DNA from: Acidobacteriota bacterium
GTDB taxonomy: Bacteria; Acidobacteriota; Terriglobia; Terriglobales; Acidobacteriaceae
DNA length: 64,000 bases
Assembly (NCBI GenBank): GCA_021779935.1
Contig: JAJXZT010000016.1
Location: 124,001 to 188,000 of the forward strand
Direction of reading: 5' to 3'
Both the position numbers and the translations under genes were made by a program. Positions 1-64,000 of the stretch are shown here, in pieces. The notes beneath the pieces were generated by a model. That model worked only from the letters and a program-made list of their open reading frames with translations, was not told where the DNA came from and made no database searches. Numbering within the stretch: position 1 is the stretch's first letter; the number at the start of each line of letters is the position of its first letter.

Positions 1-3000
1 ACGTGCAAAGCCAGCCGCGAGTGAACTTGAGGAATGCGCTGTGGAGTTCTACTCGAGCAGAAACACCGGCGGTTTCCTGAAGTCGCAAGATTGTTCCATC
101 GCCGTCTTCCGCGCGCTTCCACGTCGTCAGTACTACGTCAGGATTGTCGACTTGCACAAGGCTTGCCTCGTTGGATGGCAAGGCCGAAGGCGCATCGGAC
201 GCGGCGACGGAATCGGATTCGAGCGGTGTCATCGCATCAAGCCCGAAGCGGTTCGCAGCGCTGGGGTCGAGCGTCGCGCTACTCGTCAGAACGTAACGGA
301 AGGTGAAGTTTCCACCCTGCCAGGCGGGGAAGTTCGTTCCCCAGTAGTTATTCATCAGCCACGAAAAAATTGTGCTGGTCGCAGGCGTGAATTCCGAGGG
401 CCATTTGCCACGCATGATGTCGCCGAAATTGACGAGAGGGGCGTCGAGCGGCGTGATGGTGGCCGCGACATTTGCGCCTGTGACAGCGGCAAAGTGCGTG
501 ACGAGATACCATTCGCGACTTCCGCCCGCGAGTTCATCCTTCGCGGGATTGACCCAACCGGTCTGATCGCCGTAGACGAAATTCGGATGCGCGACGAGGA
601 ATGGAAAGGCGATATATGCAGATTCACGGCTCAAAACGCGGGTCTTATGGAGGTCATAGCGGAATTCGATTTTCTTCTCGGAGTTGAAAAGAGTGATGGT
701 GGTGCGGATGCGCGGGGTGTTGACCGAGGAGGAATCGAGGACGATGACCGTGCCGAAGGGCGTGCGGCGGACGCTGACGAGCTTGCCGGCGGTGGCGGGG
801 TGAATCGTCAGATGAGCAGGTTTTATGCCTGCTCCGTAGCGATAGAGGCTGTTGCCGGGATAGCTGTCGCCGCCGGTCACGTAGAGATATTGTCCGAAGC
901 GATAAGGACTATTCGGGTCGACCAGTTCGCGATTGAGCTGCTTGTCGAAGATGTTTTCGACCGATCCGGTGGCGGGATCGAGGGTAACTCGGTAATAACT
1001 GTTCTCGATAACTCTCTGATCACTGGGGGGTGGCACGGGAGTATCGCTTTTCACGCCGGGTTTGAGGGTGAAAAGTTTGTAGCCCATTGCGGGAATATCA
1101 GAGGCCTCGAAGCGCACGCGCTGCGAGCCGGGACCGAAGCCGGGGAGCTGGATGCCCTTTTCAACCTTGAGTACTTCAAAGGGAACGGGCTTGCCGGTGA
1201 CGGAGTCAACGAGGCCGGAGCCGACTGGAAGATCGATGGTTATCAATCCACTGCGCTTCCAGTTGAGCGAATTGAAGACGGCGAGGGAACTCTCACGCGG
1301 GGCAAGGAACGACTCGAGTTGCGCCCAGCTCCGCTGGATCGACTCGGTGATCTCACGGCGTGCCGCGGTGGTGTGGGCGCGCTTAAGGGCGAGTTGCCCG
1401 GTGGCCTGTTGACTCTCCGGCTGGGTGGTGGCGCCGACGTAGTCCCAAGTGTGCTCGTCATAGAGAAGCTGGTTGTTCCATGCCTGCTGTAACAACGATT
1501 CGTCAGGGCGCAGTATGGGGGAGAGCACGGATGGGATTGTGCCCATCTTCTCAGCGGTCAGGATACGTTCCTGGTTGTGGCGATGGATGGCGGTGTAGAA
1601 GGCATCGGAGCCGTAGCCGTCTTCCCAATAGGGCCCGAAGTCGCCGCGATAGATGGGGAACTTTCCATCGGCCTCTTTGTCGATGCGCTGCATGGCGGAC
1701 TGCACGGTTGCGAATTCAAGATGGGGGAAGGCGTAGTGAGAGTTCCATGCCTGCGGCAATTCAGCCTGGCCACGGTCGAAGGGCGTGTTCTCCAATTGCG
1801 AGCCGAAGATGATGGCGCTGTTCGCCTTGTAGTCGGGGCGCGTGTAGGCCTGGAGGAAGACGGGCAGGGAGTCGCGTCCGGCGGCGATGTGCCACGGGCT
1901 GCCGAAGAGAGTGTGCATCTGGAGATACGCACGCGAATACCACATGAGGACGCGACCGCCGTCGGGGCCTTCCCAGTAGAACGGTGACTTCTCGTTCCAG
2001 CGGCCGAGCAGCATGATGGGAGCGCGCCAGCTATTGCTGGCAGCAACGAAATACTTGATGCCAGAGTCGTGCAGGACGGAGGCGTAGGACCAGGTATAGG
2101 ACGGTACATCGACAATCTGCGCGGCGTTGGGCTCGGGGAGGTTGAATTTGCGCGCCAACTGGTGCTGGTTGTAGAGCGAGCGGATCAAGCCTTCGAGTGA
2201 AGCGTTGCCGGTGTGCTGGTTGGCGAACTCGGGCGTGATCACCACCTTGCCGTCGCGGACGTGCTGGAGGAAGCGATCAGCGGCGGACTTGGAGCGTCCC
2301 GCGAGGTATTGGCCGGCGAGCCATGAGCCATCGAGCGTCCAGCGGAAATTGGGGACCTTGCGCATGGCGTCCATGGCGGAGTCGATGGACGCCGACTGAA
2401 GTTCAGAAACCTTCTCGGGATAATCGGTGAAACCGATATCGAGATGCTCAAAGGGAACGATCAGCATCGTCCACTTCTTTGCCGCAGTCAACGATGCGTC
2501 GATGGTGCGCCCCTGGACGTTGAAGCGAGCGGGCACAGTGCCCTGCCACTCGGGGACTTCAAATGAGAACTTCTGTTCGCCGAAGGATTGGCCGGGGGAG
2601 ACCTGCTGCGTAAATGTGTGTCCAGCGATGCGAAGCGTGGCGACGCCGCGAGAAGGCAGCCTGGCAAAGCTGGCGAAGACATCGACCTGCTCGGTGAGTC
2701 CCTGCGCCGCGGCGCGATAAAAGATGGTGGGCTGCATGAGCGCAGTCACGCGCGCGTTATCGTATTTCGCGGCTGGATCGTGATCGAGTTCGAGCGCATC
2801 GTAGACGAGGCCGCTGTCGCCGGGAGCAATGGCACCAAGGGAGTGCTCCACGGTTGGCGGATCGTCGAGCGCGGTGAGCACCAAGCGGTTCTCGCCCTGC
2901 TTCAACCAGGCGGCGGGAATTTCGATGACCTTGGTATCGGCCGAAGTCTGCGGGACAAACGTACCTTCCCAATCGCCAGCGGCGAAGTCGAGTTTGGGAT

Positions 3001-3394
3001 GGAAATAGAAGACGCCGGTGTGTCCGTTGATGTCGAGCTTGAGATACGAGAGACGCGGAGTCTCATAGAGCATGGCGAGCTTGAGAGAGTAAACGCCGCG
3101 CGGTTGATCCTTGAGATCGAATACGACGGTGAAGGGATGCAGGCGTCCACCGGCGAGTCCGTTGGCGGGGCCGGGCTGGAAGCGCAGCCAATCCTTGTCC
3201 GTGCTGGAGCCGACGCGGTAGACGGGATCGCTCTTGGGGTTCGCGTAATCAATGTCCTGGCTGCGGAACTCACCGGAAGAATCGTTGAAGGTGCCGATGC
3301 GCCAGACAGTGGATGGAGTGGCGGCGTGCGCGGCGCCGCACAACAGGAGAGATGCGGCAGCGCAGAGAGCGAGTTTACGGAGCGTAGTTAGCAT
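1..3394 (-). CDS. Exported GH38-like glycosidase with lyase-type N-terminal domain (3' end outside window)
   Basis: Reading leftward from an ATG at 3394, the frame stays open for 1131 codons to the window edge, so the C-terminus is missing. Residues 1-24 form a signal peptide ending GAAHA. Residues about 27-180 resemble the jelly-roll domain III of family 4 polysaccharide (rhamnogalacturonan) lyases (TVWRIGTFNDSSGEF, later WLKQGENRLVLTALD). A GH38-like catalytic region follows: EHLDIGFTD near residues 316-324 corresponds to the metal-binding HxD of alpha-mannosidases, and VDVPSYTWSY near 428-437 carries the candidate nucleophile Asp429. I infer a secreted or periplasmic glycosidase acting on plant or microbial polysaccharide; the substrate is unknown. 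No ribosome-binding site is visible before the ATG, which abuts a low-complexity repeat, so the start rests on the signal peptide. It lies upstream of, and co-directional with, no other gene inside the window on its 3' side. Confidence 0.8.
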   Translation of the reverse strand, partial: MLTTLRKLALCAAASLLLCGAAHAATPSTVWRIGTFNDSSGEFRSQDIDYANPKSDPVYRVGSSTDKDWLRFQPGPANGLAGGRLHPFTVVFDLKDQPRGVYSLKLAMLYETPRLSYLKLDINGHTGVFYFHPKLDFAAGDWEGTFVPQTSADTKVIEIPAAWLKQGENRLVLTALDDPPTVEHSLGAIAPGDSGLVYDALELDHDPAAKYDNARVTALMQPTIFYRAAAQGLTEQVDVFASFARLPSRGVATLRIAGHTFTQQVSPGQSFGEQKFSFEVPEWQGTVPARFNVQGRTIDASLTAAKKWTMLIVPFEHLDIGFTDYPEKVSELQSASIDSAMDAMRKVPNFRWTLDGSWLAGQYLAGRSKSAADRFLQHVRDGKVVITPEFANQHTGNASLEGLIRSLYNQHQLARKFNLPEPNAAQIVDVPSYTWSYASVLHDSGIKYFVAASNSWRAPIMLLGRWNEKSPFYWEGPDGGRVLMWYSRAYLQMHTLFGSPWHIAAGRDSLPVFLQAYTRPDYKANSAIIFGSQLENTPFDRGQAELPQAWNSHYAFPHLEFATVQSAMQRIDKEADGKFPIYRGDFGPYWEDGYGSDAFYTAIHRHNQERILTAEKMGTIPSVLSPILRPDESLLQQAWNNQLLYDEHTWDYVGATTQPESQQATGQLALKRAHTTAARREITESIQRSWAQLESFLAPRESSLAVFNSLNWKRSGLITIDLPVGSGLVDSVTGKPVPFEVLKVEKGIQLPGFGPGSQRVRFEASDIPAMGYKLFTLKPGVKSDTPVPPPSDQRVIENSYYRVTLDPATGSVENIFDKQLNRELVDPNSPYRFGQYLYVTGGDSYPGNSLYRYGAGIKPAHLTIHPATAGKLVSVRRTPFGTVIVLDSSSVNTPRIRTTITLFNSEKKIEFRYDLHKTRVLSRESAYIAFPFLVAHPNFVYGDQTGWVNPAKDELAGGSREWYLVTHFAAVTGANVAATITPLDAPLVNFGDIMRGKWPSEFTPATSTIFSWLMNNYWGTNFPAWQGGNFTFRYVLTSSATLDPSAANRFGLDAMTPLESDSVAASDAPSALPSNEASLVQVDNPDVVLTTWKRAEDGDGTILRLQETAGVSARVELHSAFLKFTRGWLCT

Positions 3395-3436
3395 TCAGCA
3401 CTCAGTTTTTAACATTCAACACTCAGCAGTCAGCCG
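3393..3436. repeat. Quasi-tandem low-complexity repeat before the GH38-like gene
   Basis: Two near-identical 13-mers, ATTCAGCACTCAG at 3393-3405 and ATTCAACACTCAG at 3414-3426, are followed by the partial copy CAGCAGTCAG. The first copy overlaps the start codon of the GH38-like gene. Comparable stutter repeats of different sequence occur at 10018-10058, 15002-15031, 18297-18322 and 18385-18411, each beside other intergenic repeat material. Confidence 0.6.
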
Positions 3437-3440
3437 TTAT

Positions 3441-3577
3441 CCACGTTATCGCCCAAAAGCGGGGCGCGAACGTGGGGCACCCCATGTTGCTGATCCCACC
3501 CAAGCAAAAGAAGCTTGCATGGGGCACCCGGAAAAGCCTAACCCACATCTGCCAAAAGATGGCAGATATGGGGCACC
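3441..3577 (-). repeat. Three hairpin modules of the GGGGCACC family (A1-A3)
   Basis: Module A1 spans 3441-3483 (arms CCACGTT and AACGTGG), A2 spans 3495-3529 (AAGC...GCTT arms, right end TGCATGGGGCACCC), and A3 spans 3542-3577 (arms ATCTGCCA and TGGCAGAT). On the + strand each ends in GGGGCACC(C), which is not matched in the left arm, so the modules have a direction. They lie just past the stop codon of the leftward dehydratase gene and could act as terminators or mRNA 3' ends. Close relatives lie at 15052-15082 and 18338-18526. Confidence 0.75.
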
Positions 3578-3592
3578 AGGCTGATCCCACCA

Positions 3593-4786
3593 TTACCACT
3601 TGGGTTGATGGGTGATGACGCCGGGGTGCTTGGGATCCTCAATCCATGAACCCATTTCCTGTCGCTTGGCAAGCTCGCTGTATTTTGCAAGTTTGTCGCG
3701 GTCGAGCGAGACGCCGAGGCCCGGAGTTGTGGGCACGGCCATCTTGCCATTGCGATACTGCAACTTTCCGCCTTCGATGATGTCGTCGGTGAGGTGGTGA
3801 TAATGAGAGTCCGGGGCGAGGGTGAGATTGGGCAGCGCGGCGGCGAGGTGAATCATCGCCATCTGCGAGATGCCGAATTCCGCACCACTGTGCATGCCCA
3901 CGTCAACGCCCATGGCTTCGCAAATCTGTCCGGCAAGCTTGGCGCGATGAATGCCGCCGTACCAGTGCGGATCGAGGAGCACAACATCAAGCACGTTGGA
4001 CATGACGGCCGGCGCCAGATCTTCAAAGGCAAAGATCGACATGTTCGATGCGAGCGTGATCCACGGCGCCTTGGCGTTGACGCGCTCCATGGCGCGGAAT
4101 CCCCAGACGGGGTCTTCGAGATACTCCACATCGTAGTCGTGCAGGCGGCGGGCGACGCGAATCGCGGTGGTGACGGACCAGGCCGCATTGGGATCGAGGC
4201 GGATGCGATGCCTGGGAAACGCCTTGCGCAAGGCGATGAAAGTTTCGATCTCTTCGTCGGGCGGGAAGACACCGTTCTTGTACTTGATGCTCTCAAAGCC
4301 GTAACGCTTTACGAGGTCGGTGGCGAACTGCACCATCTGCTCAGTGTTGGAAACTTCGCCGGCGCCCTGGGTGTTCGGATAGCGATAAAAGAGGTAGGCG
4401 GAGAAGGGAACCTCGTCGCGCACGGCTCCGCCGATAAGATCGCAGACGGGGCGACCGAGGGCCTTGCCTTGTATATCGAGTAATGCAAATTCAAGGCCGG
4501 CGAATCCGAGAACGTGTCCGAAGAGCTTGAGGGCGGTGGGAGCGGCGAGCTTCCAGCGAATGCGCTCAAGCTTGAAGGGATCTTCGCCGATCAACAGCGG
4601 CTTCATCTCCTGGAGCTGGCCGATGCGGCTGGCGCCGCTGTAGCACTCGCCAAGGCCGATGATGCCTTCGTCGGTCTCGACTTCAATGACGATCCGCGAA
4701 AATCCGGGATGCGAGCCGAATGCATAACGCAGAGGCGCTTCGATTGGAATGAATGCTGGAGTCCAGCGCACGTCTGTAATTTTCAT
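3593..4786 (-). CDS. Enolase-superfamily sugar-acid dehydratase (glucarate dehydratase-like)
   Basis: This 397-residue protein is a full-length mandelate racemase/muconate lactonizing enzyme-fold member. Visible catalytic features match the glucarate dehydratase subgroup: a KxK pair at Lys168/Lys170, metal ligands Asp198, Glu224 (in YLEDP) and Asn248 (ASNM), and the His299-Asp272 dyad (DPHWYGG and MHSGAEFG). Members remove water from an acid-sugar to give a 2-keto-3-deoxy acid in the cytoplasm. It lies 24 bp downstream of an SMP-30 lactonase on the same strand, so the pair could turn an aldonolactone into an aldonate and then a keto-deoxy acid. A FadR-type regulator is divergent from this pair and probably controls it. 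The true substrate cannot be read from sequence; glucarate, galactarate and aldonates are all possible. Confidence 0.85.
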   Translation of the reverse strand: MKITDVRWTPAFIPIEAPLRYAFGSHPGFSRIVIEVETDEGIIGLGECYSGASRIGQLQEMKPLLIGEDPFKLERIRWKLAAPTALKLFGHVLGFAGLEFALLDIQGKALGRPVCDLIGGAVRDEVPFSAYLFYRYPNTQGAGEVSNTEQMVQFATDLVKRYGFESIKYKNGVFPPDEEIETFIALRKAFPRHRIRLDPNAAWSVTTAIRVARRLHDYDVEYLEDPVWGFRAMERVNAKAPWITLASNMSIFAFEDLAPAVMSNVLDVVLLDPHWYGGIHRAKLAGQICEAMGVDVGMHSGAEFGISQMAMIHLAAALPNLTLAPDSHYHHLTDDIIEGGKLQYRNGKMAVPTTPGLGVSLDRDKLAKYSELAKRQEMGSWIEDPKHPGVITHQPKW

Positions 4787-4810
4787 AGTCCTTCTCTTAG
4801 GCGCGCCTCG

Positions 4811-5653
4811 CTACCGCTGATTCAACAGCGGCTGTCCGCTGACGCGGGCGGGAGCGCGGCAAATATGCCAGCGGCCGAGGTTGGCGAAGTAAACCTGATC
4901 GAAGTTTGCTCCACCGAATGCTGCATTGGTTGGCCGGGCGATCATGGTGCCCATGGGATCGTAGGCATAAAGCGAAATCTTGCCCGATGGGCTGACCTCG
5001 TAAACATTGTCCGAGGCGTAGCAGGTGACGAGCAGATTCCCGGCGGAGTCGAGGGCGGCGCCGTCGGGCACGCGATGCAGGTCGCGCGCGTAAACGCGTC
5101 CGCGTCCGAGTGTGCCATCGCCCTTAAGCGGGAAGGCGAGCACGTTATCGCGCGTGCTCTGGACGACGAACAAGGTGCGCTCGTCGGCGCTCAGGGCCAT
5201 TCCGTTGGGAAACGCAAGCGAGCCGGCAAGGCGCTCGATGCGTCCGCTGGGACGAAGAACGAAGATATATCCGTCATCGCGCATCCACTCGCCGGAGTCC
5301 GTGAAGTAAAGATTGCCGTCGGAATCGAAGACGGAAAAGTTGGGATTGCGAAAGCGATAGGAACCGACGCGATCCCATGAGTGCAGGATCTTCCCGCTAC
5401 GGCTGACATGAACGAGCGCGCCGGGCCTGGTGTTGCAGAAGTAGAGTTCCTGCCTGACGGAGAGAGTGACGCCGAGATGGAAGCCGCCGAGAGTGGCGAC
5501 GGTCTTGACGCGACCGCGGGGATCGATGCGATAGACCTGACCCAGTTCGCCGCCAGCCCAGAGATTTCCATCGGCATCGAACGCGAGACCTTCGGGGTGA
5601 TCGAGTCCCTCGGCGAAAACCTCGAACTGCTCAAGCGCGATCCTGGGCCGCAT
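4811..5653 (-). CDS. SMP-30/gluconolactonase family lactonase
   Basis: A 280-residue six-bladed propeller of the SMP-30/gluconolactonase/LRE family. The usual metal ligands appear at expected places: Glu21 in HPEGL, Asn150 in FPNGMALS and Asp197 in VPDGAA, with FDSDGNLYFTDSG repeats typical of the blades. There is no signal peptide, so it is probably cytoplasmic. Such enzymes open sugar lactones to sugar acids. It is first in a leftward pair with the dehydratase, which could act on its product. A good promoter (TTGACT, 17 bp, TATATG) stands about 70 bp upstream. The ATG at 5653 gives the normal family length. Confidence 0.85.
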   Translation of the reverse strand: MRPRIALEQFEVFAEGLDHPEGLAFDADGNLWAGGELGQVYRIDPRGRVKTVATLGGFHLGVTLSVRQELYFCNTRPGALVHVSRSGKILHSWDRVGSYRFRNPNFSVFDSDGNLYFTDSGEWMRDDGYIFVLRPSGRIERLAGSLAFPNGMALSADERTLFVVQSTRDNVLAFPLKGDGTLGRGRVYARDLHRVPDGAALDSAGNLLVTCYASDNVYEVSPSGKISLYAYDPMGTMIARPTNAAFGGANFDQVYFANLGRWHICRAPARVSGQPLLNQR

Positions 5654-5703
5654 GAATACCTCACGGAAGGCAGAATTTGAACGGGCCTAAACGAGTCAAT
5701 ACT

Positions 5704-5714
5704 TTGTCAGACAT
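5704..5714. promoter_or_regulatory. Candidate FadR-type operator over the lactonase transcription start
   Basis: TTGTCAGACAT contains the perfect inverted repeat TGTC-A-GACA and covers the predicted +1 of the lactonase promoter. FadR-subfamily GntR regulators commonly bind TNGT...ACNA-like sites. The same half-sites (TTGTC/GACAA) recur at the divergent gntR promoter. Assignment to the adjacent regulator is inference. Confidence 0.45.
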
Positions 5715-5719
5715 TTGAA

Positions 5720-5748
5720 CATATATAGCGGTCATGGAATGAAGTCAA
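5720..5748 (-). promoter_or_regulatory. Promoter of the lactonase-dehydratase operon
   Basis: On the minus strand, -35 TTGACT (5743-5748) and -10 TATATG (5720-5725) are separated by 17 bp. The predicted start of transcription is near 5713, about 60 nt before the lactonase ATG. Confidence 0.6.
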
Positions 5749-5990
5749 GAGAATCTCGAACGCCAGAAATCGCGGAGTGGGAGCGCCGGGAGAGGGGCGG
5801 GAGCAAGGTGGGAACGGGCGGATCGACCTGGAGAAGCGCCTGGCCATGGATGGGCAGAAAAGGCGGAAGAAGCGCTATTGGCAGGCGAGTCGAGGATACA
5901 GCGCTTCACCGGAGGGGTGGAGGCGGCGAGCGGCGACGCGGGGAAGATGGAGAAATGCGGGCGGTGGTGGCGCGTGCGGATTCTTTTTTC
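5749..5990. other. Divergent intergenic region between lactonase and gntR
   Basis: About 390 bp separate the lactonase ATG (5653) from the regulator ATG (6044). The outer parts carry the two promoters and candidate operators. The middle (about 5760-5980) is purine-rich on the + strand (runs such as GGGAGAGGGGCGGGAGC). It is open in the regulator's frame, but I see no gene or convincing structure in it. Confidence 0.5.
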
Positions 5991-6027
5991 TTGACTTGTT
6001 GCGTAATTGTCATAATGTAGGACAAAT
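5991..6027 (+). promoter_or_regulatory. gntR promoter with TTGTC/GACAA inverted repeat
   Basis: TTGACT at 5991-5996 is a good -35. The -10 is either CATAAT at 6011-6016 (short spacing) or TAATGT at 6013-6018 (16 bp spacing). TTGTC (6008-6012) and GACAA (6021-6025) form an inverted repeat around the -10, a likely autoregulatory operator. The spacing between half-sites, 8 bp, is wider than in the 5704 site. Confidence 0.5.
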
Positions 6028-6043
6028 TCACAAGGAGCGTTCG

Positions 6044-6886
6044 ATGGCCCGTACCCGGGCGGTAAGTTCCGCAGTGATGTCGGAGATTGAACCGGTTCGA
6101 CGCGAGACGGTGATGGACACGGTAGCGCGCCGGATCGAGCACCTGGTTCGTTCGGGACAACTGAAGGCCGGCGACCGATTGCCGCCGGAGCCCGAGCTGG
6201 CGCAGATGCTGCGAGTGAGCCGCAGTTCGCTACGCGAAGCGCTGAAGGGGCTGATGTACCTGGGACTGATCAAGTCTCGCGCGGGCGATGGAACGTACAT
6301 CCAGTCATCGCTGGGCCGGGTGCTGAACCAGCACTTCCAGTGGATGATCCTGCTGCGCGAAGTGCAGTACCTGGAGATCTACGAGTTGCGCAAGATCATT
6401 GAACCGGAAGCGGCTGCGATGGCGGCGCGGCGGGCGACGACGGCGGAGATCGAGCGCATGGAGCAGGCGCTGGAGGCGATGAAGACGGATATTGCGTCGC
6501 CGGAGTTATTTCACGCACACGATATCGAGTTCCACGAGGCGTTCATGTATGCGTCCGGAAACGTGGCGCTGACGACGACGATGCGCATGCTGTACCACGC
6601 GACGTCGGAAGCGAGAAAGGCGGCGCTGCCGCTGATCGACAACATGGGGACGCACTGGCGCCGTCACGAAAGGGTTTTCCGCAGCATCCGCGACCGCAAG
6701 CCGGAACTGGCCCGCAAGGCCGTGTCCGACGACTTGATGTACGCGGAGAAGTTAATCAAGCAGCACATTCATTCCGTTGAGCTTGCAAAGGGCATTCAAA
6801 AAACGGAAGGCAACGTGAAGGAACCGGCCACCGGGGCGGTGAGGGCCGGGAAACGAGCGGAAAAGAACCGCCTGATCATTAGCTAG
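6044..6886 (+). CDS. FadR-subfamily GntR transcriptional regulator
   Basis: A 280-residue regulator. The N-terminal winged helix-turn-helix covers residues about 22-88 (LPPEPELAQMLRVSRSSLREALKGL) and ends in the usual wing GDGTYI. An FCD ligand-binding domain follows (about 105-245), with the HDIEFHEAF and HWRRHERVF segments that carry metal/ligand-binding His and Asp residues. I chose the ATG at 6044 because AAGGAG stands 6 nt before it; the open frame upstream lacks family similarity. It is divergent from the lactonase-dehydratase pair and 17 nt upstream of the Oar-type receptor, so it probably senses a sugar acid and controls both. The basic tail after residue 255 is unusual and may be unstructured. 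Confidence 0.85.
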   Translation: MARTRAVSSAVMSEIEPVRRETVMDTVARRIEHLVRSGQLKAGDRLPPEPELAQMLRVSRSSLREALKGLMYLGLIKSRAGDGTYIQSSLGRVLNQHFQWMILLREVQYLEIYELRKIIEPEAAAMAARRATTAEIERMEQALEAMKTDIASPELFHAHDIEFHEAFMYASGNVALTTTMRMLYHATSEARKAALPLIDNMGTHWRRHERVFRSIRDRKPELARKAVSDDLMYAEKLIKQHIHSVELAKGIQKTEGNVKEPATGAVRAGKRAEKNRLIIS

Positions 6887-6903
6887 GGAGGGAACAAGCC
6901 AGT

Positions 6904-9900
6904 ATGTGTCGTGCAACCCGTACGATCATGCACATCTGCGCGATTCTTACTCTGCTCCTCGTTGTCGGGACCGTGCAAAGTTGGGCACAACTCGAGACGG
7001 GCAGCATCATGGGAGTCGTCCAAGACAAGACGGGAGCGGTAGTTCCGGGAGCGAACGTTACCGTCACTAACACGAAGACCAGCCGGACCTGGAAAGCGAC
7101 GACAGGGGCGGTTGGCGAATACAGCGTGACTGGATTGCCGGTAGGACCCTACAAGGTGCAAGTGGACCACAAGGGCTTCAAGACCGGCGAGGTATCCAAC
7201 ATTTTTCTGCATACGTCGGAAACTCCGCGAGTGAACGTTACGCTGGCGGTGGGCTCGGAGGCGGAGACGGTCAACGTGCGCGCACAGGCGCTGTCGATCG
7301 ATACGACGACGAGCAACTCGGGCGGCACAGTGGACCAGACGAGCGTGGAGAACCTTCCGCTGAACGGACGCGACTTCACTTCGCTGATTACGCTGGTTCC
7401 GGGGGCGGTGACGACCGGAGGATTTGGACAGAACAGCCTGGGCGGATTCGAGACGGACATGGCGGGCGTGAACGTGCTGCTGGACGGCACGGACGCGACA
7501 CGCATCGACACGAATGCAGTGAGCACGCAACTGGGGCGGCAGGCATCGCGCATCAGCCGCGCGAGCGTGGACAGCATCCAGGAATTCAAAGTGATCTCGG
7601 GCGTGTACTCGGCGGAATACGGACGTTCGTCAGGCGACATTGTGGACGTGATCACGAAGTCGGGCGGCAACACGATACACGGAACGGCGTTCGAGTACTT
7701 CCGCAACAACGCGATGGATGCGAAGAACTATTTTTCGCCGCAGACGGTTCCGCTCCATATGAACCAGTTCGGTGGCAACCTGAGCGGACCGATCAAGAAA
7801 GACAAGCTGTTCTACTTTGTGAACTACGAAGGAGTGCGGCAGTCGGTGGGGCTTCCGACGAAGATTGCCGTGATGACGGCGGCGACGAAAGCGTTGGCGG
7901 TGCCATCGATGGCGCCGGTGATGGCGGCGATTCCGCTGCCGAACCTGCCTGGGCCGGTGGTGTTTCCGAACCCAGGAGGCTCCCCGATCGTGCGCAACGA
8001 CCTGGCCTGGTACCAGGGGAACCTGATCAACACGCTGCGCGAGGATACAGGGGCGGTCAAGCTGGACTACGACGCGACGCAGAAGGACACGTTCTCGCTG
8101 CGTTACAACATTGCGGACTCGTTCACGAGCACGCAGTATGGCTTCGCGACGGGGCAGGTTTCACCTTCCACGGGTCGCAACCACTTGCTGAAGCTGGGAT
8201 GGACGCACGTGTTCACCCCGACACTATTGAACCAGTTCTCGGCGGCGCTAAATCGTCCGCAGACGGATTCGCTGGGCGGCGGCGGAAACTTCCCGATCTT
8301 CCAGTGCAGCTCGTTCTGGGGTTGCGACAATACGAACAATTTCGAGACGGCTCCGGGACCGGCGTTGTTCTCGAACCGGCGTCCGCAGCATTCGTTTGAG
8401 TACGTGGACACGCTGAGCTGGATCAAGGGCATCCACACGATCCACATGGGAGCGGACATTCGTCACAACGTGACCCATGATGCGCTGGATCCGCAGATGT
8501 TCCTCAGTTATGCGAACGAACATGACTTCCTGAACAATGCGGGTATTCAGCTCGACACACTGGGCCACACGATGGTAGGCGTGTCGAACACGAATTACGC
8601 GTACTTCATTCAGGACGACATTCACGTGACGCCGCGGCTGACGATCAACGCGGGATTGCGGTACGAGTACAACTCGGTGCTGCAAGGCTCGCAGATTGGC
8701 AACTTCGACATCGCGACTCTGAGCCTGATGCCGAAGGGCGCGCCACTTTACAATGCAGACCGGAACGACTTTGGGCCACGGTTGGGCTTCTCGTGGGATC
8801 CGTGGGGTACGGGCAAGACGGTGATCCGGGGCGGGGCAGGCATTTTCTATAGCCCGTTGCTGACCGGGGCGGCACTCTCGCTGGCAGGCAACTACCAGCA
8901 GAGCTTCAGCGTCAACGTACTCGACCTGCTGTTCGGAACGCGCACATGTACACCGGCGCTGAACATTGCGTATCCGCTGCCGGCGACATTGCCAACGTGT
9001 AGTCCGGCGCTGCCGGCGAGCGTGAATGCGCTTGACCAGAACATGCGGGATACGTACTCTCCGCACTGGAGCCTGGGCATCCAGCGTCAACTCGCAAGAG
9101 ACACGATCCTTGAATTGACCTACGTGGGGAACCGCGGCATCAAGTTGCCGGCCGGCGCCGCTTATGCCGGACTGGAACTGAACTACTCGCCGTTCGCGTT
9201 CTACCCGAACCAACTGAGCAACAACTACGGGAACATCCGGCGGTTGGGCAATTTCCTCAGCTCAAACTACAACGGGCTGCAGGTAAGCCTGCGGCGGCAC
9301 GTGGGACACGGGCTGAATATCGACGCGAACTATACATGGTCGCACGAACTGGATGATGCGGTGAACATCCTGTTGGGCGCGTTCCAGGACTCGCACAATC
9401 CGCAGATGGATTATGCAAGCGGCGATATCGACGTGCGGCACAACTTCACGGTGGGCATGGTGTACGACGTGCCAGAGGTGAGCTTCCTTCCGAAGAAGGC
9501 GGCAAGCGGATGGCAGGTGAGTACGATCGTGCAGGCGCGTTCCGGCCTGCCGGTGAACATCTCACTGTCGGCCCCGTTCCTGGGAATCGATCAATTGCGT
9601 CCAAACCTGGTACCAGGAGCATCGCTGACGCCGACGAACTACAGCGCACCGTACAACCAGTTCAACACAGCTGCGTTCAGTACGCCGGCGTGGGGAGCGT
9701 ATGGCAACACGCCGCGCAACTACGGACGTGGACCGGGCTTTGTGCAGATGGATATGTCACTGGCAAAGACGACGAAGTTGACGGAGCGGGTTGGCTTACA
9801 GTTCCGAGGCGACCTTTTCAACATATTCAACCATCCGAACTTCTCAAGTCCGTCGGGCTACCTGAACGACGTGAATTTCGGCAAAAGCACGAGCACGATC

Positions 9901-9963
9901 GGAAACCTGGTGGGAACGGGAACGTCACGCCAGGCGCAACTGTCGGTGAAGCTCGTTTTCTAA
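6904..9963 (+). CDS. Oar-type TonB-dependent outer-membrane receptor
   Basis: A 1019-residue receptor. A signal peptide (about 1-29, ending QSWAQ) is followed by a carboxypeptidase-regulatory-like domain (about 31-115, SIMGVVQDKTGAVVPGANVTV), a plug region with NLPLNGRDFTSLITLVPG, and a long beta-barrel ending in the typical C-terminal aromatic residue (LVF). This Oar/SusC-like architecture is greatly expanded in Acidobacteriota and is thought to import oligosaccharides or bind peptides. GGGAGG lies 11 nt before the ATG. The 17 nt gap to the FadR-type regulator indicates cotranscription, so the receptor likely brings in the substrate sensed by that regulator. A strong terminator follows. Confidence 0.9.
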   Translation: MCRATRTIMHICAILTLLLVVGTVQSWAQLETGSIMGVVQDKTGAVVPGANVTVTNTKTSRTWKATTGAVGEYSVTGLPVGPYKVQVDHKGFKTGEVSNIFLHTSETPRVNVTLAVGSEAETVNVRAQALSIDTTTSNSGGTVDQTSVENLPLNGRDFTSLITLVPGAVTTGGFGQNSLGGFETDMAGVNVLLDGTDATRIDTNAVSTQLGRQASRISRASVDSIQEFKVISGVYSAEYGRSSGDIVDVITKSGGNTIHGTAFEYFRNNAMDAKNYFSPQTVPLHMNQFGGNLSGPIKKDKLFYFVNYEGVRQSVGLPTKIAVMTAATKALAVPSMAPVMAAIPLPNLPGPVVFPNPGGSPIVRNDLAWYQGNLINTLREDTGAVKLDYDATQKDTFSLRYNIADSFTSTQYGFATGQVSPSTGRNHLLKLGWTHVFTPTLLNQFSAALNRPQTDSLGGGGNFPIFQCSSFWGCDNTNNFETAPGPALFSNRRPQHSFEYVDTLSWIKGIHTIHMGADIRHNVTHDALDPQMFLSYANEHDFLNNAGIQLDTLGHTMVGVSNTNYAYFIQDDIHVTPRLTINAGLRYEYNSVLQGSQIGNFDIATLSLMPKGAPLYNADRNDFGPRLGFSWDPWGTGKTVIRGGAGIFYSPLLTGAALSLAGNYQQSFSVNVLDLLFGTRTCTPALNIAYPLPATLPTCSPALPASVNALDQNMRDTYSPHWSLGIQRQLARDTILELTYVGNRGIKLPAGAAYAGLELNYSPFAFYPNQLSNNYGNIRRLGNFLSSNYNGLQVSLRRHVGHGLNIDANYTWSHELDDAVNILLGAFQDSHNPQMDYASGDIDVRHNFTVGMVYDVPEVSFLPKKAASGWQVSTIVQARSGLPVNISLSAPFLGIDQLRPNLVPGASLTPTNYSAPYNQFNTAAFSTPAWGAYGNTPRNYGRGPGFVQMDMSLAKTTKLTERVGLQFRGDLFNIFNHPNFSSPSGYLNDVNFGKSTSTIGNLVGTGTSRQAQLSVKLVF

Positions 9964-9985
9964 ATCTCTCCTGCAATCCCTGACA

Positions 9986-10016
9986 AGGGGCGTCCTTCGG
10001 GACGCCTCTTATTTTT
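9986..10016 (+). terminator. Rho-independent terminator after the TonB receptor
   Basis: GGCGTCC (9989-9995), tetraloop TTCG, GGACGCC (10000-10006), followed by TCTTATTTTT. The 7 bp GC stem with a UUCG loop and T-rich tail is a classic terminator. Confidence 0.85.
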
Positions 10017-10017
10017 G

Positions 10018-10317
10018 GAAGTGAAAAGTAAAAAGTAGAAAGGGAAAAGTAAAAACGAAAGATGAACATGGAGGGAAAGTGAGTGCCGCGGATTTTTGCG
10101 GATGAGTGCGAATTTGTTCAGGAAATCAAAGAATCCGTGGCACATTTCAGCCTGACAGACACAGCAGCTATGAGCCACAAGCGGCAAGCAAAGACATGAG
10201 CAGAATTCATAGATACTGAGTCGCAAAAGCACGACTCAGGATGACGACGTCAAAAACAAAAGCAACCGCAAAGGCAACAGCTCCATACAAGGTAGTCTGT
10301 TGCCCCATCGCTTTCGC
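10018..10317. other. Gene-free intergenic stretch with A-rich stutter repeat
   Basis: After the terminator, 10018-10058 is a purine-rich near-tandem repeat built from GAAAAGTAAAAA-like units. The rest (10060-10317) has no supported gene. Near 10240 the string GTCAAAAACAAAAGCAAC resembles the A-rich sequences that precede hairpin modules at 15034-15051 and 18323-18337, but no hairpin follows here. Confidence 0.5.
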
Positions 10318-10716
10318 TCAGCGCACGTGCGGAGTTTCCGCCGCGAGGTTGCGGTAGACCGTGCGGACGATCATCCAGAGCAAGAAATAAAAGATGACCA
10401 TGACGATGACGGCGACCCAACGATAGACGGCAGGGAACGACGTGCCGAAGACGCGCGCGGGCATGTCGAGTACAAAGGCAGCCATGACAGCGGCGACGAC
10501 TCCAAGGATCGCTCCCCAGGCTGGCAATTTTTCGGGCACGATGGAGGCCGGCGCCATCATCAGCCACAATCCCCAGACGAACGGAGCACAGCACCACACG
10601 AGAAGAACCGGAGCGAAGCGCTGGATTGTAAATCCGGGAACTACGAGAAGTATGAGGGCGGCAATGGCGATGAGAACGGATGCGACTGCACTGGCGGCAA
10701 CGAAACGTCGCAACAT
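10318..10716 (-). CDS. Small four-helix integral membrane protein of unknown function
   Basis: A 132-residue, strongly hydrophobic protein with four predicted membrane spans (around residues 5-27, 35-53, 64-84, 97-118). I do not recognise a family. I chose the ATG at 10716 (MLRRF) because GGAGG lies 5 nt upstream; a longer form from 10746 would begin before that site. It is a single gene between two operons transcribed in different directions. Confidence 0.7.
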   Translation of the reverse strand: MLRRFVAASAVASVLIAIAALILLVVPGFTIQRFAPVLLVWCCAPFVWGLWLMMAPASIVPEKLPAWGAILGVVAAVMAAFVLDMPARVFGTSFPAVYRWVAVIVMVIFYFLLWMIVRTVYRNLAAETPHVR

Positions 10717-10788
10717 AAAAACCTCCGGCGACTTGAAAATCCTCACGACGTGACGACTGACCTTCGCAAGAAGCAGGTTACGAATATT

Positions 10789-12123
10789 CTAGTCTCCGGC
10801 GACGCCTCCTTTTGCAAGTAAATCGCGCATGTCGCACATGGGAGATTTGCCGCGCGCTTCCTGAAGCTGACGCCAGGTCATGGCAGGGCGACCAGTGTCG
10901 ACTTCGATCATGGAGATGCATCCGGGGACGGGGCAGACGAGCGAGCACAAGTTGCAGCCGACACACTCGTCGTCGAGGATTTTGGGAACGTGCTTGGGGA
11001 TGGGGCCGTGGCGGAGATCGGCGGCGGGACGCGCGTCGGAGGTGATGCACTGATGCGCGCCATCTTCGCAGGCGATATAGCAAAGATTGCAGCCGATGCA
11101 CTTCTCGGCGTCGATGCGAGCGATGGTTTTGTAATTGAGATTGAGATCGCCCCAGTCCATGATGCGCGGCAAGGATCGGCCGATGAGGTCCATGGCCGAG
11201 GCCATGCCCTTTTCGCGGAGGTACTCGTCGAGTCCGGCGGCCATTTCGCGAACGATGCGGAAACCGAAGTGCATGGCGGCGGTGCAGACCTGCACGGAAG
11301 TTGCGCCGAGAAGCATGAACTCGACGGCATCACGCCAGGCGCCAACGCCGCCGATGCCGGAGATGGGGATTTGCGCGCCGGGATGGCGGGCAACGGACGA
11401 GACCATGTGGAGCGCGATGGGCTTGATGGCGGGACCGCAATAACCGCCGTGGCTGCCGTGTCCCTGCACCTGCGGGCACGGGGAGAAGGTGTCGAGGTCG
11501 ACGCCGACGATGCTGTTGAAGGTGTTGACGAGAGAGACGGCGTCGGCACCGGCGGCAGCGACGGCGGCGGCCATGTGCGCGATGTCAGTGACATTGGGCG
11601 TGAGCTTGACGATGACCGGGATGGTCGCGGCTTCCTTGACCCAAGCGGTGATCATGGCAGCATAGTCGGGCACCTGGCCGACGGCGGCTCCCATGCCGCG
11701 CTCGCTCATGCCGTGCGGACAACCGAAGTTGAGCTCGACCATGTCAGCGCCGGAGTCATTGGCTCGATGCGTGATCTCCTGCCATGACTCGCGGCGGGAC
11801 TCGACCATGAGCGAGGCGATGACGGCGTTGTGCGGGAAGCGTTTCTTGACTTCGCTGATCTCGCGGAAGTTGACCTCGATGGGACGGTCGCTGATGAGCT
11901 CGATGTTGTTGAGGCCCATCATGCGGACATTCTTGAGATCGACGGCGCCGTAGCGCGAAGCGGTGTTGATGATGGGTTCGCCGATGGTTTTCCAGACGGC
12001 GCCGCCCCAGCCTTCTTCAAAGGCATGCATGACCTGATGGGCCGTGTTGGTGGGCGGTCCGGAGGCCAGCCAGAAGGGATTGGGTGAACGGACTCCGCAG
12101 AAATTCACACTGAGATCAGGCAT
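10789..12123 (-). CDS. preA: NAD-dependent dihydropyrimidine dehydrogenase, catalytic subunit PreA
   Basis: A 444-residue FMN-dependent TIM-barrel (dihydroorotate dehydrogenase-like fold; NPFWLASGPPTNT, ELNFGCPHGMSERGMG, SGIGGVGAWRDAVEF) with two C-terminal [4Fe-4S] motifs (CIGCNLCYIAC and CVGCNLCSLVCPVPGC). With PreT it reduces uracil and thymine to the 5,6-dihydro forms in the cytoplasm. The ATG at 12123 overlaps the last 8 bases of preT, a translationally coupled arrangement; the upstream in-frame extension lies wholly inside preT and is not used. The divergent dihydropyrimidinase and the nearby mmsA fit the reductive pyrimidine pathway. Confidence 0.93.
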   Translation of the reverse strand: MPDLSVNFCGVRSPNPFWLASGPPTNTAHQVMHAFEEGWGGAVWKTIGEPIINTASRYGAVDLKNVRMMGLNNIELISDRPIEVNFREISEVKKRFPHNAVIASLMVESRRESWQEITHRANDSGADMVELNFGCPHGMSERGMGAAVGQVPDYAAMITAWVKEAATIPVIVKLTPNVTDIAHMAAAVAAAGADAVSLVNTFNSIVGVDLDTFSPCPQVQGHGSHGGYCGPAIKPIALHMVSSVARHPGAQIPISGIGGVGAWRDAVEFMLLGATSVQVCTAAMHFGFRIVREMAAGLDEYLREKGMASAMDLIGRSLPRIMDWGDLNLNYKTIARIDAEKCIGCNLCYIACEDGAHQCITSDARPAADLRHGPIPKHVPKILDDECVGCNLCSLVCPVPGCISMIEVDTGRPAMTWRQLQEARGKSPMCDMRDLLAKGGVAGD

Positions 12124-13498
12124 GGGAAGCCTCCCTTCCAGCAACGGTCGAATTGATGGAGAACATGGCATGGATGCCGCGAGCGGCGCGCTTGCCTTCG
12201 GCGACGGCATCGACGACTTCAGCGGCACCGTTGACGCAATCTCCGCCGGCGAAATATTTGGGATTGGATGTCTGGCCGGTCTCGGGATCGACGACGACGC
12301 AACCCTTGCGTAGCGCGAGCGCGGGAATGGTGGAGAGGAAGTCGACCTTCTTCTGCTGGCCGAGGGCGCGAATGACCATGTCGACGGGGAGAGTGAACTC
12401 GGAGCCGGGGATGGGTTCGGGAGCGTGGCGGCCAGAGGCGTCGGGCGGGCCGGGCCTGGTGCAAATGAGCTGCACGGCTTCCACCGAACTGTTGCCGAGG
12501 ATGCGAACGGGAAGCGTGTGCCAGCGGAAGGTGATGTTGTCCTTCTTCGCGAGTTCGATTTCGTAGGCGAAGGCGGTCATGTCCTCGGGACCGCGACGGT
12601 AGATCATGTAGACCTCTTCGGCCCCGAGACGGCGCGCGGCAGTGACGCAATCGATGGCGGTGTTGCCACCGCCGATGACAGCGACGCGGCGTCCGATGGC
12701 AACGGAGGCGAGGCCGTTCATCTTGGTTTGCTCGATGAAGGTGAGGGCATCGACGGAACCCTGGAGGTCTTCACCGGGAACGCCGAGGCGATCGGTGCGG
12801 CCGAGTCCGACGCCGATGAAGATGGCATCGAATTCGGACTCGAGTTGCGCGAGAGAAACGTCAACGCCGACGGTAAAGCCGCAGCGAATGTCAACGCCCA
12901 TCTCGCGGATCATGTCGATTTCGCGCTGAACGTCAGCGGCGCGCATCTTGTAGGCGGCGATGCCATAGGCGTCGAGTCCGCCGGGAGTGGGACGGCTGTC
13001 AAAGAGCACGGCCTGATGTCCACAGCGTCGGAGTTCGAAGGCGCAGGAGAGGCTGGCAGGGCCGGCGCCGATGAGCGCGACACGGCGGCCAGTGTCGGGT
13101 CCAGGAGAGAAGAGACGCTTGCCGGAGTCGAGGATGCGGTCGACGGAGTAGCGCTGAAGACTGCCGATGCTGACAGGGCGCTTGCCTTCCGCGTTGAGCA
13201 CACAGGCACCTTCGCAGAGGACCGAGGTGGGGCAGACGCGGGCGCAACTGTGGCCGAGGATGTTAGCGTCAAGAATAGTACGGGCGGAGCCGACGGTGTT
13301 GCCGGTCATGATCTGGCGAATAAAAAGTGGAACGTCGATGCGCGTGGGACAGGCCTTGATGCAGGGCGCGTCGTAACAGAAGAGGCAGCGGGAACCCTCT
13401 TCAAGGGCCTGTGCGCGGGTGAGCGGCGGGTTGATATCGGCGAAAGTCCGCTCAAGTTCCTCGGGTGAGAGCCTGGGGGCCGGATGATTCAGAGCCAT
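12116..13498 (-). CDS. preT: Dihydropyrimidine dehydrogenase electron-transfer subunit PreT
   Basis: A 460-residue flavoprotein of the glutamate synthase small-subunit type. The N-terminus has Fe-S cysteine clusters (CLFCYDAPCIKACPT and CARVCPTSVLCEGAC). Two dinucleotide-binding folds follow (ALIGAGPASLSCAFELRRCG and AVIGGGNTAIDC), and the C-terminal FAD motif is YFAGGDCVNGA. It passes electrons from NAD(P)H to PreA. The ATG at 13498 gives normal family length; sequence upstream in the same frame is the antisense of the dihydropyrimidinase gene and is not coding. It is the first gene of the leftward preT-preA pair. Confidence 0.93.
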   Translation of the reverse strand: MALNHPAPRLSPEELERTFADINPPLTRAQALEEGSRCLFCYDAPCIKACPTRIDVPLFIRQIMTGNTVGSARTILDANILGHSCARVCPTSVLCEGACVLNAEGKRPVSIGSLQRYSVDRILDSGKRLFSPGPDTGRRVALIGAGPASLSCAFELRRCGHQAVLFDSRPTPGGLDAYGIAAYKMRAADVQREIDMIREMGVDIRCGFTVGVDVSLAQLESEFDAIFIGVGLGRTDRLGVPGEDLQGSVDALTFIEQTKMNGLASVAIGRRVAVIGGGNTAIDCVTAARRLGAEEVYMIYRRGPEDMTAFAYEIELAKKDNITFRWHTLPVRILGNSSVEAVQLICTRPGPPDASGRHAPEPIPGSEFTLPVDMVIRALGQQKKVDFLSTIPALALRKGCVVVDPETGQTSNPKYFAGGDCVNGAAEVVDAVAEGKRAARGIHAMFSINSTVAGREASHA

Positions 13499-13563
13499 AA
13501 GTACGCTCCCAAGAAAGATCAGGTGACACGATTTGAGGAGGCGAAGTCTAGCACAAAACGGGA

Positions 13564-13581
13564 AAGCGTTATATAACGTTT
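13564..13581. promoter_or_regulatory. Palindrome in the preT / dihydropyrimidinase divergent promoter region
   Basis: CGTTATATAACG (13567-13578) is a perfect 12 bp palindrome midway between the divergent preT and dihydropyrimidinase start codons. It offers a TATAAC -10-like box on both strands and could also be an operator for shared control. No regulator gene is adjacent. Confidence 0.45.
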
Positions 13582-13615
13582 CGCATCCGCGTGGACCAAC
13601 TTGGGAGGCGGCTAA

Positions 13616-14998
13616 ATGCGATTCGATACGCTGATAGTGAACGGGACGGTGGTAACGGCCACGGATTCCTACGTGGCGGACGTGGGCATTGAGGGCGGCA
13701 AGATCACGGCAATCGGTGCGGCATTGCCACGGGAGAACGCCGGGAAAGTGCTGGACGCAGCAGGAAAACTTGTATTGCCAGGGGGAATCGACGTCCACAC
13801 CCACCTGGATATGCCGTTCGGCGGTACGACGAGCGCGGACGACTTCGAGACAGGAACACGGGCGGCGGCATTCGGCGGTACAACGACGATCATAGACTTC
13901 GCCATCCAGTACAAGGGCCAGACGCTGCGCACGGCGTTTGACGCGTGGATGAAAAAAGCCGAGTCGAAGGCAGTGAGCGACTACGGTTTCCACTGCATTA
14001 TTACCGACGTGGGAGCGGCGCAACTGGAGGAAATGAACGAACTGGTGCGCGACGGCGTGACAAGCTTCAAGCTCTTTATGGCGTATCCGGGCGTGTTCAT
14101 GATGGACGACGCGACGATCTTCCGGGTGCTGCGGCAGACGACGAAGAACGGGGCGATGGTGTGCATGCACGCCGAAAACGGCGGCGTGATCGACGTGATT
14201 GTGCAGCAGGCCCTGGCGGAAGGAAAGACCGCGCCGAAGTATCACGCGCTGACAAGGCCGACAACAGCCGAGGCGGAAGCGACATCGAGATCGATTGCAC
14301 TGGCGGAGATGGCGGGCGCGCCGATCTATATCGTCCACCTGACCTGCAACGACGCGCTAGAGAAAGTGCGCGAGGCGCGGGATAGAGGATTGCCGGTGTA
14401 TGCGGAGACGTGTCCCCAGTATCTCTTCCTGTCGCTGGAAAACATGGACGCGCCGGGATTCGAGGGAGCGAAGTATGTGTTTACGCCGCCGCTGCGCGAG
14501 AAGTGGAACCAGGATCGGCTGTGGAATGGACTGGCGAAAGACCAACTGAGCGTGGTGTCGACCGATCATTGCCCATTCTGCTTCAAGGAACAGAAAGAGA
14601 TGGGCAAGGGAGATTTCACGAAAATTCCCAATGGAGGGCCGGGTATCGAGAACCGGATGAGCCTGGTGTACTCGGGTGGAGTGGCGGCGGGACGGTTCAG
14701 CGTGAACCGCTTTGTGGAAGTGACGGCGACAACACCGGCGAAGCTGTTTGGACTGTATCCGCGGAAGGGAACCATTGCCGTTGGAAGCGATGCCGACGTG
14801 GTGATCTTCGACGCGAAGCGCAAACACACGATCAGCGCGAAGACGCACCACATGCGAGTGGACTACTCGATGTTCGAGGGAATTACGGTGACGGGAATGC
14901 CAGACGTGGTGCTGTCGCGCGGACGCGTGCTGGTGGATGGAGAAAAGTTCCTGGGGAAACCGGGAGCAGGAAGTTTCCTGAAGAGAGGGACCAGGTAG
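13616..14998 (+). CDS. hydA: Dihydropyrimidinase / D-hydantoinase
   Basis: A 460-residue cyclic amidohydrolase. The binuclear metal site is complete: His61 and His63 in HTHLD, carboxylated Lys152 in TSFKLFM, His185 in MHAENG, His241 in IVHLTC and Asp317 in STDHCPF. It opens dihydrouracil/dihydrothymine to N-carbamoyl-beta-amino acids in the cytoplasm. GGGAGG lies about 8 nt before the ATG. It is divergent from preT-preA, which make its substrate. The next enzyme, beta-ureidopropionase, is not in the window. Confidence 0.93.
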   Translation: MRFDTLIVNGTVVTATDSYVADVGIEGGKITAIGAALPRENAGKVLDAAGKLVLPGGIDVHTHLDMPFGGTTSADDFETGTRAAAFGGTTTIIDFAIQYKGQTLRTAFDAWMKKAESKAVSDYGFHCIITDVGAAQLEEMNELVRDGVTSFKLFMAYPGVFMMDDATIFRVLRQTTKNGAMVCMHAENGGVIDVIVQQALAEGKTAPKYHALTRPTTAEAEATSRSIALAEMAGAPIYIVHLTCNDALEKVREARDRGLPVYAETCPQYLFLSLENMDAPGFEGAKYVFTPPLREKWNQDRLWNGLAKDQLSVVSTDHCPFCFKEQKEMGKGDFTKIPNGGPGIENRMSLVYSGGVAAGRFSVNRFVEVTATTPAKLFGLYPRKGTIAVGSDADVVIFDAKRKHTISAKTHHMRVDYSMFEGITVTGMPDVVLSRGRVLVDGEKFLGKPGAGSFLKRGTR

Positions 14999-15001
14999 AG
15001 C

Positions 15002-15031
15002 TGCTAGGTACCAGGTGTTAGGTACTAGGAA
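15002..15031. repeat. Quasi-tandem stutter repeat after the dihydropyrimidinase gene
   Basis: TAGGTACCAGGTG followed by TTAGGTACTAGG, with a partial copy (ACCAGGTAG) in the last codons of the dihydropyrimidinase gene. It is immediately followed by an A-rich string and a hairpin module at 15052. Confidence 0.6.
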
Positions 15032-15051
15032 AGCAACGTCAAAAGCAACGA

Positions 15052-15082
15052 CCCCACCCTAACAAGTTAGGGTGGGGCACCC
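15052..15082 (-). repeat. Hairpin module of the GGGGCACC family (C1), likely terminator of mmsA
   Basis: CCCCACCCTAAC (15052-15063) and GTTAGGGTGGGG (15066-15077) form a perfect 12 bp stem with a 2 nt gap, followed on the + strand by the unpaired tail CACCC. Read on the minus strand, downstream of mmsA, the hairpin is followed by a T-rich tract (GTCGTTGCTTTTGACG). Confidence 0.75.
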
Positions 15083-15109
15083 GCAGTGTTTCCTATCAAT
15101 TCATAAATA

Positions 15110-16576
15110 TCAATCTTCAGGCCAGCGGCAGGTGACGACCTTGGACTCGGTGTAGAACTGCACGGAATCCTTGCCGAGTGCGTGGAGGTCTCCGAAGAAC
15201 GAACCGCGCCAACCGGCGAAGGGGAAGATCGCCGTGGGCGCGGGGACGCCGACATTGACGCCAACCATGCCGGTCTGCGTGCTGGTGACGAATTCGCGCG
15301 CGGTGTTGCCGCTGCGGGTGAAAATCGAAGAGGCATTGCCGTACTGCGAAGAGTTGATGAGGTCGATGGCCTCCTGAAGATTCTTTACGCGAACGACGGA
15401 GAGCACAGGGCCGAAGATCTCTTCGCGGGCAATCTTCATTTGCGGCGTGACGTTGTCGAAGATGGTAGGGCCGAGGAAGTTTCCGGAAGATTGCGAGCAG
15501 CTATCCTTGCGGCCGTCGCGCACGAGCGTGGCACCGTCGGCGATTCCGGCATCGACATAGCCGGCGATCCGTTTTTTGGCCTCCGGGGTGATGATGGGAC
15601 CCATTTCGGAGCCGGGAGCAGCGCCGTCGCCAACCCTCATGGAATCGGCGATGCGGCGAAGTTCGGCGATGAGAGGATCGGCGATGTCGCCGACGGCGAC
15701 CACGACGCTGGTGGCGACACAACGCTCACCGGCGCATCCAAAACTGGAAGCCATGACAACCTGCGCGGCACTGCGAAGATCGGCGTCGGGCATGACGACG
15801 GAGTGATTCTTGGCGCCGCCGAGAGCCTGTACGCGCTTGCCATTGGCGGCGGCGGTGGCATAGATGTACTTGGCCACGGCGCTGGAACCGACGAATGAGA
15901 CGGCGCGAATCTTGGGGTGCGTGAGCAGGGCATCGACGGTTTCCCTGGCGCCGTGGACGACGTTAAGGACTCCGGGGGGAAGGCCCGACTCATGAAGCAG
16001 TTCGGCGATGCGCATGGCGCTGCGAGGGACACGCTCGGAGGGCTTGTGGACGAACGTATTGCCACAGGCAATCGCCATGGGATACATCCAGAGTGGGACC
16101 ATGAAGGGAAAATTGAAGGGCGTGATTCCGGCGCAGACGCCGAGCGGCTGGCGGATGGAGTAGCCATCGACGCCGGTGCCGACACGCTCGACGGTGTCGC
16201 CCATCATGAGCGAAGTGGCTCCGCCGGCGAACTCGATGCATTCAAGTCCGCGCTGGAATGAGCCCTTTGACTCTTCGAGAGTCTTGCCGTTTTCCTCTGT
16301 GATAAGCGCGATCAGCTCGTCGGCGTGGCGCTCGAGCATGCCGTGGAAGTGGAAGAGAACGCGGCATCGCTGAAGCACCGGAGTGCGGCTCCAGGCGGGA
16401 AATGCGGCCTGGGCAGCGTCGACGGCGGCGTTGATTTCGTCGCGGGTGGAATGTTGGAAAATGACAGTGGGGGCGCCGGTGGCAGGGTTGAAAAGCTGCT
16501 CGGCGTGTCCGCGAGACTCACGGCGCTCGCCGGCAATGAACATGGGCAGAACAGTGGAAACGGCAGTGGAAGACAT
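15110..16576 (-). CDS. mmsA: CoA-acylating methylmalonate-semialdehyde dehydrogenase
   Basis: A 488-residue aldehyde dehydrogenase of the CoA-acylating MMSDH branch. It has TPFNFPFMVPLWM and NTFVHKPSERVP in the NAD-binding region, FVGSS, and the catalytic Cys286 in FGCAGERCVA. It turns methylmalonate or malonate semialdehyde into propionyl-CoA or acetyl-CoA. These semialdehydes arise from beta-aminoisobutyrate and beta-alanine, the end products of reductive pyrimidine breakdown, so the position beside preTA and the dihydropyrimidinase is meaningful. The start is one of two consecutive ATGs (16579 or 16576); AGGAGG is only 1 nt from the first, so I favour the second. Confidence 0.92.
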   Translation of the reverse strand: MSSTAVSTVLPMFIAGERRESRGHAEQLFNPATGAPTVIFQHSTRDEINAAVDAAQAAFPAWSRTPVLQRCRVLFHFHGMLERHADELIALITEENGKTLEESKGSFQRGLECIEFAGGATSLMMGDTVERVGTGVDGYSIRQPLGVCAGITPFNFPFMVPLWMYPMAIACGNTFVHKPSERVPRSAMRIAELLHESGLPPGVLNVVHGARETVDALLTHPKIRAVSFVGSSAVAKYIYATAAANGKRVQALGGAKNHSVVMPDADLRSAAQVVMASSFGCAGERCVATSVVVAVGDIADPLIAELRRIADSMRVGDGAAPGSEMGPIITPEAKKRIAGYVDAGIADGATLVRDGRKDSCSQSSGNFLGPTIFDNVTPQMKIAREEIFGPVLSVVRVKNLQEAIDLINSSQYGNASSIFTRSGNTAREFVTSTQTGMVGVNVGVPAPTAIFPFAGWRGSFFGDLHALGKDSVQFYTESKVVTCRWPED

Positions 16577-16632
16577 CATGCCTCCTCTGGCAAACAAGTG
16601 AAGAGGCCAATGATTTTATACCCGGAGTCAAG

Positions 16633-16745
16633 GCGCTGCACCGTGGATTGCTGGGCACGGTGCAGCGCGCGGGAATGTGTACCCCAGGGGCTGAAGCCCC
16701 CTTCTATCGGCGTTCCATAACGCCGGGCTAAAGCCCGGCTCTACC
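16633..16745. repeat. Second intergenic palindrome family (three or four hairpins)
   Basis: Between mmsA and the amidohydrolase are GCGCTGCACCGT/ACGGTGCAGCGC (16633-16668, perfect 12 bp stem), GGGGCTGAAGCCCC (16687-16700), CGGCGTT/AACGCCG (16708-16725) and GCCGGGCTAAAGCCCGGC (16722-16739). The last two share bases and would compete. The GGGCT-AA-AGCCC type differs from the GGGGCACC modules. The block lies downstream of the amidohydrolase stop codon on the minus strand. Confidence 0.65.
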
Positions 16746-16770
16746 GCAATCCAAGCGGCAGACGTTCGGC

Positions 16771-18195
16771 CTAACGGATGCCGACGAGGCCGCGAGCGGC
16801 ATCGATCAATTTCTGAGAGTCATAGCCAACGCCATCCTTGAAGACGATCTCGGTGTTCTGGATATCGCTGATCTTCTCGGCGGGATTACCACGGATGACG
16901 ACGAGGTCGGCACGCATGCCGGGAGCAATGGTTCCGAAAACCTTGTCCTCGTGGAGAAACTGCGCGCCGTTGTGAGTGGCGATTCGAATGGCTTCGATGG
17001 GAGTGAAGCCGGCCTGAACGAGCAGTTCGAGCTCGCGCTGATCGCCGAAGCCAGCCAGAGTGCCACCGATACCAGTGGGATCGCATCCGGCGAGGAGGAG
17101 GCCGCCGGCCTTGGCGAAGGAGCGCTCGAAGTCCATCTCCTTCTGGAAGAGAACTGGCCAGTAGGATTTGGCGTTCATGCCGATGCGCGCGCGGTTGGTG
17201 AGATAGGCGACCGCGGAGTGGGGCGACATGGCCTGGAGGATGCGCGGATCGAGGGGTGCGCGGTTGGGCACGAAGTCCTCGAAGACGGGAAGGGTGGAGG
17301 TGAGGGCGACGTGCTTGCTGACAAGGTATTGAATGAGACCCTGGACCTCAGGGCCGTTGATGTCGACATTCTTGGCGAGGTCAGCGTCGGCACCGGTGGG
17401 ACAGACGTCGAGCTGCTTGGTCTTGAGGAATTCGGTGTCGACGACGAGGCCGTGCTCGAGATCGTCGATGCCGGCATCGGCGGCCTCGCGGAAGCCCACG
17501 GAGCAGAGATGTCCGGTGATGGTGAGGCCACGCTTGTGAGCGGCATCGGCGGCGGCCTTCAATTCGGCGCGCGTGATGTGCATGTAGGCCTTGTAAGAAG
17601 TGATGCCTTCATCGGCCCAATAATTGACGGTCTCAGTGGCGTCGGCGGGGCCGCGCAGGGTGTGCATCTGCGGCGTGAAGCTGCCGGGGCCTTCGAGATA
17701 AGGGCCGGTGGCGAAGATATGCGGGCCGGGAAATTGGCCGGTGTCGATTTTCGCCTTGAGCTCGAGATCGGAATAGGGTTCGACGGAGCCGGTTGTGCGG
17801 ATAGTGGTGACTCCGTTGCCGAGGTAGAGCAGCGGGAAACTGACGCCCATCTCGGGATACCAGCCCTGGCCGTTGGGATAGAAGAGGTGATCGTGCATGC
17901 CGACGATGCCGGGAATGACGGTGCGGCCGGACATGTCGAGGACATCGGCACCGGCGGGCGGAGCGGCGGTTCCGACGCTCTCGATCTTGCCATCCTTGAT
18001 GACGATGGTCTGGTCGTCAACGGCGGGAGCACCAGTGCCATCGATGACGCGGACGTGAGTAAGGGCGACGACGGGCGCGTCGACCTTGACGAATTGCTGT
18101 ACGGCCTTGGAGAGCGTGACCTGCTGCGCGCCGGCGGTGGCGACGAGAGCAAGGAACAGGGCGGCGAAAAACGACAGGCGAATTGATTTGCGCAC
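16771..18195 (-). CDS. Exported amidohydrolase (imidazolonepropionase-like)
   Basis: A 474-residue amidohydrolase with a signal peptide (about 1-23, ending ATAGA). Metal-binding residues begin with His101 and His103 in MHDHLF, Lys in TSYKAYMH, His in TITGHLC and DLEHG, and the usual C-terminal strand ADLVVIRGNP. I placed the start at the GTG at 18195 because GGAGG lies exactly 5 nt upstream and the signal peptide begins there. The family includes imidazolonepropionases and Xaa-Pro/Xaa-Arg peptidases; the substrate is not readable. It is alone, with repeat elements on both sides. Confidence 0.82.
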   Translation of the reverse strand: MRKSIRLSFFAALFLALVATAGAQQVTLSKAVQQFVKVDAPVVALTHVRVIDGTGAPAVDDQTIVIKDGKIESVGTAAPPAGADVLDMSGRTVIPGIVGMHDHLFYPNGQGWYPEMGVSFPLLYLGNGVTTIRTTGSVEPYSDLELKAKIDTGQFPGPHIFATGPYLEGPGSFTPQMHTLRGPADATETVNYWADEGITSYKAYMHITRAELKAAADAAHKRGLTITGHLCSVGFREAADAGIDDLEHGLVVDTEFLKTKQLDVCPTGADADLAKNVDINGPEVQGLIQYLVSKHVALTSTLPVFEDFVPNRAPLDPRILQAMSPHSAVAYLTNRARIGMNAKSYWPVLFQKEMDFERSFAKAGGLLLAGCDPTGIGGTLAGFGDQRELELLVQAGFTPIEAIRIATHNGAQFLHEDKVFGTIAPGMRADLVVIRGNPAEKISDIQNTEIVFKDGVGYDSQKLIDAARGLVGIR

Positions 18196-18296
18196 GGAGG
18201 CCTCCGAAGAGTTGGAGGAGAAGGATAGTGGAATCAGGGGGAGAGGTGCAAGAGCAGTGCTTAGCTTTTGGCTCTTGGCGGTTAGCAAGTGGGGAT

Positions 18297-18322
18297 AGTT
18301 TCAAGTTTCGAGTTTCGAGAAA
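18297..18322. repeat. Quasi-tandem stutter repeat (TTTCAAGTTTCGAGTTTCGAG)
   Basis: AGTTTC is repeated three times in AGTTTCAAGTTTCGAGTTTC. It leads directly into an A-rich string and hairpin module D1. Confidence 0.55.
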
Positions 18323-18337
18323 GAACAAAAACAAAAG

Positions 18338-18526
18338 CCCCACCCTGTCGCGAACGGCGCGCGACAAGGGTAGGGCACGAGGACAGTCACGAGTCGCTAG
18401 TCACGAGTCTCGAAAAAAGCAAAGGCCCCACGTTCGCCGCCAAAAGCGGGCCGCGAACGTGGGGCACCCGAATCGGAAGTTGTCAGCCAATCCCATGCAA
18501 GCAACGGAAGCTTGCATGGGCCACCC
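18338..18526 (-). repeat. Three hairpin modules of the GGGGCACC family (D1-D3) with a stutter repeat between
   Basis: D1 spans 18338-18378 (arms TGTCGCG/CGCGACA inside CCCCACCC...GGGTAGGGCAC). D2 spans 18426-18469 (perfect 12 bp stem CCCCACGTTCGC/GCGAACGTGGGG, then CACCC). D3 spans 18492-18526 (11 bp stem CCCATGCAAGC/GCTTGCATGGG, then CCACCC). Between D1 and D2, 18385-18411 holds two copies of AGTCACGAGTC. On the minus strand D1 and D2 are followed by T-rich runs (GCTTTTGTTTTTGTTC, CTTTGCTTTTTTCG), so they could terminate the BNR-protein transcript. D2 shares its arms with A1, and D3 shares its GCTTGCATGGG arm with A2. Confidence 0.78.
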
Positions 18527-18532
18527 AAACAG

Positions 18533-21500
18533 CTAAGGCTTGATCTCCGGCAGGTTTGCTTTCTGCAACTGCGTGTTGAGGTCGCGGAGGTCCGTGGTAC
18601 GGAAGGCCTGCCAGCGAGACATGAGTTTGAGGAACTGACCGTGGCGCTCGGCGGCAGCCGCCTTGCCCTGAACGGTCGGCGTGGCATCGGCACCCTGGAA
18701 GAGTTCCATAGCCGCCAGCAACGCATCGCGCATTCCAGTGAAGGTGGTCATGGGCGGGCGAGGGCCGAAGCGGACTTTCGGTTCGGCACCGGCAAGCTCA
18801 CTGGCTTTCTTTGCGAATGCATCGAGCGAGGCAGAGAGAACAGTAGCGGACTGGTTTTTCCGCAACTGTTCGACCTGCTGCTGGAGGGAGGCAACGGCTT
18901 CAATGGCACTCTCGGCGGCATTGGCGTCGTCATACATCCGCTTGGACTCGGTGAACTGCTCCTGAAGTCCGGCGAGCGGAGTCTTGACGCGCGGGTCCAT
19001 TTTTACCGTCAAGGGCTCGGTGTACTTGTGGCCGTCGACGATGAGAGTGACGGTGTAGCGGCCGGGCATGGCCCACGGAGAAGTGAGCTGAGGCGCGGTG
19101 TTGTGAGGAACGGCCGCGATGGGGTACTCGGCCGGAACGCCCGGAACCGGCGCGTAGTGCATATCCCAAAGGAAGCGATGCGAACCGGCAGTGGCGAGGA
19201 GCGACTGCGGCGGACGCACCCAATAGTTCGGAATAAGCAGCATGGGGTCGGGGGGCGGAACCGGATCGGCGCTGGAATACCGCCGCACGAGACGTGCGGC
19301 AGCGTCGTGAATTTCAAGCACGACGGGGCCGCTGGGCGCGGTGGAGAGATGGTAGTCGATCATGGCGCCGTCGGGAGGATTCTGGCCGGCGGGGAAGTCG
19401 GGCGGGAGCGGCGTGTCGGTGTTCATGTCCCAGCGGACGCGGTAGGCGGCCTGGGGACGGAAGAGAGTGGCCGGTGCGGCCTCGACCTTGGCATCGAACT
19501 GGCGCAGCGGGGTGATGTTGTCGAGAATCCAGAAGCCGCGACCGTGGGTGGCGACATCGAGATCGTCCTTGTGAATGATGAGATCGCGAATCGAGCTGGC
19601 GGGCATGTTGAGGCGCAACGACTGCCAGTGATCGCCATCATCAAACGAAACGTAAACGGCGTTCTCGGTTCCGGCAAAGAGCAGGCCCTTGCGAACCGGG
19701 TCCTCGCGGACGACGTTGACGTTTTCATCGGAGGGAATGCCGTTGGTGATCAGCGTCCAGGTCTTGCCGCCGTCGTGCGTGCGGTAGATATATGGATGCA
19801 GATCGTCGAGGCGGATGGTGTTGACGGCGGCGTAGGCGGTTTGCTGGTCAAAGTGACCGGCGTCAATGATGGAGACTTTTTGCCACGCGCTGAGCTGCTT
19901 GGGCGTGACGTTAGTCCAGTGAGCACCGCCATCATGCGTGACCTGAATGTTGCCGTCGTCGGTGCCGACCCAGATGAGGCCGGCGTTGAGAGGCGAGGGA
20001 GCGACGGTATAGATGACGCCGCGCTGGATGGGCGCAGCGGATTTCCGGTCGCTGAACTTGCCGACGCTGGCGGGAACGGCGTAGGTCTTGCGCGTGAGGT
20101 CTGGGCTGATCTTCTGCCAGCTCATGCCGCCGTTCGCGGTCTTCCACAAAGTGTTGGAAGCGAAATAGAGGATGTGCGGATCGATGGGTGAAAAGACGAT
20201 GGGCTCGGTGCGCACGACGCGATAGTCCGGAGAGCGGAAGGGCACGGGCGCAACGTCCTGCGCCTGTCCGGTACGACGGTCATAGCGGGTGAGCTTGCCA
20301 CCGAAGATGATGTCGGGATCGAGAGGATCAGGCACGACGTAGCCGTACTCCTCGGCGGCGACCGGATGCCAGTCGCGAATGGTGATCTCGCCATCGTTGC
20401 CGCGAGTGGAGATGCAGACGGAGCCGCTCTCCTGCTGTCCGCTACAGAGGCGGTAAGGGAAAGCATTGTCAGCGGCGATGTGATAAAGCTGGGCCGTGGG
20501 CTGGTTGTACCAGGAGCTCCAGGACTTGCCGCCATTGACGGTGATGATGGCTCCCTGGTCGCCGACGAGAAGAATGATCCGGGGATTGTTGGGATTGATC
20601 CACATGTTCTGGTAGTCGTCGCCGCCGGGAGCGCCGCGGACACCAGTCCAGGTTTTGCCGCCGTCGGTGGAGCGCCAAGTGACGATGCTGGTCATCCAAA
20701 GAGTGTCGGCATTCTTGGGATCAACCTTGGGGACTGGAAGGTCGCCGCCACCGATGCGCGTGGCCGGGCGCGGGTCGGTGGTGGCCAGAGTCCAGGTGGC
20801 GCCAGCGTCATCCGAACGATAGATGCCAACGGTGTGGTCGTCAGCGACCGAGGCGTAGAGGCGATTGGGATCGCTGGGCGCAACGGCGATGTAAGCCTGA
20901 ATGATGCCCGCAGGCAATCCCTTGCTCAACTCCTGCCAGGTATTTCCGCCATCGGTGGATTTGTAAATGCCGCCGCCGGTGCCGTTCCACGCTGCGTTTT
21001 CCCACGGACCTTCGCGGGCTTCCCAGAGAGTGGCGTAAACGGTGTTGGGGTCGGATGGGTCGATCTGGACATCGTTGGCGCCGATGTTCTCGCTCTTGTA
21101 GAGAACCTTCTGGAAGGTCTTGCCGCCATCGGTAGAGCGATAGATGCCGCGCTCGGGGTTGGGACCGTAAGGATGACCGGCGACGGCGACGAAAAGACGC
21201 TCGGGGTTACGAGGATCGACGGCGATCTGCGAGATCTGCTGACCTTCGCGAAGGCCGAGATGAGTCCAGGTCTTGCCGGCGTTGGTGGACTTGTACACGC
21301 CGTCGCCGACGGAGAGGTCGGGACGGTGGAGGCCCTCGCCGCTACCGACATAAACAATGTTGGGATCGGACGGAGCGACGGCCACGGTGCCGATGGAACC
21401 GGTGGGTTCCTTGTCGAAGATGGGCTTCCAGGTGCGTCCGTAGTCGGTGGTCTTCCAGACGCCGCCGTCACAAACACCTATATAGAAGACGTTGGGCTGG

Positions 21501-21670
21501 CTGGGTACGCCAGAGGCGCCGCGCGTGCGGCCGCCGCGATAGGGTCCGATGCCGCGCCAATGGAGCGCGCCGGACACATCCTGAATATTCTGCGCGATGG
21601 CTGACGAAACCAATGCGGTGCAGAGAGCAAGCAAGATCGCGCCCGAGAAATGACGCCAATTCCTTTTCAC
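18533..21670 (-). CDS. Large exported BNR/sortilin-like beta-propeller protein
   Basis: A 1045-residue protein. A signal peptide (about 1-26, ending SSAIAQ) is followed by two propellers built from Asp-box repeats. At least eleven S-x-D-x-G-x-x-W copies are visible, for example STNAGKTW, STDGGKTF, STDGGNTW, SDDAGATW, STDGGKTW, THDGGKTW and SFDDGDHW. A C-terminal region of about 250 residues has Ig-like and helical segments. This VPS10/sortilin-like architecture is common in Acidobacteriota and often called 'glycosyl hydrolase', although no catalytic residues are evident. GTG at 21670 is chosen because GGAGG lies about 8 nt upstream and the signal peptide starts there. The function is probably extracellular binding. 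Confidence 0.85.
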   Translation of the reverse strand: MKRNWRHFSGAILLALCTALVSSAIAQNIQDVSGALHWRGIGPYRGGRTRGASGVPSQPNVFYIGVCDGGVWKTTDYGRTWKPIFDKEPTGSIGTVAVAPSDPNIVYVGSGEGLHRPDLSVGDGVYKSTNAGKTWTHLGLREGQQISQIAVDPRNPERLFVAVAGHPYGPNPERGIYRSTDGGKTFQKVLYKSENIGANDVQIDPSDPNTVYATLWEAREGPWENAAWNGTGGGIYKSTDGGNTWQELSKGLPAGIIQAYIAVAPSDPNRLYASVADDHTVGIYRSDDAGATWTLATTDPRPATRIGGGDLPVPKVDPKNADTLWMTSIVTWRSTDGGKTWTGVRGAPGGDDYQNMWINPNNPRIILLVGDQGAIITVNGGKSWSSWYNQPTAQLYHIAADNAFPYRLCSGQQESGSVCISTRGNDGEITIRDWHPVAAEEYGYVVPDPLDPDIIFGGKLTRYDRRTGQAQDVAPVPFRSPDYRVVRTEPIVFSPIDPHILYFASNTLWKTANGGMSWQKISPDLTRKTYAVPASVGKFSDRKSAAPIQRGVIYTVAPSPLNAGLIWVGTDDGNIQVTHDGGAHWTNVTPKQLSAWQKVSIIDAGHFDQQTAYAAVNTIRLDDLHPYIYRTHDGGKTWTLITNGIPSDENVNVVREDPVRKGLLFAGTENAVYVSFDDGDHWQSLRLNMPASSIRDLIIHKDDLDVATHGRGFWILDNITPLRQFDAKVEAAPATLFRPQAAYRVRWDMNTDTPLPPDFPAGQNPPDGAMIDYHLSTAPSGPVVLEIHDAAARLVRRYSSADPVPPPDPMLLIPNYWVRPPQSLLATAGSHRFLWDMHYAPVPGVPAEYPIAAVPHNTAPQLTSPWAMPGRYTVTLIVDGHKYTEPLTVKMDPRVKTPLAGLQEQFTESKRMYDDANAAESAIEAVASLQQQVEQLRKNQSATVLSASLDAFAKKASELAGAEPKVRFGPRPPMTTFTGMRDALLAAMELFQGADATPTVQGKAAAAERHGQFLKLMSRWQAFRTTDLRDLNTQLQKANLPEIKP

Positions 21671-21857
21671 GATTCCCCTCCGAAGTGATAGGAGCATACA
21701 GCACGTTGCGTGGACAGTGGTACGTGGATGGTTGCAGAAGACACGACCGACGATTGTACTCATCCCGGGGCGACATGTGTACTGGGTCTTCCGTGCCATG
21801 CGCGGGGCAAGAAAAAGGGCCGCCAGAGAGGGGCGGCCCCAGTGTCAGTGGTTGAGA

Positions 21858-24800
21858 TTACTGCATGTGCAACTCAACGGTCTTGATCTCATAGGGTGAA
21901 GTCGGGACGATGACGGTCGACTTATCGGCGGTCATGACGAGCGGATGCTCGGGCTTCTCCATGAGGTTGGTTTCTTCGGCGGAGACGACTCCGGCGGGCA
22001 CCTTGAGATGGACGTCCGTCTTCTGGCCGGCCCACTCGTAGAAGCGAACGATGAGGTTGTTGCCGTCCTCGGACCGCTTGACGGCGGTGATGACGACGTT
22101 GCTGGCGTCCGTGCTGAAGAACGAATGCGACGCAGGCAACGGGCCACGATGAGGCTCCATGGGCACGGCGATGAGCGGGAAATTAAGGTCGCGCGCCTGC
22201 TGCACGGTGAGCGCCTGCTTCCAGGAGCCGCCGTGGGGATAGAGCGCGTAGGTGAACTCGTGGTGGCCCTGATCGGTGTTGGGATCGGGCCAGGTGGGGG
22301 CGCGAAGCAGCGAGAGACGGAGCACGTTGTCCTTGGCGTCATATCCGTACTTGCTGGCGTTGAGCAGACTGAAGCCGTGCGTGGCGTCAGAGAGATCGGC
22401 CCAGCGCAGGGCAGGCACTTCAAACTGCGCCTTCTCGCGTGGAGTGTTGCGAATGGTGGGACGTTCGATGGAGCCATAAGGAATCTCGAACGTCGCGTTG
22501 TCGTTGTGGGCACTGAGCGGGAAAGCAACTTTCAAAAGAAGATGCTTAGCGTGCCAATCGGCCGACATGCGGACATCAACGCGATCGATGCCGGGATACA
22601 TGGTGATGTCCTGCACGAACGAGGAGCCCTCGTAGTGTTTCTTGACGCGAATGACGGCGCGGAGCGGTGAGTTTTCGACAAGCTTGACCTCGTCGGCCTG
22701 CATGAGATCCCAGTGATGGTCAATGAAATCGGCGTCAATATTCCATGCGTCCCACTTCTGGGGCTTATCGACAAAGATCTGAAGCAGGTTGCCGCAGGGC
22801 TTGCCGGAGGGCGTGAGCGCGGGAGCACCGGGGCCGGGAACGGCAGGGGCGAGAGTCTCGGTGTTGCTGCGCTTGTCGTAGAGACTAGTGATGCAGCCGG
22901 TCTGCGGATCGACAGCGAGGCGGAGGAATTCGTTTTCAAGCAGATCGGGCTTGGCGACGAGATCGGTCTTCACCGGACGCGCGACGGCAGAGGGCACGAG
23001 CTTGATGACTTCGTAGCCAATGGCCGGGACGTTCTCGGCAAGGATGCGCAGTTTGGCGCGATTAGTCTGCGGATCGTTGGAGAGAATCTCCACGGGCAGG
23101 GATTTGCCGTCGGGCGCGATGGCCGAGAGGTGTTGCACACGGCCAGGGAACTGGACTTCGGCGTCAACTTCATCCGAGCGAGCCCAGGAGAGCGGGTTAA
23201 AGACGAGAACGGACGTCGACGGAGTGTTGACGCGCGCGGCGAGATCGGAGAGGGCGGTGCGCTCGATCTTGTGGCCGATGAGCTTGACCTCTTCGTACTT
23301 GCGGGCGGCGTCCACGTAATTGACGGCGATGCCGGAGCCGGGAAGGATGTCGTGGAACTGGTTGAAGAGGACTTTCTTCCACGCGGTGTCGAAGAGCGGG
23401 TGCGGATAGGCGGCCCCGAAGAGCGAATCGATGGAGGCGAGCTTCTCGGCGTTGAGCATCAACACTTCGCTCTGGCGATTGCGGCGCTTCTCCTCTGATT
23501 GCGTGGTCTGCACGCCACGGTGGTATTCGAGGTAGAGCTCGCTGTCCCAGGTGGGAACCTTGAGCTCGGGCAGGCGCTTGTCGATGTCGCGGAAGAATTC
23601 GCCGGCGGTGCCGAACTTGATGTTGGGGAAGACAACGCCGGGTTTTTCCCACTCAGCGGCGGTGTCGAGATCGAGACGCGTGGGGCCACCACCGTGGTCG
23701 CCAACGCCGAAGAGATACATCATCTCCAGCTCGCCGGGCTTGGCGAGGTTCTTGCCAGCATCGAGTTTCCACATGGGCGGCGCGTACATGGCGACGTCAC
23801 CGGCCATGCGCACGGGTTCGATGGGGTTGGCGTAGTCGTGCGGGAAATAGGTGAGGAGGCGGCTGCCATCGGGAGCTTCCCACCAGAAGAGCTTGTAAGG
23901 AAACTTGGTGGTGTCGTTCCAGTAGATCTTCTGGGTGACGAAGTAATCGATACCGGAGCGTTTGTAAATCTGCGGCAACTGCCAGTTGTAACCAAACGAG
24001 TCGGGGTTCCAGCCGATGTTTACGTCGACGCCGAAGTTCTTTTCGAAATAGCGCTTGCCGTAGAGAATCTGGCGGACGAGCGATTCGCCGGAGGGAAGAT
24101 TGAGATCGGGTTCGACCCACATGCCGCCGACAATCTCCCAGCGGCCTTCCTTGACGCGCTGCTGAATTTCCTTGAAGAGGTCAGGATATTTTTCCTGCAT
24201 CCAGGCATAGGTCTGCGCGGTGGCCATGGTGAAGGTGAGGTCGGGATATTCGCGCATGAGCTGAAGTGCGCTGGTGAAGGTGTTGCGCACGACTTCGACG
24301 GTTTCGGTCCAGGGCCAGAGCCACGCCATGTCGATGTGCGAGTTGCCGACGCAGCGAATACTGAACTGCTTGAGATAGGGGCGCAGGGCTTCCATGTCCT
24401 GCTGAGCCTGGCGAAGAGAAGCGTCGAAGGCGGCCTGGTCGCCACGGTCGAGCGCGGCGATGTCGATGGCCTTGACGACGGCGTCGAGCTGCCGGTCGCG
24501 CGCCTGCTTGCCGCTGTCATAGGCATCGATGACGGGACGCGCGGAGAGCACTTCAAGGCGCAAGATGCCGGGATCGGGACGGTTGGCGGCGGCGTGAATG
24601 ACGAGCTGCGCGCGATAAAGACGCGTGGGCACGTTGTTGCCGACGATCTGCACGGCGATGACGAACTTCTGCCCGGGCTGTGCGTTTTCAGTGAGCGTGA
24701 TGGGAAGCTGCGTGTCTTCGTCGGTGCGTCCGATGAGCGAGCCGTTGGAAAAAGTGGCGACATGGATGGCGTCGTTGCTGGTGAAGGCGAGGTCGAGATC

Positions 24801-25118
24801 GACGCGCGTGCCGCGCAGATCGTAACCGTTGAGCTGCTCGGGGATGACGATGGTGTGACGCATCCAGCGCGAGCCGTCAGACCAGGGCTCGTTGACCTTG
24901 GCAGCGTTCCAGACGGCGTCAGAGAGGTCGGGATTCTCGCCGTGCGGAAGATCGGCGGGATGGGTACGCCAATCGGGAAGAGGCACGGCGGTGATGGAGT
25001 ACAGACGGTCAAGCACCGGCTTGTAAGGATCGCTGGCGGCTGAAGCGGAAGTTTGGGCCGCCAAGGAAACGGCAACAAGGGCAGACAGCAGGAGCACTAC
25101 GAAAAGACGATGTCTCAT
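21858..25118 (-). CDS. Exported GH38 alpha-mannosidase
   Basis: A 1086-residue protein. A signal peptide (about 1-21, AVSLAAQ) is followed by an N-terminal jelly-roll region (about 60-190), the GH38 catalytic domain, and C-terminal beta domains. Zinc-binding His261 and Asp263 lie in NSHIDMAWLWPW, and the likely nucleophile Asp373 lies in GWNPDSFGYN. It would remove alpha-mannose from oligosaccharides or glycoproteins in the periplasm or outside. ATG 25118 (MRHRL) follows GGAGAAGCC; the six extra upstream residues are discarded. It is divergent from a sugar porter and a ROK kinase, forming a plausible mannose-using module. Confidence 0.9.
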   Translation of the reverse strand: MRHRLFVVLLLSALVAVSLAAQTSASAASDPYKPVLDRLYSITAVPLPDWRTHPADLPHGENPDLSDAVWNAAKVNEPWSDGSRWMRHTIVIPEQLNGYDLRGTRVDLDLAFTSNDAIHVATFSNGSLIGRTDEDTQLPITLTENAQPGQKFVIAVQIVGNNVPTRLYRAQLVIHAAANRPDPGILRLEVLSARPVIDAYDSGKQARDRQLDAVVKAIDIAALDRGDQAAFDASLRQAQQDMEALRPYLKQFSIRCVGNSHIDMAWLWPWTETVEVVRNTFTSALQLMREYPDLTFTMATAQTYAWMQEKYPDLFKEIQQRVKEGRWEIVGGMWVEPDLNLPSGESLVRQILYGKRYFEKNFGVDVNIGWNPDSFGYNWQLPQIYKRSGIDYFVTQKIYWNDTTKFPYKLFWWEAPDGSRLLTYFPHDYANPIEPVRMAGDVAMYAPPMWKLDAGKNLAKPGELEMMYLFGVGDHGGGPTRLDLDTAAEWEKPGVVFPNIKFGTAGEFFRDIDKRLPELKVPTWDSELYLEYHRGVQTTQSEEKRRNRQSEVLMLNAEKLASIDSLFGAAYPHPLFDTAWKKVLFNQFHDILPGSGIAVNYVDAARKYEEVKLIGHKIERTALSDLAARVNTPSTSVLVFNPLSWARSDEVDAEVQFPGRVQHLSAIAPDGKSLPVEILSNDPQTNRAKLRILAENVPAIGYEVIKLVPSAVARPVKTDLVAKPDLLENEFLRLAVDPQTGCITSLYDKRSNTETLAPAVPGPGAPALTPSGKPCGNLLQIFVDKPQKWDAWNIDADFIDHHWDLMQADEVKLVENSPLRAVIRVKKHYEGSSFVQDITMYPGIDRVDVRMSADWHAKHLLLKVAFPLSAHNDNATFEIPYGSIERPTIRNTPREKAQFEVPALRWADLSDATHGFSLLNASKYGYDAKDNVLRLSLLRAPTWPDPNTDQGHHEFTYALYPHGGSWKQALTVQQARDLNFPLIAVPMEPHRGPLPASHSFFSTDASNVVITAVKRSEDGNNLIVRFYEWAGQKTDVHLKVPAGVVSAEETNLMEKPEHPLVMTADKSTVIVPTSPYEIKTVELHMQ

Positions 25119-25374
25119 GGCTTCTCCAGACAGCAATAGATAGAGACCCTGCGCAGGATGTCAGTTGCAGGATCGAACGGCACGCAGCAGGCAGTCATAA
25201 AGAATGGGCACGCTTGAACAAAGGAAGTGTACTCCAAGAACGCAACCTTCCTGCCTTCGAAAAACGCGCCAGTGCCGGGAAAGGCTTGCAATCCGTGACG
25301 CGAGAGGCTTCAATAGAGGGCTGCCGGAAACGAGTTACGGGCATACTTCCAGGAAAGGTCAAATTTCCCAAATC
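25119..25374. other. Divergent intergenic region, GH38 / sugar porter
   Basis: 256 bp between two divergent start codons. An open frame runs through it on the + strand but encodes no transporter-like sequence. I see no clear sigma-70 boxes or operator. Confidence 0.4.
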
Positions 25375-26703
25375 ATGAAACCGAACCCCTACTTGATGAA
25401 GAGCATCGTTGTGGGCGCGCTGGGCGGCTTGCTCTTTGGATTCGACACGGCGGTGATCGCCGGAACGGCACACGCGGTATCCGCACTCTTTGGACTTTCC
25501 GCGGGACAATGGGGATTTACGGTTTCAGCGGCGCTGTGGGGAACGGTGATCGGCGCGATGTTTGCCGGCATTCCGGGCGACAAGATTGGCGGACGAGACA
25601 CGCTGCGGATTACGGCGGCACTGTATGTGGTGTCGGCGGTGGGCTGCGCACTGGCGACGAACTGGCCGATGCTGGTGATGTTCCGGTTCATTGGAGGACT
25701 GGGAATCGGCGGATCGTCGGTGGTAGGACCGGTGTACCTGGCGGAGCTGGCCCCGGCGAAGGTTCGAGGGCGGCTGGTGGGAACGTTCCAGATCAACATC
25801 GTGGTGGGAATTCTGCTGGCGTATTTGTCGAACTACTTCATCGGCAGATTGCAACTGGGCGCGCATGAGTGGCGGTGGCAACTGGGAGTTGCGGGGATTC
25901 CGGCGCTGTTGTTCCTGCTGATGCTGTTTGGGATTCCGCACAGCCCGCGCTGGCTGGTGACGAAGAATCGTACGGCAGAGGCGGGGAAAGTACTCGGGTT
26001 GCTGGGCACTCCCGACGCGACGGCCGAGCTGCAGGAGATCGTGGAGTCGGTACATTTCACGGCGAGCGCGCCGACGGAAGCGCTGTTTTCGCGGAAATAT
26101 CGCTTCCCGATCTTTCTGGCCGTGAGTATCGCGATGTTCAACCAACTGGCGGGGATCAACGCGATCCTGTATTACCTGAATAGCATTTTCATGCACGCGG
26201 GATTCAGCAAGATGTCCGCCGATCGGCAAGCCGTGGCCATAGGCCTGACGAACCTGGTGGCAACGCTGCTGGCGATGAGCGTGATTGACAAGATGGGAAG
26301 AAAGACGCTGCTGCTGATCGGATCAGTAGGCACGGCGATCTGCCTGGGCGGCGTGGCGGCGATCTTCCAACTGAACAAATATCAGGACAAGCTGCTTTGG
26401 CTGCTGGTGGCATACATCGCATTCTTTGCAATTTCGCAGGGCGCGGTCATCTGGGTGTACATCAGCGAGGTGTTCCCGAACCGGGTGCGCGCCAAGGGGC
26501 AGAGCCTGGGAAGTTCGACGCATTGGGTGATGAACGCAATGATCGCCTGGGGCTTCTCGCTGGTTGCGGCGAAGTCGGGTGCGTATCCGTTCATGTTTTT
26601 TTCGGCCATGATGGTGGTGCAATTCTTCGTCGTGCTGTTCTTCTATCCGGAGACGAAGGGCGTGACGCTGGAGCAGATGCAGCATAAGCTGGGAATCGAA
26701 TAA
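25375..26703 (+). CDS. Sugar porter (MFS, SP family)
   Basis: A 442-residue transporter with twelve predicted membrane helices. Family signatures are GGLLFGFDTAVIAG in helix 1, GDKIGGRDTLR in loop 2-3, GGLGIGGSSVVGPVYLAELAP, PHSPRWLV after helix 6, QLAGINAILYY in helix 7 and FYPETKGVTLE at the C-terminus. It takes up a monosaccharide by proton symport or facilitation across the inner membrane. The ATG at 25375 matches the usual N-terminus; upstream in-frame codons are not conserved-looking. A ROK kinase starts 23 nt downstream and would phosphorylate the imported sugar. Confidence 0.92.
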   Translation: MKPNPYLMKSIVVGALGGLLFGFDTAVIAGTAHAVSALFGLSAGQWGFTVSAALWGTVIGAMFAGIPGDKIGGRDTLRITAALYVVSAVGCALATNWPMLVMFRFIGGLGIGGSSVVGPVYLAELAPAKVRGRLVGTFQINIVVGILLAYLSNYFIGRLQLGAHEWRWQLGVAGIPALLFLLMLFGIPHSPRWLVTKNRTAEAGKVLGLLGTPDATAELQEIVESVHFTASAPTEALFSRKYRFPIFLAVSIAMFNQLAGINAILYYLNSIFMHAGFSKMSADRQAVAIGLTNLVATLLAMSVIDKMGRKTLLLIGSVGTAICLGGVAAIFQLNKYQDKLLWLLVAYIAFFAISQGAVIWVYISEVFPNRVRAKGQSLGSSTHWVMNAMIAWGFSLVAAKSGAYPFMFFSAMMVVQFFVVLFFYPETKGVTLEQMQHKLGIE

Positions 26704-26726
26704 CGAACAGAGGTAGGGGCTCGCCC

Positions 26727-27725
26727 ATGACAACAGAGAAGACGCGCGCATACGCAGCAGTGGATATTGGCGGAACCAAGGTCGCGGCCGGAATCGTGGA
26801 GACCGACGGGACAATCGTCTACCGGACTCGAGTGCCAATGGTAACGACGGAAGGGCCGGATGTGGCGTTCCGTTGCGTGAAGGACGCTCTACAAAATGCG
26901 ATTGCACATGCCGGGGTACGAGAGTTGGTTGCCATCGGCGTGAGCGCGGCAGGCCCTCTGGACCCGCACACGGGAGTGGTGCTGAACCCGCCAAACATGC
27001 CGTGTTGGAGAAATTTTCCGCTGGGAGAGCTGGTGGCGAAGGGGTTCGAACTGCCGGTGACGGTGGAGAACGACGCGAACGCCGCAGGACTGGCGGAAGC
27101 GACGTGGGGTGCGGGCAAGGGATTCCGTAACGTGTTTTACGCCACGGTGGGCACGGGGCTGGGAACTGGCCTGGTGCTGGACGGAAAAATCTACAACGGC
27201 CGCACGGGACTGGCGCCGGAGGCGGGCCACATCACAATCGACTATCGTGGTCCACTGTGCGGATGCGGCAAGCGCGGATGCATCGAGGCGCTGGCTTCGG
27301 GAACAGGCATCGCAAAACGCGCGCGCGCGGCAGTGGCGGCGGGGCGCGGAAATTCCATGATGCTGAAACTGGCGGATGGCGACGAGACGGCGATTACGAC
27401 GGAGATAGTTGCGGGAGCGTGGCGCGCGGGAGACGCGGAGGCGGCCGAAGTCCTGCACGAGACAATGGAACTGCTGACGGTGTGGCTGGGATGCATCATC
27501 GACACCCTGGAGCCGGACGTGATCGTGTTCGGCGGAGGCGTGGGAGAGTTGATGTCGGAGTGGTTCCCGCAGATTTCAGAACTCCTGCCGAAGTGGTGCA
27601 TCAACCAGCGGTGCGGGGAGATTCCGTTGAAGTTGGCGCACTATAACGCGGACGCCGGAATTGCAGGCGCAGCGGCATTGTGCGCGGCACAGGGCGCGCA
27701 CGCAATGGTTTCCGTGGATGACTAA
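26727..27725 (+). CDS. ROK-family sugar kinase (glucokinase-like)
   Basis: A 332-residue kinase. It has the phosphate-binding DIGGTK at 13-18, catalytic Asp116 in VENDANAAG, His168 in EAGHITI and the ROK zinc motif Cys178-x-Cys180-x4-Cys185 (CGCGKRGCIE). It phosphorylates glucose or a related hexose with ATP in the cytoplasm. There is no helix-turn-helix, so it is a kinase and not a ROK repressor. It is cotranscribed with the sugar porter. Confidence 0.9.
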   Translation: MTTEKTRAYAAVDIGGTKVAAGIVETDGTIVYRTRVPMVTTEGPDVAFRCVKDALQNAIAHAGVRELVAIGVSAAGPLDPHTGVVLNPPNMPCWRNFPLGELVAKGFELPVTVENDANAAGLAEATWGAGKGFRNVFYATVGTGLGTGLVLDGKIYNGRTGLAPEAGHITIDYRGPLCGCGKRGCIEALASGTGIAKRARAAVAAGRGNSMMLKLADGDETAITTEIVAGAWRAGDAEAAEVLHETMELLTVWLGCIIDTLEPDVIVFGGGVGELMSEWFPQISELLPKWCINQRCGEIPLKLAHYNADAGIAGAAALCAAQGAHAMVSVDD

Positions 27726-28208
27726 ACCTTCGCTGTGGCAGCGCTAAAACGGCGCCCTGCCAAAAGCAGCCGCTTATTCTTTCTCAGCCGGTAAAACCTG
27801 CCGCTTTTAACTTCATGCAATACGCCCTCTCGGTTCCGCTGATTACATCAGAAATATTTATCAAGACTGAAAAATTATAAGTTTGACTGATATTGCCATG
27901 ACTGCGAGATTGGAAGTGTCGCCAGTGGTGACGAACGGCGCGGGTGGAAGGACGGCACTGCGGGAAATGAACAGCCCTGCGGGCCATACCAGACAAGAAG
28001 ATGGCATCCAATATCAACAAAAGAAGCAGTGCACTTGTAGAAGGTCCGAACCGGGCGCCTGCCCGGGCAATGTTCCACGCAGTCGGGTTCTCCGACGAAG
28101 ACCTGCGTAAACCAATCGTTGGAATCGGTGTTCCCCGTCAGCGAAAGTGGGACTGGTGAGACTGGTTGGTTAAGCTACGGTTTTAGAGTTTGAGTCACCC
28201 CAAAACTG

Positions 28209-28255
28209 GGGTTAGACTGCCGCAGCAAGCGAAGCGAGCGCAGGCAGTCTAACCC
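28209..28255 (-). other. Strong stem-loop downstream of tRNA-Lys
   Basis: GGGTTAGACTGCC (28209-28221) and GGCAGTCTAACCC (28243-28255) form a perfect 13 bp stem with a 21 nt GC-rich loop. On the minus strand it lies about 120 nt past the tRNA 3' end and is followed by a small CCCC-AGTTTT-GGGG hairpin. It may be a terminator, a processing signal or part of a repeat; the T-tract is poor. Confidence 0.6.
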
Positions 28256-28284
28256 GGCGGCCATCGAGGCCGGAGAGGGTGACG

Positions 28285-28451
<167 letters not shown>

Positions 28452-28637
28452 ATCGATTCGGGTTGGACTGGAGTCTGCTGAAAGCGGCGAGACTGCCTTT
28501 ACATTCGCTTCTGTATGGCTCAGAAGACTCGTCAATACTAACAGAGCATTTCGAATTGACGCAACTTGCGGAGCCGTCGAGAGTCACACTCATTCACACG
28601 AGGCTTCCGGAGAAGTTTGCTCGACGATGGAATTGCG

Positions 28638-29669
28638 TCAGTCGGTCTGGATCTGCACCAGGTCGGGGACTTCTTCGTTCTTTGGCTCGGGACGCAATGT
28701 CTGCGGAGCGCGCCAGAAATCCATGTAACTCACCTGGTGGACGCAGCTCACGGTGCAGTGAGGCGCGCAACCCTTCTCGGTGAGGAACTCGCGGCGGATA
28801 TCGTCCGTCGTGTATTGCATCAGCGGCGTGCCCGGGTAGCCGCGCTGCTGCGAGCAGTAGTGGACGAGACCGTCTTCACAAATGTAAATGTAACGGGCAC
28901 CGGCGCGGCACTTCCAATTGTTGGGTTTGCCCAACGCAATGTTGTCCTGAAAATAATTCAAGCGGGAATAATTCGTCCGCTCGAGCTGCTTCATTTTCAG
29001 GAAGACTTCACGCTCGTCAGTATTGAGAGGGCGCAACTGGCCGTCGCCGTCGTGGATGATTCCGATGGTGGAGGTGAAGCCAAGCTGCCGGGCGCGCCGT
29101 CCAACGACGAGGGCATCGTGCGGCGTGCGGATTCCTCCGCCGACAACGCTGTTGATGTTGACGTGGAATTCGGCGTGTTCGGAAAGAAGCTGGAGCTTCT
29201 TGTCGAGCACCTTGAGGCTCTTCTTGGAGACGTCGTCGGGCATGACGTTGTCGATCGATATCTGCATGTGATCGAGACCCGCGCGGTTGAGGCGCTGGAT
29301 ACGGTCCGCCGTCAGCAGATACCCGTTGGTGATCATGCCGGTGATGATGCCCTTGCTACGGATGTAAGCGATGATCTCGTCGAGTTCGGGATGAAGAATG
29401 GGCTCGCCGCCGCTGATGGTAACGATGGTGGTTCCCAGGGCAGCCAGCTTGGCGATCCGCTCCTTCATCACGTCGAGCGGCACCGGCTTGGAGTAGTCGT
29501 CGTACTCGTTGCAATAGGTACACGCGAGGTTGCAGCGGCGCATGGGAATAATGTGTGCCATGACCGGATGGTCGGTAGACGCAATCCCCTTGGCGATCAT
29601 TGCCAGTTCGCGCAACCGGCGATGGAGTGCAATCGCTTTTCGACGAAGTCCCTGATTTCTCTTAGACAT
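28638..29669 (-). CDS. Radical SAM protein with SPASM-like C-terminal cysteines
   Basis: A 343-residue radical SAM enzyme. The cluster motif is Cys46-x3-Cys50-x2-Cys53 (CNLACTYC). The SAM-binding GGEP motif is in [13 protein letters not shown], and ITNGYLL follows. The C-terminal third has more cysteines ([20 protein letters not shown], then [10 protein letters not shown]) that resemble a SPASM/twitch auxiliary-cluster region. No precursor peptide is visible nearby, so a peptide-modifying role is unproven; it could act on a small molecule or lipid. It is divergent from an EamA transporter. The basic N-terminus (1-35) is not a clear signal peptide. Confidence 0.82.
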
Positions 29670-29840
29670 GCGGATTCATTATCTATTACAACACAAAACC
29701 GTTTACCGGATGAAAGCAGTGAACGCCGGAGGGCGAAAAAATCGCAGCCAGATGGGAAATCGTGCAGTGGGCAGAAAGGGGCGTCACCTTTCGGCTACTG
29801 CATTTCGGCCGATAACCGTGCCATATACAATCGCTCTACC

Positions 29841-30731
29841 TTGACACAAACATACCCAAATCCCTGGCGCCGGTTTGCACTTTCCGGCATGGTCATTTCG
29901 GAAGTCGTACTGGCGGTGGCGGTGGAATTGTTCATGCGCCGCGCCGGATTGTCGCTGGCTTCCGTGCTCTGGTATCGCTCGTCGACGGCGGTCGTGATGC
30001 TGGCACTCTTCCTGCGTCCAAGACGCGAAGAGTGGACGCCGCGCGCGCGCGGGTTGGCACTGCTGCGCTTGCTGGCCGGCGGACTGACATACGTCGGATG
30101 GTTTGGCGCGATTGGCACGCTGAGTGCCCGAGTTACCGCGGCGGTTCTGCTGCTGGACTCGCTGGTGCTGGCATACGTGCGCGGCAAGAGGCGGCCCTAT
30201 GAAAAATGGACAATCAGCATCCTGGCCGCGGCTCTGGTGGTATTTGTGCTGCAGGGGATACGCGAGCCGGGGACGGTAACGAATCTCCATCTCGGTATCT
30301 TCTACCTGGTGCTGGCGATTGGCGCACGCGCCGCCAGTTACAAGATATGGGAAGCCTCGCAGAGCAAGCAGGAACATATTTTCTGGCTGATTGCGCCGTC
30401 GCTGATTGGCGGAGCACTCGGGGGACTGTTCCTCGGGAAAATGCGTATCGAGCCGATTTCGCCGGAGATCGGAGCGATGATCCTGCTGGTATCAGCGATC
30501 GGGCTGGTCGGCTACTTCTACATGAATGAAGTAATTGCCATGCTGGGCGCTTTCTACACGCGAGTGGTGGAACTGTGGCAAGTTCCGCTGCTGTGGGGCA
30601 TCCATTTGTTTACCGACAAGGCGCGGCCGGACTGGATCGAGGGGGGAGCGTCACTATTGGTTTGCGTAGCGGCAGCCCTTACGTATGCCGCTCACCGGCG
30701 GAACCAGCCGCGAGAAGAGGCGAGCTCGTAG
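29841..30731 (+). CDS. EamA/DMT-family transporter
   Basis: A hydrophobic protein of about 296 residues with roughly ten predicted membrane helices, in the two-repeat EamA (drug/metabolite transporter) pattern; LWYRSSTAVVMLALFL and VTAAVLLLDSLVLA are typical of repeat 1. It is probably an inner-membrane exporter of a small metabolite. The start is uncertain: TTG 29841 keeps the basic residues before helix 1, ATG 29889 would trim 16 residues. The very long open frame extending upstream to 28566 is only the antisense of the radical SAM gene and is not a fusion. Confidence 0.78.
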   Translation: MTQTYPNPWRRFALSGMVISEVVLAVAVELFMRRAGLSLASVLWYRSSTAVVMLALFLRPRREEWTPRARGLALLRLLAGGLTYVGWFGAIGTLSARVTAAVLLLDSLVLAYVRGKRRPYEKWTISILAAALVVFVLQGIREPGTVTNLHLGIFYLVLAIGARAASYKIWEASQSKQEHIFWLIAPSLIGGALGGLFLGKMRIEPISPEIGAMILLVSAIGLVGYFYMNEVIAMLGAFYTRVVELWQVPLLWGIHLFTDKARPDWIEGGASLLVCVAAALTYAAHRRNQPREEASS

Positions 30732-30740
30732 TTCGTCTGC

Positions 30741-30769
30741 GCGACTGGTGCAATCCATTGGTTTATAAT
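30741..30769 (+). promoter_or_regulatory. ppiD promoter
   Basis: A perfect TATAAT at 30764-30769 lies 37 bp before the ppiD-like ATG. The matching -35 at 17 bp spacing (GCGACT, 30741-30746) is weak. Confidence 0.5.
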
Positions 30770-30805
30770 GATGAATTCGCGCCTTGAAATCGGAGCCCTT
30801 GGACG

Positions 30806-32770
30806 ATGATTCGATTCTTACAAACCCCTGGTCGACTACAGAAGACCCTTCTGGTCGGCTTCCTTGCCATTGTCTGCATCATGATGGTGGTCACGCTTGT
30901 CCCCGGAGGAATCCTCGGAGACACCTTCGGCGTGAGCGAAAATTCGGTGGCCAAAGTTGGCTCCCACGACATCACGGTTCAGGACGTGCAGCAACAGACC
31001 GACTCGATGCTGCGACAGCAGTTCCCGCGCGGAGCCCCGCCGCAGTTGCGGCCGTTCTTCGTGCAACGCGCGGTACAGTCGCTCATTCTGCAGAACGTGA
31101 TGCTGACGGAAGCCGAGCGCCTGGGACTGGGCGCGACGAAAGAAGAGTTGCGCTACCAACTGCTGCATGGCCCTTATGCCGCGCGCCTGTTCCCGGACGG
31201 GAACTTTATCGGCGAGCAGGCGTATGAGAGCCTGATCTCCGACAATCTCCACATGAGCGTGGCGCAGTTTGAAGCTGGAGTGAGGAAAGACCTCGCGGTC
31301 CAGAAGTTGCGCGCGGCGATTGAAGGCGGTGTGACCGTTTCCAACGCGGAGATCATGGCGGAATATAACCGCGAAAACACGCAGGTAAAGTTCGACTACG
31401 CGACGATCACGGTTGATTCACTTGCGAAGCAGATCAATCCTACGGACACGGAGCTGAAGGCTTACTACGAGACGAACAAGCAGCAGTTCGTCAACAGCAT
31501 TCCGGAACAGCGCAAGGCGCGTTACCTGCTGGTGGATGAGACCAAGCTTCCCAATCCGCCACAGGTTACGGCGGACGACCTCAAGACTTACTACCAGTCC
31601 CACCAGGACGAGTATCGCGTTCCGGAGTCGGTGACGGTTCGGCACATCCTTATTACGGCTCCCGCGCCGGGACCAAACGTCGACCAGAAAGCGGTGGACG
31701 CGGCTCGCGCGAAGGCCGAAGACGTGCTGAAGCAATTGAAGGCAGGCGGCAACTTTGCAGCCCTGGCGAAGAAGTATTCGGATGATCCCGGCAGCAAGGA
31801 CAAAGGCGGAGAACTCGGCGAGATTACGCGCGGACGCACGGTGCCGGAGTTCGAACAGGCTGCATTTTCGGCTAAGCCGGGCGAACTGGTGGGGCCGGTG
31901 CGGACACAGTTCGGTTTCCACATTATCCAGGTGGAAAAGCACACGATGGCTCACCTGAAGTCGCTGGACGAAGTGAAGGCGCAGATTGAGCCGATCATCC
32001 TGCGGCAGAAAGAACTGGCGGCCGCCAACACCCTGGCGCAGGCCGCACAGACCGCGGCCCGCACGGACGGCATGCAAAAGACAGCCGCCAGCATGAAGCT
32101 GCAACTGGTCGACACGGATTTCTTTGGCCGTGGCGATGCGTTGCTGGGTATCGGAACTTCGCAGCAGTTCTCGGACTTCGTTTTCAACAACGATCCGAAG
32201 GCGCAGCCGACGTCGGTATCCGTGCCGAATGGTTTCGCGATTGTGCAGGTGACGGACGTGAAGCCGGCGGCGACTCCGACGTTTGACCAGATCAAGGCGA
32301 AGCTGACCCAGATGTACAAGCAGGACCGGGCGCAGTCGCTGCTGGCTCAGAAGACGCAGGAGCTCTCCGATAAGGCTCGCGCCGGTCACAACCTGAAGGC
32401 CGCAGCCAAAGAGATGGGGGCGGACTTCAAGACCAGCGACATGGTGAAGCCGGGCGACCAGGTTCCCGGAATCGGCCAGCTAAGCGGCCAGCTTTCGTCA
32501 ATCTTCGACATGAAGCCCGGCGATATCTCCGGCGCGATGCAGGCTGACACAAGCGGCGTAGTGGTTGCCCTGGTGGACAAGCAACTGCCGTCGGAGGCTG
32601 ACTTGGCAAAGTCGAAGGACCAGATTCGCCAGGCGTTGCTGGGCCAGAAGCAGGACGACGTGGTGAACGTGTATGTCAGCGCCCTGCAAGCACGCATGCA
32701 GAAGAGCGGAAAGATACGCATCAATAACGCGAAGCTGGCGCAGCTTACACAGACCACGGATAACCAGTAG
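30806..32770 (+). CDS. ppiD: PpiD-like membrane-anchored periplasmic foldase (SurA_N + parvulin)
   Basis: A 654-residue protein. There is one N-terminal membrane anchor (about 16-36), a SurA-N-like helical domain (about 45-185), and a parvulin-type peptidyl-prolyl isomerase domain (about 275-375; TVRHILI, AKKYSDDPGSKDKGGELG, FGFHIIQVEKH). A second helical/parvulin-like region extends to the end. It should sit in the inner membrane facing the periplasm and help fold outer-membrane proteins, which suits the TonB receptors here. It is a single gene between its own promoter and terminator. Confidence 0.9.
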   Translation: MIRFLQTPGRLQKTLLVGFLAIVCIMMVVTLVPGGILGDTFGVSENSVAKVGSHDITVQDVQQQTDSMLRQQFPRGAPPQLRPFFVQRAVQSLILQNVMLTEAERLGLGATKEELRYQLLHGPYAARLFPDGNFIGEQAYESLISDNLHMSVAQFEAGVRKDLAVQKLRAAIEGGVTVSNAEIMAEYNRENTQVKFDYATITVDSLAKQINPTDTELKAYYETNKQQFVNSIPEQRKARYLLVDETKLPNPPQVTADDLKTYYQSHQDEYRVPESVTVRHILITAPAPGPNVDQKAVDAARAKAEDVLKQLKAGGNFAALAKKYSDDPGSKDKGGELGEITRGRTVPEFEQAAFSAKPGELVGPVRTQFGFHIIQVEKHTMAHLKSLDEVKAQIEPIILRQKELAAANTLAQAAQTAARTDGMQKTAASMKLQLVDTDFFGRGDALLGIGTSQQFSDFVFNNDPKAQPTSVSVPNGFAIVQVTDVKPAATPTFDQIKAKLTQMYKQDRAQSLLAQKTQELSDKARAGHNLKAAAKEMGADFKTSDMVKPGDQVPGIGQLSGQLSSIFDMKPGDISGAMQADTSGVVVALVDKQLPSEADLAKSKDQIRQALLGQKQDDVVNVYVSALQARMQKSGKIRINNAKLAQLTQTTDNQ

Positions 32771-32794
32771 TTCAGTTCCAAGTTGGACCAATTG

Positions 32795-32826
32795 CAGGGG
32801 AGCGAATGCTCCCCTGAACTTTTTTA
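32795..32826 (+). terminator. Rho-independent terminator after ppiD
   Basis: CAGGGGAGC (32795-32803), loop GAAT, GCTCCCCTG (32808-32816), then AACTTTTTTAG. Perfect 9 bp stem with a T run. Confidence 0.9.
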
Positions 32827-32905
32827 GCGACGAATCGCGGCGGCCAGCCTGCGGTGTTAGTCTGGAAACGGTGGATGACACGGGCGGAACCCGAGTGACA
32901 AAACG

Positions 32906-34444
32906 ATGCTGACCCAGCGTTCTACTGGAATTTTGCTGCACGTTACTTCGCTGCCGTCGCACGGAGGGATCGGCGACCTGGGACCGGCCGCGCACGAGTT
33001 TGCCGAATTCCTCGGCGCGGCGAAACAGTCGCTCTGGCAGGTGCTGCCGCTGGCGCCCGCAGGCATCGGAAACTCGCCGTACTCGGCGACATCGGCCTTC
33101 GCGGGAAATGCGCTGTTTATCAGCCTGGAAAGACTGGCAGAGCGCGGGTTGATATCCAAGGCCAAGGTTGCGGCGATGCACGACTCGGTTGGGAATGTCG
33201 ACTATCCGCGCGTGACCGCCGAAAAAATGCCGCTGCTGAATGAGGCTGCGCGCAATTTCATTCGTGACGCCGCCGGCGAGGACCGCACTCGCTACGAACG
33301 CTTCAAGTGGGATAACGGATGGTGGCTCGAGGATTTTGCGCTTTATGACGTGCTGCGCCGCCGCTACAAAGGTGAGAGCTGGAACCGCTGGCCGCGCGAA
33401 TTCGCCCACCGCGAACCGGAAGCGCTGAAGCGCCTTCGCGAGGAATCCGCCGAAGAGATCGAGATCGTACGCTTCCTGCAGTTTGTGTTCATGGAGCAAT
33501 GGCGCGCACTGCGGGCCCACTGCAAGAAACTTGGCATTCACATCATCGGCGACATCGCGATTTTTGTCAGTTACGACAGCTCGGATGTCTGGACGCATCC
33601 CAGCCTGTTCCGGCTTGGAGAAGACCTGGAACCGGAGGTGGTCGCCGGAGTTCCGCCGGATGCCTTCTCGGATACGGGACAACGCTGGGGAAATCCACTG
33701 TATCGCTGGGATGTGCTGCGCGAGAGGGGTTACGACTGGTGGATTCAGCGCGTGAGGTTTGCGCTGCTTTACTGCGACATCATTCGCCTCGATCATTTCC
33801 GAGGATTTCACCAGTGCTGGGAGATTCCGGCGAGCGAACCGACCGCGGTACATGGACGCTGGGTCGACGGCCCGCAGGATGACCTGTTCCTGGCGATGCG
33901 GGAAAGCCTGGGCGATTTGCCATTCATTGCCGAAGATCTTGGATTTATCACGCCGGGAGTTCACGAAATGCGAGACCGTTTGCAGATGCCGGGCATGCGG
34001 GTTCTGCAATTCGGCTTCGGTGATCCGGGCGCACATATCTACCTGCCGCATCGTTATCCGGAGAACTCGGTCGTCTATACGGGAACACACGATAACGACA
34101 CGACAGTCGGCTGGTGGGAGAAAAGCGACGATTATGTCCGCAGTCATGCCCGTGCCTACCTGGGCGAGCCTGGGGATGGAATTGCATGGGCGATGATTCG
34201 CGCGGCGGAGGATTCACCGGCTCGGCTGTGCGTGGTGCCGTTGCAGGATGTGTTGGGGCTTGGCTCCGAGGCGCGCATGAACCTGCCCAGCAGCAATAGC
34301 GACGGAAACTGGGCCTGGCGGGTGGATCGAGGAGCGCTGACGCCGCAAGTTGCAGAGAAGCTCGCGTTGCTGGCGGAGTCGAGCGATCGGCTTCCTGTCC
34401 GGCCAAGCAGTAATGGAGAGATCGCCGAGTATTTTGCCGTTTGA
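32906..34444 (+). CDS. malQ: 4-alpha-glucanotransferase (amylomaltase)
   Basis: A 512-residue GH77 enzyme of typical length. Markers are RSTGILLHVTSLPS at the N-terminus, WQVLPLAP, GNSPYSATSAFAGN, IIGDIAIFV, GVPPDAFSDTGQRWGNPLY, IRLDHFRGF (catalytic Asp), AEDLGF and THDNDTTVGWW. It moves alpha-1,4-glucan segments between maltodextrins in the cytoplasm. It appears monocistronic in this window. Confidence 0.95.
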   Translation: MLTQRSTGILLHVTSLPSHGGIGDLGPAAHEFAEFLGAAKQSLWQVLPLAPAGIGNSPYSATSAFAGNALFISLERLAERGLISKAKVAAMHDSVGNVDYPRVTAEKMPLLNEAARNFIRDAAGEDRTRYERFKWDNGWWLEDFALYDVLRRRYKGESWNRWPREFAHREPEALKRLREESAEEIEIVRFLQFVFMEQWRALRAHCKKLGIHIIGDIAIFVSYDSSDVWTHPSLFRLGEDLEPEVVAGVPPDAFSDTGQRWGNPLYRWDVLRERGYDWWIQRVRFALLYCDIIRLDHFRGFHQCWEIPASEPTAVHGRWVDGPQDDLFLAMRESLGDLPFIAEDLGFITPGVHEMRDRLQMPGMRVLQFGFGDPGAHIYLPHRYPENSVVYTGTHDNDTTVGWWEKSDDYVRSHARAYLGEPGDGIAWAMIRAAEDSPARLCVVPLQDVLGLGSEARMNLPSSNSDGNWAWRVDRGALTPQVAEKLALLAESSDRLPVRPSSNGEIAEYFAV

Positions 34445-34625
34445 GCGGTGCTCATTGCGTGGCGGCATGCGGTGGCGCGCTTTACTAAATCGCGGGCAAC
34501 GCCGAAAATGATTATTTGCGCGGACATTGTTCGCGCACTCAGCAAGGGCCGCGAGGATTCTGGCGGTTCATCTGCCTGCAAATGCAGTCAGCTTATTCGT
34601 TCCATATCTGACATCGGAGGCAATC

Positions 34626-34811
34626 ATGGCATCCAGCGGCGAACTCATCCGAATGATGAACTACGTGGACGATATTTCCGCCACGTTACGGCGCATCATG
34701 ACGGGGGCGACTTTCATCAACGCGGACGAGAAAAAGAAACTGGCCGAATACATGCGCAACTGCAACCCCAATTACGTCAAGATCATGGAAGATCTGGACC
34801 GGAGCGCCTGA
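34626..34811 (+). CDS. 61-residue small protein, first gene of the MidA operon
   Basis: Begins at ATG 34626 with GGAGG exactly 5 nt upstream. The protein is charged and helical (MASSGELIRMMNYVDDISAT, then ADEKKKLAEYMRNCNPNY), with no signal peptide. I do not recognise it. Its stop overlaps the next start (TGATG at 34809-34813), so it is translationally coupled to the degenerate dehydrogenase-like gene and may work with it. The longer frame from 34527 lacks a ribosome-binding site and is not preferred. Confidence 0.65.
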   Translation: MASSGELIRMMNYVDDISATLRRIMTGATFINADEKKKLAEYMRNCNPNYVKIMEDLDRSA

Positions 34812-35383
34812 TGAGCGATGGGGTGCGGACGATTGCGGTGATTAGCGCCGGAGCCGCGGGACGTAGCATTGCGCACGCGGCGGCGCTGAGCGGTTACCGG
34901 ACGATTCTCGAAGACATTCTGCCGGCGTCACTGCGGCGAGCCGAAGATGAGATTCGCGAGCGTCTCGACCGGGCCGTGGAACTTGGCACGGTCGGCGAAG
35001 AGGACGCCAGGGCTGCCGTTGGACGGCTGGAGTACGCCACCACTCTCGAAGATGCGGCGCGCGAAGCCGACATGGTCATTGAAGCGGTTCCGGAGGAGTT
35101 CGATTCCAAGGAAGAGATATTCCGTCTGCTGGATCGAGTCTGCCGGCCCGGCACGGTGCTTATCACCAACACATCGTCGCTCAACGTCGCGGAAATTGCC
35201 GCAGTGACGGAACGGCCACAGATGATTGCCGGGATGCGATTCGTAAAATCGACGCATGGCTTTGAGCGGATCGATGTTGTTCGGGCGCCGAAGACGGCCG
35301 AAGCCACGCTGGCGGCGGCCTTCGATGCGGCGAAGCGCATGGCGAAGGAAACCAGAGTCATCGACGAGAGCGCAGTGAAATAG
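34811..35383 (+). CDS. Degenerate 3-hydroxyacyl-CoA dehydrogenase NAD-binding-domain protein
   Basis: A 190-residue protein matching only the N-terminal Rossmann domain of 3-hydroxyacyl-CoA dehydrogenases (DMVIEAVPEEFDSKEEIF, LITNTSSLNVAEIA). Two key sites are changed. The glycine motif normally GAGTMG reads SAGAAG (residues 12-17). The catalytic His of the usual GMHFFNP motif is Arg143, and Asn-Pro is absent (GMRFVKS). The whole C-terminal domain is missing. I infer a binding or regulatory protein and not an active dehydrogenase. It is coupled to the 61-residue gene by TGATG and followed after 38 nt by a small unknown gene and midA-like. Confidence 0.7.
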   Translation: MSDGVRTIAVISAGAAGRSIAHAAALSGYRTILEDILPASLRRAEDEIRERLDRAVELGTVGEEDARAAVGRLEYATTLEDAAREADMVIEAVPEEFDSKEEIFRLLDRVCRPGTVLITNTSSLNVAEIAAVTERPQMIAGMRFVKSTHGFERIDVVRAPKTAEATLAAAFDAAKRMAKETRVIDESAVK

Positions 35384-35421
35384 CCGCCAACCTGCACGGC
35401 ATCAACGATTACAATCCGGTT

Positions 35422-35718
35422 GTGTCCACTCCCGCTGAAACACGGCTCAATCGCGTTCGCCTCGAATTGAGCAAGTATGAGCATCCGCTGGCGGTGTTCG
35501 ATGCCGAAGCGGCGGGCGAGTCCGTCCGCGTGAGCATACGGCTGAAGACGCCGGTTGCCGGGGTTGATCCGTACTATTTCGATCTGCACCCGCGCGACCT
35601 CGACGGCGCACAGTTTGCGTGGAACTTCCAGCGCCAACTCTATGATTGCCTGCATGACTATTTCATCGAGATGTTTACCCGCACTCCGCAAAGTCGCGAC
35701 GAAGAGAATGGGAAATGA
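35422..35718 (+). CDS. 98-residue conserved-looking hypothetical protein
   Basis: Starts at GTG 35422 and overlaps the MidA-like start by 4 nt (ATGA at 35715-35718). It is a soluble, charged protein with aromatic residues near the C-terminus (FDLHPRDLDGAQFAWNFQRQ, LYDCLHDYFIEMF). I do not recognise a family. Coupling to the methyltransferase suggests a shared role. Confidence 0.65.
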   Translation: MSTPAETRLNRVRLELSKYEHPLAVFDAEAAGESVRVSIRLKTPVAGVDPYYFDLHPRDLDGAQFAWNFQRQLYDCLHDYFIEMFTRTPQSRDEENGK

Positions 35719-36863
35719 CTGAGTTCAGTACCTTGCGTGAACGGATTACAGACGTTATACGGCGAGAAGGGCCCATCCCGTTTTCGCGTTACATGGAGAT
35801 GTGCCTCTACGAGCCGGGGCTTGGCTTCTATGCACGAGAGCGCGAGGTGTTTGGCAAGGCGGGAGATTTCTATACGTCGTCCGACGTGCACGCGGTTTAC
35901 GGCCGCCTGCTATGCCGTCAGTTCGACGAGATGTGGCGCGTGCTCGGGGAGCCGGAGACGATAGACCTAGTAGAGCTTGGTCCGGGAAGAGGATTGTTTG
36001 CGCTGGACGTGCTCGACTGGGCGGCAAAGAAGTTTTCAGGATTCGCCGCGGCGCTGCGCTACCGGTTGGTGGAGACGAGCGAATATCTCCGTAAGCGGCA
36101 GGCCGAGCGCCTGAGTCACCATGTTGCAGTCGGGAGAGCCAGCATTCACGCTTCGCTTGCGAACGCGGAGGAGAAGTGCGGCGCCGCACTGATCGTTTTT
36201 GGCAACGAGTTCTTTGACGCGCTGCCGGTGGAAGTCGTAACAGCGAAGGGACAAGTCTACGTGGACGTGGATGCGTCGGGCCGGTTCGTCGAAGTGACCA
36301 GGGCGGAGACTCCGGAGATTGCGGAATTTATCGATCGATACGGCGTGCGCCCCGAAGAAGATCAGCGGGTAGAGGTGGCGCTTGCAGGTCAAAGCTGGGT
36401 GCGCGAAATCGCTGCGTTGCTTAAGCCGATGCGCCGCGGCTTCTGCGTGTTTGTCGACTACGGTTACACGCGCAACGAACAGCTTGCGGGGCGTCATCTC
36501 GATACGTTGATGACCTATCGGCAACACGAAGCAAGCCCGGACCCATACGCGGCTCCGGGGGAGCAGGACATCACGGCACACGTTAACTTCACGGCGCTTC
36601 GCGCGGCGGCGGAGCAGAGCGGAATGCACCACGCAGGACTGCTGACGCAATCACAGTTGCTGCTGGGGATCGGCGAGAAGACGCAGTTTGGCGATGCGCT
36701 GGATGAGTGCCGCCTGCCGCAGGAGCGCGCCAAGGTGCTGCTGCAATTGAAGCACCTGGTAACGCCCGCCGGGATGGGAGAAATTTTTCACGCGATGATT
36801 CTCTCGCACGGCGTCGCACCGGAAGCTGCGCTAAATCTCAGCGGACTCTCCTTCACACGCTGA
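35715..36863 (+). CDS. MidA/NDUFAF7-family SAM-dependent methyltransferase
   Basis: A 382-residue class I methyltransferase. The family N-terminus is RREGPIPFSRYMEMCLYEPGLGFY, then GDFYTSSDVHAVYGRLLCRQ, the SAM-binding VELGPGRGLFALDVL, and GNEFFDALPVEV. The mitochondrial homologue methylates an arginine of a respiratory complex I subunit; bacterial members are less defined. It is the last gene of the 34626-36863 operon. Confidence 0.88.
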   Translation: MTEFSTLRERITDVIRREGPIPFSRYMEMCLYEPGLGFYAREREVFGKAGDFYTSSDVHAVYGRLLCRQFDEMWRVLGEPETIDLVELGPGRGLFALDVLDWAAKKFSGFAAALRYRLVETSEYLRKRQAERLSHHVAVGRASIHASLANAEEKCGAALIVFGNEFFDALPVEVVTAKGQVYVDVDASGRFVEVTRAETPEIAEFIDRYGVRPEEDQRVEVALAGQSWVREIAALLKPMRRGFCVFVDYGYTRNEQLAGRHLDTLMTYRQHEASPDPYAAPGEQDITAHVNFTALRAAAEQSGMHHAGLLTQSQLLLGIGEKTQFGDALDECRLPQERAKVLLQLKHLVTPAGMGEIFHAMILSHGVAPEAALNLSGLSFTR

Positions 36864-36920
36864 AAAAGAAACCGCACGACCGAAGCCGTGCGGCATGACT
36901 CTTGGCCTTGCGGCCGCTTC

Positions 36921-39098
36921 TCAGTTGCCATTCGTGAGCTGGTAGGGCTTCTGCAGGTACTGACGTGCCGCATCCAGCGCGCCCTGGGTGTTGTCGTTGG
37001 TTTGCAGCGCCTGGCGATACTCGTTCACCGCGCGTTCGCGCTGGCCGGTGAGATCGAAGATCTTGCCGAGCTGGATGTGGCTCCAGACTTCAGTCCATTT
37101 CGGATCGCCATCGCCATTCAAGGCGTCGCGGTAGGCGTTTGCCGCAGCCTGGTAATTGCGCTGCAGGTAGAAGACTTCCGCGATACGGTAATGCGCGAGC
37201 GAACTGTTGCGGTTGATGTCCAGCGCCTTCTGGAACTCGCGCAGGGACTCAGCCAGATTGCCCTGCTGGACCAACTGCTGTCCGCGCATGATGGCGGTGC
37301 GAATGCGCAGATCCGGCGAGTTCTTCAGCACCCAGTCGTTGGGGTCGATGGATATCTTGCGCGGTCGGCCAAACGTTGACACCGAATAGCTGGAGTTGGT
37401 GCCGACAACCTCGATCTTCTGGTTCACCGTTTTTCCGTCGGTGTCGATCCTTAATTCGACTGGCATACGGAAGAGATCGAGATCCTGAGAGATTTCGCCA
37501 ACTACGCGGAATCCCTTGGCGGTGCGGAAGATGGTGTACTTGTTCTTGAACTCCGGCGCACCAGTGGAATCGAGCCACTGCGAGAAGAACCATGTCAGTT
37601 GTTCGCCGTAAACCTGTTCCGCGGTTTTCTGCAGGTCCGCGGTGGAGACGGGTTTGGTGGCATACTGCGACATGAAGGCGCGAATCGTCTGATCGTACTT
37701 CTCGTCGCCAAGTACCCAGCGCAGCATGTGGAAAATCATGCCGCCCTTGTCGGTGACCATGGACTGGAAGACCGGGTCGAAGACGTCTAGTGTGCCCGCC
37801 TGGCCCAAGGGAACGCTGTCGTAGGCAAGCGCGCCAACCGACATATCCTTGATGGCTTCCTGCTCGCCTGCCTTGCCTGCCGCGAATTCAATGTAACGGG
37901 CTTCGCTGTATCGCGAGCCGCCCTCGGTGATCCACCAGTCGTTGTTGGTTGCCGGACTGACCAGCACGCCCCACCACTGGTGCGCGACTGTGTCCGCCAG
38001 CAGGCGGTAGTCCACGGGGGTGCTGATGGCGCGGCTGGCCAGCGCGGCCAATCCAGGAGCCCAGGCGGTCGGAACCGTGTCGTCCGGCAATTCGACGAGG
38101 TTCAACTTGCTTGTCATCGGCACGCCGTAGAGCGTCGTAAAGTAGGCCATTTCCTTCAGCGCGGTGTCGCCGTAGGTCTGTGCGACTGCCTGATGCGCGG
38201 GCAGGAAATAGACGTGGGCCGTCATACCGGCTTCGTGCACCACCGTGTCGGTGAACTTGCCGATGACGATGGTTCCCGGGAAACTGGGTTTGTCCCACAC
38301 GAAATTAAACGTCTGATAGTTGGGGCCCTTGGCGGCTTCCACCGGATTTTCAGGGGGAGTGGTCTTCTCTTCCTTTGCCGTTTTGCGCTTGCCGCGTTCG
38401 GTGCGCGATTCGGGCTTTTTCTTCTGTTCTTCGCGCCGCGCGAGTCGAGGGACTTCGCCCTGGCCGGCTTCCGATGCCTTGTCTGGAGAAGCCGCCGAAA
38501 CGCTGGTGGAAATCGTCGCCGTGCTGCTGCCGGATTCCATGGCGCCGCTGCCGACTACGACGTATCCCTGCGGAACGTTCACGTGGATGTTCGCGGTGAA
38601 GCGATCAATCCCATAGCCAGTCACGGGGAACCAGCGTCCAGCATAGAGGAGGTAGGAGACCGGGTCGGAGATGGACGCCAGCTTGAGACCCGGAACCGGG
38701 CTGTCATCGACGGAAGAGATATTCCCTTCGTAGTCGAAGGTCAGCGTCGAGGTCTGGCCCTTGGTCATGCCATTGGGCAACGCCACGCGCACGGTGGAGT
38801 CCTGCGAAACTCTTTCGGCGGACAGTACCTGGCCGGTAGAGTCCACTACGCGGGTCGGTCGCAACGCGTTGTGAAGCTGGAAAATGGCGATGCTGATGTC
38901 GTCCAGGGCAGTGAACGTAACTTGCGCCTTGGCAACGAGTTGGTGCGTCTGCGGATTTACCGTCGCATCGATGACATAACTATTTACTTGAATGCGAGGC
39001 TTTTCCGCTGCGCCGACATGCAGCGCGATGGTGAGTGCAGCAACGATGGCCAGAACCACGAATACAGCACGCCCAGCGGGACGTCGTGCCTTATGCAT
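36921..39098 (-). CDS. M1-aminopeptidase-like protein with disrupted zinc site and C-terminal TPRs
   Basis: A 725-residue exported protein (signal/anchor about 10-31). It has an M1-like N-terminal beta domain, a highly charged linker (about 205-255, with REEQKKKPESRTERGKRKTAKEEK-type composition), an M1-like catalytic region and two or three TPRs at the end (FQKALDIN, AYRDALNG, EYRQALQT). Where M1 enzymes have HExxH-x18-E, this protein reads DTVAH (Asp369, Thr370, His373), with the third ligand Glu392 kept at the correct distance. The first zinc His and the catalytic Glu are therefore lost, and the GAMEN motif is absent. Peptidase activity is unlikely. ATG 39098 (MHKARR) is chosen for its membrane segment. 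It lies downstream of lpxB, same strand. Confidence 0.8.
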   Translation of the reverse strand: MHKARRPAGRAVFVVLAIVAALTIALHVGAAEKPRIQVNSYVIDATVNPQTHQLVAKAQVTFTALDDISIAIFQLHNALRPTRVVDSTGQVLSAERVSQDSTVRVALPNGMTKGQTSTLTFDYEGNISSVDDSPVPGLKLASISDPVSYLLYAGRWFPVTGYGIDRFTANIHVNVPQGYVVVGSGAMESGSSTATISTSVSAASPDKASEAGQGEVPRLARREEQKKKPESRTERGKRKTAKEEKTTPPENPVEAAKGPNYQTFNFVWDKPSFPGTIVIGKFTDTVVHEAGMTAHVYFLPAHQAVAQTYGDTALKEMAYFTTLYGVPMTSKLNLVELPDDTVPTAWAPGLAALASRAISTPVDYRLLADTVAHQWWGVLVSPATNNDWWITEGGSRYSEARYIEFAAGKAGEQEAIKDMSVGALAYDSVPLGQAGTLDVFDPVFQSMVTDKGGMIFHMLRWVLGDEKYDQTIRAFMSQYATKPVSTADLQKTAEQVYGEQLTWFFSQWLDSTGAPEFKNKYTIFRTAKGFRVVGEISQDLDLFRMPVELRIDTDGKTVNQKIEVVGTNSSYSVSTFGRPRKISIDPNDWVLKNSPDLRIRTAIMRGQQLVQQGNLAESLREFQKALDINRNSSLAHYRIAEVFYLQRNYQAAANAYRDALNGDGDPKWTEVWSHIQLGKIFDLTGQRERAVNEYRQALQTNDNTQGALDAARQYLQKPYQLTNGN

Positions 39099-39241
39099 GT
39101 AGAAATTGCTCCCTGCAGAGATCCACAATCTTACTTGATGTGACAACCGCCTCAAAAGGTGCTTGTCTTGTTCTGGTTACAGGTAGTTCTTTTCCGAAAA
39201 CACGGCGTAAGACCGGAAGTTCCCTTGGAATCTCAATACTC

Positions 39242-40432
39242 TCATGGCCGCGCAACTTTCCAAACCATTGTGGCGGCCCTCTCGGCTGCAATGTGCCCTT
39301 CGCCGGCAGAGAGTTTCTGCCGAACTTCCGCTAAGTCCTTTAACATCTGTGAGCGCCGAGGGCCATCGGAGAGCAGCGGGAGCAACGCCTCTTCTACTGC
39401 TTCGGACGTAAATCGGCCCTGCACCAGTTCCGGGACAACCTCGCGTCCGGCAATCAGGTTGACCATTCCGAAATTGGACAGATTCACGAGACGCCGGCCA
39501 AGGAACCACGTCAGTGGGGTTACGCGGTAAATCATGACGAAGGGTGTGCCAATGACGGCAGCTTCGACCGTTGCCGTTCCGCTGGCGACGATCCCGGCGC
39601 GTGCCTGGGCGAGCGCCGTTCGTGCAGACGGTACGAACGTTATCTTCGTCCGTGGAGAAGCGACGCCTCGGAGTGTCTCCACCTGGGCTCGAACCCAGTC
39701 CACTTGGAGCGTCGACGCGACGGGCAGAAGATACTCGTAGCCCGGGCCGAGACGGTCTACCGTACCCATGATCCCCGGGAGATTGAGCATGAGTTCCTTG
39801 CGGCGACTGCCGGGCAGGATCGCGATCCACGGTTTGTCCGGGTCGAGCCGGTGACGGGCCGCAAACGCCTCGCGAGGCTCGACTGGCGAAGCGATCTCGG
39901 TGAGCGGATGCCCGACGAACTCGGCGTCCACGCCGTGACGCGCATAGAACCCGCGCTCGAAGGGAAAGATGATGAGCATCTTGTTGACGTAGCGCTGCAC
40001 GAGCTTGATCCGCCCCTGCCTCCAGGCCCAGAGCTGAGGACTCACGTAATAAACAACGGGGATGCCTCGGCGATGAAGCTGACGTGCGAGTCGGAAATTC
40101 CAGTCAGGAAAGTCAATGAGCACAGCCACGTCAGGACGGCGGCGGTCCACCTCGCGCAACAGTCGATGGAACGCGCGATAGATGCCTGGCAGATGGTTGA
40201 CGACTTCGGCCAGTCCGACGACCGCGACATCGCGGGCATCGATGACCGTGTCGCAGCCGGCTTCACGCATGCGTTCGCCGCCAAGGCCGAAGCACTCGAT
40301 GGGGCCGGAACCACGCTCGTGGGCGAGCGCCTGTAATGCCTGCAGCAAGTCCGCGCCGTACATCTCACCAGAAGCTTCCCCGGCGGAGATCAATATGCGG
40401 ACGGGAGACGTAGCTGGCGACGAGGCAGACAT
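39242..40432 (-). CDS. lpxB: Lipid-A-disaccharide synthase
   Basis: A 396-residue GT19 enzyme of standard length. Features include ILISAGEASGEMYGADLL at the N-terminus, CFGLGGERMREAGC, LIDFPDWNFRLA, YYVSPQLWAWRQGR, FVGHPLTE and ILPGSRRKE. It joins UDP-2,3-diacylglucosamine and lipid X into the lipid A disaccharide on the inner membrane, evidence for an LPS-bearing envelope. It follows an MsbA-like ABC exporter by 63 bp on the same strand. Confidence 0.96.
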   Translation of the reverse strand: MSASSPATSPVRILISAGEASGEMYGADLLQALQALAHERGSGPIECFGLGGERMREAGCDTVIDARDVAVVGLAEVVNHLPGIYRAFHRLLREVDRRRPDVAVLIDFPDWNFRLARQLHRRGIPVVYYVSPQLWAWRQGRIKLVQRYVNKMLIIFPFERGFYARHGVDAEFVGHPLTEIASPVEPREAFAARHRLDPDKPWIAILPGSRRKELMLNLPGIMGTVDRLGPGYEYLLPVASTLQVDWVRAQVETLRGVASPRTKITFVPSARTALAQARAGIVASGTATVEAAVIGTPFVMIYRVTPLTWFLGRRLVNLSNFGMVNLIAGREVVPELVQGRFTSEAVEEALLPLLSDGPRRSQMLKDLAEVRQKLSAGEGHIAAERAATMVWKVARP

Positions 40433-40495
40433 GTCGAAAGAGAAGAATAGCAGGCGGGAGAGGTCACGAGTAAGAACTACGGGGCGGGTGCAGGA

Positions 40496-42442
40496 TCAGT
40501 CGTCGCCAACGCTGGCTTCTGCCGTGGCCGGTGGCTGGGCCATCCCGCCCGGCACGGGCATTTCCTGATCCTTGTACTGGAGCTGGTAGAGCTTGTAGTA
40601 GATGCCGCGCTGCGCGAGCAGTTGCTGGTGCGTGCCCATCTCGCGGACCTTGCCCTTGTGCATCACAATGATCTTGTCGGCGCGCTGGATGGTGGAAAGC
40701 CGGTGGGCAATGATGAGCGAGGTTCGACCCTCGACCATGCGGGTCAAGGCTTCGCGGACGCGGAACTCGGTCTCGGTGTCCACACTGGAGGTTGCCTCGT
40801 CGAGAATCAGGATCTTGGGGGCGTGGGCGAGTGCGCGGGCAAACGAGATCAGTTGTTTCTGCCCGGTGGAAAGCGTGCTGCCGCGTTCACGTACCTTTGA
40901 GTCGAATCCGTCGGGCAGGGAACGGATGAAATCCGCGACGTTGACTTCTTCGGCGGCTTTTTCCACGGCTTCATCGTCAATCCACTGAGTGCCGAGGCGG
41001 ATGTTGTCGGCAACCGTGCCGGAGAAGAGGAACGGGTCCTGCAACACGACGCCGAAACGGCGGCGCAGTTCCTGCGCGTCCATCTCGCGGATATCGACGC
41101 CATCAATTTTGATGGCTCCCTGCTGAACGTCGTAAAAACGCAGCAGCAGCGAGATGAGAGTGGTCTTGCCGGCTCCGGTATGGCCCACGATTGCGACCGT
41201 CTCACCGGGCTCCAGAGTGAACGATGTGTCGCGCAGCACCCAATCCCACTCCTGCGTGGCTGCGGCCGCGGCCTTGCTTCCATTGGCGTCGACTGCGGGG
41301 TTTTCCGGCGGAGGCACGGTGCGATACGCAAACCAGACGTGATCGAACTCGATACGTCCCGGGCCGCTCGGTGTCTTTGGATTCGCCGGAGAAACAATCT
41401 CGGGCTTTGTGTCCACCAGTTTGAAGACGCGCTCGCTGGCCGCCATAGCCGACTGCAGGATGTTGTACTTTTCGCTGAGATCCTGAATGGGGCGGAAGAA
41501 CCGCTGCGCGTATTGGATGAAAGCTACCAGGATGCCGATGGTCGCCACACCCGCCAGAACGGTGTGTCCCCCGTACCAGATGACGCTGGCGATGGCGATG
41601 GCCGAGAGGATTTCAACCACCGGGTAGTACAACGCATACGCCATGATGGCGTCCTTGTAGGCGCCCATGTGCGAGGCATTGATATCTGAAAATTTATCGA
41701 AGGCGCGCTCTTCGCGATTGAACAACTGGAGCGGCACGATTCCGGTGATGTGCTCCTGAAGATATGCGTTGATCTTGGCAATGGCCACGCGGATGCGGCG
41801 ATAACTCTCGCGCACGGAGCGGCGGAAGACCAGGGTGGCAAAGAAGATGAGCGGCAGCACCGCGAACGCAACCAGCGCGAGTCGCCAGCTCATCTTGAGC
41901 ATGATGGCGATAATGCCGCCGAGTACGAAGATATCTTCAAAGATCGAAACGACGCCGGAGGTGAACATTTCGTTCAGCGCATCCACGTCGGTCGTCACGC
42001 GCGTTACCAGCCGTCCGACAGGATTCTTGTCGAAGAAGCCAAGGTGCATGCTCTGCATGTGGCGGTAGATCTGGCTGCGGAGGTCGAACATGACTTTCTG
42101 GCCGATCCACTGCATCAGGTAGGTCTGCGTGAATTCGAGCAGGAAGCTGGCAGACATCAGCCCGACATAGATCAGGCCGATCTGGGCGATGCCGACGAGC
42201 GGTTGCGAACTGAGGAAGCGGTCGAGGAACGAGTGGGTTTCGCCGGCCTTGCTCGAGAGATACTTGTCGATCGCAATCTTGGTGAGGTAGGGGCCCAGGA
42301 CATCCGCGGCGGCCTTCAGCATGATGGCAATGAGCGCCACCACGACCTGCCATTTGTATGGACGCAGGTAGGTCAGCAGCCTCCCCATGAGGCGGCTGTC
42401 GTATGCTTTTCCTAGTACTTCTTCTTCCTGGTTTGCAGCCAT
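40496..42442 (-). CDS. MsbA-like ABC exporter (fused permease and ATPase)
   Basis: A 648-residue half-transporter. A six-helix membrane domain (about 25-345) is followed by an ATPase with Walker A GHTGAGKTT, Q-loop VVLQDPFLF, signature LSTGQKQ and Walker B ILILDEATSS. A short insert rich in Ala (KAAAAATQ) lies before the ATPase core. It could export lipid A-core or another lipid; being immediately upstream of lpxB supports but does not prove a lipid A flippase role. ATG 42442 (MAANQ) is chosen because the upstream in-frame sequence overlaps the divergent hemW promoter and gene and has no family match. Confidence 0.88.
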   Translation of the reverse strand: MAANQEEEVLGKAYDSRLMGRLLTYLRPYKWQVVVALIAIMLKAAADVLGPYLTKIAIDKYLSSKAGETHSFLDRFLSSQPLVGIAQIGLIYVGLMSASFLLEFTQTYLMQWIGQKVMFDLRSQIYRHMQSMHLGFFDKNPVGRLVTRVTTDVDALNEMFTSGVVSIFEDIFVLGGIIAIMLKMSWRLALVAFAVLPLIFFATLVFRRSVRESYRRIRVAIAKINAYLQEHITGIVPLQLFNREERAFDKFSDINASHMGAYKDAIMAYALYYPVVEILSAIAIASVIWYGGHTVLAGVATIGILVAFIQYAQRFFRPIQDLSEKYNILQSAMAASERVFKLVDTKPEIVSPANPKTPSGPGRIEFDHVWFAYRTVPPPENPAVDANGSKAAAAATQEWDWVLRDTSFTLEPGETVAIVGHTGAGKTTLISLLLRFYDVQQGAIKIDGVDIREMDAQELRRRFGVVLQDPFLFSGTVADNIRLGTQWIDDEAVEKAAEEVNVADFIRSLPDGFDSKVRERGSTLSTGQKQLISFARALAHAPKILILDEATSSVDTETEFRVREALTRMVEGRTSLIIAHRLSTIQRADKIIVMHKGKVREMGTHQQLLAQRGIYYKLYQLQYKDQEMPVPGGMAQPPATAEASVGDD

Positions 42443-42604
42443 GCGTCGCTTGAAAGTCCTGCCCTGACCATTGTAAACGCCAGTTCTTAGTAGACGCGCG
42501 AAAGGGTGTTGCGGACGGAAATTATTTGTGAAAACGACTACTTGAGCGGGCGCGCCAATTGTGCCGCGCCGGCAAGGCGTGGCGAGAACTAAAATGAGAG
42601 AACA

Positions 42605-43813
42605 ATGCCTCTCGGCCTGTACATCTCGGTGCCCTTCTGCCGGACGAAATGTTCGTTCTGTAATTTTTCCGCGGGCGTATTTTCCCGCAGCTTGTTCGAT
42701 CGTTACGTGGAACACCTGGAGAGGGAACTGGCCGGAGCCGAACGGATCGCGAACGCCATGGGCGGACGATTCGAACCCGAGGTGGATTCCATCTATCTCG
42801 GCGGCGGAACGCCAAGCGTGCTTGCCCCGGACCAACTGGCGCGACTCTTTGCGGCCGTGCGGGGGAATTTCCACGTGCACGCTTCGGCGGAGACGACCGT
42901 GGAGTGCGCTCCCGGAACGCTGCAACCGGAGTTGGTCGAGACGCTTCTTGCGTGTGGAGTGAATCGGGTCAGCCTGGGCGTGCAGTCGTTCATCGACCGC
43001 GAATCTTCGTCAGTCGGGCGCCTGCACACGCGCGCCATCACACTGGCGGATATCGAACGTCTTCGTGCCGCCGGGATTTCCGACATCAGCGTAGATCTGA
43101 TCGCCGGACTGCCCTACCAGACAAAAGGTTCATGGGCGGATTCGCTGCGCGAAGTAGTCGCGACGGAAGTGCCGCACGTCAGCGTCTACATGCTGGAAGT
43201 TGACGAGGACTCGCGCCTCGGCCGAGAGTTGATCGCCGGTGGCACTCGCTATCACGCACACCACGTTCCGGACGAGGATTTGACGGCAGACCTCTACGAG
43301 CAGGCAACAGAAGAGCTGAACATGGCAGGTATCTCGCAGTACGAGATATCGAACTTTGCACGAACGGGTAGGCAGTCACGACACAACCTGAAGTATTGGA
43401 CTCGCCAGCCGTATCTCGGTTTCGGAGTGGATGCGCATTCCATGCTGCCATCGGCTGGCTCGACTGAGCCACACGCCGCAGTCCGCTTCGCCACTGTCGA
43501 CAACCTCGACGAATTGCTTGCCGGGGCTCCACGCGAGCGCACCAATGTGGACCGCACCGCGGCTATCGAGGAGACTTTCTTCCTTGGACTTCGGCTTAAT
43601 CGCGGAGTCAGTCTTGCGGAAGTACGCGGCAGGTTTGGGGACGATGCCGTGTCGCGCTACGAAGCTGTAATCGCTGATCTTGTCGAGGCAAAACTGGTCG
43701 AGCTTCAGGATAAAGTACTCCGGCTGACTCCGCGTGGACGGCTGCTATCCAACAATGTGTTTGAGCGATTCCTGTGCGATCGTTCGCCGGTTCGGGACGG
43801 TCCCGGAACGTAG
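42605..43813 (+). CDS. hemW: HemW-like radical SAM haem chaperone
   Basis: A 402-residue protein of the HemN/HemW family. The N-terminal motif is Cys12-x3-Cys16-x2-Cys19 followed by Phe ([10 protein letters not shown]). HemN-type coproporphyrinogen dehydrogenases are longer and have CxxxCxxCxC, so HemW is favoured. IYLGGGTPS and VSLGVQSF are typical. HemW binds haem and delivers it to respiratory proteins. It is divergent from the ABC exporter and just upstream of threonine aldolase. Confidence 0.88.
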
Positions 43814-43907
43814 GGGTGGTTGGCACTTTCTGCATCAAGAAGTAGTCCTCGCAGGCTGCCATCGCTGGTACACTCGGCGTGTACATTTTGGGATAAGGAA
43901 TATTTCG

Positions 43908-44984
43908 ATGGGCGATTCTTCCGCAAATTCTCCGAGCAAACCCTTCATTGATCTCCGCAGTGACACAGTAACGCATCCAACCGACGAGATGCGCCGCGCG
44001 ATGGCCTCCGCCGAAGTCGGCGATGACGTTTACTCCGAAGACCCGACGGTCAACAAGCTGGAAGCACGCGCCGCCGAAATCTTCGGGCGGGAAGCGGCGA
44101 TCTTCGTGCCGACCGGAACGATGGGGAACCAGATCGCGGTCAAACTGCACACGCGGCCCGGGCAGGAAATTTTGTGCGAGGAGCGCGGACATATCTTCAA
44201 TTACGAAATGGCGATGGCAAGCTGGTTCAGCGGATGCATTGTTCGTCCCATTGCCGCTCCGCAGGGCATTCTGCGCTGGGATTTAATCGCACCGAAGCTT
44301 TCGCCTGGCATCTACTACATCGCGCAGACGGGACTGGTCGCACTGGAGAATACGCACAACATGGCCGGCGGTTCGGTGATGCCGGTCAGCGTGATGGAAG
44401 AAGTATGCGAACACGCGCACGAGAAGGGGATTCCCGTTCATCTCGACGGCGCTCGCATCTTCAATGCTTCCGTTGCCCTGGGAAAACCCGTGGCGGAAAT
44501 CACGCAGAAGTTCGACTCCGTGATGTTCTGTCTCTCGAAGGGACTCGGCGCACCGGTAGGGTCGATGCTGGTGGGAAGCCGCAAATTCATCGCCGAGGCG
44601 CGTGCGGTTCGCAAGGCGCTTGGCGGCGGAATGCGGCAAGCCGGAGTTCTGGCGGCTGCGGGGTTGATCGCGTTGGAGAAGAGTCCGCTGCGGCTGCATG
44701 AGGACCATGCGAATGCGCGCTACCTGGCCGAGAGTCTGGCGCAAATTCCGGGCATCAAGCTGGACATGGCGACCGTGCAAACCAACATCGTAATCTTTGA
44801 CGTGAGCGGCACGGGAATGCCGGCGGCGGACATTGTCACGCGCCTCAAGGAGCGCGGAGTGCTGTGCGGCGCAGTAAATCCGCAGACGATCCGCTTCGTG
44901 ACCCACTGCGACGTCAATCGCGACGGCTGCGGACGGGCGCTCCAGGCGATGGAAGCGATCTGCGCTGCAAAAGCCGGCGCCTGA
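43908..44984 (+). CDS. ltaE: Low-specificity L-threonine aldolase
   Basis: A 358-residue PLP enzyme. [12 protein letters not shown] at the N-terminus, [11 protein letters not shown], and the PLP-binding Lys211 in [11 protein letters not shown] are diagnostic. It splits L-threonine/allo-threonine into glycine and acetaldehyde. The ATG at 43908 is chosen for AAGGAA 7 nt upstream; the longer frame overlaps the end of hemW. Confidence 0.93.
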
Positions 44985-45108
44985 CCAGGGCCGAGGCAAG
45001 CCTATGTTGCCTGTCATAGAAATTCGCCGGTGTTTCTATTGAACGGACCTGCGCCGCGCAGGTGCGCGACTCAAAGTCGAACTTCTGCGGCGCAGTATCA
45101 CGCCGAAA

Positions 45109-45258
45109 ATGTCAATGGCCGTCGGCGAGTTTGAAATTCTCATCGACGAAATTCGCCTCTACTCCTACAAAGCCGAGGGCAAGCTGCCCAGCAACGACGA
45201 ACTTCTAGACCTGGTGATTGAGGCGCGGAGCAACCTTCTGCGCCGGGAATTGCTCTGA
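45109..45258 (+). CDS. 49-residue hypothetical protein
   Basis: A short frame with codon use like its neighbours encodes MSMAVGEFEILIDEIRLYSY and ends in ARSNLLRRELL. It is acidic and helical, with no known family. The frame is open upstream to 45043, so translation might start earlier at a non-ATG codon. No clear ribosome-binding site is visible. The rest of 44985-45443 holds no other gene that I can support. Confidence 0.4.
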   Translation: MSMAVGEFEILIDEIRLYSYKAEGKLPSNDELLDLVIEARSNLLRRELL

Positions 45259-45443
45259 CCACGCAGAGCTGGGCGATCCCGCCAGGGGGATGGCCGAGAG
45301 CGCGAGTTGGAGACGCAGATACGCTGCTTGTGATATAACCATCAGTTTTCCTAATCGACCGGCCGTCACTTGAAACCTGCTGTGCGAACTCTCGCCCGTC
45401 TGGTAGACGACGGATTTCGGATTATGCCCCCTTGGAGGACTTC

Positions 45444-46586
45444 TTGGATTTTCAATATACGGAAGAGCAACAGCAGTTACGCAAGACTGTGCGCGAGTTT
45501 GCCGAGCGCGAGATTGCGCCTCACGTAATGGAGTGGGACGAGTCCGCTCACTTTCCGCTCGAAACGATAAAAGAACTCGGGCAGCTTGGGCTGATGGGAA
45601 TCATCTTTCCCGCCGAGTACGGTGGCGCGGGCATGGGATACGCCGAGTACGTCATCGCCATCGAAGAGCTGTCCCGCGTGGACGGCTCGGTCGGCATCAT
45701 CGTTGCCGCGCACACATCGCTCGGCTCCAATCACATCTTTATCGCCGGTAACGAAGAGCAGAAGCGCAAGTACATCCCGAAGCTTGCCACGGGCGAATAC
45801 ATTGGCGCCTGGGGACTGACCGAACCGGGCAGCGGATCGGATGCGGGCGGTGCGCGCTGTTCGGCCGTGCGCAAAGGCGGCAAGTGGATTCTGAACGGCA
45901 CCAAGACGTTCATCACCAACGGCTCCTATGCCGACGTCTACGTGGTCATTGCCGTGACCGACAAGACGGCCGGCACGCATGGACTTTCGGCCTTCATCGT
46001 GGAAAAGGGAACCAAGGGATTCCGTCCGGGCAAAAAAGAGAACAAACTCGGATTGCGCGCCAGCGACACCGCCGAGCTGATTTTCGAAGACTGCGAATTG
46101 CCGATTGAGAATCTGCTGGGACATGAAGGCGAGGGCTTTGTCGACGCCATGCGCGTTCTCGACGGCGGGCGCATTTCGATTGCCGCGCTGGGGCTAGGCA
46201 TGGCCCAGGGAGCGTATGAAGCGGCGTTGAAATACAGCAAGCAGCGCAAGCAGTTTGGCAAGGCCATCAGTGAGTTCCAGGCAATCCAGTGGAAGCTCAC
46301 GGACATGGCGACCGAAACCGACGCGGCGCGCCTGCTGACAATGCGCTCGGCGTGGCTCAAGGATAACCACATGAAGACGACGCTGGAATCCTCGATGGCG
46401 AAGCTCTACACGTCGGAGGTGGCGGTGAGAAACGCCAACGAGTGCGTGCAGATTCACGGCGGCTACGGCTTCATCAAGGACTACCCGGCGGAGAAGTTCT
46501 ATCGCGACGTGAAGTTGTGCACGATTGGCGAGGGCACCAGCGAAATCCAGCGGCTGGTGATCGCCCGCCAGCTTCTGAAGGACTAG
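45444..46586 (+). CDS. Acyl-CoA dehydrogenase (short-chain type)
   Basis: A 380-residue FAD enzyme of normal length. It has [14 protein letters not shown] and [10 protein letters not shown] (FAD/substrate site), [34 protein letters not shown], and the catalytic Glu in [16 protein letters not shown]. It removes two hydrogens from a short acyl-CoA. Start TTG at 45444 is preferred because GGAGG (45434-45438) stands 5 nt before it; the earlier TTG at 45432 overlaps that site. meaB follows about 100 nt later. Confidence 0.92.
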
Positions 46587-46684
46587 TTCCATCTTCGGCA
46601 TTGGAGGTGCGGCCAAGGTCGCGCCTCCGTTGTCGCCCGTGCGAAGCCGCCTTAGCCCCTGTTACACTAATCCGTTTGCATACC

Positions 46685-47638
46685 GTGACTACGACAATTC
46701 AATCCTGGGTAGAAGAAATCCGTAGCGGCAACCTGCGCGCTATTGCACGCGCCATCACTGCGGTAGAAAACCGTGCGCCTGATTCGCACGCACTGTTGAA
46801 GGCGCTCTTTCCTTATAGCGGCAACGCGCGGCTCCTTGGGCTGACGGGCTCTCCGGGGGCCGGCAAGAGCACGCTGGTCGACGCGCTGGCTCGTGAATTC
46901 CGCAAGCAGGACAAGACGATCGGCATCGTGGCCGTAGATCCCACCAGTCCTTTCACCGGCGGGGCGATTCTCGGTGACCGCATTCGTATGCAGGCACACC
47001 ACGCCGATCCCGGCATTTACATTCGCAGCATGGCGACGCGCGGTTCGCTGGGCGGACTCGCAAGCACCACCGCCGACGTGGCCACGGTGCTCGACGCCAG
47101 CGGGCGCGACCTGGTCATGATCGAGACGGTGGGTGTCGGGCAGGATGAAGTCGACATCGTGCGCCTTGCCGATATCACGCTGGTGATTCTCGTTCCCGGC
47201 ATGGGCGACGATGTACAGTCGATCAAGGCCGGCATCATGGAAATCGCCGACATCTTCATCATCAACAAAGCCGACCGAGAAGGCGCCGAGCGCGTGGAAC
47301 GCGAGATACGTAATATGCAGTCGCTGGCTCCCAGGCCGGATAACTGGGTGCCGCCGGTCGTCAAAACGGTGGCGAGCGACGGAACCGGGGTGGCGGACCT
47401 GGCACGCGCCATCGAAGAATACGGCGCATTTCTGCAGAGTTCGGAACTCGGGCGCAAGCGCCGCATAGAAAACTGGCGCACTCGCCTGCTGGAGATGTTG
47501 CGCGACGAAGTGCTGCACCGCGTGGTGCATGAGTATATGAACGGCGAGTCCGCGTCGCGTTATGCCACGGAGGTTGCCGAACATAAGCGCGATCCCTACA
47601 CGCTGGTGGAAGAGATCGTCGCCAGCATCGCCAAGTAG
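46685..47638 (+). CDS. meaB: MeaB/ArgK-type P-loop GTPase (methylmalonyl-CoA mutase chaperone)
   Basis: A 317-residue G3E GTPase: Walker A LTGSPGAGKST, VDPTSPFTGGAILGDRIRM, ETVGVGQDEVD, INKAD. MeaB loads and protects adenosylcobalamin in methylmalonyl-CoA mutase. No mutase is in the window, but mmsA can supply propionyl-CoA and a BtuB-like receptor lies at 61-63 kb. GTG 46685 is chosen; TTG 46676 is possible. A TACACT box at 46663-46668 suggests a very short leader. Confidence 0.9.
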   Translation: MTTTIQSWVEEIRSGNLRAIARAITAVENRAPDSHALLKALFPYSGNARLLGLTGSPGAGKSTLVDALAREFRKQDKTIGIVAVDPTSPFTGGAILGDRIRMQAHHADPGIYIRSMATRGSLGGLASTTADVATVLDASGRDLVMIETVGVGQDEVDIVRLADITLVILVPGMGDDVQSIKAGIMEIADIFIINKADREGAERVEREIRNMQSLAPRPDNWVPPVVKTVASDGTGVADLARAIEEYGAFLQSSELGRKRRIENWRTRLLEMLRDEVLHRVVHEYMNGESASRYATEVAEHKRDPYTLVEEIVASIAK

Positions 47639-47651
47639 TGAGCATCGACAA

Positions 47652-48362
47652 ATGTTGATCTGTGCGATCGATACTTCCGGACGCGATGGCAGCCTGGCGC
47701 TGGCGCGCGGCGACGCATCCGGGTTTGAACCGGTTGCGGTTGCATCGATCGCCGGTGGCACTTACTCCGCGCAACTGATTCCCTGTCTTTCATCCTTGCT
47801 GCGATCCAGTGCTCTCGACAAGTCGGCAATTGACCTGTTTATCGTTGCCTCCGGGCCGGGCTCGTTCACGGGGTTGCGCGTCGGTATTTCGACGGTGAAG
47901 GCCCTGGCCGCCGCATTGCAGAAACCAGCGGTTTCCGTCTCCGTACTGGAGGCCGTGGCATGGGCCGCCGAACGGAGCGGTCGATTGCTGGCTGCGCTCG
48001 ATGCGCAGCGCCAGGAGATTTACATCGGTGAATATGAATGCGGCCACGATGGCTCCGCTCGATCGCTCCAGAAACATCGCGAGAGCCTGATGACAGCCGC
48101 CGAGTTGATCGCGTGGCTCGCCGGACACTCTTCGCCACCGCTTGTAGTGACGCCGGATGCCGGAGTCGAAAGGCAGCTTCACGACGCAGGCCTGGCGGTG
48201 CAGGCCATTCCGCGCCCCTCTGCGGAAATATACGCGAAGCTCGGACTGCAGAAGTTCCTTGGCGGCGAGACCGTCGTGCTCGACGATCTGGACGCCAACT
48301 ACATTCGCCGCTCCGATGCGGAAATTTTTTCCACGCCCAAGCAAAGCAATCCCGGACGCTGA
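47652..48362 (+). CDS. tsaB: tRNA threonylcarbamoyladenosine biosynthesis protein TsaB
   Basis: A 236-residue ASKHA-fold protein: LICAIDTSGRDGSLAL at the N-terminus, VASGPGSFTGLRVGIST, and ALDAQRQEIYIG. With TsaD and TsaE it makes t6A37 of ANN-decoding tRNAs. ATG 47652 gives the family N-terminus; upstream frame overlaps meaB. It is followed after 3 nt by rimI, a common pairing. Confidence 0.93.
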   Translation: MLICAIDTSGRDGSLALARGDASGFEPVAVASIAGGTYSAQLIPCLSSLLRSSALDKSAIDLFIVASGPGSFTGLRVGISTVKALAAALQKPAVSVSVLEAVAWAAERSGRLLAALDAQRQEIYIGEYECGHDGSARSLQKHRESLMTAAELIAWLAGHSSPPLVVTPDAGVERQLHDAGLAVQAIPRPSAEIYAKLGLQKFLGGETVVLDDLDANYIRRSDAEIFSTPKQSNPGR

Positions 48363-48365
48363 ACC

Positions 48366-48872
48366 ATGAATATCCGTCCCGCTACGATTGCGGATGTGCC
48401 GCGAATGATGGAGATTGAGCGGCAATCCGCCATGGCTGCGCATTGGACGGAGCAGAGCTACATTGACGCCATCGCCAGGACGCAACCGCGCAGGGTTGTG
48501 CTGGTGCTCGAAGTATCGGATTCCGATCCATTTGTGCAATCCATCGGGGGATCAGCGCCGGAAGTCCGCGCATTTTCCGTAGCGCATTGCTTTGAGTCCG
48601 AATGGGAAATCGAAAACATCGCCGTGGATCTGGCATTTCGCCGGCGAGGATTTGCATCACAATTGTTGCAGGCGACTCTCCAGCAGGCACGTTCGGAGGG
48701 TGGGACCCATGTTCGCCTGGAGGTGAGGGAGTCCAACACGGCAGCGCGTAAACTATACGAAAGATGGGGTTTCCGGTTGTTGGGACGCCGTCGCAGGTAC
48801 TATCGTGCCCCCGACGAAGATGCTTTGATCCTGGAAATATTTTTCGATCGCGATGATTCCGAAATCTCTTGA
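48366..48872 (+). CDS. rimI: RimI-type ribosomal protein N-acetyltransferase
   Basis: A 168-residue GNAT: IRPATIADVPRMMEIE at the start, IENIAVDLAFRRRGFASQLL (acetyl-CoA loop), LEVRESNTAARKLYERWGF. It likely acetylates the N-terminus of ribosomal protein S18 or similar substrates. It carries a small insert (about 50-68, DSDPFVQSIGGSAPEVR) not usual in RimI. Operon with tsaB. Confidence 0.88.
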   Translation: MNIRPATIADVPRMMEIERQSAMAAHWTEQSYIDAIARTQPRRVVLVLEVSDSDPFVQSIGGSAPEVRAFSVAHCFESEWEIENIAVDLAFRRRGFASQLLQATLQQARSEGGTHVRLEVRESNTAARKLYERWGFRLLGRRRRYYRAPDEDALILEIFFDRDDSEIS

Positions 48873-48929
48873 AGCGCTCCTTTCCGAGTGCTAGCCTTCT
48901 GTCACTTCAATTAGGTCAGGAGGTGCTGG

Positions 48930-49163
48930 ATGGCTACTCCAGTACGCGAAGTGCTCCTGGCCAGCAACGGCGAATTTCGCCGCCTGGTTCAGGAACATCA
49001 GGACTACTCACATCGCCTCGAAGCCCTCGTTTCCAAGCCATACCTCTCCGAAGAAGAAAAAATCGAAGAAATAAGACTGAAGAAATTGAAGCTTCATCTG
49101 AAAGATCAGATGGAGATGATCGAGCACCACTTCCGACATTCGAACCCGGAACACGCTGCCTGA
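48930..49163 (+). CDS. YdcH-like DUF465 small coiled protein
   Basis: A 77-residue, highly charged helical protein (FRRLVQEHQDYSHRLEAL, KKLKLHLKDQMEMIEHHFR) that matches the DUF465/YdcH pattern. AGGAGG lies upstream. Function unknown. Confidence 0.8.
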   Translation: MATPVREVLLASNGEFRRLVQEHQDYSHRLEALVSKPYLSEEEKIEEIRLKKLKLHLKDQMEMIEHHFRHSNPEHAA

Positions 49164-49295
49164 GAAAGAGTTACCGCGCCAACCTCGCCTCTATGCGTTG
49201 ACGGTGGATTTGTGTCTGAAAAAGCAGGTTCTGCCCCGGCCATGCGCCGGGGCATACTATTTACACTCAAGTCTGCAAGGGGTGGGGTGAGCCAC

Positions 49296-50612
49296 ATGCG
49301 GAGATTCGTCACACTGGTGTTTCTGGTCACAGCGTTTTTCCCGTTGGCGTTCGGACAGGCGAGCGCCGGTAGCACTCATTTTGCCGGGAGATGGGATGCA
49401 ACGATTCGTCCGGCGACCGACACGGGTGGCGGCGCCTACGACGTTCGCTTTGGCCTGACGATCAGCGGCGAGGCAACGTCTTTTCACGCGGTCGTCGACA
49501 ACGGCACGGACGTGATGCCATTCTCGCGCGTTGAGTGGGACGGCAAGACGCTGACCATGCACTTCGACTCCTATGATGGCCGCCTGACTGTCCATTGCGC
49601 ACAACCGTCGTGCATGTCGCTGGTTGGCGAATATTCGCGCATGACGCATGCCGGAGAAGTCCACTATCAATTCGAGGCAAAACGGCGCTCGGAATCGGCT
49701 GTACCCAGGAGGATGTTAAAAACGCAAGGACCGGCGCTGGCGGGGAAGTGGACATTCTCAATTTCATTCCACAAGGGATCGCCTGACAGCGTTGCCCCCG
49801 GAACGTTTGTTGAGTGTGGGCCTGAGGCCGGCGGCGATGGCGAAGGCAACGACGTGCAGGGAACGATTGCGCTTCTCAGCGGCGACCTTGGAATGCTGCA
49901 CGGTTACATTTCAGCGAAAGGATCACTGCCAACATTCGTGCTGACTCGCTTTGACGGGATTCACGTTACGCGGATGGTGGGGAAGTTTCTCTCGGCGGAC
50001 CACATAGAGGGGACTTTGCAGTTTGATCCCACGACGATCGTGCCATTCACGGCGACTAGAAGCGGAGTGAGTGCGGCCGCCGCATTGAATCCCGAGTCGG
50101 TCACGAAGGTACGCAACCCCGACGTGCCATTTCGCTTCCATGGCATCGATCCGTTGACCGGCCGCGAGGTGACCTCGGAGGACCCGCGCTTCCGGGGGAA
50201 AGCGATCATTGTCGATATTTTTGGAACCTGGTGTCCGAACTGCCACGACGAGGAACCCGTACTGGTCGATCTCTACAACCGCTATCACGAACAGGGCCTG
50301 GAGATTGTTGGGCTCGCCTATGAGTATACGAACGACGAAAAGCGCAGCGCGTGGATGCTGGCTCTCTATCGCAAGCAATATGGCATACCCTTCACTTTGC
50401 TGGTGGCGGGTTCCACCGATGACGGGCAAATTGCAAAGACACTGCCGCAACTGATTGGATTTGGCGCCTACCCGACAACGATATTTTTAGACCGTGAACA
50501 TCGCGTGAAAATCATTCATGCAGGCTTCGAGAGCCCGGCCACCGGCATGTTTGACGCGGTAAAAGCCCGCTTCCAGCACAATGTCGAGGAGATACTGAAT
50601 CGGCCGCACTGA
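49296..50612 (+). CDS. Exported TlpA-like thioredoxin-fold protein with extra N-terminal domain
   Basis: A 438-residue protein. A signal peptide (about 1-20, PLAFGQ) is followed by about 250 residues of beta-rich sequence with two similar halves (FAGRWDATI at about 29 and LAGKWTFSI at about 148), then a thioredoxin-like domain with redox Cys313-Pro-Asn-Cys316 (GTWCPNCHDE) and the cis-Pro region GAYPTTIFLD. Such proteins reduce or isomerise disulfides in the periplasm. The N-terminal half resembles other TlpA-like proteins only weakly and may bind a partner. ATG 49296 is chosen for the signal peptide. Confidence 0.82.
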   Translation: MRRFVTLVFLVTAFFPLAFGQASAGSTHFAGRWDATIRPATDTGGGAYDVRFGLTISGEATSFHAVVDNGTDVMPFSRVEWDGKTLTMHFDSYDGRLTVHCAQPSCMSLVGEYSRMTHAGEVHYQFEAKRRSESAVPRRMLKTQGPALAGKWTFSISFHKGSPDSVAPGTFVECGPEAGGDGEGNDVQGTIALLSGDLGMLHGYISAKGSLPTFVLTRFDGIHVTRMVGKFLSADHIEGTLQFDPTTIVPFTATRSGVSAAAALNPESVTKVRNPDVPFRFHGIDPLTGREVTSEDPRFRGKAIIVDIFGTWCPNCHDEEPVLVDLYNRYHEQGLEIVGLAYEYTNDEKRSAWMLALYRKQYGIPFTLLVAGSTDDGQIAKTLPQLIGFGAYPTTIFLDREHRVKIIHAGFESPATGMFDAVKARFQHNVEEILNRPH

Positions 50613-50644
50613 TGCGACTGGGAATGCGGAATTGCAGATGCAGG

Positions 50645-50672
50645 TTCGAAAGTCTCCGCTCTCCGATATAAT
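50645..50672 (+). promoter_or_regulatory. psd promoter, near-leaderless
   Basis: Perfect TATAAT at 50667-50672 with a weak -35 TTCGAA (50645-50650, 16 bp spacing). Transcription would start about 6 nt before the psd ATG at 50685, so the mRNA is nearly leaderless; no ribosome-binding site is present. Confidence 0.55.
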
Positions 50673-50684
50673 TTCTTATCTCAC

Positions 50685-51341
50685 ATGGTTCGCGACGGAA
50701 TTTATTACGGCCTGGCTTTCATCCTCGCTGCCGCACTGGTCGGCTGGTTCGTGCCGGTCCTGGCGGTCATTCCACTTTTGTTGGCGGCATTCTTTCTCTG
50801 GTTCTTTCGCGATCCCGAACGTGTCATCCCTGCCGACCCAGGTGCGGTTGTTTCCTGTGCTGACGGAAAGATTACGGATGTTTCGGTGATTCAGGCAGAT
50901 GGGAAGCCGCGCACGCGAATCAGTATTTTTCTGAACGTCTTCAGCGTACACGTGAATCGATCTCCGGTATCGGGCGTCATCACTTCCCTGGACTATAAGA
51001 AGGGCCAGTACTTGAACGCGATGGATGAGGCGTCGGCGGAGTTGAACGAGCAGAACATCTGCACGGTTCGGACGGACGATGGCCATGATGTAGTCTTCAA
51101 GCAGATTGCTGGCCTGCTCGCGCGCCGGATCGTGTTCACCGGCAAGGCTGGCGACCGCGTTGCTCGCGGCCAGCGCATTGGCCTCATCAAGTTCGGTTCG
51201 CGCTGTGACGTTATTCTTCCCGCCGAAGCGGAAATCACGGTGAAGATTGGCGAGCATGTCAGCGGTGGATCGAGTATTCTCGCCAAGTTGCCTATCCATG
51301 CGGGCGGCGCAGTAGCCATGGAATCGGGGAGCGTGCGATGA
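50685..51341 (+). CDS. psd: Phosphatidylserine decarboxylase proenzyme (short, type II)
   Basis: A 218-residue membrane-associated decarboxylase. Two N-terminal hydrophobic segments (about 8-40) are followed by [20 protein letters not shown] and the self-cleavage site Gly171-Ser172 (KFGSR, in place of the commoner LGST of long forms) that creates the pyruvoyl cofactor. It makes phosphatidylethanolamine. Its stop overlaps pssA by 4 nt. Confidence 0.93.
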
Positions 51342-52198
51342 ATTTCGCCTTGAATGGGCGGAGGGACGATTCTCGTCCCCGCAAGATGCGCAAGGGGATG
51401 TACCTTTTGCCGTCGATGTTCACCACGGCCAACCTTGCAGCGGGCTTTTATGCCATCACCCAGGCCATGCAGGGAACGCCATCCGAGCCCTGGCACTTCG
51501 ATCTGGCGGCCAAGGCGATTGGGTTTGCCGTTTTTTTCGACGGCATGGACGGCGCGATTGCGCGATTGACAAACACGACCAGCGATTTCGGCAAGGAATT
51601 GGATTCGCTGGCGGATGTGGTGACGTTTGGCGTGGCGCCGGCGGTGCTTGCCTGGACGTGGGGCTTCCGTCTCCTGCCGTTCGTGCTTGACGCGGACTTG
51701 CGCGGGAAACTCGTACAGTTTGGAGCCATTGCGGCCTTTATTTTTCTTGCCGCTGGAGCGAGCCGTCTCGCGCGGTTCAATATCCAACTGAACCCTCAGC
51801 CGAAAAATCCCGGACGTCCGGGAAGAAAGTATTTCGTCGGTATGCCGATCCCCGGCGGTGCGGGCTGCATTGCCGCCGTGGTTCACTTTCGCCTGGGAGA
51901 GCCAATTGGCGTCTGGTGGTCTTCCGCTGTCTGGATGGCCTATATCCTGTTGCTCGGGTTCCTGATGGTGAGCACGTGGCGCTTCTGGAGCGCCAAGAGT
52001 ATCGACTTTCGCAGCCGGCGTCCGTTCCGGCTCATACTTATCTTCTGTGTCATCATTGCCGCCATCTGGTATTACTCGCGTTATGTCCTGGTAGCCATGG
52101 CGCTGGCATACATGTTCTCCGGTGTGCTGGCACGGCTGATGTATGCACTGCGGCGGCCGGCGCAACCGCCTTCACAAGAGGTCCCCGGCGTTTCATGA
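51338..52198 (+). CDS. pssA: CDP-diacylglycerol-serine O-phosphatidyltransferase
   Basis: A 286-residue multi-helix enzyme with an exact CDP-alcohol phosphotransferase motif: Asp68-x2-Asp71-Gly-x2-Ala-Arg-x8-Gly85-x3-Asp89-x3-Asp93. It makes phosphatidylserine, the substrate of the upstream Psd. Linked by ATGA overlaps to psd and to the Asd-like gene. Confidence 0.95.
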
Positions 52199-53259
52199 AA
52201 ACACCTGCAAAATCCGGCGACGGTTCCAGTGCATCGGGATTGTTCCGTGTCGCCATCATCGGCGCCGCCACGCTTAAGGGTAAGGAACTGAAGGACGTTC
52301 TTGGCGACCGCAGCTTTCCTTCGCAATCGATCAAACTGCTGGACGACGAAGAGTCTCTCGGGCAGCTGGAAGCCGTCGGTGATGAACCGACCTTTATCCA
52401 GAACGTTCTGCCCGAGCACATGGAAGGAATCGATTTCACTTTCTACACCGCCGAACAGGCCTATACGGAAAAAACCTGGGAGATGGCTCGACGCGTGGGA
52501 AGCGAAATCATCGATCTTTCCTACGCGCTTGAAGGCCACGAAGGGGCCTCGCTGCGTGCCCCCTGGGTGGAACAGGAACTTGGCCAGGGCCGCAAGGCAG
52601 GACTGGCTTCCGCGCCGGTGGTGGTTGCCGACCCGGCAGCCGCGGTACTGGCGCTGCTGCTTGTCCGGTTGCAACGCACGTTTCCAATCAGCGGAGTCAA
52701 CGCGACCGTCTTTGAACCGGCCTCCGAACGGGGAAGGCAGGGGATGGACGAGCTGCACGACCAGACGGTAAACCTCTTATCGTTCCAGCAGATGCCGACC
52801 GCAGTTTTCGGCACACAAATCGCCTTTAATCTTGTCCCAAACCTCGGCGAAGAAGCCGAACCATCGATGGCCTCGGTGGAAGAGCGGGTACTTCGCCATT
52901 TCCGCGCGATCACGGGCGGCAAGGCGCCGGTGCCTTCGTTGATGCTGTTGCAGGCGCCGGTATTCCACGCCCACACGTTCTCCATTCACCTGGAGCTTGA
53001 GTCCACGGCTTCGCTGGGCGACGTGGAAGCAGCGCTTTCCGGCGAGCATGTCCAGATTGCGCGGACGCCGCAGGACGATCCAAGCAACGTGAATGTCGCC
53101 GGGGCGTCGCAGGTGCAGGTGGCGGTGCGCCCCGATGCGCAGCGTGAAAATGCCTTCTGGATCTGGGCGGCATCGGATAATCTGCGTGTCTCGGCCTGCA
53201 TGGCCGTGGAATGCGCGGAAGACATGGCGGCGATGCGGCCGCGCGGGAAGGTGCAGTGA
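52195..53259 (+). CDS. Aspartate-semialdehyde dehydrogenase-like protein lacking the catalytic cysteine
   Basis: A 354-residue protein with the ASADH/USG-1 fold: NAD-like loop VAIIGAATLKGKEL (18-31) and dimerisation region GRQGMDELHDQTVNLL. Where ASADH enzymes have NPNCST, this reads DPAAAV (146-151), so the active-site Cys is missing. Phosphate-binding residues are also unclear. It overlaps pssA (ATGA) and lptE (GTGA) by 4 nt each, so it is translated as part of the envelope-lipid operon. I infer a structural or regulatory role. Confidence 0.75.
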   Translation: MKTPAKSGDGSSASGLFRVAIIGAATLKGKELKDVLGDRSFPSQSIKLLDDEESLGQLEAVGDEPTFIQNVLPEHMEGIDFTFYTAEQAYTEKTWEMARRVGSEIIDLSYALEGHEGASLRAPWVEQELGQGRKAGLASAPVVVADPAAAVLALLLVRLQRTFPISGVNATVFEPASERGRQGMDELHDQTVNLLSFQQMPTAVFGTQIAFNLVPNLGEEAEPSMASVEERVLRHFRAITGGKAPVPSLMLLQAPVFHAHTFSIHLELESTASLGDVEAALSGEHVQIARTPQDDPSNVNVAGASQVQVAVRPDAQRENAFWIWAASDNLRVSACMAVECAEDMAAMRPRGKVQ

Positions 53260-53780
53260 TCAATCGGGCGAAACCACTTCTGGCGTTGTGCGTTCTCATG
53301 CTGGCGCTGGCGGGATGCGGGTATCACGTGGCGGGAAGGGCCACGCAATTGCCCACGTATGTCCACACGATCGCCATTCCCACCTTCATCAACCAGACGC
53401 AGTCCTACCACATCGAGACAACGCTCACCCAGGCAGTGGTTCGCGAGTTCAACAGCCGCACCAACTACCGCATCGTCAGCGATCCGAAGGGCGCCGACGC
53501 TGTCTTGTACGGCTCCGTGCTGACCACGCAACTGGCGCCGGTCACATACGACAGCCAGACCGGCCGCGCATCCAGCGCCCTGGTCACCGTCTCCATGAAG
53601 GTCCGGTTGGTGGGGCGCGATGGCCGTGTCATTTACGAGAACCAGAACTATATCTTCCGCGAGCAATACCAGATTTCAAGCCAGCTTTCGAGCTTCTTTG
53701 AAGAAGAAGGCCCGGCATTGGACCGTCTCTCACGCGATTTCGCTCGCACGCTTGTCAGCAATGTCCTGGAGGCCTTCTAG
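53256..53780 (+). CDS. lptE: LptE-like LPS-assembly lipoprotein
   Basis: A 174-residue lipoprotein: signal peptide ending in the lipobox LALAGC with Cys21, then GYHVAGRATQLP and THTIAIPTF-like strand order typical of LptE/RlpB. It would plug LptD in the outer membrane for LPS export, matching lpxB in this window. GTG 53256 overlaps the previous stop. Confidence 0.85.
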   Translation: MINRAKPLLALCVLMLALAGCGYHVAGRATQLPTYVHTIAIPTFINQTQSYHIETTLTQAVVREFNSRTNYRIVSDPKGADAVLYGSVLTTQLAPVTYDSQTGRASSALVTVSMKVRLVGRDGRVIYENQNYIFREQYQISSQLSSFFEEEGPALDRLSRDFARTLVSNVLEAF

Positions 53781-53785
53781 CCGCC

Positions 53786-54913
53786 GTGAGAGCCTTTGCC
53801 CCAATTGAGCGGTTCGTCGCGGATGTTACTAACCGCAGTCTCAAGCTCGCATATATTTTCGTGGGAGACGAGGCATTCTTTCGCAAGCAATGCCGCGACG
53901 CCGTGCTCCAGGAGTTGATTCCCGCGGGTATGCGGCAATTCAGTTTCTTCGAATTCGACCTTGAAAGCATTGAGATACAGGAAGTGCTGGACCGCGCACG
54001 CACGCCTTCGCTGATGTCTCCGTTCCAGGTGTTCTTTGTGCGTGGCGTTAAGGCGCTCTATGGAAGAGGCAAGCACGATGCCGAGTTTGCCGCGATCGAA
54101 GAGTACTTCAAATCTCCGAATCCCGATGCGCTGATTATTTTTGTTGCCGATCACATCAGCATTCCGTCCGATCCACGCCGCATGGAATTGACCGACAAGG
54201 AGCGCTTCGAGAAAATCCGCGAAACCCTTGGCGACTATTGCACTGTGGTGGAGTTCGCACGTGTCGAAGAGGATGAAGCCGTCAAATGGGTAAATGAAAC
54301 AGCCGGTCGGGAGCAGGTGAAAGTGGATGCCGATGCCTCCCGCGAGTTGGTGGACTCGCTCGGCGGCGACATGATGATGATTGCCGGCGAGTTGGAAAAA
54401 CTCATTCTCTACACCGGGGAGAAGAAGAAAATCACGCTTGGCGACGTGGAGACAATGGTGCTTGCGGCCAAGCAACGCACCCTCTACGAACTCACGGATG
54501 CAATTTCGTCGCGGAACCGGCAGCGTGCGCTGGAGATCATGGACGCGATTCTTTCCACGGGCGACGGTGACGAGGCCGCCATTGGCCACCTCTACATGCT
54601 TGCCAAGACCTTCCGCCAGATGCTCGTTATTTCCGAGCACAACGTTCGCGACTCGCGCGCCCTCTGGCAGGTCCTCTGGCAGGGATTCCGCGTGCCGCCC
54701 TTTGCCGCCGAAGATGTGATTCGACAGGCGCGCCGCTATAAGTCCCGCCGCGAACTGACACGCGCCATCCGCCTGATCGCGAAGGCCGACCTCGCACTCC
54801 GCTCGAACGCGCCGAGTAAACGCCTCATCCTCGAAAACCTCGTCCTCGACCTCGCTTCCGAGCCGAAACCTGCGGAGATCGCCGGCTGGCAGCAAGAGGA
54901 ATTGCCAGTATGA
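53786..54913 (+). CDS. holA: DNA polymerase III delta subunit
   Basis: A 375-residue clamp-loader subunit: YIFVGDEAFFRKQCRDAV at the N-terminus, a degenerate P-loop, and the helical C-terminal domain (KQRTLYELTDAISSRN, GHLYMLAKTFRQML). GTG 53786 lies 6 nt after lptE, the common lptE-holA order. Its stop overlaps the start of the SRA-HNH gene (ATGA). Confidence 0.93.
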   Translation: MRAFAPIERFVADVTNRSLKLAYIFVGDEAFFRKQCRDAVLQELIPAGMRQFSFFEFDLESIEIQEVLDRARTPSLMSPFQVFFVRGVKALYGRGKHDAEFAAIEEYFKSPNPDALIIFVADHISIPSDPRRMELTDKERFEKIRETLGDYCTVVEFARVEEDEAVKWVNETAGREQVKVDADASRELVDSLGGDMMMIAGELEKLILYTGEKKKITLGDVETMVLAAKQRTLYELTDAISSRNRQRALEIMDAILSTGDGDEAAIGHLYMLAKTFRQMLVISEHNVRDSRALWQVLWQGFRVPPFAAEDVIRQARRYKSRRELTRAIRLIAKADLALRSNAPSKRLILENLVLDLASEPKPAEIAGWQQEELPV

Positions 54914-55599
54914 ATGCAGGCGATATCGTCAGCCATACCGAAATGTGCATGAAAGAAGGGAGAATGCTTCAACATGGCATGAACTTCCGAACCGCACAGC
55001 GGAATTCGGTGATTCTGATGAGTCGTCGTAAAGGCGCACCATACCATGATCGGGTATTAGAGGAAGGACGAGTCCTGATTTATGAAGGACACGATGTTCC
55101 CAGAAAGCTCAATGTTGTGGATCCCAAAGCGTGTGATCAGCCTCGGAGCACTCCTTCTGGGAAACTCACGCCGAACGGGAAATTCGAACAAGCCGCACTC
55201 CTTTTCAAGCAAGATGGCAAGAACCCGGAGCTAGTGCGCGTCTATGAGAAGATCAAGACAGGTATCTGGACCTATAACGGAGTCTTTCGGCTAGTTGACG
55301 TGTGGATCGAAGAAAGCGAAAAACGGAAAGTCTTCAGATTTCGTTTGGAACTGACTGACGCTGATGTTGCGGATAAGCCAAATCAGGCTGATCTTGAACA
55401 CAACCGATTAATTCCATCAGCTGTAAAACAGGAAGTATTCAAACGGGACAAGGGACGCTGTACGCTTTGCGGTGCTACCGACAACCTCCATTTTGATCAT
55501 GACCTTCCGTACTCGAAAGGTGGCACATCCATAATGGTCGAAAATGTGAGGCTATTGTGTGCGCGTCATAACCTGCAAAAGCACGATCGAATCGAATAG
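54910..55599 (+). CDS. SRA-like + HNH nuclease (candidate modification-dependent restriction enzyme)
   Basis: A 229-residue two-domain protein. Residues about 20-150 look like an SRA/YDG base-flipping domain (EEGRVLIYEGHD, then TYNGVFRLVDVWIE and VFRFRLEL), as in plant and bacterial 5-methylcytosine readers. The C-terminus is a compact HNH nuclease: Cys184-x2-Cys187, Asp196-His197, Asn212 and Cys217-x2-His220. The pairing is known from McrA-like modification-dependent endonucleases. No methyltransferase is adjacent. The gene has more A+T than its neighbours and rarer codons, suggesting transfer, yet it overlaps holA by 4 nt. Confidence 0.8.
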   Translation: MNAGDIVSHTEMCMKEGRMLQHGMNFRTAQRNSVILMSRRKGAPYHDRVLEEGRVLIYEGHDVPRKLNVVDPKACDQPRSTPSGKLTPNGKFEQAALLFKQDGKNPELVRVYEKIKTGIWTYNGVFRLVDVWIEESEKRKVFRFRLELTDADVADKPNQADLEHNRLIPSAVKQEVFKRDKGRCTLCGATDNLHFDHDLPYSKGGTSIMVENVRLLCARHNLQKHDRIE

Positions 55600-55665
55600 T
55601 CAGCCATTATCTTCGACACTGTTTTTCGCAGAATTGCAAAATCAAAGACCTGTTCATTTCCTATC

Positions 55666-56430
55666 CTATTCCGCTCTGAATGTCTGGGCTGAGTTTCTAC
55701 TCGCCAGAAAGTTTCGCGCCTCTTCCGCATACGGGCCGTTGGGCTCTTCGTCCAGGAAGGTCCGGTATTCCGCAGCAGCCTCATCCTCGCGATGAAGATT
55801 GATCAGTGCTTCCGCGGCGACCAGGTGAGAGAAGCAAAACAGGTGATGCTCCGCGCGGTGGACCTTCTGCGCCATGGCAAGTGCTGCTTCATAATCTCCA
55901 CGCTGCAGTTGTGAAAACGCCAGGATGGCGAGTGCGCCAACGTTTCGTGGGTCGGGCGCGAGTGATTTCTTCAGAAATATTTCGGCTTCGGCGTACCGGC
56001 CCTCCTGCGTCAGTAGAATCCCCATACCCAGTTCGGCCAGGTAATTCCCCGGATTGATTTCGAGGGCCTTGGTGAAGGTCTCGCGAGCCTGCTCCGGTTG
56101 ATTGCCCTGAAGGTATGCGATGCCGAGATCGTAGTAAGCCGAGTCGTATTTCGAGTAGTATTCGAGCGCTTTCTGGAAGTGCTTGATGCTGTCGTTCCAC
56201 CGCCGGTTGTCGCAGTGGAGAAGTCCCTGATGCAATTCGGCCCGCGCCTTCTTCGGAGCGGCCAAATCGTTGACGGACATGATGTTCGAGGAAAAAACGC
56301 GATCGCCCGCCGGTGGCGATACGGCGTGGTTCTGTTGTGGTTGTTGTGCCCGAGCCATGCTGAAAAGCACGAGGATAAGAAGGAGTGCCAGTACTGCCGG
56401 TGGGGCAGGCGGCAGCTCTGAATGCTGCAT
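55666..56430 (-). CDS. Exported TPR-repeat protein
   Basis: A 254-residue protein: hydrophobic signal (about 11-28) and about five TPRs (HFQKALEYYSKYDSAYYDLG, TFTKALEINPGNYLAELGMG, FLKKSLAPDPRNVGALAILA, then a weaker pair). It probably scaffolds protein complexes in the periplasm. ATG 56430 has GGAGG 6 nt upstream; the longer form is rejected. Confidence 0.8.
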   Translation of the reverse strand: MQHSELPPAPPAVLALLLILVLFSMARAQQPQQNHAVSPPAGDRVFSSNIMSVNDLAAPKKARAELHQGLLHCDNRRWNDSIKHFQKALEYYSKYDSAYYDLGIAYLQGNQPEQARETFTKALEINPGNYLAELGMGILLTQEGRYAEAEIFLKKSLAPDPRNVGALAILAFSQLQRGDYEAALAMAQKVHRAEHHLFCFSHLVAAEALINLHREDEAAAEYRTFLDEEPNGPYAEEARNFLASRNSAQTFRAE

Positions 56431-56556
56431 AAGCGGCCTCCGCAAGAATGCCGCGGGTGAAGAACTTGCACCTCGCCCGATGCGGAGAGTTATACGCCAC
56501 TTAGGTGTTATGTGTGTGTGATGGCGGTCACTGAAGTACTGTAGGCGAGGAGCAAT

Positions 56557-56587
56557 GAAAAGCGGCAGGCTCTGAGACCTGCCGCCT
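56557..56587 (-). terminator. rpsT terminator
   Basis: GCGGCAGG (56562-56569) and CCTGCCGC (56578-56585) form an 8 bp stem; on the minus strand the stem is followed by TTTTCATT. It lies just past the rpsT stop codon. Confidence 0.8.
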
Positions 56588-56607
56588 GAATCTGCGTGCC
56601 GCTTGGG

Positions 56608-56877
56608 CTATTTGCTTGCAGTCTTGGTGACGCGAGCAGACAAACGGCTCTTGTACCGCGAAGCGGTGTTCTTGTGAATGATGCCTTTTTGGACGCTCTT
56701 ATCCAGTACCGAAACAGCCTCGCGATACTTGGCTTCGGCAGTCGCTTTGTCGCCGCCATCCAGGGCAGCATCCAGACCGCGAAGCGCTGTGCGCATACGC
56801 GACTTATTCGCGCGGTTCACCGCGGTCTTTGTCTCAGTCTGCCGGGTGCGCTTCAGCGCCGAAAAATGATTTGCCAT
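56608..56877 (-). CDS. rpsT: 30S ribosomal protein S20
   Basis: An 89-residue, Lys/Arg/Ala-rich protein starting [16 protein letters not shown] and ending [12 protein letters not shown], with [11 protein letters not shown] typical of S20. It binds 16S rRNA during small-subunit assembly. GGAAGG precedes the ATG; own promoter and terminator. Confidence 0.96.
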
Positions 56878-56926
56878 ACCTTCCTGATATCCTCTTGAAA
56901 AATCTTCGGGTTAATGCCCAATCGAT

Positions 56927-56955
56927 ATTGTACGAGAACTGCCGTGGATTGGCAA
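56927..56955 (-). promoter_or_regulatory. rpsT sigma-70 promoter
   Basis: Minus strand: -35 TTGCCA (56950-56955), 17 bp spacer, -10 TACAAT (56927-56932). About 45 nt to the rpsT ATG. Confidence 0.75.
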
Positions 56956-57023
56956 TTCAACGGCTCACCGGAGACTCCGGTTGGCCTCTGTACATGGAAT
57001 ATTCTTCCCCCGGATATTGACTC

Positions 57024-57212
57024 ATGGCCAAACTCGGGCTACTCTCACGGCCAATGGGAAGTGTTCCACGCTCGCGAGAGCAACTCGGCCTGAAGTACCG
57101 ACCCGTCTGCTGCGCGTACTCGTCACAACCAACGGTTTCCATGGGACATCGCCGTATGTTCCGTGGCCAGCCCGCGCACCAAGCGCTTGAGGTGATGTCC
57201 GACACTCGATGA
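57024..57212 (+). CDS. Possible 62-residue leader protein upstream of phoH
   Basis: A frame from ATG 57024 ([20 protein letters not shown]) ends at 57212, overlapping the phoH ATG (57209) by 4 nt. It is basic and without known family. The overlap would couple translation, but coding quality is poor and no clear ribosome-binding site is present. The rest of 56878-57208 holds only the rpsT promoter. Confidence 0.25.
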
Positions 57213-58294
57213 AGAAAAACATCGAAATCAGCCAAAACATCGAAACCCTTTTCGGCACGCGCGACGAAAATCTGCACGTGCTGGAAGACGGCCTGAACGT
57301 AACCATCGATCTCAAAGCTGACTCCATCCAAATTGAGGGTTCCCCAGACGACGTTGCCCGCGCGGAACAGGTGTTCCTTGATTACTCGGGACTCCAAAAA
57401 GCCGGTCACCAGTTTCAGAACGGTGACCTGGGCACCATGCTGCGTATGCTGGCCGCCGATCCCACGGCCACGCTGAAGGGACTCGCCGAAGCGGGGCGCC
57501 AGCGCTCGTTCGGGAAGCGCCAGGTGCAGCCTAAGAGCGTCAATCAGCGGCGCTACCTGGAAGCCATTGAGCGCAGTGACATGGTGTTCGGCATTGGGCC
57601 GGCTGGCACGGGGAAGACGTATCTTGCCGTCGCCATGGCAATCTCGGCCCTGCTCAGCAAGCGCGTCAGCCGCATCATTCTTGCTCGGCCTGCGGTTGAA
57701 GCCGGAGAGCGGCTCGGCTTTTTGCCGGGAACATTGCAGGAGAAGGTCGATCCCTATCTCCGGCCGCTCTATGATGCTCTTTACGACATGCTGGAACCGG
57801 AGAAGGTTGACCGGTTCATGGAGAAGAACATCATCGAGATCGCGCCGATCGCCTTTATGCGCGGCCGCACGCTCAACGATTCGTTCGTCATACTCGACGA
57901 GGCACAGAACACAACCTCCGAGCAGATGAAGATGTTTGTGACGCGCCTCGGCTTCAACTCCAAGGCGGTCATCACCGGCGACGTTACGCAGATCGATCTT
58001 CCAAACGCCAGCCGCAGTGGACTGGTCGAGGCGATGATCGTTCTCAAGGGTGTCGAAGGCATCGCGTTCCAGCTATTCGACGAGAGTGATGTTGTGCGCC
58101 ACCAACTCGTGCAGCGAATTGTCCGTGCCTACGACGATTACAAGGCGCGCAGCGAGCAGCAACTTTCGCTTCAACTGGACGCAAAACCATCCGTTGGGAA
58201 CGGCGCGTCCGGCCTGGAAACAAGTCCCGACTATGCTGTCTTTCCTTCCGCGATTGGCGACAGGGCTGCCGGTGGCACTCGCGTATCCGAATAG
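57209..58294 (+). CDS. ybeZ: PhoH-family ATPase (YbeZ)
   Basis: A 361-residue protein. A short KH-like N-terminal region precedes the ATPase with Walker A GPAGTGKT (130-137), [18 protein letters not shown], Walker [14 protein letters not shown] and [12 protein letters not shown]. PhoH-like ATPases work with YbeY in rRNA and ribosome quality control; ybeY follows 90 bp later. Confidence 0.93.
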
Positions 58295-58384
58295 CAGTTC
58301 GCTAGAATAGTCAGGGAGGGCCTGCGGGTCCTCCCGTTTCATTTTCGCTGCGCAAATGTTTCCTCGTATTGGAGTGCAAACGGT

Positions 58385-58831
58385 TTGATCGTCATTCGAA
58401 AGAAAATCCGGGGAGTAAGCGCGATTGCGCTCTCGCGCTTTGCCGCGAAGGCCCGCCGAGCCGCCGGTCTCGACGGCGAGGTCACGGTACTACTCGCGTC
58501 CAGCGAGGAGATTCGCGATCTGAACCGGCGCTTCCGGCATAAAGACAAGACGACCGACGTCCTCTCCTTCCCATCGGAGCACGATGCCGTATCGGGAGAC
58601 ATTGCAATTTCAGCCGATATTGCACGGGAGAACGGTGTGGCCCTTGGGCACGGTGCTCTCACCGAGGTGAAGGTTCTCATCCTGCACGGAATGTTGCACC
58701 TTGCCGGATACGATCACGAGTCCGACAATGGCGAGATGGCGAAGCTTGAAGGACGCCTTCGCAGCCAACTCGGTCTTCCGCACGGACTGATTGAGCGTAC
58801 CGACGGCGGTTCAAGAAGGAGGCGCGTATGA
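58385..58831 (+). CDS. ybeY: Endoribonuclease YbeY (16S rRNA maturation)
   Basis: A 148-residue zinc RNase with His101-x3-His105-x5-His111 (HGMLHLAGYDH) and TDVLSFP. It helps process the 3' end of 16S rRNA. The start is TTG at 58385. Its stop overlaps the next ATG by 4 nt. Confidence 0.93.
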   Translation: MIVIRKKIRGVSAIALSRFAAKARRAAGLDGEVTVLLASSEEIRDLNRRFRHKDKTTDVLSFPSEHDAVSGDIAISADIARENGVALGHGALTEVKVLILHGMLHLAGYDHESDNGEMAKLEGRLRSQLGLPHGLIERTDGGSRRRRV

Positions 58832-60120
58832 CGAGCATTTCACTGGTGATCGCGCTCGCCGTACTGGTGGCAATCCTCCTGCTTGTTTCGTACACATCGC
58901 GCCTTACGACCGAGTCCGGAAAGTTTCTCTCGCGCGAGTTCCAGGAAAACATAGAGTTTTTCGAGCAGCAGGTTGAGCCGCGCTTCAAGGTAAGCCACTG
59001 GCGGGCAGCACTTTCCATGGCGATCCTCGAACAACTCTGCACCGCTGCCATCGCGTTCATCCTCGCGTACTTCGTTTTCGTGTCGCCAGCCTGGAGCGTC
59101 AGCGAACTTGCGGAATCCGCGCTGTTGCTGGTTGTGATCGTTCTCATCTTTCATCGTTTTATACCGTTCCTGCTGTTTTCGCGGACGCGTGGCGAGTGGC
59201 TTCTCGGTGCGGTTCCCGTTCTCAGAATCCTTATTTATCTCGTGATGCCGCTTACGCTGGTGATGGGATTTCTGCAATCCGTTGCCGCGTTGACAAAGGA
59301 GCACTCGGGAGAGGAACCCGAGCACCCATCGGAGGCCGTCGATGCACTGATTGAAGCCGGACAGGACGAAGGCATTCTGGAGGAGAGTGATCGCGAACTC
59401 ATTCACTCGGTGGTGGAGTTTGGCGATAAATCAGTTCACGATGTCATGACCGCCCGCCCCAATGTCGTGGCCGTGTCTACCGCCACCACGGTTGAGCAAC
59501 TCACGAACATTTTGCGCGAACATCCGTACTCGCGCGTTCCCGTCTACGAAGGTGATATCGACCACATCGTCGGCATCCTGCTCACGCGCGATCTGCTGCA
59601 AGTTGCGGACTCCGAGGCGTCGACGCGCACCGTTCACGAAATCATGAAGCCGGATGTCTACCTGGTGCCGGAAACCAAGCGCGCCAGCGAACTGCTGGGC
59701 GAAATGCAACGCGCCAATGTCCGCATGGCGATCGTTATCGACGAGTACGGCGGATTGGCCGGCCTCGTGACGGTCGAAGACCTCGTCGAAGAGATCGTCG
59801 GCGAATTGCGTGATGAGCACGATCCGAAGAGCAAAATCGTTCGCGAGGGTGAGCACTCGTACATTGTCCCGGGCGCGCTCGACGTAGACCTTCTCAATGA
59901 ATTATTCGGTGTGCGTATTGACGATCGCGATGCGACGACCGTTGCTGGCCTGGTCACCGAAACGGCCGGACACATTCCTCGTCCGGGAGAAATTATCGAA
60001 TCCGACTCGCTTCGCTTCGAGGTTCTTGCGTCCACCACTCGACGTGTTGACCGGGTTCGCATTACCCCTGCCGTCGCCAAGGATACCGATACAGTTCACA
60101 AGACCGACGCGGCAGGGTAG
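58828..60120 (+). CDS. CorC/HlyC-family protein with membrane N-terminus and CBS pair
   Basis: A 430-residue protein. Four hydrophobic segments (about 3-23, 62-88, 98-113, 127-150) replace a standard DUF21 domain, which is diverged. A linker (EEGILEESDRELIHSVVEFG-like) leads to two CBS domains (about 205-330; VMTARPNVVAVS, YSRVPVYEGDIDHIVGIL, IVIDEYGGLAGLVTVEDLVEEI) and a C-terminal CorC/HlyC domain. Such proteins are tied to Mg2+/Co2+ resistance. Third gene of the conserved phoH-ybeY-corC-era order. Confidence 0.88.
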   Translation: MTSISLVIALAVLVAILLLVSYTSRLTTESGKFLSREFQENIEFFEQQVEPRFKVSHWRAALSMAILEQLCTAAIAFILAYFVFVSPAWSVSELAESALLLVVIVLIFHRFIPFLLFSRTRGEWLLGAVPVLRILIYLVMPLTLVMGFLQSVAALTKEHSGEEPEHPSEAVDALIEAGQDEGILEESDRELIHSVVEFGDKSVHDVMTARPNVVAVSTATTVEQLTNILREHPYSRVPVYEGDIDHIVGILLTRDLLQVADSEASTRTVHEIMKPDVYLVPETKRASELLGEMQRANVRMAIVIDEYGGLAGLVTVEDLVEEIVGELRDEHDPKSKIVREGEHSYIVPGALDVDLLNELFGVRIDDRDATTVAGLVTETAGHIPRPGEIIESDSLRFEVLASTTRRVDRVRITPAVAKDTDTVHKTDAAG

Positions 60121-60129
60121 GATTCAAAT

Positions 60130-61068
60130 GTGAGATCAGGATTTGTATCCATCATCGGCCGTCCGAACGCGGGGAAGTCTACCCTGCTCAATGCACTCGT
60201 TGGAGAGAAGCTTGCGATTGTTACGCGCAAGCCCCAAACGACACGCAACCGCATCACTGGGATTCTCAATGTAAAACGCAAGGGCAGCCAGCCTGCGGCG
60301 CAGATCGTCTTCGTTGACACCCCGGGCATTCACAAGCCGCTCGACCAGCTCAATAAGCGGATGATGCAGGAAGTCTACGATTCGCTGGAAGGATGCGACC
60401 TTCTGCTGACGATGGTGGATGCGACGCAGAAATTCGGCAGCGGCGATGAGTTCGTTGTTGAGCTCCTGAAAACGCGCCAGAAGCGCAGCTTTCTCATCCT
60501 CAACAAGATCGATCTGCTGGATAAACAGAAGCTACTACCGGTCATCGAACACTGGTCGAACCTGTACAAGTTCGAGGAAATCATTCCGATCTCTGCCCAG
60601 ACCGGCGCAGGGCTCGACGACCTGACGCGCGCTGTCAGCAAGGCGCTGCCCGAGGGGCCAAACTACTTTCCTCCCGACCAGGTCACGGACCAACCGGAAC
60701 GCTTCGTCGTCGCCGAATATATTCGCGAACAGATTCTTCTGATGACGGGACAGGAAGTGCCGTATGCCACCACTGTCATTGTCGAAACCTATGAAGAGTT
60801 GGAGAAGCTGACGCGCATCTCCGCCGTCATCTATGTCGAACGCGAAGGCCAGAAGGCGATTGTTATTGGCAAGCAGGGCGCGATGTTGAAGAAGATTGGA
60901 AGCGGTGCGCGGAATCAGATCGAACGCCTGATCGGCACCAAAGTCTACCTCGAACTCCTCGTCAAGGTGCGCGCCGGTTGGCGCGAGTCGAGGCAGTTTG
61001 TGGATGAGCTCGATTGGCGCAAGCAGTTGGAGACACTTGCTGCGCGCAGGGGCCGTCCCGAAAAGTAG
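60130..61068 (+). CDS. era: GTPase Era
   Basis: A 312-residue Era: G1 GRPNAGKST, G3 VDTPGIH, G4 NKID, and the KH domain with GKQGAMLKKIG and GTKVYLELLVKV. It binds the 16S rRNA 3' end during 30S assembly, matching ybeY. Start GTG at 60130, 9 nt after the CorC-like gene. Confidence 0.96.
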   Translation: MRSGFVSIIGRPNAGKSTLLNALVGEKLAIVTRKPQTTRNRITGILNVKRKGSQPAAQIVFVDTPGIHKPLDQLNKRMMQEVYDSLEGCDLLLTMVDATQKFGSGDEFVVELLKTRQKRSFLILNKIDLLDKQKLLPVIEHWSNLYKFEEIIPISAQTGAGLDDLTRAVSKALPEGPNYFPPDQVTDQPERFVVAEYIREQILLMTGQEVPYATTVIVETYEELEKLTRISAVIYVEREGQKAIVIGKQGAMLKKIGSGARNQIERLIGTKVYLELLVKVRAGWRESRQFVDELDWRKQLETLAARRGRPEK

Positions 61069-61081
61069 GCTGGCCCCTGCG
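61045..61081. terminator. Stem-loop at the era / receptor convergent junction
   Basis: CGCAGGGGCC (61045-61054) and GGCCCCTGCG (61072-61081) form a perfect 10 bp stem spanning the era stop codon. It lies between convergent genes 27 bp apart. No T-tract, so intrinsic termination is doubtful. Confidence 0.4.
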
Positions 61082-61095
61082 GCAGGCAACGGCAA

Positions 61096-62931
61096 CTAAT
61101 TCTTGAAGCCGTGGTGTCCGCGGAATAATGTCACTTCCGCTCCCACGACCACGGTTCGACCGGGCATGCGCACGCCCTCGATCTCCTCATAGCCGGTGTT
61201 GGTAGCGTTGATGATCTGCACGTACGGTTGCACACGTCCAAATTGCCGCGTAATGGCCGTCTCCACCAGCGGGTAGGCATCGGTACCGTATCTCTGCACA
61301 ACATTGAGTCGCGTTCTCATCTCCACGTGACCCGGCAGGAATCCCATCCAACTCGCGCTTGCCGAGTGGACCGGATAGTCGAACACGTAGCGCGACTGGA
61401 CTCCCGGGGTTTCCTGTTGCGAAGCGTGGATGCCGGTGTAGCCAACCTCAATTCGCTGGCCGTGATTCGCATACATGCGGACAAGCGCTTCCACGCCGGT
61501 GAAGTTGATGTTGTCGACATTTACGGCGCGCCATACATCGTTCGGGTTGTCGAGAACGTAATCGATCCCGTTGCGCACCAACTGGTGGAAGACCGTAAGT
61601 TCTCCGATGACGCGCGCGCCAAGATTCCACTCGAGTCCACCTTCATAGTCCCACGCGTGTTCCGGCTTCAGATTCGGATTACCTACGTTCGCTGGATCGT
61701 GGTAGTAAAGATCGGTGTATGTCGGCAGACGGAACGCATGGCTTATAGAGGCGCGCAGCTTCAAGTGGCTCGAGATCCAGTAGCCGCCGGAAACGGAAGG
61801 ACTGAACTGCGAGTGGTTTCCGCTGTACTTCTCGCCTCTCGCTCCCACCGAAAAAGAAAATCGCCGAAGTGCGCGCACGTCGTAATCCGCATACAACGCG
61901 CCTTGATTGCGTCCGTGATATCCGAGATTTGAGCTGTCTATCGTGTCACGATATGCTTCCACGCCGTAGAAAAACGTCGAATTCGTGCCGAGACTATCGT
62001 GTCTCCTGAGCGCCGCCTGCCAACTCTCCGTGATGTGGTTGTTCTCGTAGATCGAAGGGTCGTTGCGGAAGAGAATGAATTCGTCGGTGTGTCGCCGGTA
62101 TCCGAACGCAGCTTCGGTATTCTTGCCCAACTGCTGTGTCCCGGCCGCGAACCACCCCTTTGTGCGCTCCCACGAATTGAAGTTCCCATAGAATTGGTCG
62201 GCGCCGAATGGCCGGTCGCTTGTGCCGAGCAGGACGGTGCTTGCTCCAAGCCCGGTCTCGAAGTGGGTTTCGGAAGCAATCGCGAGATTACGATAATCGC
62301 GGTCGGGTTCAAACCCGCTGGAGAAGTCGCGCGTGAAGCTCAACTGTTGCGAAAACTTTTTCGAAACGTAAGCGGCAGAGCCATCCTGCTCGTTGGTTCC
62401 GAAATTTCCCCCGGCAAACCCAAGCCTGAATTCGCTGGTTGCGGGCGGTCCCGTGATGAAGTTGACGGCACCGCCAACTGCGTCCGATCCGTAGAGAGTC
62501 GAACCGCTGCCATGTAGTACTTCCACGCGCTGCATCGATGCGAAGGGAATCGGCAGGTCGAGATTATGATGCCCCGATTGCGCATCGTTGACGCGCAATC
62601 CGTCCACCAGTACCAGCGTCTGGCCAAACGTGCTGCCGCGAATTGAAAGATCTGCCTGGACTCCCGGTGCCCGCTGGCGAAGATCGAGTGACGGGTCGGA
62701 CTGCAACGCGTCAGCCCAGTTGCGATAGAGAACGGGCGACTGCTTGATTTGGATTACATCCACGGTGCGGTCCGATTCGTTCAGCGGTACTGGTTCGTAC
62801 GTGCCGGTTACTACGATGGTTTCCTTGCGGGTCGGTGGCGCGGTCGCTTTCTTCTTCTCTTTCTTCGCCTGTTGACCATAAGCAAATGTGGCTAGAAGTA
62901 AAATGGCGACACTTGTACGTCGAAAAAGCAT
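61096..62931 (-). CDS. BtuB-like TonB-dependent outer-membrane receptor
   Basis: A 611-residue receptor. Signal peptide (about 1-19), a Lys-rich spacer, TonB box ETIVVTGT, plug (VLVDGLRVNDAQSGHHNLDLP, VEVLHGSGSTLYGSDAVGGAVNFIT) and a 22-strand-type barrel. Plug features are of the BtuB/cirA type, unlike the Oar receptor at 6.9 kb. It may import cobalamin or a similar compound; the upstream 84 nt have no cobalamin riboswitch core. Confidence 0.88.
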   Translation of the reverse strand: MLFRRTSVAILLLATFAYGQQAKKEKKKATAPPTRKETIVVTGTYEPVPLNESDRTVDVIQIKQSPVLYRNWADALQSDPSLDLRQRAPGVQADLSIRGSTFGQTLVLVDGLRVNDAQSGHHNLDLPIPFASMQRVEVLHGSGSTLYGSDAVGGAVNFITGPPATSEFRLGFAGGNFGTNEQDGSAAYVSKKFSQQLSFTRDFSSGFEPDRDYRNLAIASETHFETGLGASTVLLGTSDRPFGADQFYGNFNSWERTKGWFAAGTQQLGKNTEAAFGYRRHTDEFILFRNDPSIYENNHITESWQAALRRHDSLGTNSTFFYGVEAYRDTIDSSNLGYHGRNQGALYADYDVRALRRFSFSVGARGEKYSGNHSQFSPSVSGGYWISSHLKLRASISHAFRLPTYTDLYYHDPANVGNPNLKPEHAWDYEGGLEWNLGARVIGELTVFHQLVRNGIDYVLDNPNDVWRAVNVDNINFTGVEALVRMYANHGQRIEVGYTGIHASQQETPGVQSRYVFDYPVHSASASWMGFLPGHVEMRTRLNVVQRYGTDAYPLVETAITRQFGRVQPYVQIINATNTGYEEIEGVRMPGRTVVVGAEVTLFRGHHGFKN

Positions 62932-63015
62932 GGCATCCTTTCGAGATTGACAGGTGGGCTTGCTTCAGGTTGGTGGTACGGCCGGGGCGAACCGCATCCA
63001 CAACAACAAAAAATA

Positions 63016-64000
63016 CTATTCCTTCACGGCGATTCCGAGTGCCTTCATCTTGCGGTACATGTGGCTGCGCTCCAGTCCCAGCACTTCGGCCGTGCGACTG
63101 ATATTGCCGTGGTTCTCGTCAAGCTTCTTGAGAATGTAATCGCGCTCATATGCCGCACGCGCCTGGTGCAGGCTTGAGAACTCGCCGGCTGTCCGTCGCG
63201 ATCCCTCGCGGTAGAGCAGAGGCGGCAGATGTTTTCTGTCGAGCTTATGCACCGTCGGATTCATGATGACGATGCGCTCGATTACGTTGCGGAGTTCTCG
63301 TATGTTGCCTGGCCATGAATAGCGGCTCAGTAGATCAATCGCATCATCCGATATTTCCTTGGCGCGCCGGCTGTATTGCCCGGAGAATTCCTTGAGAAAA
63401 TGCCGCGCCAGCAACGGAACGTCTTCTTTTCGTTCGCGCAGCGGCGGAACGAAGAACGGAATCACGTTCAGGCGATAGAAGAGATCTTCGCGGAAATTGC
63501 CCTTGGAAATTTCGTCTTCCAGATCTTTGTTCGTGGCTGCGATAACACGCGCGTCCACGCGAGTGGGCTCTTCGAGTCCGACCGGCACAAAGCGTCCTTC
63601 ATCCAGTGTGCGCAGTACCTTCGACTGAGTTTTGAGACTCATATCTCCGACTTCGTCAAGGAACAGCGTGCCTCCGTCAGCTTTCTGGAATTTGCCTTCC
63701 TTGTCGGCTGACGCACCGGGGAAAGCCCCACGGCGATGTCCGAAAAGTTCGCTTTCGATCATGTCTTCAGGAATAGCCGCGCAATTCACTTCCACGAACA
63801 TCGCGTCTTTTCGCTGGCTCTGCGCGTGGATGGCGCGCGCAACGAGTTCCTTGCCAGTGCCAGATTCGCCATAAATCAACACGCGCCCGTTCGTAGGAGC
63901 CATCAGATTGATTTGCTGACGCAGGGCCTTCATCGGAACGCTATCGCCGACAATCTCGCTGCGCGACAACGCCTGTCGCTTGAGCTCTGAGTTTTCACTG
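63016..64000 (-). CDS. NtrC-family sigma-54 activator (5' end outside window), GAFPGA variant
   Basis: The frame is open past the right edge, so the N-terminus, probably a receiver domain, is missing; ENSELKRQALSRSEIVG is the expected linker. The AAA+ domain has Walker A GESGTGKE, GGTLFLDEVGDM (Walker B) and RLNVIPFFVPPLRERKEDV. The sigma-54 contact loop reads GAFPGA, where nearly all active members have GAFTGA. The C-terminus is a Fis-type helix-turn-helix (GNISRTAEVLGLERSHMYRKM). It sits upstream of the BtuB-like receptor, same strand, 84 bp apart. The apparent TTG start at 63969 is internal. Confidence 0.88.
   Translation of the reverse strand, partial: SENSELKRQALSRSEIVGDSVPMKALRQQINLMAPTNGRVLIYGESGTGKELVARAIHAQSQRKDAMFVEVNCAAIPEDMIESELFGHRRGAFPGASADKEGKFQKADGGTLFLDEVGDMSLKTQSKVLRTLDEGRFVPVGLEEPTRVDARVIAATNKDLEDEISKGNFREDLFYRLNVIPFFVPPLRERKEDVPLLARHFLKEFSGQYSRRAKEISDDAIDLLSRYSWPGNIRELRNVIERIVIMNPTVHKLDRKHLPPLLYREGSRRTAGEFSSLHQARAAYERDYILKKLDENHGNISRTAEVLGLERSHMYRKMKALGIAVKE

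Follow-up and report, generated by a model that had tools for sequence, protein, structure and literature searches.

The gene that overlaps the 3' end of holA in the 64,000-nucleotide stretch of DNA analysed here (the window) very probably encodes a stand-alone type IV, i.e., modification-dependent, restriction enzyme of the SRA-HNH kind, which was acquired horizontally into a variable slot behind holA. Enzymes of this kind are already known, and on structural and residue evidence the window protein is a sound further example of them. What remains of interest is the repeated capture of such genes behind holA, and the coexistence of the window gene with an EcoRII-type methylase in the same genome.

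Table 1. Positions of the features in the window, or in the genome where so indicated.
Feature	Position	Strand	Remarks
SRA-HNH endonuclease gene	54910..55599	+	229 aa plus stop, ATG start; structure match to TagI 6ghs
holA, DNA polymerase III delta subunit	53786..54913	+	TIGR01128 E 6.7e-63
SRA domain, residues 19-147	54964..55350	+	Pfam SAD_SRA; flipped-base residues Q21, G23, Y45, D47, Y58
HNH domain, residues 184-227	55459..55590	+	Pfam HNH; D196 H197, N212, N221
Zinc ligands of HNH domain	C184 C187 C217 H220		residue counts in homologue alignment
Final 24 nt of holA coding sequence (ends EELPV)	54887..54910	+	SD-like GAGGA upstream of SRA-HNH start
Convergent TPR gene bounding the insertion	55666..56445	-	in closest relative ends 7 nt past holA stop
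EcoRII-type restriction-modification locus	L150 4932-8389 (G000 contig 58)		EcoRII homologue and Dcm-like C5-methylase

The initial annotation described the gene as starting inside the stop codon of holA and as foreign in composition, and both descriptions hold. The open reading frame has exactly the limits given in Table 1, and its ATG shares the letters ATGA (54910-54913) with the TGA that ends holA. Its GC content is 48.1%, compared with 59% for the window, and its GC3 is 49%, compared with 64-78% in the neighbouring genes; a GC content equally low is found in only 0.3% of 690-nt segments. The neighbours are lptE, holA, the TPR gene, rpsT and phoH. When the surroundings of the gene were scanned for promoter-like and terminator-like signals, weak matches only were obtained, including three promoter-like ones where 1.1 are expected, all weak and one of them at 54902-54929. 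The SRA-HNH gene would ride on the holA transcript and be expressed by read-through, and it may also have a promoter of its own.

That the protein is an SRA-like reader fused to a complete HNH domain, as also proposed from the sequence at the outset, is borne out by homology and structure searches. Pfam SAD_SRA matches residues 19-147 with an E-value of 3.2e-6 and 27.4 bits, which is under the gathering cut-off of 30.7 bits, and Pfam HNH matches residues 184-227 above its cut-off (E 5.5e-6). A structure model built from an alignment of 84 sequences has a mean pLDDT of 85.8, with the linker 156-164 under 50. The top Foldseek match of this model is TagI (6ghs; E 6.6e-9, 247 columns spanning both domains), and below it rank SUVH5, further SUVH SRA domains and ScoMcrA. 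In a slower structural alignment the model scores Z 13.2 against the SUVH5 SRA domain and Z 12.4 against TagI. By sequence, the 84-sequence profile matches the SUVH5 SRA domain (E 2.8e-4), and TagI is listed by the PDB sequence search neither with the single protein nor with the profile. Since TagI is missed by sequence and the Pfam SRA match falls short of the cut-off, the link to TagI rests on structure and residues. With an SRA domain at its N-terminus and an HNH domain at its C-terminus, the protein is built as the SRA-HNH modification-dependent endonucleases of the TagI family are.

The residues themselves are conserved to a high degree. Relatives are encoded at 80 loci in the species-genome collection, nearly all of them 48-62% identical to the window protein, in Bacteroidota, Chloroflexota, Planctomycetota, Acidobacteriota, Pseudomonadota, Thermodesulfobacteriota and archaea. 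In the profile alignment, Q21, G23, Y45, D47 and Y58 correspond to Gln392, Gly394, Tyr416, Asp418 and Tyr428 of SUVH5, where the SUVH5 numbers were assigned to chain positions by counting. In SUVH5 the pocket residues insert into the DNA, and stack on and hydrogen-bond to the flipped 5mC or 5hmC (PMC4740795). The window protein has the two tyrosines (Y45, Y58), the aspartate (D47) and the thumb-loop glutamine (Q21) of such a pocket; among the 84 homologues the first three are invariant and Q21 is present in 83. The catalytic histidine, the asparagine and the zinc ligands of the HNH domain are likewise all in place: C184, C187, D196, H197, N212, C217 and N221 are invariant in 84 of 84 homologues, and the position of H220 is occupied by His in 78 and by Cys in six. 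Asn221, found in every homologue, stands where TagI has His254, so that a second histidine of the TagI type is absent. Asparagine is common at the third HNH position in HNH enzymes, and Asn221 is treated here as permitted variation and not as a defining failure of membership in the TagI family. At the 69 columns that are conserved in at least 90% of the 84 homologues, the window copy departs from the consensus once. Of the two outcomes that the initial annotation named as refuting its reading, a missing SRA fold and unconserved HNH residues, neither occurred. The gene is intact by every sequence test applied, and its product is presumably active.

From known members of the family and from the residues present, the following mode of action can be proposed. 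The SRA domain would most likely flip a 5-methyl- or 5-hydroxymethylcytosine out of the DNA, with Q21 filling the gap left behind, Y45 and Y58 sandwiching the flipped base and D47 reading its Watson-Crick edge. Nicking or cutting nearby would then fall to the HNH domain with its bound zinc (D196-H197...N212...N221), probably in dimeric form. The protein thus probably cuts DNA with modified cytosines, and it would restrict incoming DNA that carries them, for which a partner methylase should be unnecessary.

In agreement with the early claim that a partner methylase is lacking, no methylase gene adjoins the SRA-HNH gene in the window, and beside the approximately 80 homologues there is neither an open reading frame with C5-methylase motifs nor any recurrent partner; the one C5-methylase of the genome lies elsewhere. 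The gene thus stands alone. A classic type II restriction-modification system was considered and rejected, as the adjoining genes lptE, holA, TPR, rpsT and phoH include no cognate methylase.

The SRA-HNH gene is an insertion, missing from the closest relatives. Comparison of holA 3' regions across relatives, as suggested in the initial annotation, shows the site to be empty in G029, the nearest of the relatives sampled (holA 79% identical), in which the TPR gene ends 7 nt past the holA stop, while the window has at the same site the 690 nt of the SRA-HNH gene and 66 nt more. Of the 398 genomes of the host family, 21 have a homologue. The empty site, the low GC content and this patchy presence support acquisition, and the gene would have come in by horizontal transfer, at the variable slot that separates holA from the convergent rpsT side. 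Phage and plasmid collections gave no full-length homologue but only matches to the HNH part, so that no transfer vehicle was found. On two Deinococcus plasmids (NZ_OV024759.1 and NZ_CP086382.1), an HNH domain with 52-53% identity falls under genes whose annotation is TerD family protein, which suggests either a TerD-HNH fusion or a neighbour.

Since four of the 21 family copies have internal stops or are reduced to C-terminal fragments (L131, L132, L133 and G284), the gene appears to decay often in this family. From these broken copies one could argue that the window gene, too, is a degenerating or inactive defence remnant, which is intact in sequence by chance. This is very unlikely for a copy that is a full-length open frame, retains all catalytic, zinc and pocket residues and is off consensus at a single conserved column.

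Consider now the slot itself. In those surveyed genomes in which rpsT is seen, it lies convergent to the 3' end of holA, with a gap of about 40 nt to 3 kb between the two genes. At the loci L151-L250 this gap varies from under 100 nt to over 3 kb, and on the holA strand it often holds a gene for an arylamine N-acetyltransferase or one of the ICMT/PEMT-like kind. In the survey of holA 3' regions, which covered 100 family genomes including eight chosen for carrying the SRA-HNH gene, the slot holds nat (arylamine N-acetyltransferase, PF00797) in 30 genomes, in 25 of these at less than 200 nt from the holA stop, and ICMT/PEMT-like genes lie within 200 nt of the stop in nine. Seven family copies of the SRA-HNH gene are directly behind holA (those of the window, G097, G027, G292, G229, G283 and G405), and that of G292 is in turn followed by nat. 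The G128 copy is located about 1 kb and the G239 copy about 6 kb further on from holA; other family copies are located elsewhere. When the seven directly linked copies are taken together with those of G128 and G239, the nine linked copies fall into two separate clades of the tree, one with the window and G097 (97/87) and one with the other seven (100/95). The two clades imply that the slot was filled twice, or that it was filled once and the resident then replaced by a foreign copy. A single ancestral and vertically inherited link to holA was tested as one clade of all linked copies and rejected (AU p 0.007), with the same p value after five further family copies had been added.

The initial annotation also proposed that the position behind holA could tie the level of the nuclease to replication, and this proposal is not supported by the comparison. 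Read more broadly, such a link would have translational coupling match the nuclease to the clamp loader, or the enzyme act at replication forks, e.g., on newly made modified DNA. The ATGA overlap, the SD-like sequence in holA and the seven copies directly behind holA in two separate clades are what could be expected if it were so. However, only in the window does the start overlap the holA stop (G097 has 2 nt between the two genes, and the remaining directly linked copies have 13-94 nt); the slot is more often occupied by nat, and also by ICMT/PEMT-like genes, with no evident tie to replication; family copies are also found elsewhere; and none of the approximately 80 homologues outside the family is beside holA, within up to 5 kb on each side. 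(Three Bacteroidota homologues, L002, L003 and L074, are near the ribosomal protein genes rplM, rpsI and rpsB and tsf, which is another housekeeping neighbourhood.) Because the slot is variable and holds nat far more often than SRA-HNH, and the overlap is confined to the window, a replication-linked role is unsupported and must be considered unlikely. The placement is recurrent but does not point to replication.

What may instead draw genes to this slot is the tail of holA. An SD-like core occurs in the last 24 nt of holA in 83 of 99 family genomes, which are related and hence not independent, compared with 24% in nearby holA sequence. The core is a by-product of the conserved EELPV tail of holA, and through it the slot could more readily accept genes that arrive there.

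The genome of the window does encode one C5-methylase (G000:C58:6117-7457, minus strand). It is Dcm-like (PDB 3lx6, E 6e-90; 3me5, E 1e-89), has an intact catalytic GFPCQP motif, and adjoins a full-length EcoRII homologue (Pfam EcoRII-C 1.5e-51 and EcoRII-N 1.7e-23; PDB 1na6, E 5e-49). Related EcoRII/methylase pairs occur in G029 and G024. By homology, the mark to be expected would be CCWGG with 5mC at the inner cytosine. TagI cuts Dcm-methylated DNA, and the tolerance of TagI by its host has been ascribed to the absence of C5-methylases there (PMC6212794). The window host cannot be explained in the same way, unless its methylase is silent or the contig carrying it is misbinned. G283, another of the holA-linked carriers, has a 60% identical methylase. 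Over the family, a C5-methylase is present in 5 of 17 intact carriers compared with 171 of 377 non-carriers, which is an avoidance trend only (Fisher p 0.22).

When a nuclease of this kind and a Dcm-like methylase occur in the same cell, the known SRA-HNH enzymes being able to cut Dcm-methylated DNA, the window enzyme probably either does not act on C5mCWGG, or is present at a low level, or meets a methylase that is silent. The conflict would be resolved most simply if the enzyme required a narrower sequence context than TagI, preferred 5hmC or were made in small amounts. As a variant of the preferred reading, and not as an alternative to it, the enzyme may read a modification or context other than C5mCWGG, e.g., 5hmC or 5mC in another context, and so coexist with EcoRII-type methylation. 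The methylase with its intact motif and its EcoRII homologue, and the similar methylase of G283, speak for this variant, while the tolerance of C5mCWGG by TagI and ScoMcrA (PMC6212794, PMC7461809), pocket residues that look generic for 5mC and 5hmC, a methylase that may be silent and a bin that may be imperfect (72 contigs, 1.6% contamination) speak against it; on balance its chances are somewhat short of even. Taking slot and methylase together, one can tentatively picture the holA slot as a docking slot, in which the holA tail supplies the ribosome-binding site, SRA-HNH genes have been captured at least twice independently besides nat and others, and the nuclease, coexisting with Dcm-like methylation in two carriers, has a specificity that has moved off C5mCWGG; this composite picture is possible but rather doubtful.

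A conserved gene tail with a ribosome-binding site already in place would be a simple explanation for the gathering of accessory genes behind a housekeeping gene, and the case bears on how a nuclease for modified cytosines lives in a genome with an EcoRII/Dcm-type methylase. Beyond the window, compact SRA-HNH proteins form a widespread branch (Bacteroidota, Chloroflexota, Planctomycetota, Acidobacteriota, Pseudomonadota and archaea), and since the 5mC/5hmC pocket of its members is complete and their HNN active site invariant, they are good candidates for new modification-sensing enzymes.

Among known systems, TagI from Thermocrispum agreste (PDB 6ghs) also has an N-terminal SRA and a C-terminal zinc HNH domain in one short protein, a Tyr/Asp/Tyr base pocket and no partner methylase. 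Its pocket consists of Tyr55, Tyr67, Asp58 and Gln35 (PMC6212794). It differs in length (about 285 aa compared with 229 aa) and in its zinc ligands, which are C-C-C-D in TagI but C-C-C-H (CxxC...CxxH) in the window protein, a pattern that occurs in other members of the SRA-HNH family (PMC6212794). The window protein further has Asp before the first His, and Asn as third HNH residue where TagI has His. The SRA domain of Arabidopsis SUVH5 (PDB 3q0b-f) is the closest both by sequence profile and by structure, and its Gln392, Tyr416, Asp418 and Tyr428 are all matched, but SUVH5 is a plant histone methyltransferase reader without nuclease. ScoMcrA (PDB 5zmm, SBD-SRA-HNH) shares the SRA and HNH modules, and its sulfur-binding domain is absent from the window protein; like TagI it cuts 5mC and 5hmC DNA (PMC6212794, PMC7461809). 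ScoA3IV (Sco5333) and TbiR51I, finally, have the same SRA-HNH architecture as the window protein; both depend on 5mC, stand alone and are toxic to Dcm+ E. coli (PMC6212794), whereas the window host itself encodes a Dcm-like methylase, so that specificity or dose must differ if both enzymes are active.
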